Shown in pieces: positions 1 to 64,000 of a stretch of 64,000 nt of DNA. The position numbers were made by a program, and so were the translations under genes. Location of the stretch: NCBI RefSeq assembly GCF_037038585.1, contig NC_092560.1:85173549-85237548 (forward strand), given 5' to 3'. Below the pieces are notes generated by a model. The model did not search any database and had not been told where the DNA came from. It worked only from the letters and a program-made list of their open reading frames with translations. Every line of letters begins with the position of its first letter. The first letter of the stretch is position 1. The stretch is from Patagioenas fasciata (lineage: Eukaryota > Chordata > Aves > Columbiformes > Columbidae).

Positions 1-1680
1 GAGAGAAGGAATACAAGCAACAAATCAACCTGGAACCAAAATTCAAAGCAGCGCTTGGCAGCCCGGCCAGGCTGGGTGCTCGGCAGCACCGGCCGTGGCA
101 GTGGGGATGTCGGGTCCCGTGGCCATGGGGACAGCACCGCCATCCCACAGGACCCTGTGCCAGACTCTGCCTCCTAAACCCCTCGTGAAATCCTGAGCGA
201 AACGAGGTTGTCCAGCCTTGGCGGTGCGAGGAAGGGCTGTGGGGAAGGGGCAGGCTGGGACACCAGGCGGGCTGGGACGCCGGGCACGCTGCCATGGGAC
301 AGCCAGGAACCGCAGGTCCTAGCGGCCCGCCCTCCTGGGACCCGCGCACCAGTGTGATGGCCAGAGGTATGTTTATTTATAGCGCTTACTCCAGCTGCCG
401 ACATCTCCTGCCAAGGGACTGTGCAGGCAGACCCCGTCTGTGGGCGGCAGAAGGGCTGTCAGCAGCACCGCTGAGCGCCCGAGCCCCGGGGTGCGAGGCG
501 CTGCACGCCCGCTAACAAAGAGATTTCCCTGCCGGTTCAGAGGTTGTGAATTTGATAAACTGTCTCGTATTTTTAAATGAAAATATGATACTTCATCTTT
601 CTAATGACAGAAAACTTGGAGATGGTTTACAGTAATATATGCCTTTTTTAATACATGGCTCGCAATCTCGGGCCAGCAGCTGTATGAAGAATGGAGTAGC
701 AGGCAAAAGGTTAATAGAGCATTGGTCCTTTTTTAATTGAAAAAATGACTGAGGGACCATGTAGCAGACCGAGCAGTAATATTATTACAGGCTGTAAGTA
801 CTGTTCCAGAGACTTACTGTTCATCTGGGAGCAGAGTAATGAGCGCCGGGCTGCGTCTCCGGCCTCGGCAGGAATGCGGCTCGCTCGCAAACAGGTTCCT
901 AACCCGCTCGCCTAGGAACGTGCAGGTGATTTCATTGATGTTTGGCTCCCTTTGCAAACTTTGCACGTGGCACAGTCCTGCAGAAGACCGATTCCTCCAA
1001 ACCACACCTCGGCAGCATCACCCCCGATCCGCGCGGGTGTGAGCAGAGGCTTGGGGCTGGGCTTTGTGTTGCGGGGTACAGGGATGTAGCGGGGTGCCTT
1101 CTGATCTGCCATGTGGCAGCTCTCTGCTGGGTGCAAAGCAGCGCTGCTGGATCAGTCCCGGGCAAACGGCAGCAACGCACATCGCGGTGGATGCCGCCCT
1201 GCGCCCCGCGGGTTCGGCTCCGCGCTGCCGGCCCCAGGGATTTGCACCCGCAAAGGGGAATCGCTTCACTTTTCTGCCTTTACACACAGGTCTTATCAGG
1301 CTTGGTGTGACGTGTAGAGCAGCAAAAACGTCACAGGGGTTTGGGGGTAAAGCAGGCAGTGTGCTGGAGCCTCCCCTGAGCACGGCCCCACAGGCAGGGC
1401 TGCCTATAGACCTATAGGTGATGGGTGCATACGGGCCACCCTCTCCAGGCTGTACCTGCGCTGAACGAGGTGACCTTGGTATTTACACTGGAGGTTCCTC
1501 CTCCAACAGCTGGGTTTGAAACCCTGGGGAAAATCTGTGTGCACCAATAGAAGAACGAAAGATAATAAATCAAGCCAATGACATGGAGAAAGCTCCCCAA
1601 AAGCCTGCAAAAATGGGCCATGAGACTTAAACTACCCTGAGATCCTCTGGGGGAAAGATGCTTAAACAAGAAATAAATTA
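1..1680. other. Intergenic flank upstream of ST8SIA3, no gene seen
   Basis: No ORF here resembles a known protein and I see no exon-like segment with good splice signals. About 530-830 is AT-rich, unique-looking sequence between GC-rich blocks, with the appearance of a vertebrate conserved non-coding element, but conservation cannot be tested from one sequence. The rest is mixed GC-rich DNA. Confidence 0.5.
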
Positions 1681-1864
1681 TAGTAGTAAATTATAATGTG
1701 AAGAAATACTGAGCTTAATGTCCTACTCAGGTGACGAAGGGGAGGAGCAGGGCTGATGGTCATTAGTCACCAAGTCCCCTGAAGCCGGGGTAGTTGCTCA
1801 AGGCATTAAAAATAGAGGAGCCAGGGAGGACGGAGGAGGACGGAGGAGGCCATAGGGGACAGGG
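1681..1864 (+). repeat. Left arm of a long inverted duplication
   Basis: This 184-bp segment reappears as its reverse complement at 2749-2921, nearly identical apart from a 10-bp tandem addition near 1835 and a few single-base changes. Both ends are abrupt: 1680/2922 and 1865/2748 do not match. No direct repeats flank this copy, so it is the better candidate for the ancestral copy. It contains no ORF of note and shows no transposase or typical terminal repeat. Confidence 0.9.
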
Positions 1865-2711
1865 ATTACTTTTAACATGCGGGCCATGTCAGGAAGGCAG
1901 AGGGTCGGGGTCTGTGGGGGCAGCCGCCTGGTGTCCCCGTCCCTGCGGTGAGGGAGCGCGGTGGAGACAGGCTGGAGAAACAAAACAGCGATGGAGGGGT
2001 TTGGTGCTGCGCAGGATGTCGCTAATGGGGTAGATGGCCCTCAGCACTAATTACTGCACAACCTGACAGACAAGGGAAACCCCCGTTTCAGGCTGCGGGT
2101 CGAAGGGACCCCATCCCTTGGTGGTGGTGGGCACCGGGCTGGCCGGAGCAGAGGGACAGGCACGGGTTTACTGCGGATGTGGGGCTGGTACCCGGCTCAG
2201 CGCGGAGCAGAGGCTGCGGGCAGGCCCGGTGGTGCAGACAGCGCTAACTGATGAGGAGCTGCCATCGGAGAGCTGCGTCATCCGAGGAGCGGGGCTGGGG
2301 CTGGCTGGGGAGCCGGGCTGCTAAACGGGCTGCGGCGGCTCTCGGCGCTGGGGAGGATTTATGCTCCGGAGGAGCAGCTCTATCTGTCATCTGTGAAAAG
2401 CCTCATTTACAGAGAGACACTGCGAGGAAAGGCAATCAGCTTGAAACCTGCTAAGCTGGGAATTTATAACTGCTCTGCAAGGGAGAGCTCGTCCCTCCCT
2501 TCAGCAGCAGCCGCAGCGGTGGCGCTGGGCAGCAGCCTGGGGACACCCCGGGGACACGCTCCACGCGGGGCTCGCTCCACGCGGGGCTCCCCTGGCCCCA
2601 GCCTCCCTCGAAGCTCTAAGTCCAGCGAGTAAATCCAGCTGTAACTCCAGGGAGAGGTCGTCCCTCCTTCATCAGGAGCCACAGGGGCTGTCATTGCCCT
2701 GCCAGCCTGGG
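1865..2711. other. Spacer between the inverted arms
   Basis: About 0.85 kb of mixed unique sequence with no recognisable gene. A short direct duplication of a CCACGCGGGGCTC-like motif lies near 2567-2592. If the two arms paired, this would be the loop. Confidence 0.4.
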
Positions 2712-2748
2712 GCAGGACAGGACAGGACAGAGAGCCTTCCTGGCACAG
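2712..2748 (+). repeat. Direct repeat on the left of the inverted right arm
   Basis: The first 21 bp (three GGACA-type pentamers) and the terminal CTGGCACAG are also found at 2933-2966, on the far side of the right arm. This copy ends exactly where the right arm begins (2749), so the pair resembles a target-site duplication around an inserted segment. Confidence 0.7.
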
Positions 2749-2921
2749 CCCTGTCCCCTATGGCCTCCTCCGTCCTCCCTGGCTCCTCTATTTTTAATGC
2801 CTTCAGCAACTACCCAGCTTCAGGGGACTTGGTGACTAATGACCATCAGCCCTGCTCCTCCCCTTCGTCACCTGAGCAGGACATTAAGCTCAGTATTTCT
2901 TCACATTATAATTTACTACTA
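2749..2921 (-). repeat. Right arm of the inverted duplication
   Basis: Reverse-complement copy of 1681-1864 (173 bp, a few differences plus an 11-bp length difference). It is bordered by direct repeats 2712-2748 and 2933-2966, with an 11-bp gap on the right side. The spacer between arms is 884 bp. The high identity implies a recent event or gene conversion. Confidence 0.9.
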
Positions 2922-2932
2922 CGTCCTGTCCA

Positions 2933-2966
2933 GCAGGACAGGACAGGACAGAGGGAGCTGGCACAG
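2933..2966 (+). repeat. Direct repeat on the right of the inverted right arm
   Basis: Shares 21 consecutive bases and then CTGGCACAG with 2712-2748. The partner copy carries 3 extra bases in the middle. Confidence 0.7.
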
Positions 2967-4607
2967 GGTCACAATGGCCCCCGTCTGCTCGGTGGGGGTG
3001 GCGCTGCCCCCCACAACAAGTCCTTACCGAACCCTGGCGCTGTCCCCTCGCTGCTGGGGTCACAGCCTGGTCGCAGACACTGACACTTCGGGGGACAGCC
3101 AGGGGACCGGGCACAGTCACCCCCTTCCCCAGACAACCCCACGGGCACTTTAAATTGGTCACCGTTAGTGACTCTTTGCTGGCACAGGGTTGTGAAGGGC
3201 GCAGCTCCTGCGGGAGCGGAGCCCCCAGCGCCCCCCAAGCCGGAGCCGCACACCCCGCCGCAGGACGCAGAGCTCGCTCTGGAGCCGCACACCCCGCCGC
3301 AGGACGCAGAGCTCGCTCTGGAGCCGCACAGCCCGCTGCAGGACACAGAGCTTGCTCCAGCGCCACTGCCATCTCCTCCCCTGTGGAGGACGAGCTCCGG
3401 CTACTCCCATCCATCTCATCCTTTCAAGTCATCTTCCTCCTGCAATTTCCCCTCACCCCGAAAAGAGTGAAAAATCGATCGGTTTCTGTCCAATTTCAGA
3501 GCGGGAGGGGGAAGGAGCGGGCGAGAGGCAGGCGATGCCATTGCTGCTCTCAGCACGTGCTTCCCCGTGTCCCCCGCCAGAGCCTGCGCTGGGCAGGAGC
3601 ATCGATCCCCGGCCTCCAGCGCCCGCCAGAGCCACAGCACACAGCTCCGGCCCCTTCGGACCCAAACCCGCCCGTCCTGCGCTGGGGACGGGACAGGGCT
3701 CGCTGTCCCCACGGCCACGCAGCGTCACGTCCCCGAGGCAAACATCTGCGCCGCAGCGTGGCTGCTCAGACGCTGAATTTGTGCTGTAATGTATCACTAT
3801 TGCACCCTGTGCCAGATCTGACAACAAGTATGATTTTAGGTGTCGTGCGGCAGGCATTTAATTATTGGAGACATGGGCTTAATGGTGTTTGTGTCACAGG
3901 AGCGAACGGTACAGATGTATCCTGGCTCCAGGAGACTGAAATTCTTGCTCCAAAAGTAACTCTCCTGATAACAGGTAATTTTACAAAAACGGTTAAATGA
4001 ATCAGATTCAAACAAGGTCTGTTTTTTCCACCTGGTCAATAGATCCGAAAGAAACAATGCCAAATATCATGAGTTATTGTGCGGCACTGATGACTGTCAG
4101 GACAATGGGAATAGCAAAGACAAATACACACCTTTTCCTTGGTTATTACTTTAAGCCTTTTATTATCATTATTATGGGTGATTAAAAATCCCATTAATCA
4201 GATGCTAAACAGATTAAACTCTATGAATTAATTTTCTGGAAATAACTAAGACAAACATTCTGTGCAGAGCTCATTTAATGAAATAGAAGCTGTTTATCTG
4301 CAAAATTAGGGCTTGCGCATATCTGAGCTTCAGCTGGAAAAATCCGCTGCCGTGTGGGCACGGCGGGCGCAGGCTGGAGACGCCACCGATTTTTTACCCA
4401 TTCTAAGTAAAAGAAAGATCTTGCTCTAAGTAATTTATGATTCATTACGCAAAGAGCTCATTAGCCAGGACTAGAAAATAAAATTACAGTCATTTAAGAA
4501 ATAATTCCTTGATGTAGTGTTTAAGACGGGAGGCTGCAGGATGGAGGCAGCATCCTGGGGAGCAGTGGCTGTGCTGGCGGTGGCTGCATCGGGAGAGGGA
4601 CGGGACC
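2967..4607. other. Intergenic, GC-rich then AT-rich non-coding DNA
   Basis: 2967-3780 is GC-rich and includes a 3-copy 39-bp repeat. From about 3780 to 4500 the composition changes to unique AT-rich sequence (for example around 3840-3990 and 4140-4330) without repeats or coding signal, which looks like conserved non-coding DNA upstream of a neural gene. No gene is supported. Confidence 0.45.
3243..3359 (+). repeat. Tandem repeat, 39-bp unit, 3 copies
   Basis: Copies begin at 3243, 3282 and 3321, each starting GAGCCGCACA. The third copy is the most diverged. A period divisible by three keeps several frames open, which explains the local ORFs. Confidence 0.9.
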
Positions 4608-6935
4608 CTCTGGGCACACGGAACCTGCCGTGGTTTGGGCACCCTCTGGGCACATGGAACCTGCCGTGGTTTGGGCACCCTCTGGGCACACGGAACCTGC
4701 TGTGGTTTGGGCACCCTCTGGCACACAGAACCTGCCGTGGTTTGGGCACCCTCTGGGCACACAGCACCTGCCGTGGTTTGGGCACCCTCTGGGCACATGG
4801 AACCTGCTGTGGTTTGGGCACCCTCTGGGCACACGGAACCTGCTGTGGTTTGGGCACCCTCTGGGCACACAGCACCTGCCGTGGTTTGGGCACCCTCTGG
4901 GCACACAGCACCTGCCGTGGTTTGGGCACCCTCTGGGCACACAGAACCTGCCGTGGTTTGGGCACCCTCTGGGCACACGGAACCTGCCGTGGTTTGGGCA
5001 CCCTCTGGGCACACAGCACCTGCCGTGGTTTGGGCACCCTCTGGGCACATGGAACCTGCCGTGGTTTGGGCACCCTCTGGGCACACAGCACCTGCCGTGG
5101 TTTGGGCACCCTCTGGGCACACGGAACCTGCTGTGGTTTGGGCACCCTCTGGGCACACAGAACCTGCCGTGGTTTGGGCACCCTCTGGGCACACGGAACC
5201 TGCCGTGGTTTGGGCACCCTCTGGCACACAGCACCTGCCGTGGTTTGGGCACCCTCTGGGCACACAGCACCTGCCGTGGTTTGGGCACCCTCTGGGCACA
5301 TGGAACCTGCTGTGGTTTGGGCACCCTCTGGGCACACAGAACCTGCCGTGGTTTGGGCACCCTCTGGGCACACGGAACCTGCCGTGGTTTGGGCACCCTC
5401 TGGGCACACGGAACCTGCCGTGGTTTGGGCACCCTCTGGGCACACAGCACCTGCCGTGGTTTGGGGACCCTCTGGGCACATGGAACCTGCCATGGTTTGG
5501 GCACCCTCTGGGCACACGGAACCTGCTGTGGTTTGGGCACCCTCTGGGCACACAGCACCTGCCGTGGTTTGGGCACCCTCTGGGCACACAGCACCTGCTG
5601 TGGTTTGGGCACCCTCTGGGCACACAGCACCTGCCGTGGTTTGGGCACCCTCTGGGCACACAGCACCTGCCGTGGTTTGGGCACCCTCTGGGCACACAGC
5701 ACCTGCCGTGGTTTGGGCACCCTCTGGGCACACAGCACCTGCTGTGGTTTGGGCACCCTCTGGGCACACAGCACCTGCCGTGGTTTGGGCACCCTCTGGG
5801 CACACAGCACCTGCCGTGGTTTGGGCACCCTCTGGGCACACAGAACCTGCTGTGGTTTGGGGACCCTCTGGGCACATGGAACCTGCCGTGGTTTGGGCAC
5901 CCTCTGGGCACATGGAACCTGCCATGGTTTGGGCACCCTCTGGGCACACGGAACCTGCTGTGGTTTGGGCACCCTCTGGGCACACAGCACCTGCCGTGGT
6001 TTGGGCACCCTCTGGCACACAGAACCTGCCGTGGTTTGGGCACCCTCTGGGCACACAGCACCTGCCGTGGTTTGGGCACCCTCTGGGCACACAGCACCTG
6101 CCGTGGTTTGGGCACCCTCTGGGCACACAGCACCTGCCGTGGTTTGGGCACCCTCTGGGCACACAGAACCTGCTGTGGTTTGGGGACCCTCTGGGCACAT
6201 GGAACCTGCCGTGGTTTGGGCACCCTCTGGGCACACAGCACCTGCTGTGGTTTGGGCACCCTCTGGGCACACAGAACCTGCTGTGGTTTGGGCACCCTCT
6301 GGGCACACAGAACCTGCCGTGGTTTGGGCACCCTCTGGGCACACAGAACCTGCTGTGGTTTGGGGACCCTCTGGGCACACGGAACCTGCCGTGGTTTGGG
6401 CACCCTCTGGGCACATGGAACCTGCCGTGGTTTGGGCACCCTCTGGGCTCATGGAACCTGCTGTGGTTTGGGCACCCTCTGGGCACACAGCACCTGCTGT
6501 GGTTTGGGCACCCTCTGGCACACAGCACCTGCTGTGGTTTGGGCACCCTCTGGCACACAGCACCTGCCGTGGTTTGGGGACCCTCTGGGCACATGGAACC
6601 TGCCGTGGTTTGGGCACCCTCTGGGCACACAGAACCTGCTGTGGTTTGGGGACCCTCTGGGCACACGGAACCTGCCGTGGTTTGGGCACCCTCTGGGCAC
6701 ATGGAACCTGCTGTGGTTTGGGCACCCTCTGGGCTCATGGAACCTGCTGTGGTTTGGGCACCCTCTGAGCTCATGGAACCTGCTGTGGTTTGGGCACCCT
6801 CTGGGCACACAGCACCTGCCGTGGTTTGGGCACCCTCTGGGCACATGGAACCTGCCGTGGTTTGGGCACCCTCTGGCACACAGCACCTGCCGTGGTTTGG
6901 GCACCCTCTGGCACACAGCACCTGCCGTGGTTTGG
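4608..6935 (+). repeat. Minisatellite, 36-bp unit, about 64 copies
   Basis: A 2.3-kb array whose unit has a constant part (CTCTGGGCAC, then CCTG, then C/T GTGGTTTGGGCAC) and a variable 8-mer with four main states (ACGGAACC, ATGGAACC, ACAGCACC, ACAGAACC). A few units lack one G (35 bp), shifting the phase. Because 36 is a multiple of 3 and the unit lacks stops, all frames on both strands stay open for 600-820 codons. These are not genes: there is no start context or splice context, and the peptide is a 12-residue tandem with no unique part. Confidence 0.97.
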
Positions 6936-9647
6936 ACACAACAGTTCACATATAAAACCCACGCCAGGCACAGCGCAGCTCCAAAGTCCTCCGGTCTGTG
7001 TGCCCTGCAGGGACCACCAGTGCCAAACCCCTCAGCGTGTGCTTCATTTCCCCTTTGCACTTACCCGCGCTATAAAGCGACCGTAAAGAATTAGTTAGAA
7101 GTTGTGCGCAGCCAAAGCTAACATTTTTCTTGCAGCGGCACCTCTCCGTCTGGTTGTAGGCTGGCCTGTTACCCATGAACGGCAACACAAAGTGGGGATC
7201 AATGCGAGCAGCTGCCCGGGACCCACGGAATCACCTCTTGCCCCGTGGGAGACCAGGGCAGTGCCTGCGCTGCCACCGACCCCAAATCCCCAGCCCGACA
7301 GCCGCCCTGCGGAACACCCCGATGTCCCCAGCACCCACATCAGCAGCTCTGCCCAGAGGAACCCCCCCAGGCAAGTCGTGCTTCCCTTCAAACAGTTCCG
7401 TAATCAGGGTATTTCATTCTCATGAGTGACGGCTGGTGTGTTTTTATCACGGCTGTGGGTCGTGCCCACAGACCTGCTGCTGGGTCCAAGCACCCTTGAG
7501 CTGGCACTGCCCTGGGGACAAAGAACGATGGCCTTGGACGGGTACCCTAAAATAAGATGCCTTCTTCTGGTACGCCAGCAAACACATCTGGGGAGCTGCA
7601 GGCTGGGTTCAGCCTCAGAGGTTGAGATTTGCTAACAGGCAACGTTTTTGCCCAGGCTGAAGTGCGTATGGCAGCACAGTTTCACCGCATTAAACCGCTC
7701 CGCAGCCAGACTCAGCCCCTGAAGCCGCCGCCTCGACAGCACTGAGATTTGCAGTCAGTCTGAGGATTTTCGTGTTGGTTTACCCACATCTGCACCCCTG
7801 TGCCAGTCACACCCTCAACCTCTCCTCTCTGAGCAAGAAGTAAGCGGGATACAAGATTCCTGTGTAACCATTTTACCTGCTGCAAATTAAACACGAAGGT
7901 GGTTCTTATCAGTTTTGCCATTAATGACAGTGATACCAGAAATGAGCATTAATTGATTTTTCACTGATATCTTTCCCTCCCACGATTATGGAGCTGTCTT
8001 TGAGTGTAAAATACTGGAGCCACCGTGCTAAAAAAGTTTCTCCTCCTGAAACTGCCGGGCTGCTCACCGCTGTTATCCCCATGGCATGAGGAACAATCCC
8101 AGCCGCTAAGGCACTTCTCTGCCTCCTAAGTAATGCTTTTGTGCTAAAAAGAAAGCACCGAAAGAGCTTTTAAATCCAGTATCCAACCCTTAAAGCATCA
8201 TCTGAGACAAGCAGCTTTCTGTTTGCATTCATTTGTAGCCTGCTCTAGAAATTGCCTATTGAATTACTATCTCTTATGCCTGTTTAAATAAATAGGCATA
8301 TTTGTTATTGCTGTTGAAAGTTCCATGTTTGCCTTTTTAAGTCATTTGATTAGGAAGTCAAGAGAATATTTTAGCGGCAAAGAAGGCACTGACAATCAGC
8401 ACGAGTAGGAATAATCCAATTTTCTTTGCAAAGAAGGGCAAGGGTCCTCCTAGGAGGTCAAAGCTCCCTTAGCACAATTAGAACTTTAATTAACGAAATT
8501 GGCTGAGCTTATTTGTCGGTGCCCGGCAGAGCTGTGGGCGGGGGGCTGTCCCGGCCGCGGCAGAGCGTGCGGAGCCCCGACCCACCGCAGCCCTTCGCTC
8601 GGGAGATGGAGCTTTGGGGCTCTTTGTTCAGCGCCGGGAGCAAACCTGGCCTTGCGCAGCGGCTCTGTGACGGGCGCACGACCCGCGCTATCTCGTGCTG
8701 TTCAGACATGCTGTCTGCAATTAATATTGCATAGTGGCCTCCTGATTCCTAAATTATGTATTTCTCCTTCTCAGCATCATGTGTTTTTTACAGGGTTAAT
8801 TATTTTCCATCATTCTGCCTTTAGCAACAGTCGACTTAATTAAGGGGGCCAAGTTCCGCTCTCATTTCTGCCTGGCGGATCCTAATGAAATCAATGGAGC
8901 CGCGCGGTGTAAAGGGGAGAGGGACGGTGGCCATCTACGTACAAATAAAACGTTCCCTCTCTTGGTGATTAATGCATAAAATTAAACCAAGGCCTAATCT
9001 CCATCTTTAGACCATCACGGAGTAAATTAGTGCAAACCCCCCTTGGAGCGGCTTTGCCACGTGCGGTGCCACTCTGCGCGTTCCCCTACAGCACCAGGAC
9101 CGCCAAGGGGGAAGGACCAGGAGAGGGATGCTCTGGTGACCCCAGCCCTGTGACACCGCTGCTGAGGCCACCAGATAAACCCCCAGCACGGGGAGACTGA
9201 GGGACCCCCAGAGCCGAACCCCCTGGTGCCGGGAGGGGTTGTTTACCGGCTGCTGCCGTGCCCGGCCAGCCCCACGCTGCAGCTCCAAACCCACCTCATC
9301 CCCCGGGATTAATTTTTACACAACCATTCTGGAGTCTGTGATAATCACTCCATAAAAAAATGAAGAGATTGGGGATTTTTTTCAATGCAGAGGATTAGGT
9401 GTAAAGACAAGTAATCTGCAGGAAGCTCAGCTGTGTGCGCACCACTAATCGCTCCTGTATTCCGCCCGCTTTAGCTCGTCCATCGGGATTTTCCACAGCG
9501 GGGCTGTTTGTCCTTGGGGAGCTCAGGACACGCAGACGGTCAGACACGTCCCGAGGGCCACGGCCATGTGCCAGCCCACGGGGGCTTGCACGGGGACAGA
9601 GGACAGCAGCCGCAGCAGCAGCTGGGGAGAGCAGCAGCCCTTTGCTA
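6936..9647. other. Intergenic, AT-rich candidate regulatory DNA, no gene
   Basis: No supported gene. About 7640-8480 and 8690-9010 are AT-rich, low-repeat stretches with many TAAT and ATTA cores, of the kind seen in conserved non-coding elements near developmental and neural genes. 8520-8690 is a short GC-rich interruption. Regulatory function is inference only. Confidence 0.4.
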
Positions 9648-10460
9648 CAGTGCATCCCTGCTGTGCATCCCTGCTGTGCATCCCCGCTGTGCATCCCCGC
9701 AGTGCAGTGCATCCCTGCAGTGAATCACTGCTGTGCATCCCTGCTGTGCATCCCCACAGTGCAGTGCATCCCTGCAGTGCATCCCCGCAGTGCTGTGCAT
9801 CCTTGCAATGCCATGCATCACTGCAGTGCATCCCTGCTGTGCTGTGCACCCTGCAGTGAAACACTGCAATGCCATGCATTGCTGCAGTGCATCCCTGCAG
9901 TGCTGTGCATCCCTGCAGTGCATCCCTGCAGCACATCCCTGCAGCGCATCCCTGCAGCGCATCCCTGCAGTGCATCCCTGCAGCGCATCCCTGCAGCACA
10001 TCCCTGCAGTGCATCCCTGCACTGCATCCCTGCAGTGCATCCCTGCTGTACTGTGCATCCCTGCAGTGCATCCCTGCAGTGCATCCCTGCTGTACTGTGC
10101 ATCCCTGCAGTGCATCCCTGCAGTGCATCCCTGCTGTGCATCCCTGCTGTACTGTGCATCCCTGCAGTGCCGTGCATCCCTGCAGTGCATCCCTGCAGTG
10201 CATCCCTGCTGTACTGTGCATCCCTGCTGTACTGTGCATCCCTGCAGTGCCGTGCATCCCTGCTGTGCATCCCTGCAGTGCCGTGCATCCCTGCAGTGCA
10301 TCCCTGCAGTGCATCCCTGCTGTGCTATGCATCCCTGCAGTGCATCCCTGCAGTGCCGTGCATCCCTGCAGTGCATCCCTGCTGTGCTATGCATCCCTGC
10401 AGTGCATCCCTGCAGTGCCGTGCATCCCTGCAGTGCATCCCTGCAGTGCCGTGCATCCCC
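9648..10460 (+). repeat. Minisatellite, 13-bp unit with 18-bp variants
   Basis: The basic unit is CAGTGCATCCCTG. Interspersed 18-bp forms carry an extra 5 bases (CAGTGCCGTGCATCCCTG, or a CTGTACTG version). The array spans about 0.8 kb and is rich in CTGCAG (PstI) sites. Long ORFs on both strands come from the repeat and encode only low-complexity Cys/Ile/Pro/His peptides. Confidence 0.95.
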
Positions 10461-11935
10461 GCTCCCAGGGGGAGATGTAGTAATTAGCATGGGAAACTTC
10501 TAGGGCAGCACCACAAACCAGCTGGTGGGACCTTGTGAAAACAGTGCAATATAAAATAGATGACTGGCTTAAATCCTGAGGCCTTCAGTAAATTCCTGGT
10601 GGTTTAACTAGGCCAAGTGCAGTTAATCATCTGGGAGCTGAGGTTTCCCCCAGAGCCTGGGCCCTTGTCTCCAGGTTTCCCTGGGTCCCCAGGAACCTCC
10701 TTGTGCTGAAGGGACGGGCACCGGGCGCTGAGGCTGCCAGGAAAGCGAGGGCTCCGAGCCTGGGAGAAACACTGTCCGTAGGGAAGTCAGAAAGGGACAT
10801 GTGCCCTTTATGTTTAGCAAGCATCTTTGCAAATATAATTAAAACAAATACGTATCTCAGGCTGCTCTGACCGCAGGTATAAGGAGGCAGTGCCAGATTT
10901 TTAAAACAAAATAACTTAAGCACTTAGAAAGGGACTCGAGCAGACTTTGTGTACTCATGTTCAAAATAATTGTCCCAGGAAACCCAGCTCAGCAGCCACC
11001 CGGGCTGAAAGCACTTAGGCACACTCGGGCAGGCGTTCAACAAAGCATTTAGCTGCCCCGGCGCTGCATCAGCACAAACCCCGGGGCCTTCGTGCGGGGG
11101 AGTGACTCAGGGAAATGGGGGGCTTGGTGCTGCGGCGGCCGGGGTCGCAGCGGGGACCCCGTGTCCCCAGCCCCGCCGCGGTGCCGTCCCTGCGCCCGGT
11201 GCCGGCGGCTCTGCCGCACAGCGGTGCCCTGGGCAGGCGGCGGGACGGGCGCAGCGGCTCCTCTCACCCCCCCGGGGAGCGCGGCTGCAGCGTGAGCCGG
11301 GATGCTGCAACGCGGCTGAGGGCGGGAGAGCTTCTGCTGATACATTCACGGGGCTTCACACACCAGCAGCCTGCCACGCACCTGGCTCTAAGGAGACTTT
11401 AAAACTATTTTGGGTGCAGTCTGTCAGACCAAGACCCCCCTTATGCTTGGAGACCCTAAACAGCAGCTTCAAAGAAGGGAGGGAAACCACAAAGATAGCC
11501 TGGAAAAGGTTGATTTCCGTGGGGGCAATTCTTCAAAGCACAGCTTTCCTGTCGAGTTAAATTGACCATGTCCCATTTCCACGAATAAGTCAAGAAGTGG
11601 GAACCTCTCCTAAGCACACAGCCAGCCCGACGGGTGTTTCCTCAGTTGGGCTTGAAAGCGAATCTATGCTCCTGGTTTCTTTTAAGTGGTGTAGCTGCGC
11701 TTCTCCTCCATTGGAATGCCGCCTTGCTCTGCTCTGTTCTGCTGGCTGCAACCTTGTCCCTGCTCCGAGCACGGTTCTTCTCTACTTTGGTGAAAATGCC
11801 GTCAGGTGCAGTGCTGCAGGGACACCCAGGCACACGGAATGCACTGGGAATGCTGGAAAGAGCTCCCACTCTGCACTGCAACTCGCTCTGGGCAGGTGGT
11901 GACATCTCCTTTCAGAAATCCCCCACCCAGCTGCC
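10461..11935. other. Intergenic, no gene; small CpG-rich patch
   Basis: 10480-11040 is AT-rich unique sequence. About 11090-11320 is strongly CpG-rich, like a small CpG island, but with no convincing first exon or coding sequence next to it. 11330-11935 is unremarkable. Confidence 0.4.
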
Positions 11936-12180
11936 AGGTGTCCATCCCAGGTATCCATCCCAGGGTGTCCATCCTGGGTGTCCATCCCTCAGTGTCTATC
12001 CCAGGGTGTCCATCCTGGGTGTCCATTCTGGGTGTTCATCCCAGGGTGTCCATCCTGGGTGTCCATCCCCGGTGTCCATCCCTCAGTGTCCATCCCCGGT
12101 GTCCATCCCTCAGTGTCCATCCCAGGTGTCCATCCTGGATATCCATCTCTTGGTGTCCATCCTGGGTGTCCATCCCAGGG
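11936..12180 (+). repeat. Minisatellite, 14-15-bp unit
   Basis: About 17 copies of a unit built on GTGTCCATCC followed by CAGG, TGGG, CCG or CTCA variants. Each unit is degenerate, so the array is probably old. Confidence 0.9.
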
Positions 12181-14269
12181 AGCAGGCTCAGTCACTGTGC
12201 TGAATGCTGCAGGTGCAGAGGTTTCATACCAAAGGCACATTCCTCCTTAGAGAGCCTCAAATCAAAACTGACCAGTAATTCCTACAAATTTCCCACTGTG
12301 TCCCACTGTTGTATTCTCTAGCAAACACGGTCACTTAAGGACTCGCTGTAACCTGCACCCGGGGCTTTCACCGCTGTTGCAGGGGCTGCGGGAGCAGCTG
12401 GTGACGTGAAGGCACAGGACATGTCCTTCTCTGCCCTGATCTTCAATGCAGGTGGCAGAACACCCTGTGCACAGTGAACGCTGGCTTACCAACCCACCAC
12501 CTCGCACACAGCTCCACACAGAAAACAAGCCACCTGATAAGAACCTGTTCCCGGGCCCCAGGCGGGGAGCTCGGTGCCCCGCTCCCGCTCCCCGTGCCGC
12601 AGCCCCCGGCCAGCCGAGCTGCTGTGTCAATTACAGGAAAATCAATGAAGATACTGTTCAGGACTCCTTCTCACCATTCAGCGCGGATGATATCCTTCAC
12701 TTTCTAGCACTGATTCATTTACTTTCAGCCTCTCCAGGGGCTCCTGACATATTGCTATCTCTGAAGAATCTGAAGCAAGAACTGCCTTTGTTTCCACTGC
12801 AACTTGTTGGTGTTGCAGGCAGCAGGGCCGGCGCTGCTGGGCTGGGGCTCACGGCGGGGTCAGGAGCAGAGCGGCTGCGGCACACGGTAGGGTTTTAAAC
12901 ACGGCTTGCCAAAGCGCCTTTCCAGCGTCCTCTTGGATCTCTTTTGCACCGAGATTAGGCAGGATCTATGACTCTATGATTCTACTCTACTCTCGCCCCT
13001 CATCCTCCATGCAGGCAGTGGGAGTTTTGTACAAAACCCAGTGGTCGGGAGTTCTTCTGCCTGGGGAGTGCCAGAAAAGTGGACAGGGGTATGACACAAG
13101 GAGTATGTACCCAACCCCAGGGTGCATGGTCAGAAACTATGCAAGATAATGTTAAGTGTTACACAATTGATTTCCAAATTATTTGAAGGTGAAAAGTTGG
13201 GGGTGGTGTATCCTGGGATGCCTGGGTGGGCTTGTTGAAGCTGGAGGCAGCACGCACCGGGTGGACAACACGGAAACCATGTGACAAGTCATGTAAAAAC
13301 CTTATAATCTCCTGTATCAAGACTGTGTTATTTCCCACATTCTCCGCCTTTTCTCCCTCTGCGAAAGCCACAAGTATCCCACAGGACTGGGACAGAGGCC
13401 TCCAGGCCATACTCAGGCCAAACTCCCACCGAAGGCTGAAGAACCACACTGTGACGTAAACCCAACCCTGCAAGCTCCTCATGTTCCTCCTCTTCAAAGA
13501 GAGCTTCATGCATGGAGAGCTTGTGGGATATAGCCCAGAGCAAGGATGGTGCTACAAAGACAATATTTATTATTTATAAGGCACTTCTATGAACTCAGGG
13601 CTCAGATGCAGAGCTGTCTATGGGGGTGAGCTTTGTAAGGAGAAAACGTAGCTTCAAGAAATACTGAAAGCACTGCAGCATGCAGAAGTCATGTTCTTAG
13701 GAGACATTCCTCAGATTACAGAAGCCAGGCTTTCTTGGATTTCATATGAAATCTGCGGTGTGATTTACGGGGCAGTTTAATTACTGGTGGGGCACTTCGA
13801 GGTGGTAACATGCCCTGAACACCACGCGTTTTAAGACCGAGGGGTGTCCTGAGCCAGCTGCAGGCTCGACATTGCCCCTTGTGCAGGCTCCCACGTCGCT
13901 GTCGGTGCCATATGGTGATCTATAGTGTCTCAGGGAATGTCGCAGCCCTGTGCTGGGGAGCAGGGACGTTGTGCCCCCACCCAGACGCTGGTCCCCCAGC
14001 AGCCCGGGGCCCCCTGTGGCTCAGCCAGCAGCACTGCCCACAGCCCAGCTCAGCCCCAATGCACCCCGGGGCTGCGGGTCACCCTGGGTGCCACACTGGG
14101 CCACCCTCAGGCTTTTGGGAGGTCTCTGGGGGGCACCCCAAGGCGGGGGCACCCCAGGGTTGTCAGGGGCATCCCGGGAATGTTGGGCTGGGCACACTTG
14201 GGGTGCCAGGCTGTGTACCAGGTGCTGCTGGGGAGGACACACTGAGGCTGAAACAGAGGAAACCCAGTA
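12181..14269. other. Intergenic, unclassified repeat-like segment, no gene
   Basis: 12620-12790 is unique AT-rich sequence. At 12965-12990 the motif CTATGACTCTATGATTCTA resembles the octamer tail that ends CR1 LINEs. 13000-13700 looks like an old interspersed element (it could be LTR-derived) but has no diagnostic feature I can name. No gene is supported. Confidence 0.35.
12965..12990 (+). mobile_element. Possible CR1 3' terminus
   Basis: Tandem TATGACTC/TATGATTC octamers match the repeated 3' end typical of avian CR1 LINEs, plus orientation. The sequence just upstream is too diverged to confirm. Confidence 0.35.
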
Positions 14270-14620
14270 CTGGTGGGGGGTACACCGGAGCTGTTGGGGG
14301 GTACCAGGGCTACTGGGGGGCACAGGGACTGTCGCGGAGGAACCCTGGGGCTGTCGAGGGGCACATCGGGGCTGTTGGGGGGTACCGGAGCTGTTGGGGG
14401 GTTCCAGGGCTGCTGGGGGGCACAGAGGCTGTTGCAGAGGAACCCTGGGGCTGTCGAGGGGCACACCGGGGCTGTTGGGGGTACCGGGGCTGCTGGGGGG
14501 CACAGAGGCTGTCGCGGAGGAACCCTGGGGCTGTCGAGGAGCACACCGGAGCTGTTGTGGGGTACCGGCGCTGTGCGGGGTGCACCGGGGCTATCGGGGG
14601 GCTGCCGGGGGCCCCGGGGC
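14270..14620 (+). repeat. G-rich tandem array beside the ST8SIA3 promoter
   Basis: A degenerate array of GGGGCTGT(T/C)GGGGGG, CACA(G/C) and GGAACCCTGG blocks, with three recognisable copies of a larger ~90-100 bp unit. The plus strand carries many runs of 3-6 G. It lies about 250-600 bp upstream of the ST8SIA3 start codon and merges into its CpG island. Confidence 0.85.
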
Positions 14621-14814
14621 TGCCGGTGCGTGCGCCGCGGTTGCCGGGGGCAGCCCGGGCGGCGGGGGGGGCACGGCGGCGCTGCCGAGGTTGCCGGGGC
14701 CGGGACGGCGGGGCGGCCGCTCCCGGCTGCCATTTCATCGCGCCGCCGCTCGGTCCCTCCATTTTCTCTCCGGCTGCCGGCGGTGCGGGCCCCGTCCCGC
14801 GCCCGCCGCCCCCC

Positions 14815-14820
14815 ATGTAG
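14815..14820 (+). promoter_or_regulatory. Start-stop minimal upstream ORF
   Basis: ATG immediately followed by TAG, 52 nt before the ST8SIA3 start. It is the nearest upstream AUG. If the transcript begins upstream of it, a scanning ribosome would meet an AUG-UAG minimal uORF, a type known to stall initiating ribosomes. Confidence 0.5.
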
Positions 14821-14871
14821 CCCCGCGGCAGCCCCCCCCGCCCACGCCCAGCCGCGGGGCCGCCTCCCGGC

Positions 14872-15050
14872 ATGAGGAGCTGCAAGATGGTGCGGGTGGC
14901 CAGCGTGCTGGGGCTGGTGATGCTCAGCATCGCGCTGCTCATCCTCTCCCTCATCAGCTACGTCTCGCTCAAGAAGGACAACATCTTCGGCGCGCCCCGC
15001 GCCGCCGGCCCGGGAGGGCCCCGCATGTACATGTTCCACGCGGGATTCAG
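14872..15050 (+). CDS. ST8SIA3: ST8SIA3 exon 1 (coding part)
   Basis: Encodes residues 1-59 and two bases of codon 60: cytoplasmic tail, transmembrane anchor (SVLGLVMLSIALLILSLISY) and stem start. Donor TTCAG|GTGAGG. The start ATG is chosen because the N-terminus aligns with the mammalian MRNCKMARVAS. Confidence 0.97.
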
Positions 15051-18000
15051 GTGAGGGCCCGGCGCGGAACGGCCCGGCTGGGCAGGCTCGGAGCGGGGGC
15101 CGCCTGTCCCATCCCTTCCCATCCCTTCTCATCCCTTCCCACCCCATCCCGCCCCTGCGCCTCCGGGCCCTGCCGGCCCCGCTGCTGGCCCCGGGGAGAG
15201 CCCCGGCTCGGCGGGCGGCCCCGGGAAGGCCCCGCGGCCACAGCCCGAGCGCTCGGCGCAGCCCCCGGCCCGCAGCAGGGATGCGGCTCCCCCGCGCCCT
15301 GCCCCCGCGCGGAGGTGCCCCGGGGCCTGCGGGGAGCGGGAGACACCCCGGGGACGGCGCTGCCGGAGGCGGGGGGGCCCGGGAGGGCGTGGGAACCGCG
15401 ATGCCCCGGGGATGTTGAAAGGTGGGGGGCAGCTGGACACCACCCTGCCCGGCACTGCATGGCATGGCCCACTACAGCCCGGCCCGGTACGTCCCAGCCC
15501 TGAGCGGTACGGCCCGGCCCGGCAGAGCGCGGCCCGACAAAGCCCGGCCCGGCAGAGCGCGGCTCGGCGGGAGCGGCCGGCGCTGTCCGCGGTGCTGACG
15601 GCGACGGCCACGGGGCGGGTCGGGCAGGGCCGGGCACGGGCTGCGGGTCTGCGTGGGTCTGTGTGTGTTCCTGTGGGTCTGCGTGGATCTGTGTGGGTCT
15701 GTGTGTGTGTCCCTGTGGGTCTGTGTGTGAGTCCGTGCTGTGTGTCCTCGTGGGTCTGTGCTGTGTATCCGCGCGGGTCTGGGCGCTCCTTTCCAGGTCG
15801 CAGTTTGCGCTGAAGTTCCTGGACCCCTCATTCGTGCCCATCACGAACTCCCTGAGCCACGAGCTGCAGGACAAGCCCTCCAAGTGGGCCTTCAACCGCA
15901 GCGCCTTCGCACACCAGAGGTGAGCGAGCACCCGCGCGGCCCCTCACCCCTCCGAGGTGGTCCCCTTCCCCCCAGGATTTCAGAAAATACAATCAGACAC
16001 TGCTAAATACTCTGAGCTCTGAGTTGCCAGCAGTGAGAGACAAAGGCTGAATCAGAGCATTTCCCCAGATGGTTACAGCTCTCCTGGAAGAATTGATTAT
16101 TTCAGAGCAGGACACCAAGCTCCAGCATGTGTTATTTTACCAAACAGAATGTGACCCAGTTTCCCGGGGTGCAAGTGAAATTCTCATTACTTGAAGATAA
16201 ATGGCTGGGCTTTTAAAACTTGAAGCAAATCGGACTGTAACAGCCATGAAATTCCGTGTTCACGGAGGCCAAAAGATGCCCAGCTGGACTTCCCAGTCCC
16301 CGGCAGCGCTGAGCAAGCTGTGTGCTCTGCCTGCCCCCGGCTGTGGGGCCAAGGGGTCGGACGGGGCCTCGAGCCCAGACCCAGCGGAGACGCCCTCCTT
16401 GGGCATCACCTCCTGGGCTGGCTGCCCCGCTGCGTGCCCGTGCAGGGCTGCTGGGCTCCTCCAGCCGCCTCAGGGCTGCTCCTGCTTAATGGGAGGTAAA
16501 ATGTGCTTTTGGTTTCCTCACTGTGATGTGAGATTGGTGGTGTCTGCCCAGCTTCTTTTATTTATTTGCTTTACAGAGATACATATATATTCATATATCA
16601 GTAAATATATACTTTATACACTTCGTGTATATATTTACTGATATATATTTATTAAAAATGTCTATAAAAGAAAATAATTTAGCCATTTAGGATAGCTGCT
16701 ACCATCTTGGATTGTAATGTTGTCCTGGCAAACGCCTGCTGTTTGAGAGACCGCTTGGGCTTCTCCCCCCGCTCTGGTCACTCACATCACCAGCAATGGC
16801 CCAAGGAGCAGAACTGGCCCTCAGCCTGCCCCGTCCTTTCCCAGGGGCTCCCAGGCTGCTGTGACAGTGGCTGCCCCTCAGCGTCACGTTGTTCCTGGCA
16901 CCACCAGCTCGCCCTTCACACATCTGTCCCTGTGCCACCCCTCCCGTGGTTTTAGCTCATGCCTCAGGATCTGCCTTTGCTTGTCCATCAGCCATAACCC
17001 ATAATTAGGGCACCCAGTGGGACTCCATTAGCGCTTAGACGTTGGAGGATGTGAGCTGGAAGAAAGGTTGGTTGTTTTCCACAAACATGAGCAAATAAAG
17101 TGGCATTGGTTTTTTAATTTCATGCCCTGCTAGGGAAATTCCTGAGCATAGTTTTGTTCATATTTTAAGTATCCCTAATAAAAGAGGGGGAATTCAACTC
17201 CGTGTTTTCTTTTCTTTCTCTCTTCTACTTTAGGCAAGAAATCCTTCAGCACGTTGACGTGATCAAGAACTTCTCTTTGACCAAGAACAGTGTTCGGATC
17301 GGACAGCTGATGCATTACGATTATTCCAGCCATAAGTATGTTTTCTCCATCAGCAATAACTTCAGATCGCTGCTTCCCGACGTGTCGCCCATCCTGAACA
17401 AGCATTACAACATCTGTGCCGTGGTGGGAAATAGTGGGATCCTGACCGGGAGTCAGTGCGGGCAAGAAATAGATAAATCCGATTTTGTTTTTCGCTGCAA
17501 TTTTGCTCCGACTGAGGCTTTCCAGAAAGATGTTGGAAGGAAAACTAATCTCACGACCTTCAACCCCAGCATCCTGGAAAAGTACTACAACAATCTTTTG
17601 ACCATTCAGGATCGCAACAACTTCTTTTTAAGCCTGAAAAAGCTGGATGGGGCCATTCTTTGGATCCCAGCTTTTTTCTTCCACACGTCAGCAACGGTCA
17701 CGAGAACACTGGTTGACTTCTTTGTTGAGCACAGAGGGCAACTAAAGGTCCAGTTGGCTTGGCCAGGAAATATCATGCAGTATGTGAACAGGTGGGTATT
17801 TTTGCCTTGTGTTTAACTTGTCAAAATACGGCTCTCTCTCTCTCTGTACAAATACAACTCTATTTTTATATTTGTGGCTGATCTGGCAGGCACTGTCTGG
17901 TAAGTCAGGACCGATAGTGCTTGTTTTCAGGGCCAATGCGGTTTGTTAGTGCTGCAGTAAGTACGTCAGTTGTTTCTTCGCAGCAGCACGGGTTGGTTGT

Positions 18001-18736
18001 TGGCAGCGGGGCAGGGTCTGTCCCGGGGGCAGCTGCGGGAGGTGCTGCCTAAGCAAAGCCCCGCTTATGGGAGAGCTTGGTCTTCCCAGCTGGCAGCCAG
18101 GGATGCTAACAGATGGCTGCGGGGTGGGCCAAGGAAAACTGTGACGCATCCAACGAGGACCACGTGGCCACCTCCTTAGCAAGTGCACGTGCGAGCAGGA
18201 GCCGGCGGATCGCGCTCTTCTGTGCAAGGCGCCGCCTCTCCCGGTTAACACCCCGGAGGGAGCCGAGAGCCTGTGGTCAGGGTGCTGAGGCCGCTGTGCA
18301 CCGCGGGCACCAGGCTGAGCTGCAGACCGGGCTGTGCCTGCTCCAGGCTCCCGGCCGTCAGCACTGGCGCTCTCCCGGCAGTAAAGATGTTCTGACAGCA
18401 AACCTGCGGCGTTACTTGCAGCCCGGACTAACACACCTCTGCTTTTATCACAGATACTGGAAGAACAAGCACTTGTCACCCAAGCGGCTGAGCACAGGTA
18501 TTCTCATGTACACCCTTGCCTCTGCCATCTGTGAGGAGATCCACCTGTACGGGTTCTGGCCCTTCGGCTTCGACCCCAACACGCGGGAGGACCTCCCGTA
18601 CCACTACTACGACAAGAAGGGAACCAAGTTCACGACCAAGTGGCAGGAGTCCCACCAGCTGCCCGCGGAGTTCCAGCTGCTCTACAGGATGCACGGTGAA
18701 GGACTGGCCAAACTCACCTTGTCGCATTGTGCCTAA
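14872..18736 (+). CDS. ST8SIA3: ST8SIA3, alpha-2,8-sialyltransferase III (complete, 4 exons)
   Basis: Joining 14872-15050, 15797-15919, 17234-17791 and 18454-18736 gives 1143 nt, 380 codons plus stop, the same length as human ST8SIA3. All three introns are GT-AG and phase 2. The enzyme is a Golgi type II membrane protein that transfers sialic acid in alpha-2,8 linkage to sialylated N-glycans and gangliosides, mainly in brain. Visible features are a short cytoplasmic tail, a membrane anchor at about residues 8-33, N-glycan sequons at N93, N113 and N206, sialylmotif L at about 160-207, sialylmotif S at about 297-325, motif III (HYYD, about 337-340) and the motif VS histidine H354, the known catalytic base. 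Cysteines 162, 176, 313 and 379 are available for the family disulphides. Apart from the stem (about 34-60 and 80-98), identity to the mammalian protein is very high. I see no frameshift or missing residue. Confidence 0.98.
15645..15780 (+). repeat. GT-rich degenerate tandem repeat in ST8SIA3 intron 1
   Basis: Repeated GGGTCTGTGTGTG-like blocks just before the exon 2 acceptor. Period is irregular. Confidence 0.7.
15797..15919 (+). CDS. ST8SIA3: ST8SIA3 exon 2
   Basis: 123 nt, acceptor TTTCCAG|G, donor CAGAG|GTGAGC. Encodes the stem segment SQFALKFLDPSFVPITNSL and onward to HQ, including the N93 sequon. Confidence 0.97.
15920..17233 (+). other. ST8SIA3: ST8SIA3 intron 2
   Basis: 1.3-kb intron with no gene. 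It contains a perfect AT-rich inverted repeat near 16593-16646. The acceptor is preceded by a pyrimidine-rich tract (TTTTCTTTCTCTCTTCTACTT). Confidence 0.8.
16593..16646. repeat. Perfect 20-bp AT-rich inverted repeat (hairpin or cruciform)
   Basis: 16593-16612 and 16627-16646 are exact reverse complements separated by 14 nt. The inner bases 16615-16621 and 16625-16631 also form a 7-bp stem with a 3-nt loop, continuing the same hairpin register. Confidence 0.9.
17234..17791 (+). CDS. ST8SIA3: ST8SIA3 exon 3
   Basis: 558 nt, acceptor CTTTAG|G, donor AACAG|GTGGGT. Encodes the N-terminal half of the catalytic domain with sialylmotif L (NICAVVGNSGILTGSQCGQE and onward to VGRKTNL), which binds CMP-sialic acid. 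Confidence 0.98.
17792..18453 (+). other. ST8SIA3: ST8SIA3 intron 3
   Basis: 662-bp intron. Nothing recognisable besides ordinary unique sequence, with a (CT)n run near 17831-17846. Confidence 0.8.
18454..18736 (+). CDS. ST8SIA3: ST8SIA3 exon 4 (terminal coding)
   Basis: 283 nt, acceptor TCACAG|A. Encodes YWKNKHLSPKRLSTG through the stop, with sialylmotif S, motif III and H354. The C-terminus KLTLSHCA matches the mammalian enzyme and places the stop TAA at 18734-18736. Confidence 0.98.
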
Positions 18737-20808
18737 GAACCTACAAGTGCCAAATGGTTATCTAAAAAGTGCCCAAAATCCAATTAAACATTCTTCAGAT
18801 AGAATTATAAAAAAACAAACAACCCACACACCACACCCTAAAACATTTTCCATAATATAAAGATGCTTTTTAGTCACGCTTGTCACTGCTCATCAAAGGA
18901 TCTAAGGATGGTTAGCAGTGCAGAAGCATTTTTCAAATTCTGTGGATGCTATTCATGCGGCAGCAAAGTTGAAATATTTTGCATTTATAGATATGCCACT
19001 AAGTATGTTTTAAGGTACTTTAATATTTTAGCATTCCACTAAATGCCCTAAGTCTCTTAATTTTATTGTTCCTTCCTGATTAGAACTAGAACGCTAACTT
19101 TAAAAGGTTTTGCTTCTTCTGTATATTTTGCTGTCGATAGCTGAGCATACATATATCGCTGTGGCTGACGGAGAAGGCCACTCTGAATTGCAGTTCACCA
19201 TCACGGGTGAGTTCTTCGATGTGGATCCTAACTTCCACTGCTTGCATATTTTCATATTTACTGAATTTTACATTTTCTAAAGGATAACGTGAAGATCACA
19301 ATATGGCTCGTACCTTAGCTAGGGGGTTATGCTGCTCTCAGAATACTTCAGCATTTCAGTTCAATTTGGGCCGCATCCCAGTCCAGATCAGACAGGCTGA
19401 AACAAGTGCCCACATACCCAATGCTCTTCGGTCTCTTGATCTGAGAGTTAAACCACCGCGCTGAGCGGGATTAGGGTTGTCTGCAGGGGTGCTGGGTGAG
19501 GAGCGTGCCGAACCCCGGCATGGGCACCTGCTCCCTGCACCCCGGCAATGGGGGCTCCTCTGGGGGACGATGCCCCGAGTGGGAGCGCAGGGCTCCCACC
19601 CACCCCTCCGCACGCCCCGCTCCGTCCTGCGCGGGCAGGGACCCCACGCGCCGGGGGGGCTTTAGGTGTTTTTTGAAGGGAAGTGAGTGCTGGGAAGAGG
19701 AAATACTGTTACCAGATTTCCCCGTGCGCATCTCTAAGTCCGCAGTCAGACAACTTAATTAGTGGCCCTGTTTTCCGGCCACCAACAGCCACCCAAGGCG
19801 GCCAAGGGAAGACGCAGCTTCCTCGGCACCGCTGGACACCAGGCTGTCCGTAGAGAGGACAAAGCCCAGCGTCGCTGAGGTGGGAAACGTTGGCCATTGT
19901 GTCTCAGGAGAAAGGAGCCTGTACAATAGCTGGGTTTCTTATTGCAAGTACGCTTACAAGTATTTTAACGTTTTTCTACTCTTCTGTATGGCTCTGAAAG
20001 AAGATGCAAAATCCCATTTAAAATCATACTTCTAAACGGCACATTTTAATTTTTCCCAGCCTCTTCACCTACGGGCAGACGTAGGCGGTGAGGAAGGAGA
20101 TCTGGAGCACAACCCCCAACCTGAGCAGCGCGAGCATCTCCTGGTGCCATCGCGGCACCGCGGCTCTGCCAGCCCCGCAGCCGCGTTCCCCTCTGCCCGC
20201 CCCGGGGAGGCGCAGCCGCCGGCTTCCTTCCCTGTTTACATTATCCCACGTTTTCTGGCTTTTGCTTTTTCAAAGGCTGCGGGGGGCCGGGCGCTGCAGA
20301 GGGGTCGGGGTCTCCCGCGCTGTGCCCCCTGCGCCCATCGCCGCCGCAGCAGAGCGCGGCCCCTCGCAGCCGCTTCTGGAGGCATAGCCGTGCAGTGCTG
20401 CTGGTGTATGTTGCCATATGGTGCCATATGAGTTGTTCTTGATACTACCATGCATTCTCGGTGTCGTGGTCGCGCGCGGTTCGGCTGTGCTGGCGCAGAG
20501 CACGCAGGGTGCAAGGACAGGCTGTCCCCATCGCGTCCTCGACCCCGCGGACCCTCTTGGCAAGGGCTGCAGGATGGCAGCGGCCGTGTGCTGTGTGTCT
20601 GAGAGGGCAGAGGGGCTGGGGGGACCCCGGCGCTCTGCAGCCCCCTCCCACCCCAAGAGGGACAGGACCCTGCTCTATGGACAGCCCGGCAGCACAGCTG
20701 GAACAGCTGGAACTTTCCAGAGGCACAGAGAGACGCCCAGGCCGAGAAGGAAGCACAGAAACTACCGCAAATATTCGGAAGTGGGAATACAGAAAAATTA
20801 TTGACAGA

Positions 20809-20926
20809 GCGCCATATTATATCATTGATTTTTAAGCAAAACTCCCCATCGATTTTTCAGAACCACATTGAACATTTCAGAATCATTGATTTTAATGGGG
20901 AGTTCTGCCCCAAAAATCAATGGCGC
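20809..20926. repeat. Imperfect ~118-nt inverted repeat in ST8SIA3 3' UTR
   Basis: The outer ends GCGCCAT (20809) and ATGGCGC (20920-20926) are complementary. Internal blocks also pair: ATTGATTTTT with AAAAATCAAT, AACTCCCCAT with ATGGGGAGTT, and TTCAGAA with TTCTGAA-like sequence. It would fold as a long interrupted hairpin. It could be a decayed palindromic element or a structured UTR segment. Confidence 0.75.
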
Positions 20927-21954
20927 AATACAGCCCAAAGTAAATTGCTTCTTAGTATCAATATTTTTTGTCCGAGCTCTGGCAATGTGGAAAACCGTCT
21001 TAAAATGTGCATCTGTGGTTTTGCCTGTGTTCTGAAATGCTCTTTGAGTGGTGCTCTGCAGGGGCCGCGCGGGCTGTGCGGCGGGGAGCGCGGCGCAGCG
21101 GGGCTGTGCCCGCGGGCAGGGACGGAGCCCCCGCCGCCCCGCGCTCCTCCCGAAGCCAAAGCCCCGTTTCTGGGCTGGGTCCTGGTAGGACCTGGCATTA
21201 GGACGCTGTGCATCGCGGAGCGGCAAAGGGGGGTCCCCGCTCGGGACTGTGAGTGGCCCCATTCTGCATCGCCTTGGCGAGGCGTTCCCTTCCCTGCTGT
21301 TCGGCCCCAAACCATCCTGCCTCTGTCGACCTAAACAAATTCCTGATGGCGCGGGGAAAATACTGTCATTACTGAATGTCTAGACAAGCAAATATGGCTA
21401 AATGAAAGTACGCGTAATGCGAGGTGATCGATATTTGTAAGTACAAAACATTTGCGTTTACAAAAGCGAGAGAAGTGCTCCTGGCTGGCTCCAGGGCAGG
21501 GTCCGGGTGGGTGCAGACCCCGCTCCCCCAGGACCGTGTCCCCAGACAGGGCTGGGGACCCGCGAAGGGACCCCAGGGGGCTGCGGCCGGGGCCGCTGTG
21601 AGCAGGGGTGTACATATGAGTGGAAATGCCTGTGTTACCTTCTCTTCTTTGGTACATCTTGGGTTCGTATTTGCGTTGCTTGCATCTTTCCAGTGAATGG
21701 TAGCGAGATACATTAAAACAAAGTCATTTTGGCTACCGGTTTTAGTTGTGGAGTATACCAAAAAGCAAGCGTTTGTGAAATATAACTAACTGTGAATGGA
21801 GGTTGCAGAAACAGATTGTTGAGAAAAAAGCAGGTTTTCTGTAAATGAATGTGTCTTTATTCTAATGGCTATACAGTTCAATGCCTGATGGAGTTGTTTT
21901 CAATAAAAAAGATAAATATTAAAAAAAGAAAAAGAAAAAAAATGCCATAATTGT

Positions 21955-21960
21955 AATAAA
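21955..21960 (+). terminator. ST8SIA3: Polyadenylation signal AATAAA (alternative)
   Basis: AATAAA on the plus strand within an A/T-rich tract. A second AATAAA lies at 21902-21907. Proximal alternative to 22357. Confidence 0.4.
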
Positions 21961-22356
21961 GGATTCATTATTTAATGGCCATACTTAAAGCATTATTTAT
22001 TTTTAAGTGGCTAGTGTCCATAAAGGGCCAGGGCACGGTCTCAGGTGGACGGCAAAGCCGCACATGGTGCAAAGCACGTTGCGAGCAAGCTGGGGGTTCA
22101 GCCGTGTCCCCCGCAGAGGGCGGGACCGGGCCCGCAGGTGACGTTTGGTCCCAGCCCGCCTGCCCGCGGGTGCGTGGCAGCTGGTGACGGAGCCCTGGCT
22201 CCCCGGTGACCGAGTGCCACAGCCCCGTCCCGAGCACCGGCTGCGCGGAGCAGCGCGGCAGCTCGTTCGGGACCTCAGCAATGTGACTCTTTGGTGTGAA
22301 TGTGCCTGCAACATTGACTCATGTGCCAAAACACAATATTGAATGCATTGTTTTTA

Positions 22357-22362
22357 AATAAA
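22357..22362 (+). terminator. ST8SIA3: Polyadenylation signal AATAAA, likely ST8SIA3 end
   Basis: AATAAA followed at once by a T-rich run and then GT-rich CTGTGTCTGCTCC near 22399, the expected downstream element. Confidence 0.5.
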
Positions 22363-24626
22363 ATGTTTTATTGTGCATTGAAAGTCTGTAAAACTCGGCT
22401 GTGTCTGCTCCTTCCTTATTGCTTCCCGAGCTGCTCGCTGTCGATGATAACGATGGGCCTGTGCTGCTGCAGGGGCTGCTGCCTTGGTTTTGAGCTCCCA
22501 CAGCGGTTGTGTCCCCACTCTGCCCGTGTCCCCAGCCCCGCCGCATCCCCCTCGCCATGCGCGGACCCCGGGACCCCCAGCCCAGCCCCACGGGTCCCTC
22601 CACACCAGCCTCACCGTTTCCCAACACCTCCCGCAAACCAAACAAGCCGGGGCCCCGTGCTCCCAAGATAAATATTGCAAACGGGATCCAGTTTTAATCT
22701 TTAACCACGGCCCTCACCAGCCAACTGTGCCATCAGCCACACCGGGACAGCCCCGCTGCCCCTCTGCCAAAAAGTCCCAGATCGTCCAACTTGTCTTCTA
22801 AACAGCTGAAATCCTGTCTGGGAGGAAAAGCATCGCGAGGAAGGTTGGTTCTGGCTCTCATGAGCAAGACTCAGTCCCTGGGCAGCAGGCGCCGGGGCCG
22901 ATGTGGTTTCAGTCCCCGGGCTGGAGCTGCCCCGTGCCCTCTGCAGAGAGAAAGGAGTTGTGAGAGCCATTTCAAAACACCGAGAGAAAACACTTGCAAT
23001 GTTTGTTTAAGAGCAGGTGAAAATGATCCGTGCCGCTCCGGCCAGCTGGTGCTGTTTGAAGGGAAAGCTCCCCGGGCCGTGCCCCGTCCTGCGCCAGCGT
23101 GCACGGGGTGACCAACCCGGGGGGCCAGGAGCCCGCGGGGGGCAGGCGGGGGACAGCACATGGGCAGAGCCACCGCCTGTGCCCGCATGTGGGGGGCAGT
23201 GCTCTGTGCGCTGACATTTGTGTGTTCGTGGGTTGATTACCGTGGAGATTTTGACGTCCATTTGGCAAGACACCAGAATTAAGACACTGCCATGTGTAAT
23301 ATAACATAACCAAGCACAGTTTTAAAAATAAAAGGGCCAAGTCAGGCCTCATCTCCTGGATTTTGAAAATATGATTTTGTCAGAAAAAAAGAAATCAATT
23401 TCTTATCTTTCCTCTGTTAACTTAAAGAGAGCATAATGGGTGGCAATGAGGGGTGCAGCCCGGCAGTGCCCCTTCTGCACGCAGCCCCCGCTCAGCTCCC
23501 TGCCCTGGGGACCCTGCACTGTCACCACCCAGCCGGGAACCCCATCTCACCCCAGGACAGCCAAGTGCCACCCAACAGAGGAAAAGGGGGCTGAGTGCCT
23601 GCAGAGACAGCTGGAAGCAGCTGGCTCTTGGAAAGAAAGGGAGATCCATATGCAATCAAGTAAAACAGTGCAGTTTGATTTTTGTTCAAAAGTTGTACTT
23701 CACTTAAGTTATGAAATGTGCTAGAAGATCTTTGCAATCCAATGGAGCTAAAATTCAACGTATGCTTAATCCTAATTTCTAGATATCAGCTCCCGCTCTG
23801 TAAGAGAGTCCCAGTGGTTCCCAGGAGCGGCAGGAGGGGACAGAGTGAAGCACCTGAAGCAGCACGTCCTGCTGCCCGCTCACACCTGTGCGGCTCGGGT
23901 TGGGCCCGGGATGGAGCGCTTGGTCCCCAGGGACACCTTCCAGCCTCGGCTCCTCTGGGCAAAGGGAAAGGGGAAAGGAAACAGAGAGGGGAAGGAGGGA
24001 AGGCTGCTCACACATCCGCAGCGCCCGGCTCCCGTGGGGTCTGCCCACTGCAGCACCTCTGCCTCCAGCGGGCTGCACCGCCTCTCTGCTCCCCAAACCA
24101 GCTCCAACTTTGCCTTCCTTTGGGAAGGACAAAAAGCTTTCACGCATAACTTGCCCTGAACAAAGGCACCTCACGCCAGGGCTTTCTTTTTCTTCTTCCT
24201 TTCTTCTTTTCCACCACAGGCTGACAATGGCAGGGGTAGTTGGACCGGGGGGAGCGTCATTCTGTACCCACTCGGTTAGTGCTGAAAAGCAGCTTAGAAA
24301 ACACCGTGAGCTCCAGAGGCACACGGGGATGGCAGCGTGGAGAGAAACGGAGCGGTAGTCTTTGGGATCCCTGTAGAAATGTGTAGGGAAACTGGATGCT
24401 GTCACACACAGTCTGTCTGTAAAGAGACTTGGGTGCCCTAGTAGCCCATGGTGTCTTACCTTGGAAGAATATAAAATACAGCCATTTTTGGAAAGGACCC
24501 ACCTGCTGCATTTCTTTCTCAGGCCCACGGAATTTCTGCATGTCCCAAAGCAGAGGGACACCCAGCACCTCTCCCTGCCTGTCCCCTTGGCACGTTGCCT
24601 ACCCACCCTGCTTCCCCGCAGTCCCC

Positions 24627-25006
24627 ACCGCCCCTGCACCCCGCTCCCCATAGCCCCTGCACCCACTCCCTACAGCCCCTGCACCCCACTCACTGCTGCC
24701 CCTGCACCCTGCTCCCCGGAGCCCCCACCACCCCTGCACCCCGCTCCCTGCAGCTCCCACTGCCCCTGCACCCCGCTCCCCGGAGCCCCCACCACCCCTG
24801 CACCCCGCTCCCTGCAGCTCCCACTGCCCCTGCACCCCGCTCCCCGGAGCCCCCACCACCCCTGCACCCCGCTCCCTGCAGCTCCCACTGCCCCTGCACC
24901 CCGCTCCCCGGAGCCCCCACCACCCCTGCACCCCGCTCCCTGCAGCTCCCACTGCCCCTGCACCCCGCTCCCCGGAGCCCCCACTGCCCCTGCACCCCGC
25001 TCCCCC
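24627..25006 (+). repeat. Minisatellite, 32-bp half-units in a 64-bp higher-order repeat
   Basis: Two 32-bp half-units share CCCCTGCACCCCGCTCCC. One continues with TGCAGCTCCCACTG, the other with CGGAGCCCCCACCA, and they alternate strictly. The TGCAGCTCCCAC landmark recurs at exactly 64-bp spacing (24749, 24813, 24877, 24941). The left edge is more degenerate. Confidence 0.93.
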
Positions 25007-25972
25007 TTGGCCCTTTCCAGAATTTTTACTCCACGATGTCCAGCCCAGGCTGAACTCTCGCTGATCCTATCAAAAAGGTGACATGTGTGTTCCCCCCCAC
25101 TTTTCCCCATTTCATTACTGGAAAGACACAGTGGGGGGTGGGACCTTTACAAACACAGAGATGGTTATTGGGGCCCGAGATAAGAGTGACATAAACACAA
25201 GTCTCTGCATTACTGATTAAAGCGGAGGTGGGGGGTGGACTCACTGGAGGGAACTGCACTGCTGGGAGCAGCTGCATGGCCCAGCATGGCCCGGTACAGC
25301 GTGGCACATCTGGCACAACCCAGCCCGGAGGGCAGGGGCCAGCGTGGCCAACACGGGTGCCCAGCAGTGGGCTGTGCGGATGGCACGAGGCCTGGCTGGT
25401 GCAGGAGGGCTCCTGCCAGGGAATCCTGTCCCCATGGGTCCCTTTGGGTCCCCCGTGCCAGCCTGCTTGGCTGCCCACCTGCCTGTTGGTGCCCTGCCTG
25501 CTCCCCTCCCTCGCTGCCTGTCCCTGCAGCCCCCGCACAGCCAACACCGCGCCATGTGCCAAGGCCACGGCCGCACTCGAGGCACCTCCGGGACCCCGCA
25601 GGCTGTTCCCCACTGCGACCGCCCCTTCCAGCACACCCCCAGGGCAGGACAGCGGGGGCTCCCCGTGCACAGCAGGGTACCCCGGGGACGAGCGCTCGGA
25701 GCCGTGAGGCGGGCACAGCGCTGAGCCAGGCTGGCTGCCAGCAACGCGCGGGGTCGGCACGGGGATGGCAGCTCCCAGCTCCGGATCGATGGTCCTGCAA
25801 TCGCACGCCAGATGGTTTTGGCAAGGGCAAACAGAGAGTGGTTCTAACCCGCTGGCTGTGTTGATGGCGGTTTGGGCTGCTCGGCCTCCCGCAGCTGAGC
25901 TGTGCAGCGGCTGCCCCTTCCCTGCAGTGCTTGGGGGGCCGGGGAGCCCACCGGTCCACAGAACGGGGAGAG

Positions 25973-25998
25973 ACGTGTGTGTGTGTGTGTGTGTGTGC
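25973..25998 (+). repeat. (GT)n microsatellite, about 13 copies
   Basis: Uninterrupted GT dinucleotides; such loci are commonly polymorphic. Confidence 0.9.
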
Positions 25999-26820
25999 AT
26001 CAGTGAAGAGAATCTCGCAGTTGTGTGGAAGCAGACTGACACGGGGACACATTTATCTTGTGACCATACCAGTTTGGTCACTACTGTATGTTCATGATAC
26101 ATTTTTACTAAGCCGTACTTTATTTAATGCAACTAATAGCACAGATCAACACTGCGCCTTGGTTTAAAACAGCCAACAGGGAGGCAGAGAGCGTGGGTGC
26201 CGTCAGCCGGGAGGCTGCGGGGCCGGGCTGGGGGCTCTGCCCGCACCCCTCACGCCGCTCCGCCGGGTGCGGTGTCCCCGCTGCCGCCTGGGGCCGAGCC
26301 CCGAGCTCCGATCTCCCCGCGGGCGGAGGACGGTGTGGCCGGGCCCCCCGTTCGCCCTCCGGCAGCCGAGCGGGAGAAATGGGTCACGGCTCCTGGCCCC
26401 GTCGCCGCCCCCGCACAAAGGCGACAGCTGCGCCGCCGGCCCCTTGAGCCGCACCGCGGGCAGCCGGGCGGCACCGACACCGGCACCGGCACCTGCCGGG
26501 ACTCGGCGCGGCCCCGGCCGGGGGAACGGGGGAGTGAGCGGCGGTGTGAACGGGAGTATGAGGGCGCTGCGGGGGCTGGAATGCGGCACCTGCGGGGACG
26601 CGAGGAGCGCAAAGGGCTGGGAGGACCGCGGCCGAGCCGCCGCCGCCGCCGCGTTGCCAGTGCCGCGGAGCCCCGGCGCGGCGCTGCGGGATGGGGTGCG
26701 CGAGGGCGCCGTCCGCCCCCGGCCCCGGCTCCCGGCCCCGCCGCCCCGCACCCGCTACAAAGCGCCGCGGCGTCTTTAAGGGCCCGTCCGCGCCGCCCCT
26801 CCCCGCCCGCCGCCGCGCCG

Positions 26821-26827
26821 CCATTGG
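26821..26827 (-). promoter_or_regulatory. ONECUT2: NF-Y/CCAAT box with adjacent GC box
   Basis: CCATTGG reads CCAAT on the minus strand and is followed by GGGCCCGCCCC. It sits about 320 bp before the ONECUT2 start codon, a usual place for a TATA-less core promoter. Confidence 0.5.
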
Positions 26828-26964
26828 CGGGCCCGCCCCGAGCCGGGGCCCGCGCGGCCGCGCCGCCTGTCAGTGGCGCAGGCCCGGCCCCGCGGGCGCG
26901 GCCAGGCGGGGCGCCCTGGACAGCTCCGGCCGCCTGCAGACGGCGGCGGCGGCGGCGAGCGGAG

Positions 26965-26994
26965 GACATGGCGCGGGGCCGGCGCGGGCCCGGC
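26965..26994 (+). promoter_or_regulatory. Upstream ORF 1 in ONECUT2 leader
   Basis: ATG in strong context (GACATGG) opens a 9-codon ORF (MARGRRGPG, stop TGA). Relevant only if transcription starts upstream of 26965, which is likely but unproven. Confidence 0.45.
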
Positions 26995-27083
26995 TGAGCC
27001 GCCGCTGCCCGCTGCTGCCCGCTGCCCGCGGGGCCGGCGGAGCGGGCGGCCCGGGGCGCTGCCCCGGCGCGGCCGCCGCCCCC

Positions 27084-27095
27084 ATGAGTGACTGA
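27084..27095 (+). promoter_or_regulatory. Upstream ORF 2 in ONECUT2 leader (3 codons)
   Basis: ATG AGT GAC TGA, ending 53 nt before the main ATG. An overlapping third uORF (ATG 27118, stop TGA ending 27207, 29 codons, weak context) runs across the main start in another frame. Confidence 0.5.
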
Positions 27096-27148
27096 GGAGC
27101 CGCCGCGGCGGCCGTCGATGCCTCGCCGGGGAGCCGGGTGCCTGCGCC

Positions 27149-28208
27149 ATGAACCCCGAGATGGCGATGGAGCCGCTGGGCAGCCTGCACGGGGCGGCGG
27201 GCCATGAGCCGGAGCTGATGGGCAGCCCCAGCCCCCACCACGGCGGGCGCGGCGCCGGGCCGCTCCGGGTGCCCCCGCCGCACCAGGAGCTGGCCCCCGC
27301 CGCCGCCCGGCCGGCCATGGTGTCCAGCATGGCCTCGCTGCTGGACGGCGCCGCCGAGTACCGGCCCGAGCTCTCCATCCCGCTGCACCACGCCATGAGC
27401 ATGCCCTGCGAGTCCTCGCCGCCCGGCATGGGCATGAGCAGCACCTACACCACCCTGACGCCACTCCAGCCCCTGCCGCCCATCTCCACCGTCTCCGACA
27501 AGTTCCACCACCCGCACGCCCACCCGCACGCCCACCACCACCACCAGCGCCTCTCGGGCAACGTCAGCGGCAGCTTCGCCCTCATGCGGGACGAGCGCGG
27601 GCTGCCCGCCGTCAACAACCTCTACGGGCCCTACAAGGAGATGCCGGGCATGGGGCAGAGCCTCTCGCCGCTGGGCAACGGGCTGGGCCCCCTCCACAAC
27701 GCCCAGCAGGGCCTCCACGGCTACGGGCCGCCCGGCCACGACAAGATGCTGAGCCCCAACTTCGACGCCCACGCTGCCATGCTGGCCCGGGGGGAGCAGC
27801 ACCTGTCCCGGGGGCTGGGGACGCCCCCCGCCATGATGCCCCACCTGAACGGCATGCACCACCCCGCGCACCCGGGCCACCCGCCGCCCCACGGGCCCGC
27901 CCTGCCCGCCGGCCGGGAGCGGCCGCCCTCCTCCTCCTCCGGCTCGCAGGTGAGCAGCTCGGGGCAGCTGGAGGAGATCAACACCAAAGAAGTGGCACAA
28001 AGGATCACGGCGGAGCTGAAGCGCTACAGCATCCCGCAGGCCATCTTCGCCCAGCGGGTGCTGTGTCGCTCTCAGGGGACCCTCTCGGACTTGCTGCGCA
28101 ACCCTAAGCCTTGGAGTAAACTCAAATCTGGCCGGGAGACCTTCCGGAGGATGTGGAAGTGGCTGCAGGAGCCGGAGTTCCAGAGGATGTCGGCCCTGCG
28201 GCTGGCAG
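27149..28208 (+). CDS. ONECUT2: ONECUT2 exon 1 (coding part)
   Basis: 353 codons plus one base. Ends with the complete CUT domain (EINTKEVAQRITAELKRYSI through RMSALRLA). Donor GGCAG|GTAGGT is a good match. The frame stays open past the donor to 29326 only because of GC bias. Confidence 0.96.
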
Positions 28209-31200
28209 GTAGGTGCGGGCCGGCGCCCCGCGGGAGGCTGGCGGGGAGCGGAGCGCGACCCTCCGGGAGCCGAGCGCTGCCCCGGAGGTACCGGCCGCAA
28301 CCGGCCCGGCGCGGGGGCCTGCCCGCTCCGCCTCGGCCGCTCTCAGCTGCCGGGCGCGGGGACGAGGGGCCAAGGGCTCGGCGCCCGCCTGTCCCCCGCC
28401 TCCCCCAGCGCCGGCACCTGCGCAGCCCGGCCCGGAGCCGGCGGGACTCGGGGGGCTCCGGGCTGGCGGAGGAGCGCTCCCTGCCGCGGGTGCCGGCCTG
28501 GAGACCCCCGCGGCCGCTGCCGGGTGGTGGGGCCGGGGCAGCTGTCCCCGGCCGGATGCTGGAGGGCGCCCTGCGCCCCTCTCGCACCGCTCCGCGCCTC
28601 CCGCACCTCTGCGCGCTCTTAGCGAGCATCGCTCGCGCCTCTCCCAACGCCCCTGGCGCCCCGGGAGAGCCTGAGCGCTCCCGGACGGGGGGACCGTGTC
28701 CCCGGAGCTGGCGAGGCGGGCGGAGCGGCTCGGGGGGCGCGGAGCGGCTCGGGGGCGCGCAGCCCCGCGGATCGGCCGCATTGTCCCGCGGAGGGCGCGC
28801 GGGCGCCCCCTGGCGCGGTCGCGGGGCGCCGCAGCCCCCATTGTTCTGCGGGTTCGGGGCGGGGGGGGCAGCGACCCCCGGCAGCGCCCGCCCCGCATTG
28901 AGCGGGGGGAGACCCGGCGAAACCCCTTCCCGTGCCGGGCGGACGCGCACCGGCAGCCGCTCGGCCCTGCTGCGGCTGCCCGGGGGCAGAGCCCCCTGCT
29001 CGGCCCGGTCCCACGGCACCGCGGGGCTCGGGGCAGCGCCTGCTGCGGAACATACGCTGTCATGTGTCCTTCTTGCCCTTCGTGGAAACCGCTCTTCTGG
29101 GGGATATGGATCCGTGGTAAACGGGCGGGCTGTGTCACGGCCAGATACGCGTGGGCAGACGGACAGACCGCGGTGCGGTGTGCCCATGTCCGGCTTGGCT
29201 CTGCTGTGGCAGCGACATGTCCATGAGCGCAGTTTAGAAACCTGGGGATGCTGGTTCTGGCGAGTCCGTAGTTCTTTTATTTCGGTTGATTTTAGCCCGG
29301 GCGGGTTGATCACCGCCCGTTGCTGATTATCAGGGGCAGGTACCGGTGGGCTCTCCCGAAGGCCCACGCTGCTGGCATACCCGGAGAGGGGGACAGGGTG
29401 GCTCTAACAGCCTCTGCAAACTCCTCCCGTCCTTCCCAGCGCCTCCTGGCTGTCCAGTTCTTCTGTATTATCAACCAAATGAAGGTCCCGAGGTTTGTCT
29501 GCAACAGGAGCATCAGAGGAACGGAAAGGTTTTGGTTTTTTCTGTTTTGCTGGAGCACACGGTGGTGTCGCCTTCTCAAACAAACGTGTATCTAGAGGGA
29601 AATCGATGCAGATAATGTTTAGAAGATTAAAAGAGCATTAATGCTGGCAACAGGAGCATAAACGTGTGGACCCAGTTTTCATTGATCTGGAACCTGAGCC
29701 GGCTCATTTCCAGTAATGCTGCTGGTGCTTTTCCTTCCCAGCACCGGTCCTGAGTGAGGGGTTCCCCACGGAGCCCTGCATATAGGGCAGAAAGTCAGAA
29801 GTCACATCTACGCATCTGCTGGGTGACCGCTTCCTGGGTGTGTAAATGCGATTTCTGAATTTCTGCTGTACACATATATATGCATATATAATTCTAGATC
29901 TCCACTTTTCCAGTTCCCTCTGAATGCCTTTGCATCCAGGAGTAAAGTTCGGAGAGACTTCAGTGGCAAAGTGGGCATGGGTTTCCTGTGGAATGGGAGC
30001 TGGAGCGGGAAAGACCTTTGCAAATTACCATTCCCTTTGGGAAATCGATTTTTGTTATTATGATTACCACGTGTGAATATGCAGCCTCATTGCCTCCGTG
30101 CTTCCTGCCTCCTCTTTACTCACCTGCTTAAATCCCTCTGAGCAAGCAAAACAAACTGCAAGTATTTGAGGTTTCTGAAAACACTAGCCTTTTGCCCCAT
30201 GCTCCTCTGTTTTGTTTGGGGGTTGTTTGTTTGTTTGTTTGGGTTTTTAATCAAACGGGATGAAAATGGGCTGTCCTTTTAGGGGAATCCCCCCCTCTCC
30301 CTGTGGGAGCTGTGCCAGCGGGGTGTGCTTATTGTTTCTTAATATTATAGAAGATATATAATTCTATTCTGTTTTCTGTGCTTATTATCTCTTCTTAGGG
30401 TTCTTTAAAAGCCCCCTAAGTGCTGGACGGTGCTCGGCCGTTTCTGTGCGGGCAGGGAGGGAGCTGCGGGCAGAGCTGCGGGCGGCTCCTGGTGTGAACG
30501 AGCAGTTCGGTGCGTGCTTTGGGGGTCCAGGGTAAAACGTCGGGTTTGTCTGGCGTCCGGGTGAAGCCTCGGCCGGCTGCGGCCCCGCTGGGCGGTCCCT
30601 GGGTGTGCGAGCCCCGCTGTCCGGGTGAGTCCCCGTCCGCCGGGCCGGTGCGGGCAGCGGGCAGGTCCAGCTGCGGCTCAGGCCGAGCTCGGAGCCCGCC
30701 CGGGGTTGCTGCAAAGCGCGGGACCTCGGGGCGTTATCAGCGCATCCCCGGCGTGTGAACACGGGAGAAGGCCGCTGAAGGAGCTCCGTGCCGTGTCGCC
30801 CCGCAGGCCAGCGGGCTCGGACGGGTCCGAGGTGCCGGAGCAGGCGGCGGGGCTCTGTGTGCGGCGGTGCCGCTGTCCCGACCAGGGCAGAGCCGAGCGC
30901 TCGCTGTCCTTATCCCGTGGAAGCCGCCGAACCGCCGCAGCCGCGGTGACAGTCGCGCCGCTGTCAGTGAGCGGGACAGGGGAACAGGGGACAGCGCACG
31001 GCCGGGCCAGCCCGTACCCTGCCGGTGCCTTCCCCGGGTTTTGGGCCGACCAGCAGAACGCTCCCACCGCTGTTGGGATTTCCCCGTTGCTGAATCGCGT
31101 TATTGATGACTAACCTTTTTTTTTTTGTACCGAAACACTTATCGATGATTCATTTGTGCGAAGCAGTCGCGCTCACCTCGCCGCGTTTCTGTCCCTTAGA

Positions 31201-34200
31201 TGGAAGCGGGTTTGGGGGTCGGCAGGACCGACCCCGCTGCTCCGTGCCCACGGTTGTGTCCCCGCCGAGCGGGGCCTGGCGGGAGGGGGGGCCTGGCCGA
31301 ACCCCCGTGCCGGAGCCGCGGGAACGGCCGGGAGCGGCGGCACCGTCAGCACCACGGACAGCGGCAGCGGGAGAGCGGGGAGGGCGGGGGGGCGGGCACA
31401 CGAGGACGGGGCCAGCAGGGGGCCAGCAGGGGGGCAGGCCCTGCTGCGGGCTGTCCCCAGCCGGGGGTCCATGGCAGAGGAGCGGGGGGTCCCTGTCCCA
31501 CTGCTGCACTGACCCGGCCGCAGCTGTGTGCAGCTGGACTGTTGTTGTCCGTCTGCCCTCTGCCTCTTTGTGCCGTTCCTAATGTTTCTGTCTCTACATT
31601 TTGAGACTGCTTTGTTGTCTGTAGCTACAGCTGAAAATTGAGGCTTAATAACATCTGTATCAAGTGCGTTATCTATATATAAAACTATTTCTTAGTGTTG
31701 AACTAAATATACAGGTACATTAAGATTCTTTGAAAGGTGCTTAGTGGGTTGAAATATTAGTACTCCCTTCAGATATAGATTAGTGGTTATGTTTGAACAA
31801 GCCATGCGGTAAATTGTGGTGCTGGGTGATAAATTATATTTCTTATGTACCAACTTTCTGAAATAATATCCTGCCCTATCTTTTTGTTCCACATTATTTC
31901 TGAAGATGTTTCTGCCCTGCAGAAATTTGAATACCAGTTTTGTTAAGCAACCAGTTTTTATCAGTTCCTTGATTGGTTGATAAAGATAAACCTGATCACA
32001 TTTGTCATTAAATGCATTTCTATCTTTTTTCTTTTCCCTTCTGCTGTTTTTGAGAAACAATTGGTCTATCAGCCTGTGTTGCTCATTCTGAGCTTTTCCA
32101 ATCTGTCTTTGATGTTTCTTGATTAGAGTTTTTCCAACATCCCTTTTCCTGGTATCTCTGGGCCATCACCACTTGAACTGGAATACCCAAACTCGCATCT
32201 TCCTCTGCATTTGAAAACTGACAGAATTTATTTGTGGTGAGGAATTCATAAAGGAGAGAACATTTTTGCCAAAGGATAGTTTTCCAGTGACTGATGCAGT
32301 TTCTCCCCTCTGTCTTTCTGGAGGCATTCTGGCTCAAACTTTGCACGGCTCTGTTCTGCGTGTGGCCCGGTTGCTCAGCTCGGCGCTCCTCCCCTGTCTT
32401 ACTCAGAGTCCTGTCCTAGACGTTCCTGCAGCCCAGCAGTCGCGGGTGGCTCTTTCATCCCTTCCAATTAGCGGTTCGTGGGAGGTGACGAGCGTCTCAC
32501 CGCTGCCCCACCAGGTGTGCTGGGCATGGAGCAGCCTCCCTGCGCTGCCGTCAGAGGGAACGGGCTCTGCAAGGTGGGAAAGCGGGGCTGAACAGGGCTC
32601 AGGCATCGCTGTCCGGCGCTGCCCCCGTGCAGGAAGCAGCGGTGATGGGGGCTCCTCAGGCTACCTAGGCAATCTCTACCAGGGCTTACAGGTACAAAAA
32701 AATCCTCAATGACTAGCCTTAATCTCCCTTTTTGTCTTTTAAATCCTTTGCTTCTCATCTTATCCCTGCTGGACACAGCAGAAAAAACGACTCCCTTTCT
32801 TCTGATAGCAATCTGTTTGTATTTAAGACTGCTATCTTGTCTCTGGTCTTCTCTAGAAAAAGCCCCGTCATACTTTGAGGATGAATATGCAGAGAAAGCA
32901 TTATGTCCAATGGGACAGGTAATACATCTCTTTTTTCCAAGGTAAAAGGTTTTGTATCCAGCTACATCAATCTTGCAGACTTTTGCATAGAAGGCTCTCT
33001 GATTTATGGAGGATTTTTGTACACAGAGATCATACAAAATAGACTAATCTCAAATGGGTTCGGTGATAAGATCAACAAGACAACTCACTGACGGCAGATA
33101 GAAATGCAATCAAAAAAGAAATGGGAGTGTTTTGGGGTTGTTTGGGGTTTTTGAGCTATAAAATCAAACTACTCCGTTGTGGAAAAAGAAAAGGGACTCA
33201 GACCACGGGTAAATGCTGCACAAAGGAATTATTAGACAAACGATAGAGGCTGGCAGTTTCCCAAAACGCAAATTGTCTCTGGGACCAAAATATCTCTAAG
33301 TAAGCAGGAAACGTATTTATGAGGAGTGGTGATTTTCCAGCAGATCTCATCTTGTCATAATGGGCATTTAGGACTGGGGGCCTGCGCCGAGGCATTAAGC
33401 TTTGGCAAGTAGCGCGCAGCCGAAGGAGACGGAGGAAGAGCACGAGGAAGTCTTCCTCGCAGAGCTGCCCACACACCTTCTTCTCCGTTTCCCGGCCGGG
33501 TGCGTGTGGTGCCCGCACCGGTGAGGACAGCGCGGGGACACGAGCGTCCTTCCTCCAGCTCCTGCTGCTCGGGACGGGCGTCAGAGCCTCGCACGCATGG
33601 GGTAGAAGCTCCCAAAGCTTCTCCCCTGCCTTTCTGGAACCTTTTGTGCCAATTTTCTCCTCAGTCATGCCCGGACCCTGCCAAGAGGCAGCGTTTCGTG
33701 TCCCCTGCCTGTGTGCCTCAGCAGAGGTGTCCGGCAGGGCACAGCCGCGCAGCCCTGGCGCTGGAGCCGGATAAGTCACCAGGGCTTTGCTCCCGTCCTC
33801 CCCTGTTCTTCAGAGTTCCACCCCATCAGCAACAGCCATTAACAGGAAATAATTGTTTCCTGCGTTCTCCCGAGAGTCAGAACTTCTGAAAACGCGCTGG
33901 CTCTGGGGGCGCACGGCAAGGACGCTGTGGGTCCGCGCTGTCCTGCAGCAGGACCTGTGGGACCCGCTCCCGGCTCTGGGTGTCAGCGTGGGGGTGTCAG
34001 TGCAACACAGCCGCGGGGGAGCCGCTGGGTGCCGTCAGCAGGAAACAAGGCGAGATATTTCACGTTCTAATCCTCTCTGACATCTCAGACTCCTGTTCAG
34101 TGCTCGCTCACCTACCCCAGCTTTAAATCCCCGTCCTCTCTGCCCTGTGTGCCCGGGGAGGTCCCGGCTGTGCCAGGGGACGTGCTGGCGCATCGCTTGC

Positions 34201-37200
34201 TGCTGCCGCAGGCAGAGCACACGGTGCGGGGGTCTGGCGCCAGCCGCGTGCTCTGACCAGCGGAACATAAATCCTGGTTACCCACAAGTGTTGTAATTCA
34301 GCTGGAAACTACCTGGAGATTCGAAAGGCAGAATCTTGAGAAGGAGAGGAGGCATCGATCTCCCAGGTGTTGGAAGTGCCGTGTGAAGGATGCGGCGTTT
34401 TGCTGGGGCTGGGCAGAGGTCTGGGTGCTCAGCTGCCACGGGGCTGTGCTGCTGGGGTGACACCGCTCGTCACAGCCGGGTGATGGAGTTTAAGCACTGC
34501 TGCTTCTACCGTTTCTGTCAGCCCGTGCTTCTGAAAGCAGCTGGCGCTCCAAACCAGCACCGGTGCGTTTGGGCACCGCGGCAAGGCTGGGAGGGACGGG
34601 GTCCCACGGGAGGGACGGACGGCTCGTACAACCCAGCTGTTGGAAGGAGAGCTGCTGGCCTCCTGATCAATGCCGGCACAGACATCTGTGGGAAATGGGG
34701 ACCGTTCCTTTGCAGCTGCAGAAAAGCGTGTTTGTGCAGAGGTGGATGGGGGTGTCAGGGCTGCCCTGCGGAGCTGCTCCGGCGCACGCTGAGCTCGCAG
34801 GGAAGCAGCCCCCTGCTCGCCGGCCCCCTGCTCGCCGGCCCCCTGCTCGCCGGCCCCCTGCTCACCAGCCCCGCGCTCCTTCTCGCCCTGGAGTGCAATA
34901 AATTGGCCCTTTCCTATCCATTATTTATTATTCTGTATTAATGATGGAAGTACATTCCAGTGGTACTCAGAGGCCGCTGTGGCGGTCCCATGCGGAGCTG
35001 GGTGTCGCAGCGCTGCCTGGGCGGCACAGCCCCTGCCCCATGGAATTTACAGCCCCGTTTCAGCCCCCCCAGCAGATTTATTAGAGGTTTGACACAAATG
35101 GCCTGAGGCATGCTACGTGCCAGGAAGAAATAGAAAAGAACTGAGTCCCCAGACCCATCCATCTTTTCTTCTCCAACAGCTGGAGGATGCAGGACCTAGA
35201 GAGAGGGAGGCATTCCCTCCGTGACAGCACTGAGAGAGAGAAAAATCGGGTTGAGTACCATGAAAACCCATCCTGCAGGATGCAGGAGGTTGCGCTTGTT
35301 TCTTGGAGCGCTGCAGGAACCCCTGTGTCTGCAGACAGGCATCGCGGTGCCGTGAGCGTCTTGCTGCTGCGGGAGGGCTGGTTTGGGGCAGGGACCTGCG
35401 CTGGTTTGGGGACAGGGACCTGGGCTGGTTGGGGGCAGGGACCTGTGCTGGTTTGGGGCAGGGACCTGCGCTGGTTTGGGACAGGGACCTGCGCTGGTTT
35501 GGGGCAGGGACCTGCGCTGGTTTGGGGCAGGGACCTGGGCTGGTTTGGGACAGGGACCTGCGCTGGTTTGGGGCAGGGACCTGGGCTGGTTTGGGACAGG
35601 GACCTGCACTGGTTGGGGTCAGGGACCTGGGCTGGTTTGGGACAGGGACCTGCGCTGGTTTGGGGCAGGGACCTGGGCTGGTTTGGGACAGGGACCTGTG
35701 CTGGTTTGGGGCAGGGACCTGGGCTGGTTTGGGGCAGGGACCTGGGCTGGTTTGGGACAGGGACCTGCGCTGGTTGGGGTCAGGGACCTGGGCTGGTTTG
35801 GGACAGGGACCTGCGCTGGTTGGGGTCAGGGACCTGGGCTGGTTTGGGGCAGGGACCTGCGCTGGTTGGGGACAGGGACCTGGGCTGGTTTGGGACAGGG
35901 ACCTGCGCTGGTTGGGGTCAGGGACCTGTGCTGGTTTGGGGCAGGGACCTGGGCTGGTTTGGGGCAGGGACCTGGGCTGGTTTGGGACAGGGACCTGCGC
36001 TGGTTGGGGACAGGGACCTGGGCTGGTTTGGGACAGGGACCTGCGCTGGTTGGGGTCAGGGACCTGGGCTGGTTTGGGGCAGGGACCTGGGCTGGTTTGG
36101 GACAGGGACCTGCGCTGGTTGGGGTCAGGGACCTGGGCTGGTTTGGGGCAGGGACCTGGGCTGGTTTGGGGCAGGGACCTGCGCTGGTACGATGGGAGAG
36201 CAGCGCTGACCCTGTGCTGCAGTTCTGGAGCACAGGCAGGCTCTGGCGCTGGGGCGGCCGCGGCCGTTCCGTGTGCCGGCAGAGGGACCGGCGGTGACGG
36301 CGCGGTGGCTGCGCACCCAACAATGTGGTTATTTGCATCTTCATTCAAATTGTTTCTTGTTACATAATGATTTTGTACACAGCGGAGTACTTAACCTAAT
36401 TTGTATTGATCTCGGTTGCTTTCATTTGTGCATACTTAATTCAGAGAGGTAATCAAATTGATTTTTAAGGCCTTGTTTTTAAGAGATTGTAGTAACACAG
36501 ATATACAAGGGGTTGCTTTAAGTGAATCACAGCGAAAGAAAAACATTTTAAACCTTTGGAAAACGTTTTGATGGTCATTTCATTGTGTTCAGTATTACTA
36601 GCATAATTAAATTTCCTTCACATTGAGTTCTCTCCGAAATCAAATTGACGAACGTTTTTTAGTTCCATCAGACAGATAACTGGGTTTAGTTGACTTTGTG
36701 CTACACCCGTATGAAACCACATACGAGAGATCAATATTCATGGCTTATCCTCACGAACGATGGAGGGAAATTATTCACCGCTGGATTAAGGGAATGTTTT
36801 CTCTGCTTGGCTCCTTCTTGAGTCCCGCTGTTTGTTTCATAGGTCCAAAGGCACTTTTACCACTAGGGTGAAAACACCACAAAGCCGGTGCCTATCTGTT
36901 AGTGAACCTGAGAAGCTGCAAGATGCTCCATCGCTGCTTTTTTCCCCCAGAAAAAAAAAAAGCAAATTAACTATTAGTAGAAATATTCAATTTAATGATA
37001 CTTGGCCACAAAAAAAACTTGGCTGGACTGCGAAGCGTGTGGAGTTGAAAGGAAGGCGGGTCGAGCGTGTCCTGGCGCCCGGCAGCACACGCTGAGCCCG
37101 GGGTGCAGAGTGGATGGAGCCTCTTCCCCATGGGCTGAGGCAGCACCGTGCCTGTTTCTGAGCTCTTTCTGTGTTGTTTCTGTGTGAAGTGTCTGTAGTC

Positions 37201-40200
37201 CAGAGTAGAAGGGAAGACTGCATTTTTTTCCACAGTCATGGCTGTCAATTCTTGCCAGTTGTCCATTGTATTCCATAGAAAGTGTTCAGCATTACTGGCA
37301 GTTAATAAATCAAATTGCTCTTAGGATCAAGATGGCCGCTTCCCTCCCTGCGCCGTTAAGGCGTTTCTGTTTCTGTAGGCAGGTTTCCTGGGTAAGAACT
37401 TGATTTTATTAGAGTGCTCGCTCCATTTTTCTCTTCTGATAAATGCATGTCAAGGAACAACATTTGCCTTGGTGGTGCCTTTTCAAGAGCAAACCTAACA
37501 GTTCAAGGAAAGTATTTACTGAATGCATCGAAAAGCACATACCTTTGCATTATTTATTATAAGATACCAATAACTGTAAAACGCAGCATATCTCTGCACA
37601 TAAATTAGTGATGTTAGGAAACGCTAGAACCTTCGCGGTGTCCCGGAACCGATTAGAAGCTGCAGCGCAGCCGCTCATCTCGTCCCCAGCACGGGTCCGG
37701 CCGCCTGCGTTCGCGGCGCGGTGTCGCGTCCCCAAATGCAGTCCCAGCCTGGCCCTGCTCCTGACCCGCGGGGAGAGGGGACCCAGGGAGCTCAGGATCA
37801 GCCACTCCACCAAGGCATTTCCCACAGAAACACCGGGCGATGCCATCGGGGCGGTGCCTTCAGGGGGATGCCTTCAGGGGGATGCCATCAGGGGGATGCC
37901 ATCAGGGGGATGCCTTCAGGGGGATGCCTTCAGGGGGATGCTGTGGGGGGGGATGCCGTCGGGGTGATGCCATCGGGGCGGTGCTGCCGGGGCGATGCCA
38001 CCGGGGCAATGCTGTCCGGACGATGCCATCGGGGCGATGCTGTCAGGGCGGTGCTGTCCAACCAATGCCGTTGGGGTGATGCTGTCAGGGTGATGCCATC
38101 AGGGTGATGCTGTACAGGCAATGTCGTTGGGGCAATGCCATCAGGGCAATGTCATCGGGGCGATGCTCTCTGGACGATGCCATCGGAGTGATGCTGTTGG
38201 AGCGGTGCTGTCGGGGTGATGCCGTGGGGGCGATGCTGTACAGGCAATGCCATTGGGGCGATGCCGTCGGGGTGGTGCTGTCCGGGCGATGCTGTCGGGG
38301 TGATGCCATCGGGGCGATGCTGTACAGGCGATGCTGTCCAGGCGATGCCGTTGGGGCGATGCCATCGGGGCGATGCTGTCCAGGCGATGCCGTTGGGGCG
38401 ATGCCGTTGGGGCGATGCCATCGGGGCGATGCTGTCCAGGCGATGCCGTTGGGGCGATGCTGTCCAGGCGATGCCATTGGGGCGATGCCGTTGGGGCGAT
38501 GCTGTCCAGGCGATGCTGTTGGGGCGATGCTGTCCAGGCGATGCCATTGGGGCGATGCCGTTGGGGCGATGCCGTTGGGGCGATGCCATTGGGGCGATGC
38601 TGTACAGGAGATGCCGTTGGGGCGATGCCATTGGGGCGATGCTGTACAGGAAATGCCGTTGGGGCGATGCCACCGGGGCGATGCTGTCCAGACGACGCCA
38701 TCGGGGCGATGCTGTCCCGGCACACACCCCTGGCACGCATGCGGTCCTGCCCACAGGTTAATTACACACATTTCCACACTCTGAGTTGTGCTTTCTTTCG
38801 CCAGGTTCTCATTTCCCATTCTAGACCTGCAGAATTATTTAATAGGGCTACTTAAAAACCTCTCCACTTATCAATTCGCTCTACTTATTTTGTCCCAGCA
38901 CATTACCCAACCATGTCAACATATGGATTTTTTTATCTTTCTGCCCTGTGTAGACAGCCTTATCAGGCTATTTTTAAATCTGGGTGTGCTACGGTAGCGG
39001 TATTGGTTTCAGCACTTGATGTTCTCTGTGTGCTAATAAATACAGCTCGGCTATTAACGCTGATTATTTTTAGGATCCATTAGCACGGCTTGGCGCAGCG
39101 ATGCCGGCACTGCTGCCCGCCCGGCCTGGGCTCTGACGGGCGGTTCTGGTCGTGTGTCCGTGTGTCCGTGTGTCCGAGCCCATCCCTCCCAAACCCTCGT
39201 GGCCCGTGGGCTGCAGCGAGCCTGGCCTAGCTGAGCCTGGCCTGGGAAAGCACAGGGTCAGGCTTTAGGGCGATAAGGAGGATCTGAGGAGGAAGGGGAG
39301 ATTTCATCTCAGATGAAAGACATTCACCTGTCTTAAAAGAGATTTGCAATCCAGGGTATTTTAGAGTATTTTTTCCTCTGGGAAGCAGCTGCAGAATTCC
39401 TGCTGTAAACCCAAATGCTGATAAATTCAAGTATATGGGGCCCAGGGTTCTCGATGGCTTGGTCGGCTTTGCACCTTGCCGTGCCATGGCCGGAGGGGCA
39501 TCAAAGAAAGGCTGTCTTTCCCCAAATAGTGCGGGCAGAAGGTTTATTCGAAGTGCATGAGCAGCAGTTTCCAGCTGTGTTTCCGCCGTGCTCGGCTGTC
39601 CTGTCCGTCACCCGGGGTGGAGTTCTGGTGAAAAAATAGCAATGTGGAGTTGTTGTGTGCTACAGCACAGGAGAACTTGCTGTGAAGAATTAATCTTTGT
39701 CTTAGCTACTGCAGGGGGAAAAAGGGATGTGCTTTGCTTCTGTCCTGGAGCCTGACATCAGATAAGCTGAATTTTTAATCCTAGCGCTGCTGTGACAGAC
39801 AAGCAAAGCATTGGAAAATCTCAGTGTCCTACAGTGCCCAGAAACAGCAGTGGATTTGTGGGCTGTGTGTGGGAGCGCTCCGAGTGCCTGGAGCTCGGTG
39901 CTGCTCCTCGGTGCTGGCTCCTTGCTCCTCGGTGCTGGCTCCTTGCTCCTCGGTGCTGGCTCCTTGGTGCTGCTCCTTGGTGTTTGCTCCTCGGTGTTTG
40001 CTCCCCGCTGTTTGCTCCTCGGTGCTGCTCCGCAGTGCTGGCTCCTTTGTGCTCAGTGCTGCTCCTCGGTGCTACTCCTTGGTGTTTGCTCCTCGGTGCT
40101 GCTCCCCAGTGCTGGCTCCTTGGTGCTCGGTGCTGCTCCTTCGTGCTGCTCCTTGGTGTTTGATCCCTGCTGTTTGCTCCTCGGTGCTGCTCCCCAGTGC

Positions 40201-40783
40201 TGACTCCTTGGTGCTCGGTGCTGCTCCTTGGTGTTGCTCCGCAGTGCTGTGGGGGGGTCACAGCTGGTGTCCAGTGGGCTCCGTGGGGTCTGCAGGGTCT
40301 GTGGGCAGCACACGCATCCTGACGCTCTCTTTCTCTCTCTCCCTTCCCTTCCCTTCCCTTCCCTTCCCTTCCCTTCCCTTCCCTTCCCTTCCCTTCCCTT
40401 CCCTTCCCTTCCCTTCCCTTCCCTTCCCTTCCCTTCCCTTCCCTTCCCTTCCCTTCCCTTCCCTTCCCTTCCCTTCCCTTCCCTTCCCTTCCCCAGCCTG
40501 CAAACGCAAAGAGCAAGAGCCGAACAAAGAGCGGAACAACTCGCAGAAGAAATCGCGCCTGGTTTTCACGGACCTCCAGCGCAGAACGCTTTTCGCCATC
40601 TTCAAGGAGAACAAGCGTCCCTCCAAAGAAATGCAGATCACCATCTCCCAGCAGCTGGGCCTGGAGCTCACCACCGTCAGCAACTTCTTCATGAACGCCC
40701 GCCGGCGCAGCCTGGAGAAGTGGCAGGACGACCTGAGCTCCGGGGGCTCCTCCTCGGCCCCCAGCACCTGCACCAAAGCCTGA
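27149..40783 (+). CDS. ONECUT2: ONECUT2, CUT-homeodomain transcription factor (complete, 2 exons)
   Basis: Joining 27149-28208 and 40497-40783 gives 448 codons plus stop (human about 504). ONECUT2 binds ATTGAT-type sites and acts in neuron, retina, liver, pancreas and endocrine development. Visible parts are conserved N-terminal blocks (YRPELSIPLHHAMSM, TYTTLTPLQPLPPISTVSDK), a short His-rich tract at 120-132, the STP-like region, one CUT domain at about 273-353, and a homeodomain at about 371-430 with the ONECUT-specific Phe and Met in NFFMNARRR, followed by the TCTKA tail. It is ONECUT2 rather than ONECUT1 because of QEPNKERNNSQKKS and EKWQDDLS. An in-frame stop at 27089-27091 excludes the longer N-terminus seen in human; MNPE aligns with the ONECUT1 start. 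The Gly, Ala and His expansions of mammals are missing or short. Confidence 0.97.
28801..28816 (-). promoter_or_regulatory. Candidate CTCF site
   Basis: The minus strand reads CGCCAGGGGGCGCCC, containing the CTCF core CCAGGGGGCGC without a mismatch. It lies 0.6 kb after exon 1 at the edge of the CpG island. Occupancy is inference. Confidence 0.5.
29590..30370. other. AT-rich, unique intronic sequence
   Basis: Low-repeat AT-rich sequence with several ATTGAT and TAAT cores, for example CATTGATCT near 29680. It looks like conserved intronic enhancer DNA. No transcript signal is evident. Confidence 0.35.
30410..31520. promoter_or_regulatory. CpG-rich block inside ONECUT2 intron
   Basis: High GC and frequent CpG over about 1.1 kb, bounded by AT-rich DNA on both sides. 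It has the composition of a second CpG island. I see no first exon with a convincing coding start, so an unannotated non-coding or alternative promoter is only a possibility. Confidence 0.4.
31600..33200. other. AT-rich intronic sequence, no gene
   Basis: Unique AT-rich DNA with one GC-rich interruption at about 32330-32680. Minus-strand ORFs such as 31692-32060 have no recognisable similarity or splice context. Confidence 0.4.
33201..34808. other. Intronic, no feature recognised
   Basis: Mixed unique sequence of moderate GC. I see nothing beyond chance ORFs. Confidence 0.4.
34809..34868 (+). repeat. Tandem repeat, 15-bp unit, 4 copies
   Basis: CCCCCTGCTCGCCGG repeated at 34809, 34824 and 34839; the fourth copy (34854) has two changes. 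Confidence 0.93.
35377..36188 (+). repeat. Minisatellite, 23-bp unit, about 35 copies, G-rich
   Basis: The unit is GCTGGTTTGGGGCAGGGACC plus TGC or TGG, with GGTTTGGGACAGG and GGTTGGGGTCAGG variants. The plus strand (the non-template strand of ONECUT2) has 3-4 G runs per unit, so G-quadruplexes are possible. The ACCTGC..TGGTTTGGG core resembles the 36-bp array at 4608-6935. Long ORFs on both strands are repeat artefacts. Confidence 0.96.
36300..36980. other. AT-rich candidate regulatory stretch in ONECUT2 intron
   Basis: Unique AT-rich sequence with an octamer ATTTGCAT near 36331 and several ATTGAT cores (near 36402, 36458 and, reversed, 36732), the ONECUT recognition core. Composition suggests a conserved enhancer; autoregulation is speculation. 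Confidence 0.4.
36981..37838. other. Intronic, no gene
   Basis: Ordinary unique sequence. A CAAGATGGCCGC (YY1-like) motif lies at 37328-37339. Nothing else is supported. Confidence 0.35.
37839..38720 (+). repeat. Minisatellite, 14-bp unit, about 63 copies
   Basis: Units of the form GATGC(C/T)(A/G)T(C/T)GGGGC alternate with GATGCTGTCCAGGC and, at the left end, GATGCCTTCAGGGG. Three units make 42 bp, so ORFs stay open and encode a 14-residue repeat. Not a gene. Confidence 0.96.
38755..39080. other. AT-rich candidate conserved non-coding stretch
   Basis: Unique AT-rich DNA between two GC-rich tracts in the ONECUT2 intron, with AATTATTTAAT and GCTATTAACGCTGATTA-type homeobox-like motifs. Function is inferred only from composition and location. 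Confidence 0.35.
39081..39892. other. Intronic, no gene
   Basis: Mixed unique sequence, nothing recognised. Confidence 0.35.
39893..40250 (+). repeat. Degenerate tandem repeat in ONECUT2 intron
   Basis: GCTCCTCGGTGCTG and TGGCTCCTTG blocks repeat with an irregular 12-21 bp period. It ends about 70 bp before the pyrimidine tract. Confidence 0.85.
40318..40324 (+). promoter_or_regulatory. ONECUT2: Candidate distant branch point for ONECUT2 exon 2
   Basis: CCTGACG contains the branch consensus CTGAC with the adenine at 40322. It is the last adenine before the 170-nt pure pyrimidine run, so it (or a site further upstream) would have to act about 175 nt from the exon unless a non-adenine branch is used. 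Confidence 0.45.
40341..40490 (+). repeat. (CCCTT)30 microsatellite forming the exon 2 polypyrimidine tract
   Basis: Thirty perfect pentamers in 150 bp, preceded by a short CT-rich run and followed directly by CCCCAG, the acceptor of ONECUT2 exon 2. The pure pyrimidine stretch is 40325-40494. It contains no AG, so no competing acceptor. Confidence 0.98.
40497..40783 (+). CDS. ONECUT2: ONECUT2 exon 2 (homeodomain, terminal coding)
   Basis: 287 nt. Completes the split alanine codon and encodes CKRKEQEPNKERNNSQKKSR, the homeodomain and the C-terminus TCTKA, then TGA. Identity to the mammalian exon is nearly complete. Confidence 0.98.
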
Positions 40784-40797
40784 CGGGGCGGCCGGCA

Positions 40798-41012
40798 CAG
40801 CGCGGTGTGGCACGGCACGGTGCCATGCAGTGTGGCACAGCGCGGTGTGGCACGGCACGGTGCCATGCAGTGTGGCACAGCGCGGTGTGGCACGGCACAG
40901 TGCCATGCAGTGTGGCACAGCGCAGTGTGGCACAGCATGGCACCATGCGGTGTGGCACAGCGTGGCGTGGCACAGTGCGGTGTGGCGTGGCACAGCACGG
41001 CACGGCGTGGTG
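40798..41012 (+). repeat. Tandem repeat, 40-bp unit, about 5 copies
   Basis: Units begin CAGCGCGGTGTGGCACGGCA at 40798, 40838 and 40878 and then decay. The array starts 15 bp after the ONECUT2 stop, so it would be the first part of the 3' UTR. Confidence 0.93.
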
Positions 41013-41928
41013 GAGAGAGCGGCTGCGCGGCGGGTCCCTGCACCGGTGACTTAAAGCACAATCCTCCTGGACAGCAAGCCCAGCCCAGCTGTGACAGGGG
41101 ACACCTGCACGGCTCCCGGGCACTCTCAGCGGGCGCAAGTGGAAAATTAACCTCTTTCTATACAATACTATGCTCAGGACAGGTCTGAAATGTCGGGAGT
41201 CGGTGAGGCAAGCTTCTCCTGACCCAAAGAGCCCGGCCGGCGGGGGGGCCGCTGCACGGCCACGCGAGAACAGAGCACAAAGTCTGACACGTAGACGCTA
41301 AAGAACCCAAGAACCCACATTGAAAACTCAGGCATGGTTTTGTTAAAGGTTTTACACAAAAGGCCAAGTTTGTTTATTTTTTTCAGTTTGTTTAATTTAG
41401 TCAGCGAGTACAGTTTGATCTGGGGTCAGAAACCTTGGGGTCACTGGAGCCCAGAGCACCAAGCACAAGGGCAGCAGCGGAGCCGTCGGTGGCACGGGCC
41501 TGGCGCGGGCGGGGGCGCCTGTGGCACGCCAGCCCCAGCGCAGCTGCGGTTTGTCACGAGCTCTGTGTCTGCACCCACGCGGGCGCGCACTCAGGAGGCC
41601 GGTTTAACTGCCACGGCACACGGAGCAAACAACCTTTGGAGAGATTAGTTTAGGTCATTAACGTGGCCTTTTAAGTTACCAGGTATCCAGTTTCTTCTCA
41701 GCAATGTCCTTATTACTGAAGCTTATTTAGCGTTCAGTGCATTTTTGTTCTTTTTGATTTTGGTTTTTTTTGGTATTTTATAGTACTTTCAAGCAGGAAA
41801 AACCCAGAAACAAGCCCTACAGATGCTAGTGACCATTTCAGATGTGCCGCAGGTGACTTCAGTCCGCCATGCAGCCCTATGGCATCCCTCAGTTCCTTCA
41901 GTGGCCCCAGCCTGCGGGAGCTCAGCAC

Positions 41929-44900
41929 ACCAAAGAGACAGGATTTCTGCAAGCCAAAGATGTTTATAACTCGCCATTCTCTGCTGGTCGCCGGTGCGGG
42001 TCTGGCGATGGGCGGCCCCGCGAGCCCCGCGCTCCCCCCGCGGCTGCGACGCGGCGCCCGTCGGTGCCACCGGTGCGGCCGCGGCCCCCCCGCGTCCCGG
42101 CAGCGAGCCGAGCGCCGCCGCGGCCCTACAGACACTTGAGACTTTTTATATGTACTGCTTAATCGAAACCAAAGAAACGATTTCTGCACCTACTTCTTCT
42201 GCAACAAACTGTTCCATTTAAAAATGAAATGAAACTAAATAAATAGTGAAAACCAAACCAAGGAAGCGCGTCAGGAAGCAAACGAGTAACACACTGTGTT
42301 TTGACAGGCGTCTCGGACAGTTTAGGAAGCAGACCTCAAAGAAAGGGTTGGAAAGAACGAGAACAAAGCAAAGCCAGGACGATTGCTGCTTCGTTTGACA
42401 ACTCGGTCATCCTAACGTTGAAGATTGTCTTTAATTTGTGCCTATGCAGTTTTTTCAAAAGAACAAGGAACAGAGCAACCAAAACCTCAACAGCTACAAT
42501 ACCAAAGATGAGGATTCTCATTGTGTCGGTTCATTCTCTCCTCTTGCACGACTAAGCGTGTGTAGCGCCGTTGATCTGTGTACAGGTAACCACTTCTGTT
42601 TCTTTGCGCAACCACGAGGGTGGGTCCACTGATGTTTTTCCTCTTTCTGCCTCACACGGGATCTCCCCGAGAGCTGCACGGGCTCCAAGTGCGAGGTGTC
42701 GGGATGCTCGGCGGGCGCGTGTCCTCTCTCCAGAGCCGCGCAGGAAGACCTGTGGGCTGCGGGTGACTTCTTGTGTCAGGTAGCGCCGGCCTCCCGTATG
42801 TCTGGAGCTTTGAACGCCCGTCCTTCTGTACGTGAAATGGGTTGAGTGACCTGCACCCTTCCTTCTGCTCCCCAGGGATAAAACCTGCAGTGTGTGTACC
42901 GACCTGTGTCACTGTGAGCGCTGACACCCGGTCCCCGCGCTCAGACCCGCCCGGGCGCAGCGACAGGGCCCCGTGGTGCGCGGGGGTCGCTCTGACGTGT
43001 TAGACGCCTTGTGTTGGTTGATCCAAGCTGTGACCATCCAAGTCACGATGATCCAAGTCGTGACACGTAGACCCAGGCCCAAATTTATCTTCAGAGCTGG
43101 AGCGCGGTGGAGCCGTTCTGCTTCCATCTCGACCTTTAACTGAGGGCTTCTTTTTAACTGCTTTGCAGAATTGCTGCAGTCACTTTCCAATGCTTAAAGA
43201 AAATCAAAAAGCCTTGTCTGCTCGGGACAGGGAAGGTTTTGGAAAAGCAAATTGGGGATCCTGGCGGCGAGGCTGACAGCACACGCCTGCCCTGGGCCGC
43301 AGAGCACCCTTCCACAGAGACCTCCGGGCAGGTCTGTGCGACCCGAAAATGCTCCAAAGCAAGCCCGTGGTCAGACCCGGAACAAAGCTGCCAGGAAGCG
43401 CTCAGCTCTGTGCTGGTGCGCGCCAGCACCTGTGTTTGGGAAGGGCTTTTCCATCTGAAAACACCGCTGCATGTTTTATCCCTGCCTCTCACGGCCCCGT
43501 GTCGTGTCTTCCCTGTCCCTGTCAGCTCGTCGGGTTCTGCGTGGCAGCTCTCGGCAGAGCGGTGTCCGTAGCATATACTGTGCGTAGATGTATTTGTATG
43601 TACGGTATGAGCAGAATACCTGCTGTATTCTGCCCATACTAAAAAACTCAAATAGATATGTTACGTTTATATCGTTTATATACCATATATTTATGAATCT
43701 ATAGAGCCGTGTAACGTACCCCGTTCCTTTTATTTACTCTGCTACCAAAGACTGTACCGGCAGCGTCCCAGCGTCTCCTGCAGCGTGTGCTTGGGGTCGC
43801 CACCCCGGGCACAGCCGGGATGGGTCCGGCTCTGGGGACGCCCGGGGCCCCGTGCAGCCCCGCGGGAGCAGCGCGGGCGCTCTGGGCTGGGAAAGCTCTG
43901 TTCTGGGTGCCCGACCTGCAGCCGAACCCAAAGAGGCGGAAAGGGCCGAACCGGCGAGCGCGGCGGGAGGGGCCGGGCCCGCACCGCTCGAGCCGCTCGG
44001 GCACCAGCAGGGGCTCTCGCTCGTCGCTGCACGCACGCGGTTCAGACGTGGGCAAGCTTGGCATTCGGCCTCCTTCATACTTACTAAGGGGATTTTTATT
44101 GTTTGAACTTTTTAAAAGGCAAAGCTTAAAGCGGTTTCATTTTGTTTTCCAGACACCTGTGGGTTTTAACCCAACATATTATCTATCAGTGATGTCATTT
44201 ATTTAATTTAGTCTTAGAGCAGGTCCTGAAATCTGTTCAGTCTACATCCCACTGACTTTCATTTTAGCTTTCGAATTCAATGGGAGTTCTGCCTGAGTAC
44301 AGACTGAAGGATCAGGCTCCAGTGTTAGTTGTTTGTAACTAATTCAATAATTTATTAATTCATTTGGAATTAATTTAGCTTATTTATCCGTTTAACTGTT
44401 GTAGCACATCAGAGACGTGAAGCCTGTGTTAGTCAGTGTTGCTCCGCAGGGCAGCCAGCTTCTCTGGCGGACGGGAGAACGATCACGAGTTACATCAAAC
44501 TCGAGTCCAGTTTGAATTTCTTATTTTAATTAAGTTTAATTGTTTAAATTATTTAAGTTAATCTCTTCCCATTGATGAGAGAGGCGTACCTTTATTATGG
44601 CACGTGAAGCCGTCATAATATAACTTATTTATTTAACTTATTCATCATAATCCAAGGATGCTCTTGTATAGTTTTTAGTTTTATTTAGAATTACCTTTAA
44701 AGCACTGAAGCTGATTTTCTGTCGGAACAACAGAGTGAATTTGAGGACAAGCAATGAGTGTTCAACCCAGAACTGTGCGCTCAGGAACAACAGGAAAAGA
44801 GGCGCTGGGGTACTTTGCCTGAACTTCGTGGCTTCTTGAAACTTCAGCTGGGAAAAAATGATGCATACGAAGCAAAAAGCGAGAAACCCTTCCAGGACAC

Positions 44901-46418
44901 GAGCTGCTTCCGAGAATGAACTGCGTGTAAAAAAAAGGGAAAAAAAAGGAAAAAAAGAAAAAACCTTTGTATTTCTAGTGAGAACCAAAGAGGCTACCTC
45001 ACTGACCTTCCCATTGCTGATTTTAATCGTCTCGATGATACCAAAGATACCAAAGATTGCTTTCTCTGTGCGGTCTGCATCTTGCTTGTGCTCGTTTCCA
45101 GTCCCGTCCTGTCCCAGACAGACCCTGAGACACCCACCGTGGAGCCACCAGTCCCGGTGACATTCACCCCGTGTCCCCTCTGCCAGTCCTGGTGACATTC
45201 ACCCCCTGTCCCCTTTGCCAGTCCTGGTGACATTCTGTGTCCCCTCTGCCAGTCCTGGTGACATTCACCCCCTGTCCCCTTTGCCAGTCCTGGTGACATT
45301 CACCCCGTGTCCCTCTGCCAGTCCTGGTGACATTCTGTGTCCCCTCTGCCAGTCCTGGTGACATTCACCCCGTGTCCCTCTGCCAGTCCCGGTGACGTTC
45401 CGTGTCCCCTCTCGCGTCCCTCCCCACACAGACCCGATGGAGCGTTTGTGTCGAGCGGGGCCGCTCGGGCCCCCAGCCGCTCCCCCAGTGTTTTGGTGGT
45501 GTTTGCAATGACAGTTTTCATTCAAACATCAGCTACTTGTCTTTCTCAAGTCGGCGATGAAACAAAGCAACATTGGGCTCCGTTAGTGTCGCGTTCCTTA
45601 GCGATGACTCAAAAGTTGGTTGTTTGTCTTGGGGAGCTAGTGGTGCCCTGCAGCGTTTGTGTCCTTTAGCCCCCGTTATCCCGTTTATCCTCCTGAACCC
45701 CCCGGTCACCCCTGCTGCCCCTCCTGCGCCTTCCCAGGCCTGGCCCACCCTGAGCTCAGCTCTTCTTCAGTCCCGCGGCAGAACACGCAGCGCGGCTCTG
45801 GGCAGCTGTGAAACAGGGAAAGAAAAGCCCGGTTCAGGTTTCAGGCGCGTGCTTGGGGCTGAGCCGAGAAGCTGGTTTAGAAAGCCTGCGACACCTGCAT
45901 GTGACGCCGCCTCGGGCAGGTGAGCCCAGCCCGGGGACGGGACGTGGGATGACGGGCCCGTCCCCGAGAACAGCGGCACCAGCAGCTCCACGCAAACGCT
46001 CCGCTGCGGTCAACGCTGCCTTTTCGTTTCTATTTCTCCTTGGGTTTAAGTCTGTATTGGAAAAGATAGGGACTTGACAAGTGTGCTTTTTATACCTAGA
46101 TATATATATTCCTTCACTAAGAAGCTATAAGAATTCTCAGGATGCCTTCTGGGCGTGGAGGAGACGGCGTGTCCCCGCGGGGAGCCGTGTCCCCCGCTGG
46201 CAGCTCCCGCGGCCCCATCTGCGACACCGCCACGGGACGAGTGCCTTGCTTGAACCAAAGCAGCGACTTTGCCAGTCTACACCTCTCTGTGCTTTTTATT
46301 GATTCTTCCTGTGAATACCTCAGCCTCACCTGGGCCGCCGGGCCGCACCGGTGGCGTTTTGTACTGTGGTGCTTTGCAACGCAGCCCTGCAAGGCACAGA
46401 ACTCCTGATATACCAAAG
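41929..46418 (+). promoter_or_regulatory. ONECUT2: Cluster of nine miR-9 seed matches
   Basis: ACCAAAG (complement of the miR-9 seed) occurs at 41929, 42168, 42501, 43744, 44984, 45040, 45049, 46254 and 46412. The first seven are followed by A, giving full 8-mer ACCAAAGA sites. The chance expectation for a 7-mer over 4.5 kb is about 0.3. miR-9 repression of Onecut2 is known in mammals. The sites at 45040 and 45049 are too close to be used together. Confidence 0.8.
45148..45413 (+). repeat. Minisatellite, 35-bp unit with 26-bp variants
   Basis: About 8 copies containing CCAGTCCTGGTGACATTC and GTGTCCCCTCTG; shorter units lack the CACCCCG segment. Confidence 0.92.
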
Positions 46419-46431
46419 GTTCTTCTCCTCC

Positions 46432-46481
46432 GCCTCCTCCTCCTCCTCCTCCTCCTCCTCCTCCTCCTCCTCCTCCTCATC
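46432..46481 (+). repeat. (TCC)n microsatellite
   Basis: About 16 TCC/CTC triplets with one interruption near the left end, in the probable 3' UTR. The minus strand is a GA-rich run that gives false poly-Glu and poly-Arg ORFs. Confidence 0.93.
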
Positions 46482-46689
46482 TGCTCTTCCTCTCCTCTCT
46501 CCTTCTTCCCTTTCTCCTTGGTTCCAAAGCTTTAATATAAAACTGGGCATGTTGGCAACGCAGACCGTGCAATCCCTTACCGAATTTTCTCAGATATACC
46601 TCATAGAGAATAGTTGTTTAGAGTAATGTTATTATAGCGTATGTAATAAATTATTCACTGTTTCTTTTTGGTAACTGTGATTTAAAAGA

Positions 46690-46695
46690 AATAAA
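46690..46695 (+). terminator. ONECUT2: Polyadenylation signal AATAAA (alternative, proximal)
   Basis: AATAAA in an AT-rich stretch followed by T-rich sequence. It would give a 5.9-kb 3' UTR that retains all nine miR-9 sites. Confidence 0.4.
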
Positions 46696-47911
46696 AAGCT
46701 TTATACGTTTTAGGTTGTGCTTTTGTAATAGATGGAAAAGGTGCGCTTAAAGATGTACGTCAGTCTTTCTTCCCGCTGGGACTTTTGTTTAGTAAGGATT
46801 GGGGAAAAGTTGCAGAATGAGCCCAAAGTTTACAGTTTCCTATTTTGCTGAAGAAACAATCTGTGTTCATTTGCTCTGTTGGAAAAAAAGGAAAAAAGAA
46901 GAAAAAAAAAAGAAAAAAGTATTATTTTCTACATTTGTGCTACTTGGTCTGAACAGCTAATTGTTCTGTGTGACGGTGTAGTATTATAATTAGCAACTGC
47001 CAGTCAGCGCTACCATTTGTATGCATGAGGCAAAACCTTGGCAGTGTGATGCATCGTGGTTCTTAATGGCAACGTCTGTTTTTGGGTTTGAGAGCAGGCC
47101 TTTTGGTTCGGTGGCCTCTGTTCGTGCATGAGCCTGTTGCCGGTCAGCAGCCGCGGCGCGCGGTTCCGCCTCCCGCGGGCCCGTCCCCGTAGGAGCTGGG
47201 GTTCAGATCGGGTCTCGTCTCCCCGTGTTTCAACACAGACTCAGATTGGATTCCAGTTAAATTGAACTGTGGTTTAGGAGAAGCCCGGCCCCGCCGATCG
47301 GGTCCTGCTCGGTCCCTGCACGCACGGAGCCAACTCTGTGTTCTCTGCCAGCGCGGGACCTGCTTTGGCTTTATGGCAGCGCCGGGGCCAGGCGGATTAA
47401 CGTGCTTTGTGCCCCTTTCGTTTGTCCCTGTGTCACTGAGCCCCAGTTTACAGCACTGCAAATGGTCTTTTACCCCTGGGCCCAGGTTCTGCCGAGGCCC
47501 TGAGCGCACCGGCCACAGAGCCAAACCAACCGCTGAACACGCGCGGTGGGGACGGCGGCGCCGGAGCCGCAGGCTGCTGACCTGGCATCTGAGGCAACGT
47601 CGGTAGTGGTTATATTGTCTGTCATTAAGGGTATATTAGAGATGTGCTTTCATTAGTGCAAAGAACATGTTTTATTTGGCCTTATACAGTAGATTGTGAA
47701 AATGAAAGCTTTGTAATATAGTCTGTTTATTTTTGTTTCTTATTTATCTGCCAAAGACCATAACGGATACGAGGATTTTAAATAGTTTGGGTTTTTTTGT
47801 AAGACAGTTAATGATTGTAATAGTGTTTAATCTTCCAGAAAGCTTTATATGTTCTTCCGCAATAAGCAGACTCAGTATTGTTTCGGAAGCCTCACTGGGC
47901 GAGCAGAGCCC

Positions 47912-48198
47912 GGTGGTGACACCATGGTGACACCGACACGTGGTGGTGGTGACACGGACACGTGGTGGTGGTGACACTGACACGCGGTGGTGGTGACACT
48001 GACACGTGGTGGTGGTGACACTGACACGCGGTGGTGGTGACACCGACACACGGTGATGGTGACACGGACACGTAGTGGTGGTGACACTGACACGCGGTGG
48101 TGGTGACACCGACACACGGTGGTGGTGACAGTGACACGTGGTGTTGGTGACACGGACACGCGGTGGTGGTGACAGTGACACGTGGTGTTGGTGACACC
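47912..48198 (+). repeat. Minisatellite, 22-bp unit, about 13 copies
   Basis: Unit GTGGTGACACNGACACG plus TGGTG or CGGTG. Close to the end of the probable ONECUT2 transcript. Confidence 0.93.
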
Positions 48199-48411
48199 CA
48201 CGCCTCTCAGCCCGAAGGCCACGCGGGCGCGTGAGACGGTGGCAATGCCGGTCACTGCTGTGGCCAGCAGTAGATGGTCCAGCTTGCTAAAATTTGCCAA
48301 GGTACTTGTATTATGAAATTTAAGGTATATTTTATTATGTCATTTTATGTCATTTTTTAACTCTGTGGAAGGTGATATGTTGAACCGCGTGTAAGCTGAG
48401 TTTTTCAGACA

Positions 48412-48417
48412 AATAAA
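48412..48417 (+). terminator. ONECUT2: Polyadenylation signal AATAAA, ONECUT2
   Basis: AATAAA in an AT-rich context with T-rich sequence downstream (TTATTTTATC, GGTTTTTAC). Confidence 0.5.
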
Positions 48418-48577
48418 GTAGCTAAAGAGTGAATGTTATTTTATCATTAAAGGGTTTTTACTCAATGATTTGTGCCAATAGATGTCCTTTATCTTAATGA
48501 CGAGTATTACATTGCTTTCAGATTTTTATTTATAGCTATTGATGTAAACCCCCCCCACATATTATTTGCCAAAATTC

Positions 48578-48583
48578 AATAAA
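48578..48583 (+). terminator. ONECUT2: Polyadenylation signal AATAAA, distal ONECUT2
   Basis: Last AATAAA before the 20-bp minisatellite, with a GT/T-rich element (GTTGCTGGTTTCTTTT) about 40 nt downstream. Best candidate for the distal end. Confidence 0.5.
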
Positions 48584-48700
48584 GGAGGAAAACAACGCTT
48601 CTGCTTCCTTGTGCGATGAAAAGTTGCTGGTTTCTTTTCCAGGTGCCTTTCTGGGGCCCTGTGGCTCGGCATGGGCCAGGGCGACGGGACCTGCACTCGG

Positions 48701-49870
48701 AGCGCCGTGTCCCCCGGGCCAGCGCCGTGTCCCCTGGGCCAACACCGTGTCCCCCCCGCCAGCACCATGTCCCCCCAGCCAGCCCCGTGTCCCCTGGGCC
48801 AACACCATGTCCCCTGGGCCAGCGCCGTGTCCCCTGGGCCAGCACCATGTCCCCCCGGCCAGCGCCGTGTCCCCTGGGCCAACACCATGTCCCCTGGGCC
48901 AGCGCCGTGTCCCCGAGGCCAGCACCGTGTCCGCCAGGCCAGCACCGTGTCCCCCCGGCCAGCACCGTGTCCCCGAGGCCAGCACCGTGTCCCCCAGGCC
49001 AGCACCATGTCCCCCCGGCCAGCACCGTGTCCCCGAGGCCAGCACCGTGTCCCCCAGGCCAGCACCATGTCCCCCCGGCCAGCACCGTGTCCCCGAGGCC
49101 AGCACCGTGTCCCCCAGGCCAGCACCGTGTCCCCGAGGCCAGCACCATGTCCCCCAGGTCAGCACCGTGTCCCCGAGGCCAGCACTGTGTCCCCCAGGCC
49201 AGCACCATGTCCCCCAGGCCAGCACCGTGTCCCCGAGGCCAGCACCGTGTCCCCCAGGCCAGCACCATGTCCCCCAGGCCAGCACCGTGTCCCCGAGGCC
49301 AGCACCATGTCCCCCAGGCCAGCACCGTGTCCCCCAGGCCAGCACCGTGTCCCCGAGGCCAGCACCATGTCCCCCAGGCCAGCACCGTGTCCCCCAGGCC
49401 AGCACCATGTCCCCCAGGCCAGCACCGTGTCCCCGAGGCCAGCACCGTGTCCCCCAGGCCAGCACCATGTCCCCCAGGCCAGCACCGTGTCCCCGAGGCC
49501 AGCACCATGTCCCCCAGGCCAGCACCGTGTCCCCCAGGCCAGCACCGTGTCCCCGAGGCCAGCACCATGTCCCCCAGGCCAGCACCGTGTCCCCCAGGCC
49601 AGCACCGTGTCCCCGAGGCCAGCACTGTGTCCCCCATGCCAGCACCACGTCCCCCCGGCCAGCGCTGTGTCCCCTGGGCCAGCACCGTGTCCCCGAGGCC
49701 AGCACCATGTCCCCGAGGCCAGCACTGTGTCCCCCATGCCAGCACCATGTCCCCCAGGCCAGCACCGTGTCCCCCAGGCCAGCACCGTGTCCCCCAGGCC
49801 AGCACTGTGTCCCCCATGCCAGCACCATGTCCCCCAGGCCAGCACCGTGTCCCCCGGGCCAGCACCGTGT
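48701..49870 (+). repeat. Minisatellite, 20-bp unit, 58.5 copies, no indels
   Basis: Unit AGCACCGTGTCCCCCAGGCC with position-specific variants (CACC/GCGCC, GTGT/ATGT, CCAGG/CGAGG/CTGGG). Every unit over 1170 bp keeps the exact 20-bp phase. Some 60-bp triplets repeat identically (for example 48961-49020 and 49021-49080), showing three-unit higher-order duplication. Three units equal 60 bp, so ORFs of 440-460 codons on both strands are artefacts. Confidence 0.97.
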
Positions 49871-50320
49871 GCCGTGCACAGCGCAGCCCTGGCACTGGCA
49901 CCGCCGGAAAGGCACCGTGGGCTCGTTATCTTCAATCTAACCTCAGCACCGATTTGTAACCTTGGGGTTAATGAAATCACAGAAGAACTCATTTTCACGC
50001 TCATTCTCTCCATATCCCTCGCTCGACACTGAGCCACGTTCTGCCATTAATTAGGTTTACGCTGCTTCATTTAACTTTGCTGGGTGGCCAGCGGTGCAAA
50101 TGAAAGCAGAGCGGCCTCCCCAGCGGTTTGTGCCAAAGAGCCCAAGCGCGGCCGCTCGTGTCTCCACGCCACCTGCACCCGGGGACACCCAGTCCTGCTG
50201 CCGCTGGATGGGGACCTGATCAGAGCCACGACACCGACACCGAGGGGTGCAGCCCTGGGCGGGTCGTTTCCACCTCACTGTGGGGTCTCCCTGGGGAACG
50301 CGTTTCCCGGGCACTGAGCA

Positions 50321-50417
50321 GGGGCACATCTGGAGGAGGAACCGGGACACATCTGGAGGAGGAACCGGGGCACATCTGGAGGAGGAACCGGGGCACATCT
50401 GGAGGAGGAACTGGGGC
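50321..50417 (+). repeat. Tandem repeat, 23-bp unit, about 4 copies
   Basis: Unit GGGGCACATCTGGAGGAGGA plus ACC, nearly identical copies. Confidence 0.93.
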
Positions 50418-50564
50418 CGTTTCATCGCGGTGACAAAAAGCTGAGGGGTGACGCGGGGCGGGATTTGGTGGCTTTCCCAGGGCTGGGCTGTGACTCCCAC
50501 GCCCGGGTCCAGGACGGACTGTGTGTCCTGAGGCGAGGGGACCAAATGCATTACAGAAACCTCA

Positions 50565-50641
50565 GTTTTGTCACCAGTATTAAAAGACCAGATGATCCTT
50601 AAGGTCCCTCCCAACCCAAAGCATTCTCTGATTTTATGATA
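50565..50641 (+). mobile_element. CR1 LINE 3' tail fragment
   Basis: AGATGATCCTTAAGGTCCCT followed by CCCAACCCAAAGCATTCT and TGATTTTATGAT matches the conserved CR1 3' end, plus orientation. Only the last ~75 bp remain. Confidence 0.75.
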
Positions 50642-52682
50642 TTTTGATTTTAGCACATGTGTCACAGAGAAGCTTCAGTCAAACACCGGAGAGGAAAAAG
50701 CCACTAGTGCTGGGCTGGGTGGGCCGGGCAGCGGAGGCAGCCAGTGTCAGCGCACACGGAGCAGGAAACGCGGGATCAGCTCTGCCCACCGCCAGATGGG
50801 CTGCTGGAAAAATGCCTTTCAGCCTCTGCACATATAAAACCTCTGCGAGTGACTCCAGGGTCCACCGGAGAAAGGCATAATGGCAGGAAGCCATAATATA
50901 TTAAAACAGTAGATTAAAACAAACAAGAACACTTTGGATCATATTACACATCACTTTCCTCACGCCTGACAACAGAAGAAATCAAAGGCAGTAAAAGACA
51001 ATCGTAGACCATAATGGCCTAATAACTCTGTGATAAAAGTGCTTGTGGGAGTTGGCTGTGAGGAGGCAGCAGGCGCTGGGCCCCGGCCCCACGGCAGCCG
51101 GGGGCTCGCTCGCCGCGGCAGAGATGGCGGCGGGTGGTGTTCCCGCGGTACGGATTGTCCTTAGAGTGGCAGGAGAAGGGTGACGGGGGGCTCTGCGTTC
51201 TGCACTGCAGCTCCCGGGGAGGAAACCCAGCCCCGTGGCTCACCTGCGCTGCACCCACGGCTGACCCCAACACCACACCCGCCCCGGCCCCTCTGACCCT
51301 CCAGAGCCCTCCTGGCGCCGCACGAGGCGCCGCGGCCCCGGCGGAGGGTTTGGCAGAGGCCGCGGTTTGCAGCGGTTTCCCCGGCGCTGCGCCCTGCGAG
51401 CCGCGGTGATGCTCCCGGCCCTGCCGGCGCGTTTCTGCTCCCGCCGCTGTGTCGGGCTTTCCTCGCCACCGGGGAGTGTGGATGTGTCCTCACGTGCATT
51501 TCTGAGAGCCCTGGGAAACCGCGCCATAAATCAGCAGGAGGTAATGCCGCCCTTTAGGACTTCGTGGAAACGTGCTTCGACATCAAGGCAATGAGACAGG
51601 CTTGACTTCCAACTCCGCATCGCGGGTCTGGTCACACCTGTCACACCTGTTGCTGCTCCACCATGCGCTGCAAAATGCAGCGGGATGTCCCTGTCCCCAT
51701 CCCGGTGACATGTGGCTCCTTTTCCTGCCCCGTGAGCAACACGATCGCGGGCACCGTCCCCTCCTCGGGGGACGGGCAGTGACAGCTCCTGCGCTGCCTC
51801 CCCAGGCTGTGGCCCCTGACCGCGGCCTTTGGGGCGCAGGTGTGAGCGGCAGCTGCTCCCCACACGGCCCCGGGGGATACCAGGCCATCCATCTCGGAGC
51901 CGATCCATCTCCGTGCAGTCACGTAAAGGATGCTGCTCAGCCAGGCCAGGGCATGCAGATTAACCTTGGCGGGCACTTACTGATGAGCACAAATTCAGCA
52001 GGAAAACACAAGGCAGAGTTTTAGATCTGGTCCAGATCTGCAAACCCCAGTGCTCCCCATGCGAGGTGGAATGTGCCTGTGATGGCTTGAATTCCTTGCC
52101 CACGGCTGGGGCAGAAGGTGCGGGGGAACACGCGGCGGGTTTTGGGGGTGTCGAGGGGCCGTATGGGCTGACACCCCCGTTTCCTCCTGCAGTGCGGGCT
52201 CTGCCCCCACACCTGCTGCCCATCAGCACCTCGTTAGTGCGGGGTCAACTTCCTGCCCCTCCCTGTGCTGGTGGGGTCTGTGTGGAGGGGTTGATCTCTC
52301 TGGGCTCAGCTCAGCTCTCCTCTCTCCTGGTCCTGGGAGCAGAGTTGGGGACAAATCCTGCTGGATTTTGCTGGGATGGGCACTGGGGGCGAGTCAGGTT
52401 CCCCTTGTGTGCCAGGAGAAGAGTGTTCTCCTGCCTCTGGGTGCCGGGGGCAGCCCAGCTCACTGTGGCTCCCCTGCAAGCAGCATCCCCTGGAGTTCAG
52501 CCTCTCTGGGGAGTCTTACACCTCAACAGTTGCACCTGGATAACCTCTCTCTGTCTTTAGGCACCCAAAGGTGAAAATGTGTCCCCAGGAGAGCAACCTG
52601 GGTGGCGAGTGAGTTGAAATTGCCACTTGCCTGGGTGTTTGCCCCCGAGAAGTGTGTCTGTGGGGCTGGGAGGTTGCAGCAG

Positions 52683-52955
52683 GGCAGGGACTTTTTCTCC
52701 CAAGTAACAAGTGACATGATAAGAGGAAATGGCCTCAAGTTGTGCCAGGGGAGGTTTAAATATTGAATATCAGGAAACATTTATTCCCATAAAGTGTTGT
52801 TGGGCACTGGAACAGGCTGCCTAGGGGAGTGGTGGAGTCCCCATCCCTGGAGGGGCTGGACAAACACAGCGATGAGGTTCTCAGGGACACGGGGCAGTGC
52901 CAGCGTGAGATTAACGTCTGGACTCGATGATCTTGAGGGTCTTCTACACCCAAGC
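52683..52955 (+). mobile_element. CR1 LINE 3' fragment (A)
   Basis: Contains successive CR1 3' landmarks: GAGGAAATGGCCTCAAGTTG, TGCCAGGGGAGGTTTA, TGGAACAGGCTGCC, CCATCCCTGGAGGGG and GACTCGATGATCTTGAGGGT. 5'-truncated, plus orientation, no reverse transcriptase domain. Confidence 0.88.
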
Positions 52956-53056
52956 TGACTCTGAGACCCCTGTCCTGGCTCCACCTGACTCACAGCGCCT
53001 GGAGCGGCAGAACCACCGTGGGCTCCGCTGCGAACAGACGGGTGAGTGCGGGCATT

Positions 53057-53210
53057 GGGTGGTGCTGCTGGGCCCTGCGGAGGGGACGGCGGAGCCTCCA
53101 GAGCCATCGCGTGTTGGAGTGAGAGCTGGCGTTGGGTGGTGCTGCTGGGCCCTGCGGGGGATACGGCGGAGCCTCTGGAGCCATCGCGTGCTGGGCGAGG
53201 CGGGGTTGCA
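53057..53210 (+). repeat. 77-bp direct duplication between two CR1 fragments
   Basis: GGGTGGTGCTGCTGGGCCCT begins at 53057 and again at 53134; the copies differ at several positions. Two copies only. Confidence 0.85.
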
Positions 53211-53387
53211 GGCACCTGCGTGTGCGTCGTGAGGCTCTGTGTCATGGTTGCTAGAGAAGGATGATGCTAGCGTCCTCCCAGGGTGGCTCTGGGATGGATT
53301 TTTTGGTGCAGCGAGCTTGGAGGAGCCAGTTTGTGGTGGGGCCAGTGCTGCCGTGAGCAGGCAGGCGTTATTAAGTATCTCCTGGTG

Positions 53388-53640
53388 CCATTGTGACCTC
53401 AAGTTGCGCCAGGAAAGGTTCACATTGGGTATTAGGAACAATTTCTTCCCCAAAGGGCTGTGGGGCATTGGAACAGGCTGCCCAGGGCAGTGCTGGAGTC
53501 ACCATCCCTGGAGGGGTTGAAAATACACAGAGATGTGGTTCTCAGGGACAGGGGCTAGTTCTAGATTCAGGTTAAGGTTGGACTTGATCTTGAGAGTCTC
53601 TCCCAACCAAAATGGTTTATGATCTGTGATTAAGTGCTCT
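53388..53640 (+). mobile_element. CR1 LINE 3' fragment (B)
   Basis: Same landmarks as fragment A: CTCAAGTTGCGCCAGGAAAG, TTAGGAACAATTTCTTCCCC, TGGAACAGGCTGCCCAGGG, CCATCCCTGGAGGGG and TTGGACTTGATCTTGAGAGT, ending near AACCAAAATGGTTTATGAT. Same orientation as A, about 430 bp apart. Confidence 0.9.
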
Positions 53641-54960
53641 CCTGTTGGGCTTGGTTTGGTTTTGTTGCCTCTGCTGATGCTTGTGGGTCTCTGCAGGTCC
53701 AGCAGAGCCGGGTTTGCTGTGCGCGGCAGCTCTGGTGCCCAGTCCTCGCTCCACAGTGGGTGGCACGGGGATCGCGAGAGGTGCAGACATGGGAACCGCG
53801 TGATCCCGGCGCCTCGGGGGTGTGGTGGGCACGACCCTGGTGGTAACCGGGGTCTCCGAGCAGTTGGCTCCATGTTCACAGGAGTTCAGGGGGTGTTTGG
53901 AGCAGGGGCTGTGAAAACCTGGGTGTTCCCCAGCGGTGCAGAGGAAGCCGCTCCCTGTGCTGGGTGCTCTGCGCCTGCGCAGGAGCCGCTTAGCTTTAGG
54001 TTGGGACTAGAAAGAGGGACAGGTGTATTATTATTTCCCCTTTTCCGCTGAGACAAAGCACACAAATGGATATAATCCAGTGGATATAATCTCTGGGTTC
54101 TGGGCCCGGAGCTGCAGGTGGGTGCCCCCCCTTCCCCATCACACAGGGGGTTCCAGCCCTAAATGGGATCGAACGTGGTGATCCCAGAGCCAGGGAGTGG
54201 AGTCTCAGGATGGGGGTGTTGTGCAGGACCCCCACCAGGCCGAGCTTAAGGTGTGAGCTGGACCGGGGGGACAAGGCTTGACTCAGGATGTGCCAACAGG
54301 CACATGGGGACGGTGGTGACAGCTCATGTTACACGGCAGTGGTGACAGCTCATGTTATATGGCAGTGGTGACAGCTCATGTTATATGGCAGTGGTGACAG
54401 CGAGTGACTGACAGCCCTGCCACCAGCCCAGCACTGCTGTGACAGCCCGGGCAGAGGGCGGTAGGAGGGAGCTGGAACCAGAGCAGGGTCTGAGCTGGAA
54501 CCAGGATCAGGTGCACAGGCCGAGTGCTGAAATCCAGACCGCGGGCTGCAGCTGAAATCCAAACCATAGGGCTGGAGTTGGAGCAAAGATGCTGGGGCTG
54601 AAAAATCACTGAAACTGCTACTGGGCAGACAGGGACAGAAATCAAATGTGTGTGTGTGGGAGAACTGTTCTGGTCGTTGTTTCTGTGGTTTTCTACCAGG
54701 CATGGAGGTTACTGAGGTTCCACCTGTAACTTCCTAAAGGGCGAGCGAGCTGATGCTTCCACATTAGAGATACCTTTGGGTTCCAATAAACAGGGCCCTT
54801 CACTCCCCATCACCTGCCCCATCAGTCTGGTACCCAGAGCTCGCTAAGGATCAGCTCAAGTGTGCGACCCTCAGCACTGCTCTAGAAAACTATCAGCAAA
54901 GCGCCTGATTTTTAACGTGAGAAATAAGCTGCCTGGAGACTGCTGGTAACTGGGTAAACT
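53641..54960. other. Intergenic, no gene
   Basis: Mixed sequence with a three-copy 26-bp repeat at 54312-54402. A plus-strand AATAAA at 54786 has no evident gene to end. Confidence 0.4.
54312..54402 (+). repeat. Tandem repeat, 26-bp unit, about 3.5 copies
   Basis: GTGGTGACAGCTCATGTTA units, near identical. Confidence 0.92.
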
Positions 54961-54982
54961 TACAAAATTCAAGTGCAAGTCT

Positions 54983-54988
54983 TTTATT
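54983..54988 (-). terminator. FECH: Polyadenylation signal (minus strand), distal FECH candidate
   Basis: TTTATT on plus = AATAAA on minus, in the context GGTGAATAAAAGACTTGCAC. It would give a 3.9-kb 3' UTR. Confidence 0.4.
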
Positions 54989-55772
54989 CACCATCTCTTG
55001 AGCCTGTTTGTACAGAAAGCCCAAAAACCCCTTTTCACAGAAAGCACAGCTCAGTTGTTTCTTTAAAAAAATTTAATTGAAATCCGTCTTTATGGCAAAC
55101 GATACACAGTAAGATTATACAAATTGTTTGCGTTACATTAAGTGGAAGTCCTTGTTCAATCTGAAATGCATATGTTGGGCTAAACACAAGTATTTGTATA
55201 CATCTGGCATTAGAAAATAAAAGGGACTTTTCTCTCTCTTGCAGCTGACACTTCGCGTTGATTTCCAGCTCTCCGGGTGTGACAGAAAGGGAGAATAAGG
55301 TGAGCTTCTTGATATTCCCAGAAGCAGCGCAGTCCCGTGGAACCCGGCTGGGAGAGCCTCATGTCCAGGGGAGCAGCTCACCCGGACACCCCCACAGCCC
55401 CGCTTTGGGAAGGGATCGTGTTTCTCAAACAGTCGCTAATGTGGGACTTGAGTCAGGAGAAGAGCCTGATCGTGAGCACATGCTGCACATCATCCCACCT
55501 GCAAACCCCTTCCTCGCCAGCCCTCTCCTCGGGACACCAGGGCTGTTCTGTCGGGGCGTCTGTGAACGATGAACACTCGCAAATGACACAAAGTACCACA
55601 CAAGGAGTGCAATTAGTAATGAAAGCAATCAAACGAGATGACTGTGGGAGGACGAGCGTGTCCCGCTGCCAACACTCAGCGCCCAGCCCCGCTCAGCCCG
55701 CGGCCGGCCCGTCGGTAGCACCAGACACGGCACACAGGCCACCCGCAGCGGGGCCGGGACCACGATCTCCCA

Positions 55773-55838
55773 GCGCAGCGGCGACACGTCCCCAGCGCAG
55801 CGGCGACACGTCCCCAGCGCAGCGGCGACACGTCCCCA
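55773..55838 (+). repeat. Tandem repeat, 22-bp unit, 3 copies
   Basis: GCGCAGCGGCGACACGTCCC units with CCA linkers; copies identical. Confidence 0.93.
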
Positions 55839-56798
55839 GCGCGGGGACAAAGGCACGTGAACGGCGGCACTGGGCAGCAGCCGCCTCGGAGCCAGCGCAA
55901 CGCGGAGCCCACCCGCGCCTTGGGGACGTCAGCTGCGAGAGGACACGGATCCTTCCTCAGAATCACAGATTAGAACAATCTCTTGATCACAAATAGGACC
56001 TGGGAGACCAGCTCGGAGATCGGAAGCATCTAAAATAAGGCCAGATGAACTCCACTGCTCGGCAGCATAGTCAGAAACACTCCCGAACAGAAAGCCCAGG
56101 ATGAGAAGACTCCAATGGCAGCAGAATCCCCACTGTTACCAGTCTCTCTGTTACCTGATTTCTGTTACAAACACTAAGCAGAGCTGCCAGCTACCTTGCC
56201 CAGGCAGTTTTCCAACAGGCTTTTGATGCTGCACCGCGACAAAACAACGTGTGCTCAACAGCAGGACAGAGCGATTTTCCATGATCCCTTCAGTGAAATG
56301 AAGAACCCGCCAACTCCACGAGATGAGATCCATCTGCTAAAAGCTGGAAAATGAAGTGACTTCTACATTATGGTCTAACAGCAGCAACAGGCTTAGTAAT
56401 TATCTCACTTGTGGTTACCATACTAAAAAGTGGATTTTAAATACCCATTATTACTGGGACAAACGTAATGCCTCATGATCAGTGCTGGCCACACTTGCAG
56501 CGCTCCCTCCAGTATTGAAACAAAAAGCCAGTCGGTATTTACAGTATCGCAGTGTTCACATGAAGTTAACCTCTGCTTCCCAGCTTCAGCCACACTTGTA
56601 AACGTGGTGGCCACAACCTGGACTGGAAGGTCAACACAGCCTTGGGCTGGTAGGAAAGAGGTAAAGTAGGAAGCTCTTACAAACCAGACGGCTTCCTGCT
56701 GACCCACACGTGTCAGCAGCGAAACGGCAACGGAGAAAGTTCTTTGTCCAACAGGAGACGTGAGGCCAGCGTTCCCTTCCCAGCTATACGGCAGACGC

Positions 56799-56804
56799 TT
56801 TATT
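56799..56804 (-). terminator. FECH: Polyadenylation signal (minus strand), proximal FECH candidate
   Basis: TTTATT on plus = AATAAA on minus, about 2.0 kb past the FECH stop. Confidence 0.4.
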
Positions 56805-58842
56805 CTTTTGACATTGATTCAAAGCTTTTCCACAGAAATGTCTGAGCGAGGGCAGGAATGGGCGCTGGGTCCCCGTCCTGCAGAGGCAGCGAGCGCAGAG
56901 CGAGGAGAACGGGCTCCAGATGGCACGGGCACCGAGGGCCAAGGAAGACTTGGTTCTGCTGAGCAGCAGGGGGCTGTGGGACCTGGGGTTCCGGCCCCGG
57001 AGCAAGCTCAGTCTGCCGTGCTACAATCGCACTGGGAAGCTGGGGTGGCAGCGGAGACGCGTCCATGGGCTCTGGACATGCGGGAGCCTGCGGGCCCTGG
57101 TGAGGCTGCGAGCAGGACCACACTGCTCCATGGCAGGACTCGGCACACGGGCTGCTCATTGCTTTACTGCCCTGTGTTTAATTCTTCTAACAAAAAACAG
57201 AACAAGATAAACCCCTGTTATAGCAACAAAGGCCTGGGTTTTTTCAACAACCCTATCCTTGAAAGATCAGAGGTTGAAACTGTTCATGCCTCACGATTCC
57301 ACAAGCAAAAAGAGCTGTCTGAGCAGCATGGCATCTGCTCCTCAAGCACCACCAGTGGCCGAATCATCAGTTTACAGAAAACAACCTGCATTGCCAAAGT
57401 GCCGGCGTTTCAGTGCTAATTATGTCAAGTAAACATCTCTCCAGGAAGCAGACAGGCAGAGCACCCCGGGATGGCTCCGACACACAGACAGTGCCAGCTC
57501 TGCTCTGGCCCCAGGACCACACTGAGGTGCTGCGGTTCTGCTGCTCTGAGGTCCCCAGTGCCACACGCGGGGCAGTGACCGGCCTACAGAAGACCCCTCC
57601 TGTCCCAGGAGAACCCCGACACCATCCCGGTGCTCACAGGGAGGGAATTCTGCCCCAAAAAGGGTGTTCACACTACAGAACTCCCACTGCTCAGCAGCGG
57701 ATCCAGCAGGGCTGAGGCACCCAGACACCTGCCAAAGCGAGCACAAAGTTCCACTGGGTTGGGAGCCCGTCCTCCCGGCGCCATCGCTGCCCAAATGTAA
57801 CAAAGTTCGGCTGTTGACAAAGGTAAGCGCAGCGTCACCACCGTGTCCGTCCGTCCTCACCCATCACCAGCTCCGTCTGCAGCCACAACAGCAGCTGGGC
57901 TCGCCAGTTGTGCCTCCGAACCCTACGGGTACCTGCAAAACCCACTGGGCTGCAACGGGAAGCGCAGAGCAGAGCTATCAACCTCCTGAGAGCAAGCCCA
58001 CTGCCTACACTTATTTACCCAACAGAGAAAGCCCTTTCAAATAGTAATTTTAAAAAGCCGTTTTGCAACATGTTTCGGTGCACACTGCTGATGGCAGCCA
58101 GACTGGAAACACGGACAATGTGAGCGTGTTCTTCACATCGCCCAAGCAGGCTCGTCCTTTCCTTTCATGCTCCCCAGACGCAGTGGCTCTCCTGCAGAGG
58201 ATGAGAGCGTTTTCTCTAGCAATGGAAACACATCTTGTGCGTTCTACTATCCCAGCTGAGCTTCCACCAGAAGTTAAAAACCAAACCAAAGCCTTATCTT
58301 TATGTTCTAAAAATATATGTGCATTACTCAAAAAGCACTAGAAGTCACTTGATCGTCAAACTGCCTGAAAAACCACTCTTGGAAGAGACAATCAGTGACT
58401 ACACTGGTTATACTGTACCTTAAGCAAAACCAAACCAAATAACTGTACGCTTGACCTGCAGAGCTGAAATGAATACACTCACGACAAAACTGCATACAAA
58501 TAAATCCCTGCAGAGGAAACAGAAGCTAATTGGTAGAAAAGGGGTTTTTAAAGTTTTTCAGTGCATACTTATGGGCTCACGCTAAGTCCAATCAGAATCA
58601 GACGGAATGAGATCTCTTCACATCTCGCAGGATAAACGCCCTTATTCCCTACTGTCTACAAACTCTTCTCAAACAAAGAAAACCTAAGGAAAAGGAATCA
58701 AAAAACTCAAGTTGTCCTCATTGTCCCACGAGGTCACGTCCCAGACCAGCGCCCGCGGCGGTGACGGGAGGGCCTGGTCAGGCGGTCTGTCCCGGGGCCG
58801 CCCCGCGCCGCCGCTGCTCTGCCCGTGCTCTCCCGCTGGCCC

Positions 58843-64000
<5,158 letters not shown>

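Follow-up and report, generated by a model that had tools for sequence, protein, structure and literature searches.

In CFTR, the polypyrimidine tract at an acceptor is itself a microsatellite, (TG)m(T)n. The same is true of acceptors in ATM, MRE11, and HSP110, where the tracts are short (about 10-20 nt) and harm comes from shortening (PMC9957390). In canine merle, the lengthened poly(T) of an inverted SINE at the PMEL acceptor leads to use of a cryptic site, located between the poly(T) and the normal site, above about 55-66 bp (PMC7349775). Exons with distant branch points form another group of unusual acceptors. Human branch points normally lie at -20 to -40 (PMC9636908), and large AG-free zones of at least 150 nt were found for 165 of 67,334 human exons (PMC1431707). 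For rat alpha-tropomyosin exon 3, the branch point was mapped at -175, and an AG inserted there becomes the one used in step 2 of splicing; some other large zones are due to a repetitive element and have their real branch near the exon, in one case at -17 (PMC1431707).

Here we describe an acceptor in a stretch of Patagioenas fasciata DNA that was analyzed over its whole length of 64,000 nt and is referred to as the window (Table 1). The exon after the acceptor AG encodes a homeodomain (Pfam Homeodomain, E 2.9e-11) and is matched best in the PDB by One cut domain family member 2 (8t0f, E 4.7e-43), and a Pfam CUT domain (E 9.4e-27, on 27092-28150) is found in the upstream exon. Joining the donor 28208|GTAGGT to 40497 yields 449 codons (448 residues and the stop) with the junction RLAACKRKEQE, which we take to be the vertebrate ONECUT junction, and this was the only one of four junctions compared to read RLAACKRK. 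The window also contains sialyltransferase exons at 17.2-18.7 kb and, at 61 kb, a minus-strand ferrochelatase exon, presumably reflecting the ST8SIA3-ONECUT2-FECH gene order of vertebrates. Its neighbors, the exon with the CUT domain, and the PDB result together identify the gene as ONECUT2. The initial annotation had named the ONECUT2 homeodomain exon and its acceptor, and this assignment is upheld by the neighbors, the two domains, and the 8t0f match. ONECUT3, which had been suspected from the high GC, is ruled out by the neighboring genes and the PDB match. The designation of 40495-40496 as the only acceptor of the homeodomain exon likewise rests on sequence.

Table 1. Positions within the window of the predicted ONECUT2 gene parts and of the elements at the end of intron 1
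Feature	Positions	Strand	Basis
Coding part of ONECUT2 exon 1, counted from the ATG chosen (N-terminus uncertain), CUT domain; donor GTAGGT next	27149..28208	+	Pfam and junction
ONECUT2 intron 1, 12,288 nt	28209..40496	+	predicted from the junction reading RLAACKRK
Exon 2 frame, open through the repeat, 332 aa; repeat reads (PFPSL)n	39785..40783	+	ORF list
Imperfect minisatellite with CTCGGTGCTGCTC-like units, 5' of the branch region; 356 nt on C47 too	39894..40249	+	TRF and copy comparison
First upstream AG, 5' border of the 186-nt AG exclusion zone	40307..40308	+	sequence scan
Candidate distant branch point CTGAC (YTNAY), A at 40322, -175 (-205 on C47)	40319..40323	+	use inferred
Mixed U/C tract CTCTCTTTCTCTCTCT, adjoins the branch candidate	40325..40340	+	read directly from sequence
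(CCCTT)30 microsatellite, perfect; (CCCTT)36 on C47	40341..40490	+	TRF and copy comparison
3' splice site AG (CCCCAG) of the homeodomain exon	40495..40496	+	sequence
ONECUT2 exon 2, coding part, homeodomain and stop codon	40497..40783	+	Pfam, PDB match

A search of the whole genome with the homeodomain exon (in frame from 40499) returned 3 places, and the exon had no match among plasmid sequences. An ONECUT3-like relative is present on C34 and is presumably ONECUT3 itself, a name that we base on its C-terminus. A CUT-domain exon at C16:25717914-25718144 is probably that of ONECUT1. The genome homeodomain search did not find a matching ONECUT1 homeodomain exon, which may reflect a gap, an N stretch, a limit of the search, or true absence.

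A 170-nt pure-pyrimidine tract, made up mostly of 30 perfect CCCTT pentamers and ending in CCCCAG, had been reported before this acceptor; that description is exact by recount and by TRF, and the accompanying statement that the tract contains neither adenine nor AG is true for all of 40325-40494. The uninterrupted run (C 59.4%, T 40.6%) is bordered by GACG on its 5' side (40321-40324) and by the acceptor AG on its 3' side. TRF delimits a tandem array at 40340-40493 with a period of 5, 30.8 copies, and 100% matches, and the exact count on C48, the chromosome of the window, is (CCCTT)30 with 0 mismatches, followed by CCCC and the AG. Among the remaining purine-only or pyrimidine-only runs of the window, the longest measures 46 nt. 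A first-order Markov model of the window, simulated 200 times, gave pure runs of at most 25 nt (mean of maxima 17.8), which rules out a chance origin of the tract. The mixed U/C segment at the 5' end of the tract is probably the original polypyrimidine tract.

The first AG upstream of the acceptor leaves an AG-free zone of 186 nt on C48 and of 216 nt in a second copy on C47, compared with the at least 100-150 nt used to define exons with distant branch points. The zone contains four adenosines, all at its far end (-187, -185, -181, and -175 from the exon), and only the one at -175, A40322 in CCTGAC (within TCCTGACG), fits YTNAY. Directly 3' of CCTGAC lies GCTCTCTTTCTCTCTCT, followed by the repeat. 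The initial annotation was correct in placing the nearest consensus adenosine at A40322 in CTGAC, which lies 175 nt before the first exon base, with no A in the tract. Its further claim that the repeat displaced the branch point needs refining, as the branch itself need not have moved. Subtracting the repeat units leaves CCTGAC-GCTCTCTTTCTCTCTCT-CCCCAG, with 25 nt between adenosine and exon in both copies (175-150 and 205-180). The simplest account would therefore have the repeat expanding within a polypyrimidine tract of the ordinary kind, from an ancestral spacing of 25 nt. The ONECUT3 acceptor in the same genome has an ordinary 37-nt AG-free zone with adenosines at -35, -34, -31, -30, -9, and -8.

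This layout resembles that of rat alpha-tropomyosin exon 3, PTB exon 11, and GABBR1 exon 23, in which a large AG-free zone has a consensus branch site towards its 5' end with an adjoining pyrimidine tract, and no adenosine near the exon (PMC1431707). The position of -175 is itself shared with rat alpha-tropomyosin exon 3, in which it was mapped; in ONECUT2 it is a candidate. The absence of any adenosine near the exon sets ONECUT2 apart from the zones of the same study that are due to repetitive elements (PMC1431707). It also differs from the distant-branch-point exons described there in that a perfect pentanucleotide microsatellite, variable in length, forms its spacer and in that exon 2 encodes an essential domain and is not known to be alternative. 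With ATM, MRE11, and HSP110 (PMC9957390), ONECUT2 shares a polypyrimidine tract that is itself a microsatellite at the acceptor, but the tract is about 10 times longer and the issue is spacing rather than shortening. As in merle (PMC7349775), the distance from branch point to acceptor is lengthened by a pyrimidine microsatellite that varies in length, and the microsatellite between branch site and AG has unequal alleles, assuming that A40322 is the branch. The SINE insertion and the cryptic acceptor are found in merle only (PMC7349775); the ONECUT2 tract measures 170-200 nt, and its repeat directly abuts CCCCAG, with no other AG and so no cryptic acceptor between the repeat and the normal one.

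The pentanucleotide found by TRF is also that of the RFC1 repeat in CANVAS, although here it occurs in another gene and at 30-36 units. Pathogenic RFC1 expansions have a length of hundreds of units. On the opposite DNA strand the ONECUT2 repeat reads (AAGGG)30. The CCCTT/AAGGG repeats of RFC1 have the same orientation relative to their host gene, but they lie deep in intron 2, with splicing unchanged in patient neurons, while those of ONECUT2 lie directly at the acceptor (PMC11373605). Pathogenic CANVAS motifs are reported to form quadruplex or triplex structures (PMC10563062); by analogy only, this supports the suggestion of the initial annotation that an unusual DNA structure may form at the ONECUT2 repeat.

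What is new here is that the same genome contains a second copy of the region with 36 units. It lies on another chromosome end (C47) and is approximately 99% identical outside tandem arrays. The C47 copy has (CCCTT)36, a 200-nt tract, and its adenosine at -205, compared with 30 units, 170 nt, and -175 on C48, while the immediate flanks of the repeat are identical (1,040 and 300 nt, 0 mismatches). The repeat had been expected to be length-polymorphic, and it is so within one assembly. Since DM-domain genes are found on only one of these two chromosomes, we read C48 as Z, C47 as W, and the shared region as pseudoautosomal. When the whole window was compared with C47:622001-692000, 19 of 38 tandem arrays proved unequal in length. 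The bases that distinguish the copies include 27649 (C/T) and 28192 (G/A, at the 17th position counted back from the exon 1 donor) in exon 1, and 41648 (G/C) and 41984 (C/T), among others, 3' of the stop codon. Between 27144 and 28150 there is a single base difference.

Some other length differences between the copies lie well away from the acceptor. Upstream of the ONECUT2 ATG, at 26905-27143, there are two, of 6 and 10 nt, both shorter on C47. The C47 counterpart of the 36-bp array at 4605-6939 falls short of it by 1,438 nt. In the 36-bp minisatellite (window 4471-7094), several frames stay open for about 650-860 codons, on both strands; a unit length divisible by 3 explains this, and an ORF caller would be misled.

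We also predicted the RNA fold of the intron end. Every one of 100 shuffled sequences folds more strongly than 40251-40560 (z +6.0). The ensemble leaves the repeat 86% unpaired on average and A40322 84% unpaired, and the bases just before A40322 are mostly paired, with the C, U, and G unpaired at 29%, 24%, and 18%. The single best fold contains a helix between the U/C tract and the purine-rich start of the exon, although such pairing amounts to about 2% in the ensemble, and a helix drawing the branch site near the AG was for this reason not relied on. Such a helix may still be real and would then bring the branch site near the acceptor.

We think it fairly probable that A40322 is at work as a distant branch point and that the CCCTT repeat is a neutral, growing spacer before the ONECUT2 acceptor. 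The microsatellite would have expanded between a normal branch point with its U-rich tract and the acceptor AG. U2 snRNP would most likely use A40322 (CCTGAC), with U2AF on the adjoining CUCUCUUUCUCUCUCU, and step 1 would proceed without the need of a nearby AG. Step 2 would then take the first AG downstream, 40495-40496, across mostly unpaired, AG-free pyrimidines, 170 nt on C48 or 200 nt on C47. Since CCCTT units can create neither an AG nor an A, the gene would be expected to tolerate growth of the repeat. The use of A40322, the AG-independence, the tolerance, and the growth from a 25-nt spacing are steps that we infer.

Several observations favor A40322. A consensus branch site with an adjoining pyrimidine tract at the 5' end of an AG-free zone is the described distant-branch-point layout, the repeat is mostly unpaired in the ensemble with a fold weaker than all shuffles, the zone in ONECUT3 is an ordinary one, and two repeat lengths occur between identical flanks in one assembly. 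Against it stand the predicted pairing of the bases before A40322 and the pairing of the U/C tract with the exon in the best fold. The verified distant-branch-point exons of PMC1431707 are all alternatively spliced, which is unexpected for an exon encoding an essential domain. Tolerance of 170-200 nt is also not a given, since the merle poly(T) shifts splicing above about 55-66 bp (PMC7349775), although merle has an intervening cryptic acceptor, as ONECUT2 does not.

The branch could instead form on a C or U inside the tract near the AG, for example on the fourth base of CUUCC at -20 to -40, and repeat number would then be irrelevant. A YTNCY occurs every 5 nt in the tract, and cytosine and thymine make up 4.25% and 2.57% of 546,559 catalogued human branch points (PMC9636908); the presence of CUUCC in every unit, together with the roughly 10% of catalogued branch points that are not adenosine, counts against A40322. 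We nevertheless consider a branch inside the tract unlikely, since adenosine represents 90.4% of the same catalogue (PMC9636908). The same AG-free zone moreover offers a consensus adenosine next to a pyrimidine tract. PTB, hnRNP K, and PCBP prefer CU- or C-rich RNA, and the CCCUU tract might be a platform for one of them, with exon 2 regulated or partly skipped or retained and its output set by repeat number. The few experimentally studied distant-branch-point exons are PTB-regulated and alternatively spliced (PMC1431707), STRs that influence splicing in human cortex show enrichment in the 100 bp upstream of their exons (PMC13174678, a preprint), and shortened microsatellites before acceptors accompany exon skipping in ATM, MRE11, and HSP110 (PMC9957390). 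Skipping of exon 2, however, removes the homeodomain, so strong regulation should be costly, and CCCTT expansions in RFC1 leave splicing normal, albeit deep in an intron and not at an acceptor (PMC11373605). A protein platform thus seems to us rather unlikely, and regulation of exon 2 that depends on repeat length is possible but unsupported. A more elaborate version is a splicing rheostat on the sex chromosomes, in which the number of CCCUU units sets both the branch-acceptor distance and the protein load. Homeodomain mRNA would then be released at one rate from the Z copy and at another from the W copy, and continual change of the repeat in a pseudoautosomal region of high recombination would make sexes or lineages differ; we regard this as quite improbable.

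Simple repeats are error-prone, and an assembly or phasing error could account for the number of units or for its disparity between the copies. This is very improbable given that the repeat is perfect in each copy, with identical junctions and no mismatches over the adjoining 1,040 and 300 nt, and that the 6-unit difference is accompanied by 18 further length differences among the 38 arrays. Occasional use of acceptors upstream of the repeat would place a PFPSL-rich linker between the CUT domain and the homeodomain. The frame is indeed open from 39785 to the stop at 40783, AGs at 40108, 40243, 40273, and 40294, among others, keep this frame, and the 36-unit copy, being 30 nt longer, is in frame too. 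These four AGs, however, have only 9 to 15 pyrimidines in the preceding 20 nt, compared with 20 of 20 at the main site, and we give such use hardly any credence. The distant branch point at A40322 with a neutral spacer remains our preferred reading.

We also asked how common a CCCTT array at an acceptor is in this genome. The pattern (CCCTT)9 has 43,291 overlapping matches (14,585 + 28,706), and a backward-pattern control finds as many, since it reads the same arrays. The exact pattern (CCCTT)5CCCCAG occurs at 8 places, compared with 3 for the reversed-pattern control. A coding exon opens at the CCCCAG in 2 of the 8, both of them the ONECUT2 copies, and none was recognized at the other 6. A looser pattern, (CCCTT)4 N0-10 CAG, gave 144 matches (97 + 47) against 105 (47 + 58) for the control, so that arrays followed by CAG are in mild excess at most. 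Among the matches listed, 100 rows correspond to 76 separate places, and 40 of the 76, chosen for acceptor-like junctions, were examined over 270 nt downstream each; no coding exon was recognized at the CAG, and Pfam found 0 families in ten open frames from these 40 places. Exons were called by eye and with Pfam, by which those without a known domain may be missed. Outside the 40 are 5 places already among the six of the exact pattern, 31 other places, and 44 further matches, which must include ONECUT2. By this limited genome test ONECUT2 is at least a rare case. The repeat itself is less special than first implied, since the motif is common in the genome and since one in two of the 38 arrays is unequal in length between the copies. 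Among the papers listed in a literature search, none mentioned the CCCTT repeat of ONECUT2.

The motif comes close to an acceptor in a second case, one of the six exact-pattern places, where a (CCCTT)51 array (C3:3488379-3488409 onward) forms a 264-nt pyrimidine tract whose terminal CCCCAG lies about 60 nt upstream of the acceptor CTCTCCAG. The exon after this acceptor reads like a REL-type NF-kappaB exon. Arrays with the same junction also occur in groups of three or four at C2:54244852-54255635, C3:125084429-125103818, and C20:14555255-14659460, spaced by approximately 3.5-3.6 kb on C2, by 52 kb on C20, and unevenly on C3. In these groups the CCCTT arrays are inside larger repeated units.

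On its sequence layout, the ONECUT2 acceptor is plausibly a distant-branch-point exon made by a microsatellite, and as such a variant of the known ones. It also serves as a warning: a microsatellite motif that is common can expand within an acceptor, since it supplies neither an A nor an AG. The maximal distance between branch point and acceptor, and its limits, are usually probed with constructs, and the two ONECUT2 copies provide a natural two-allele test. At the acceptor they differ only by six units (-175 versus -205), with matching flanks of 1,040 and 300 bases. Because marker bases separate the copies, one female RNA sample could show whether spacing matters for an essential exon.
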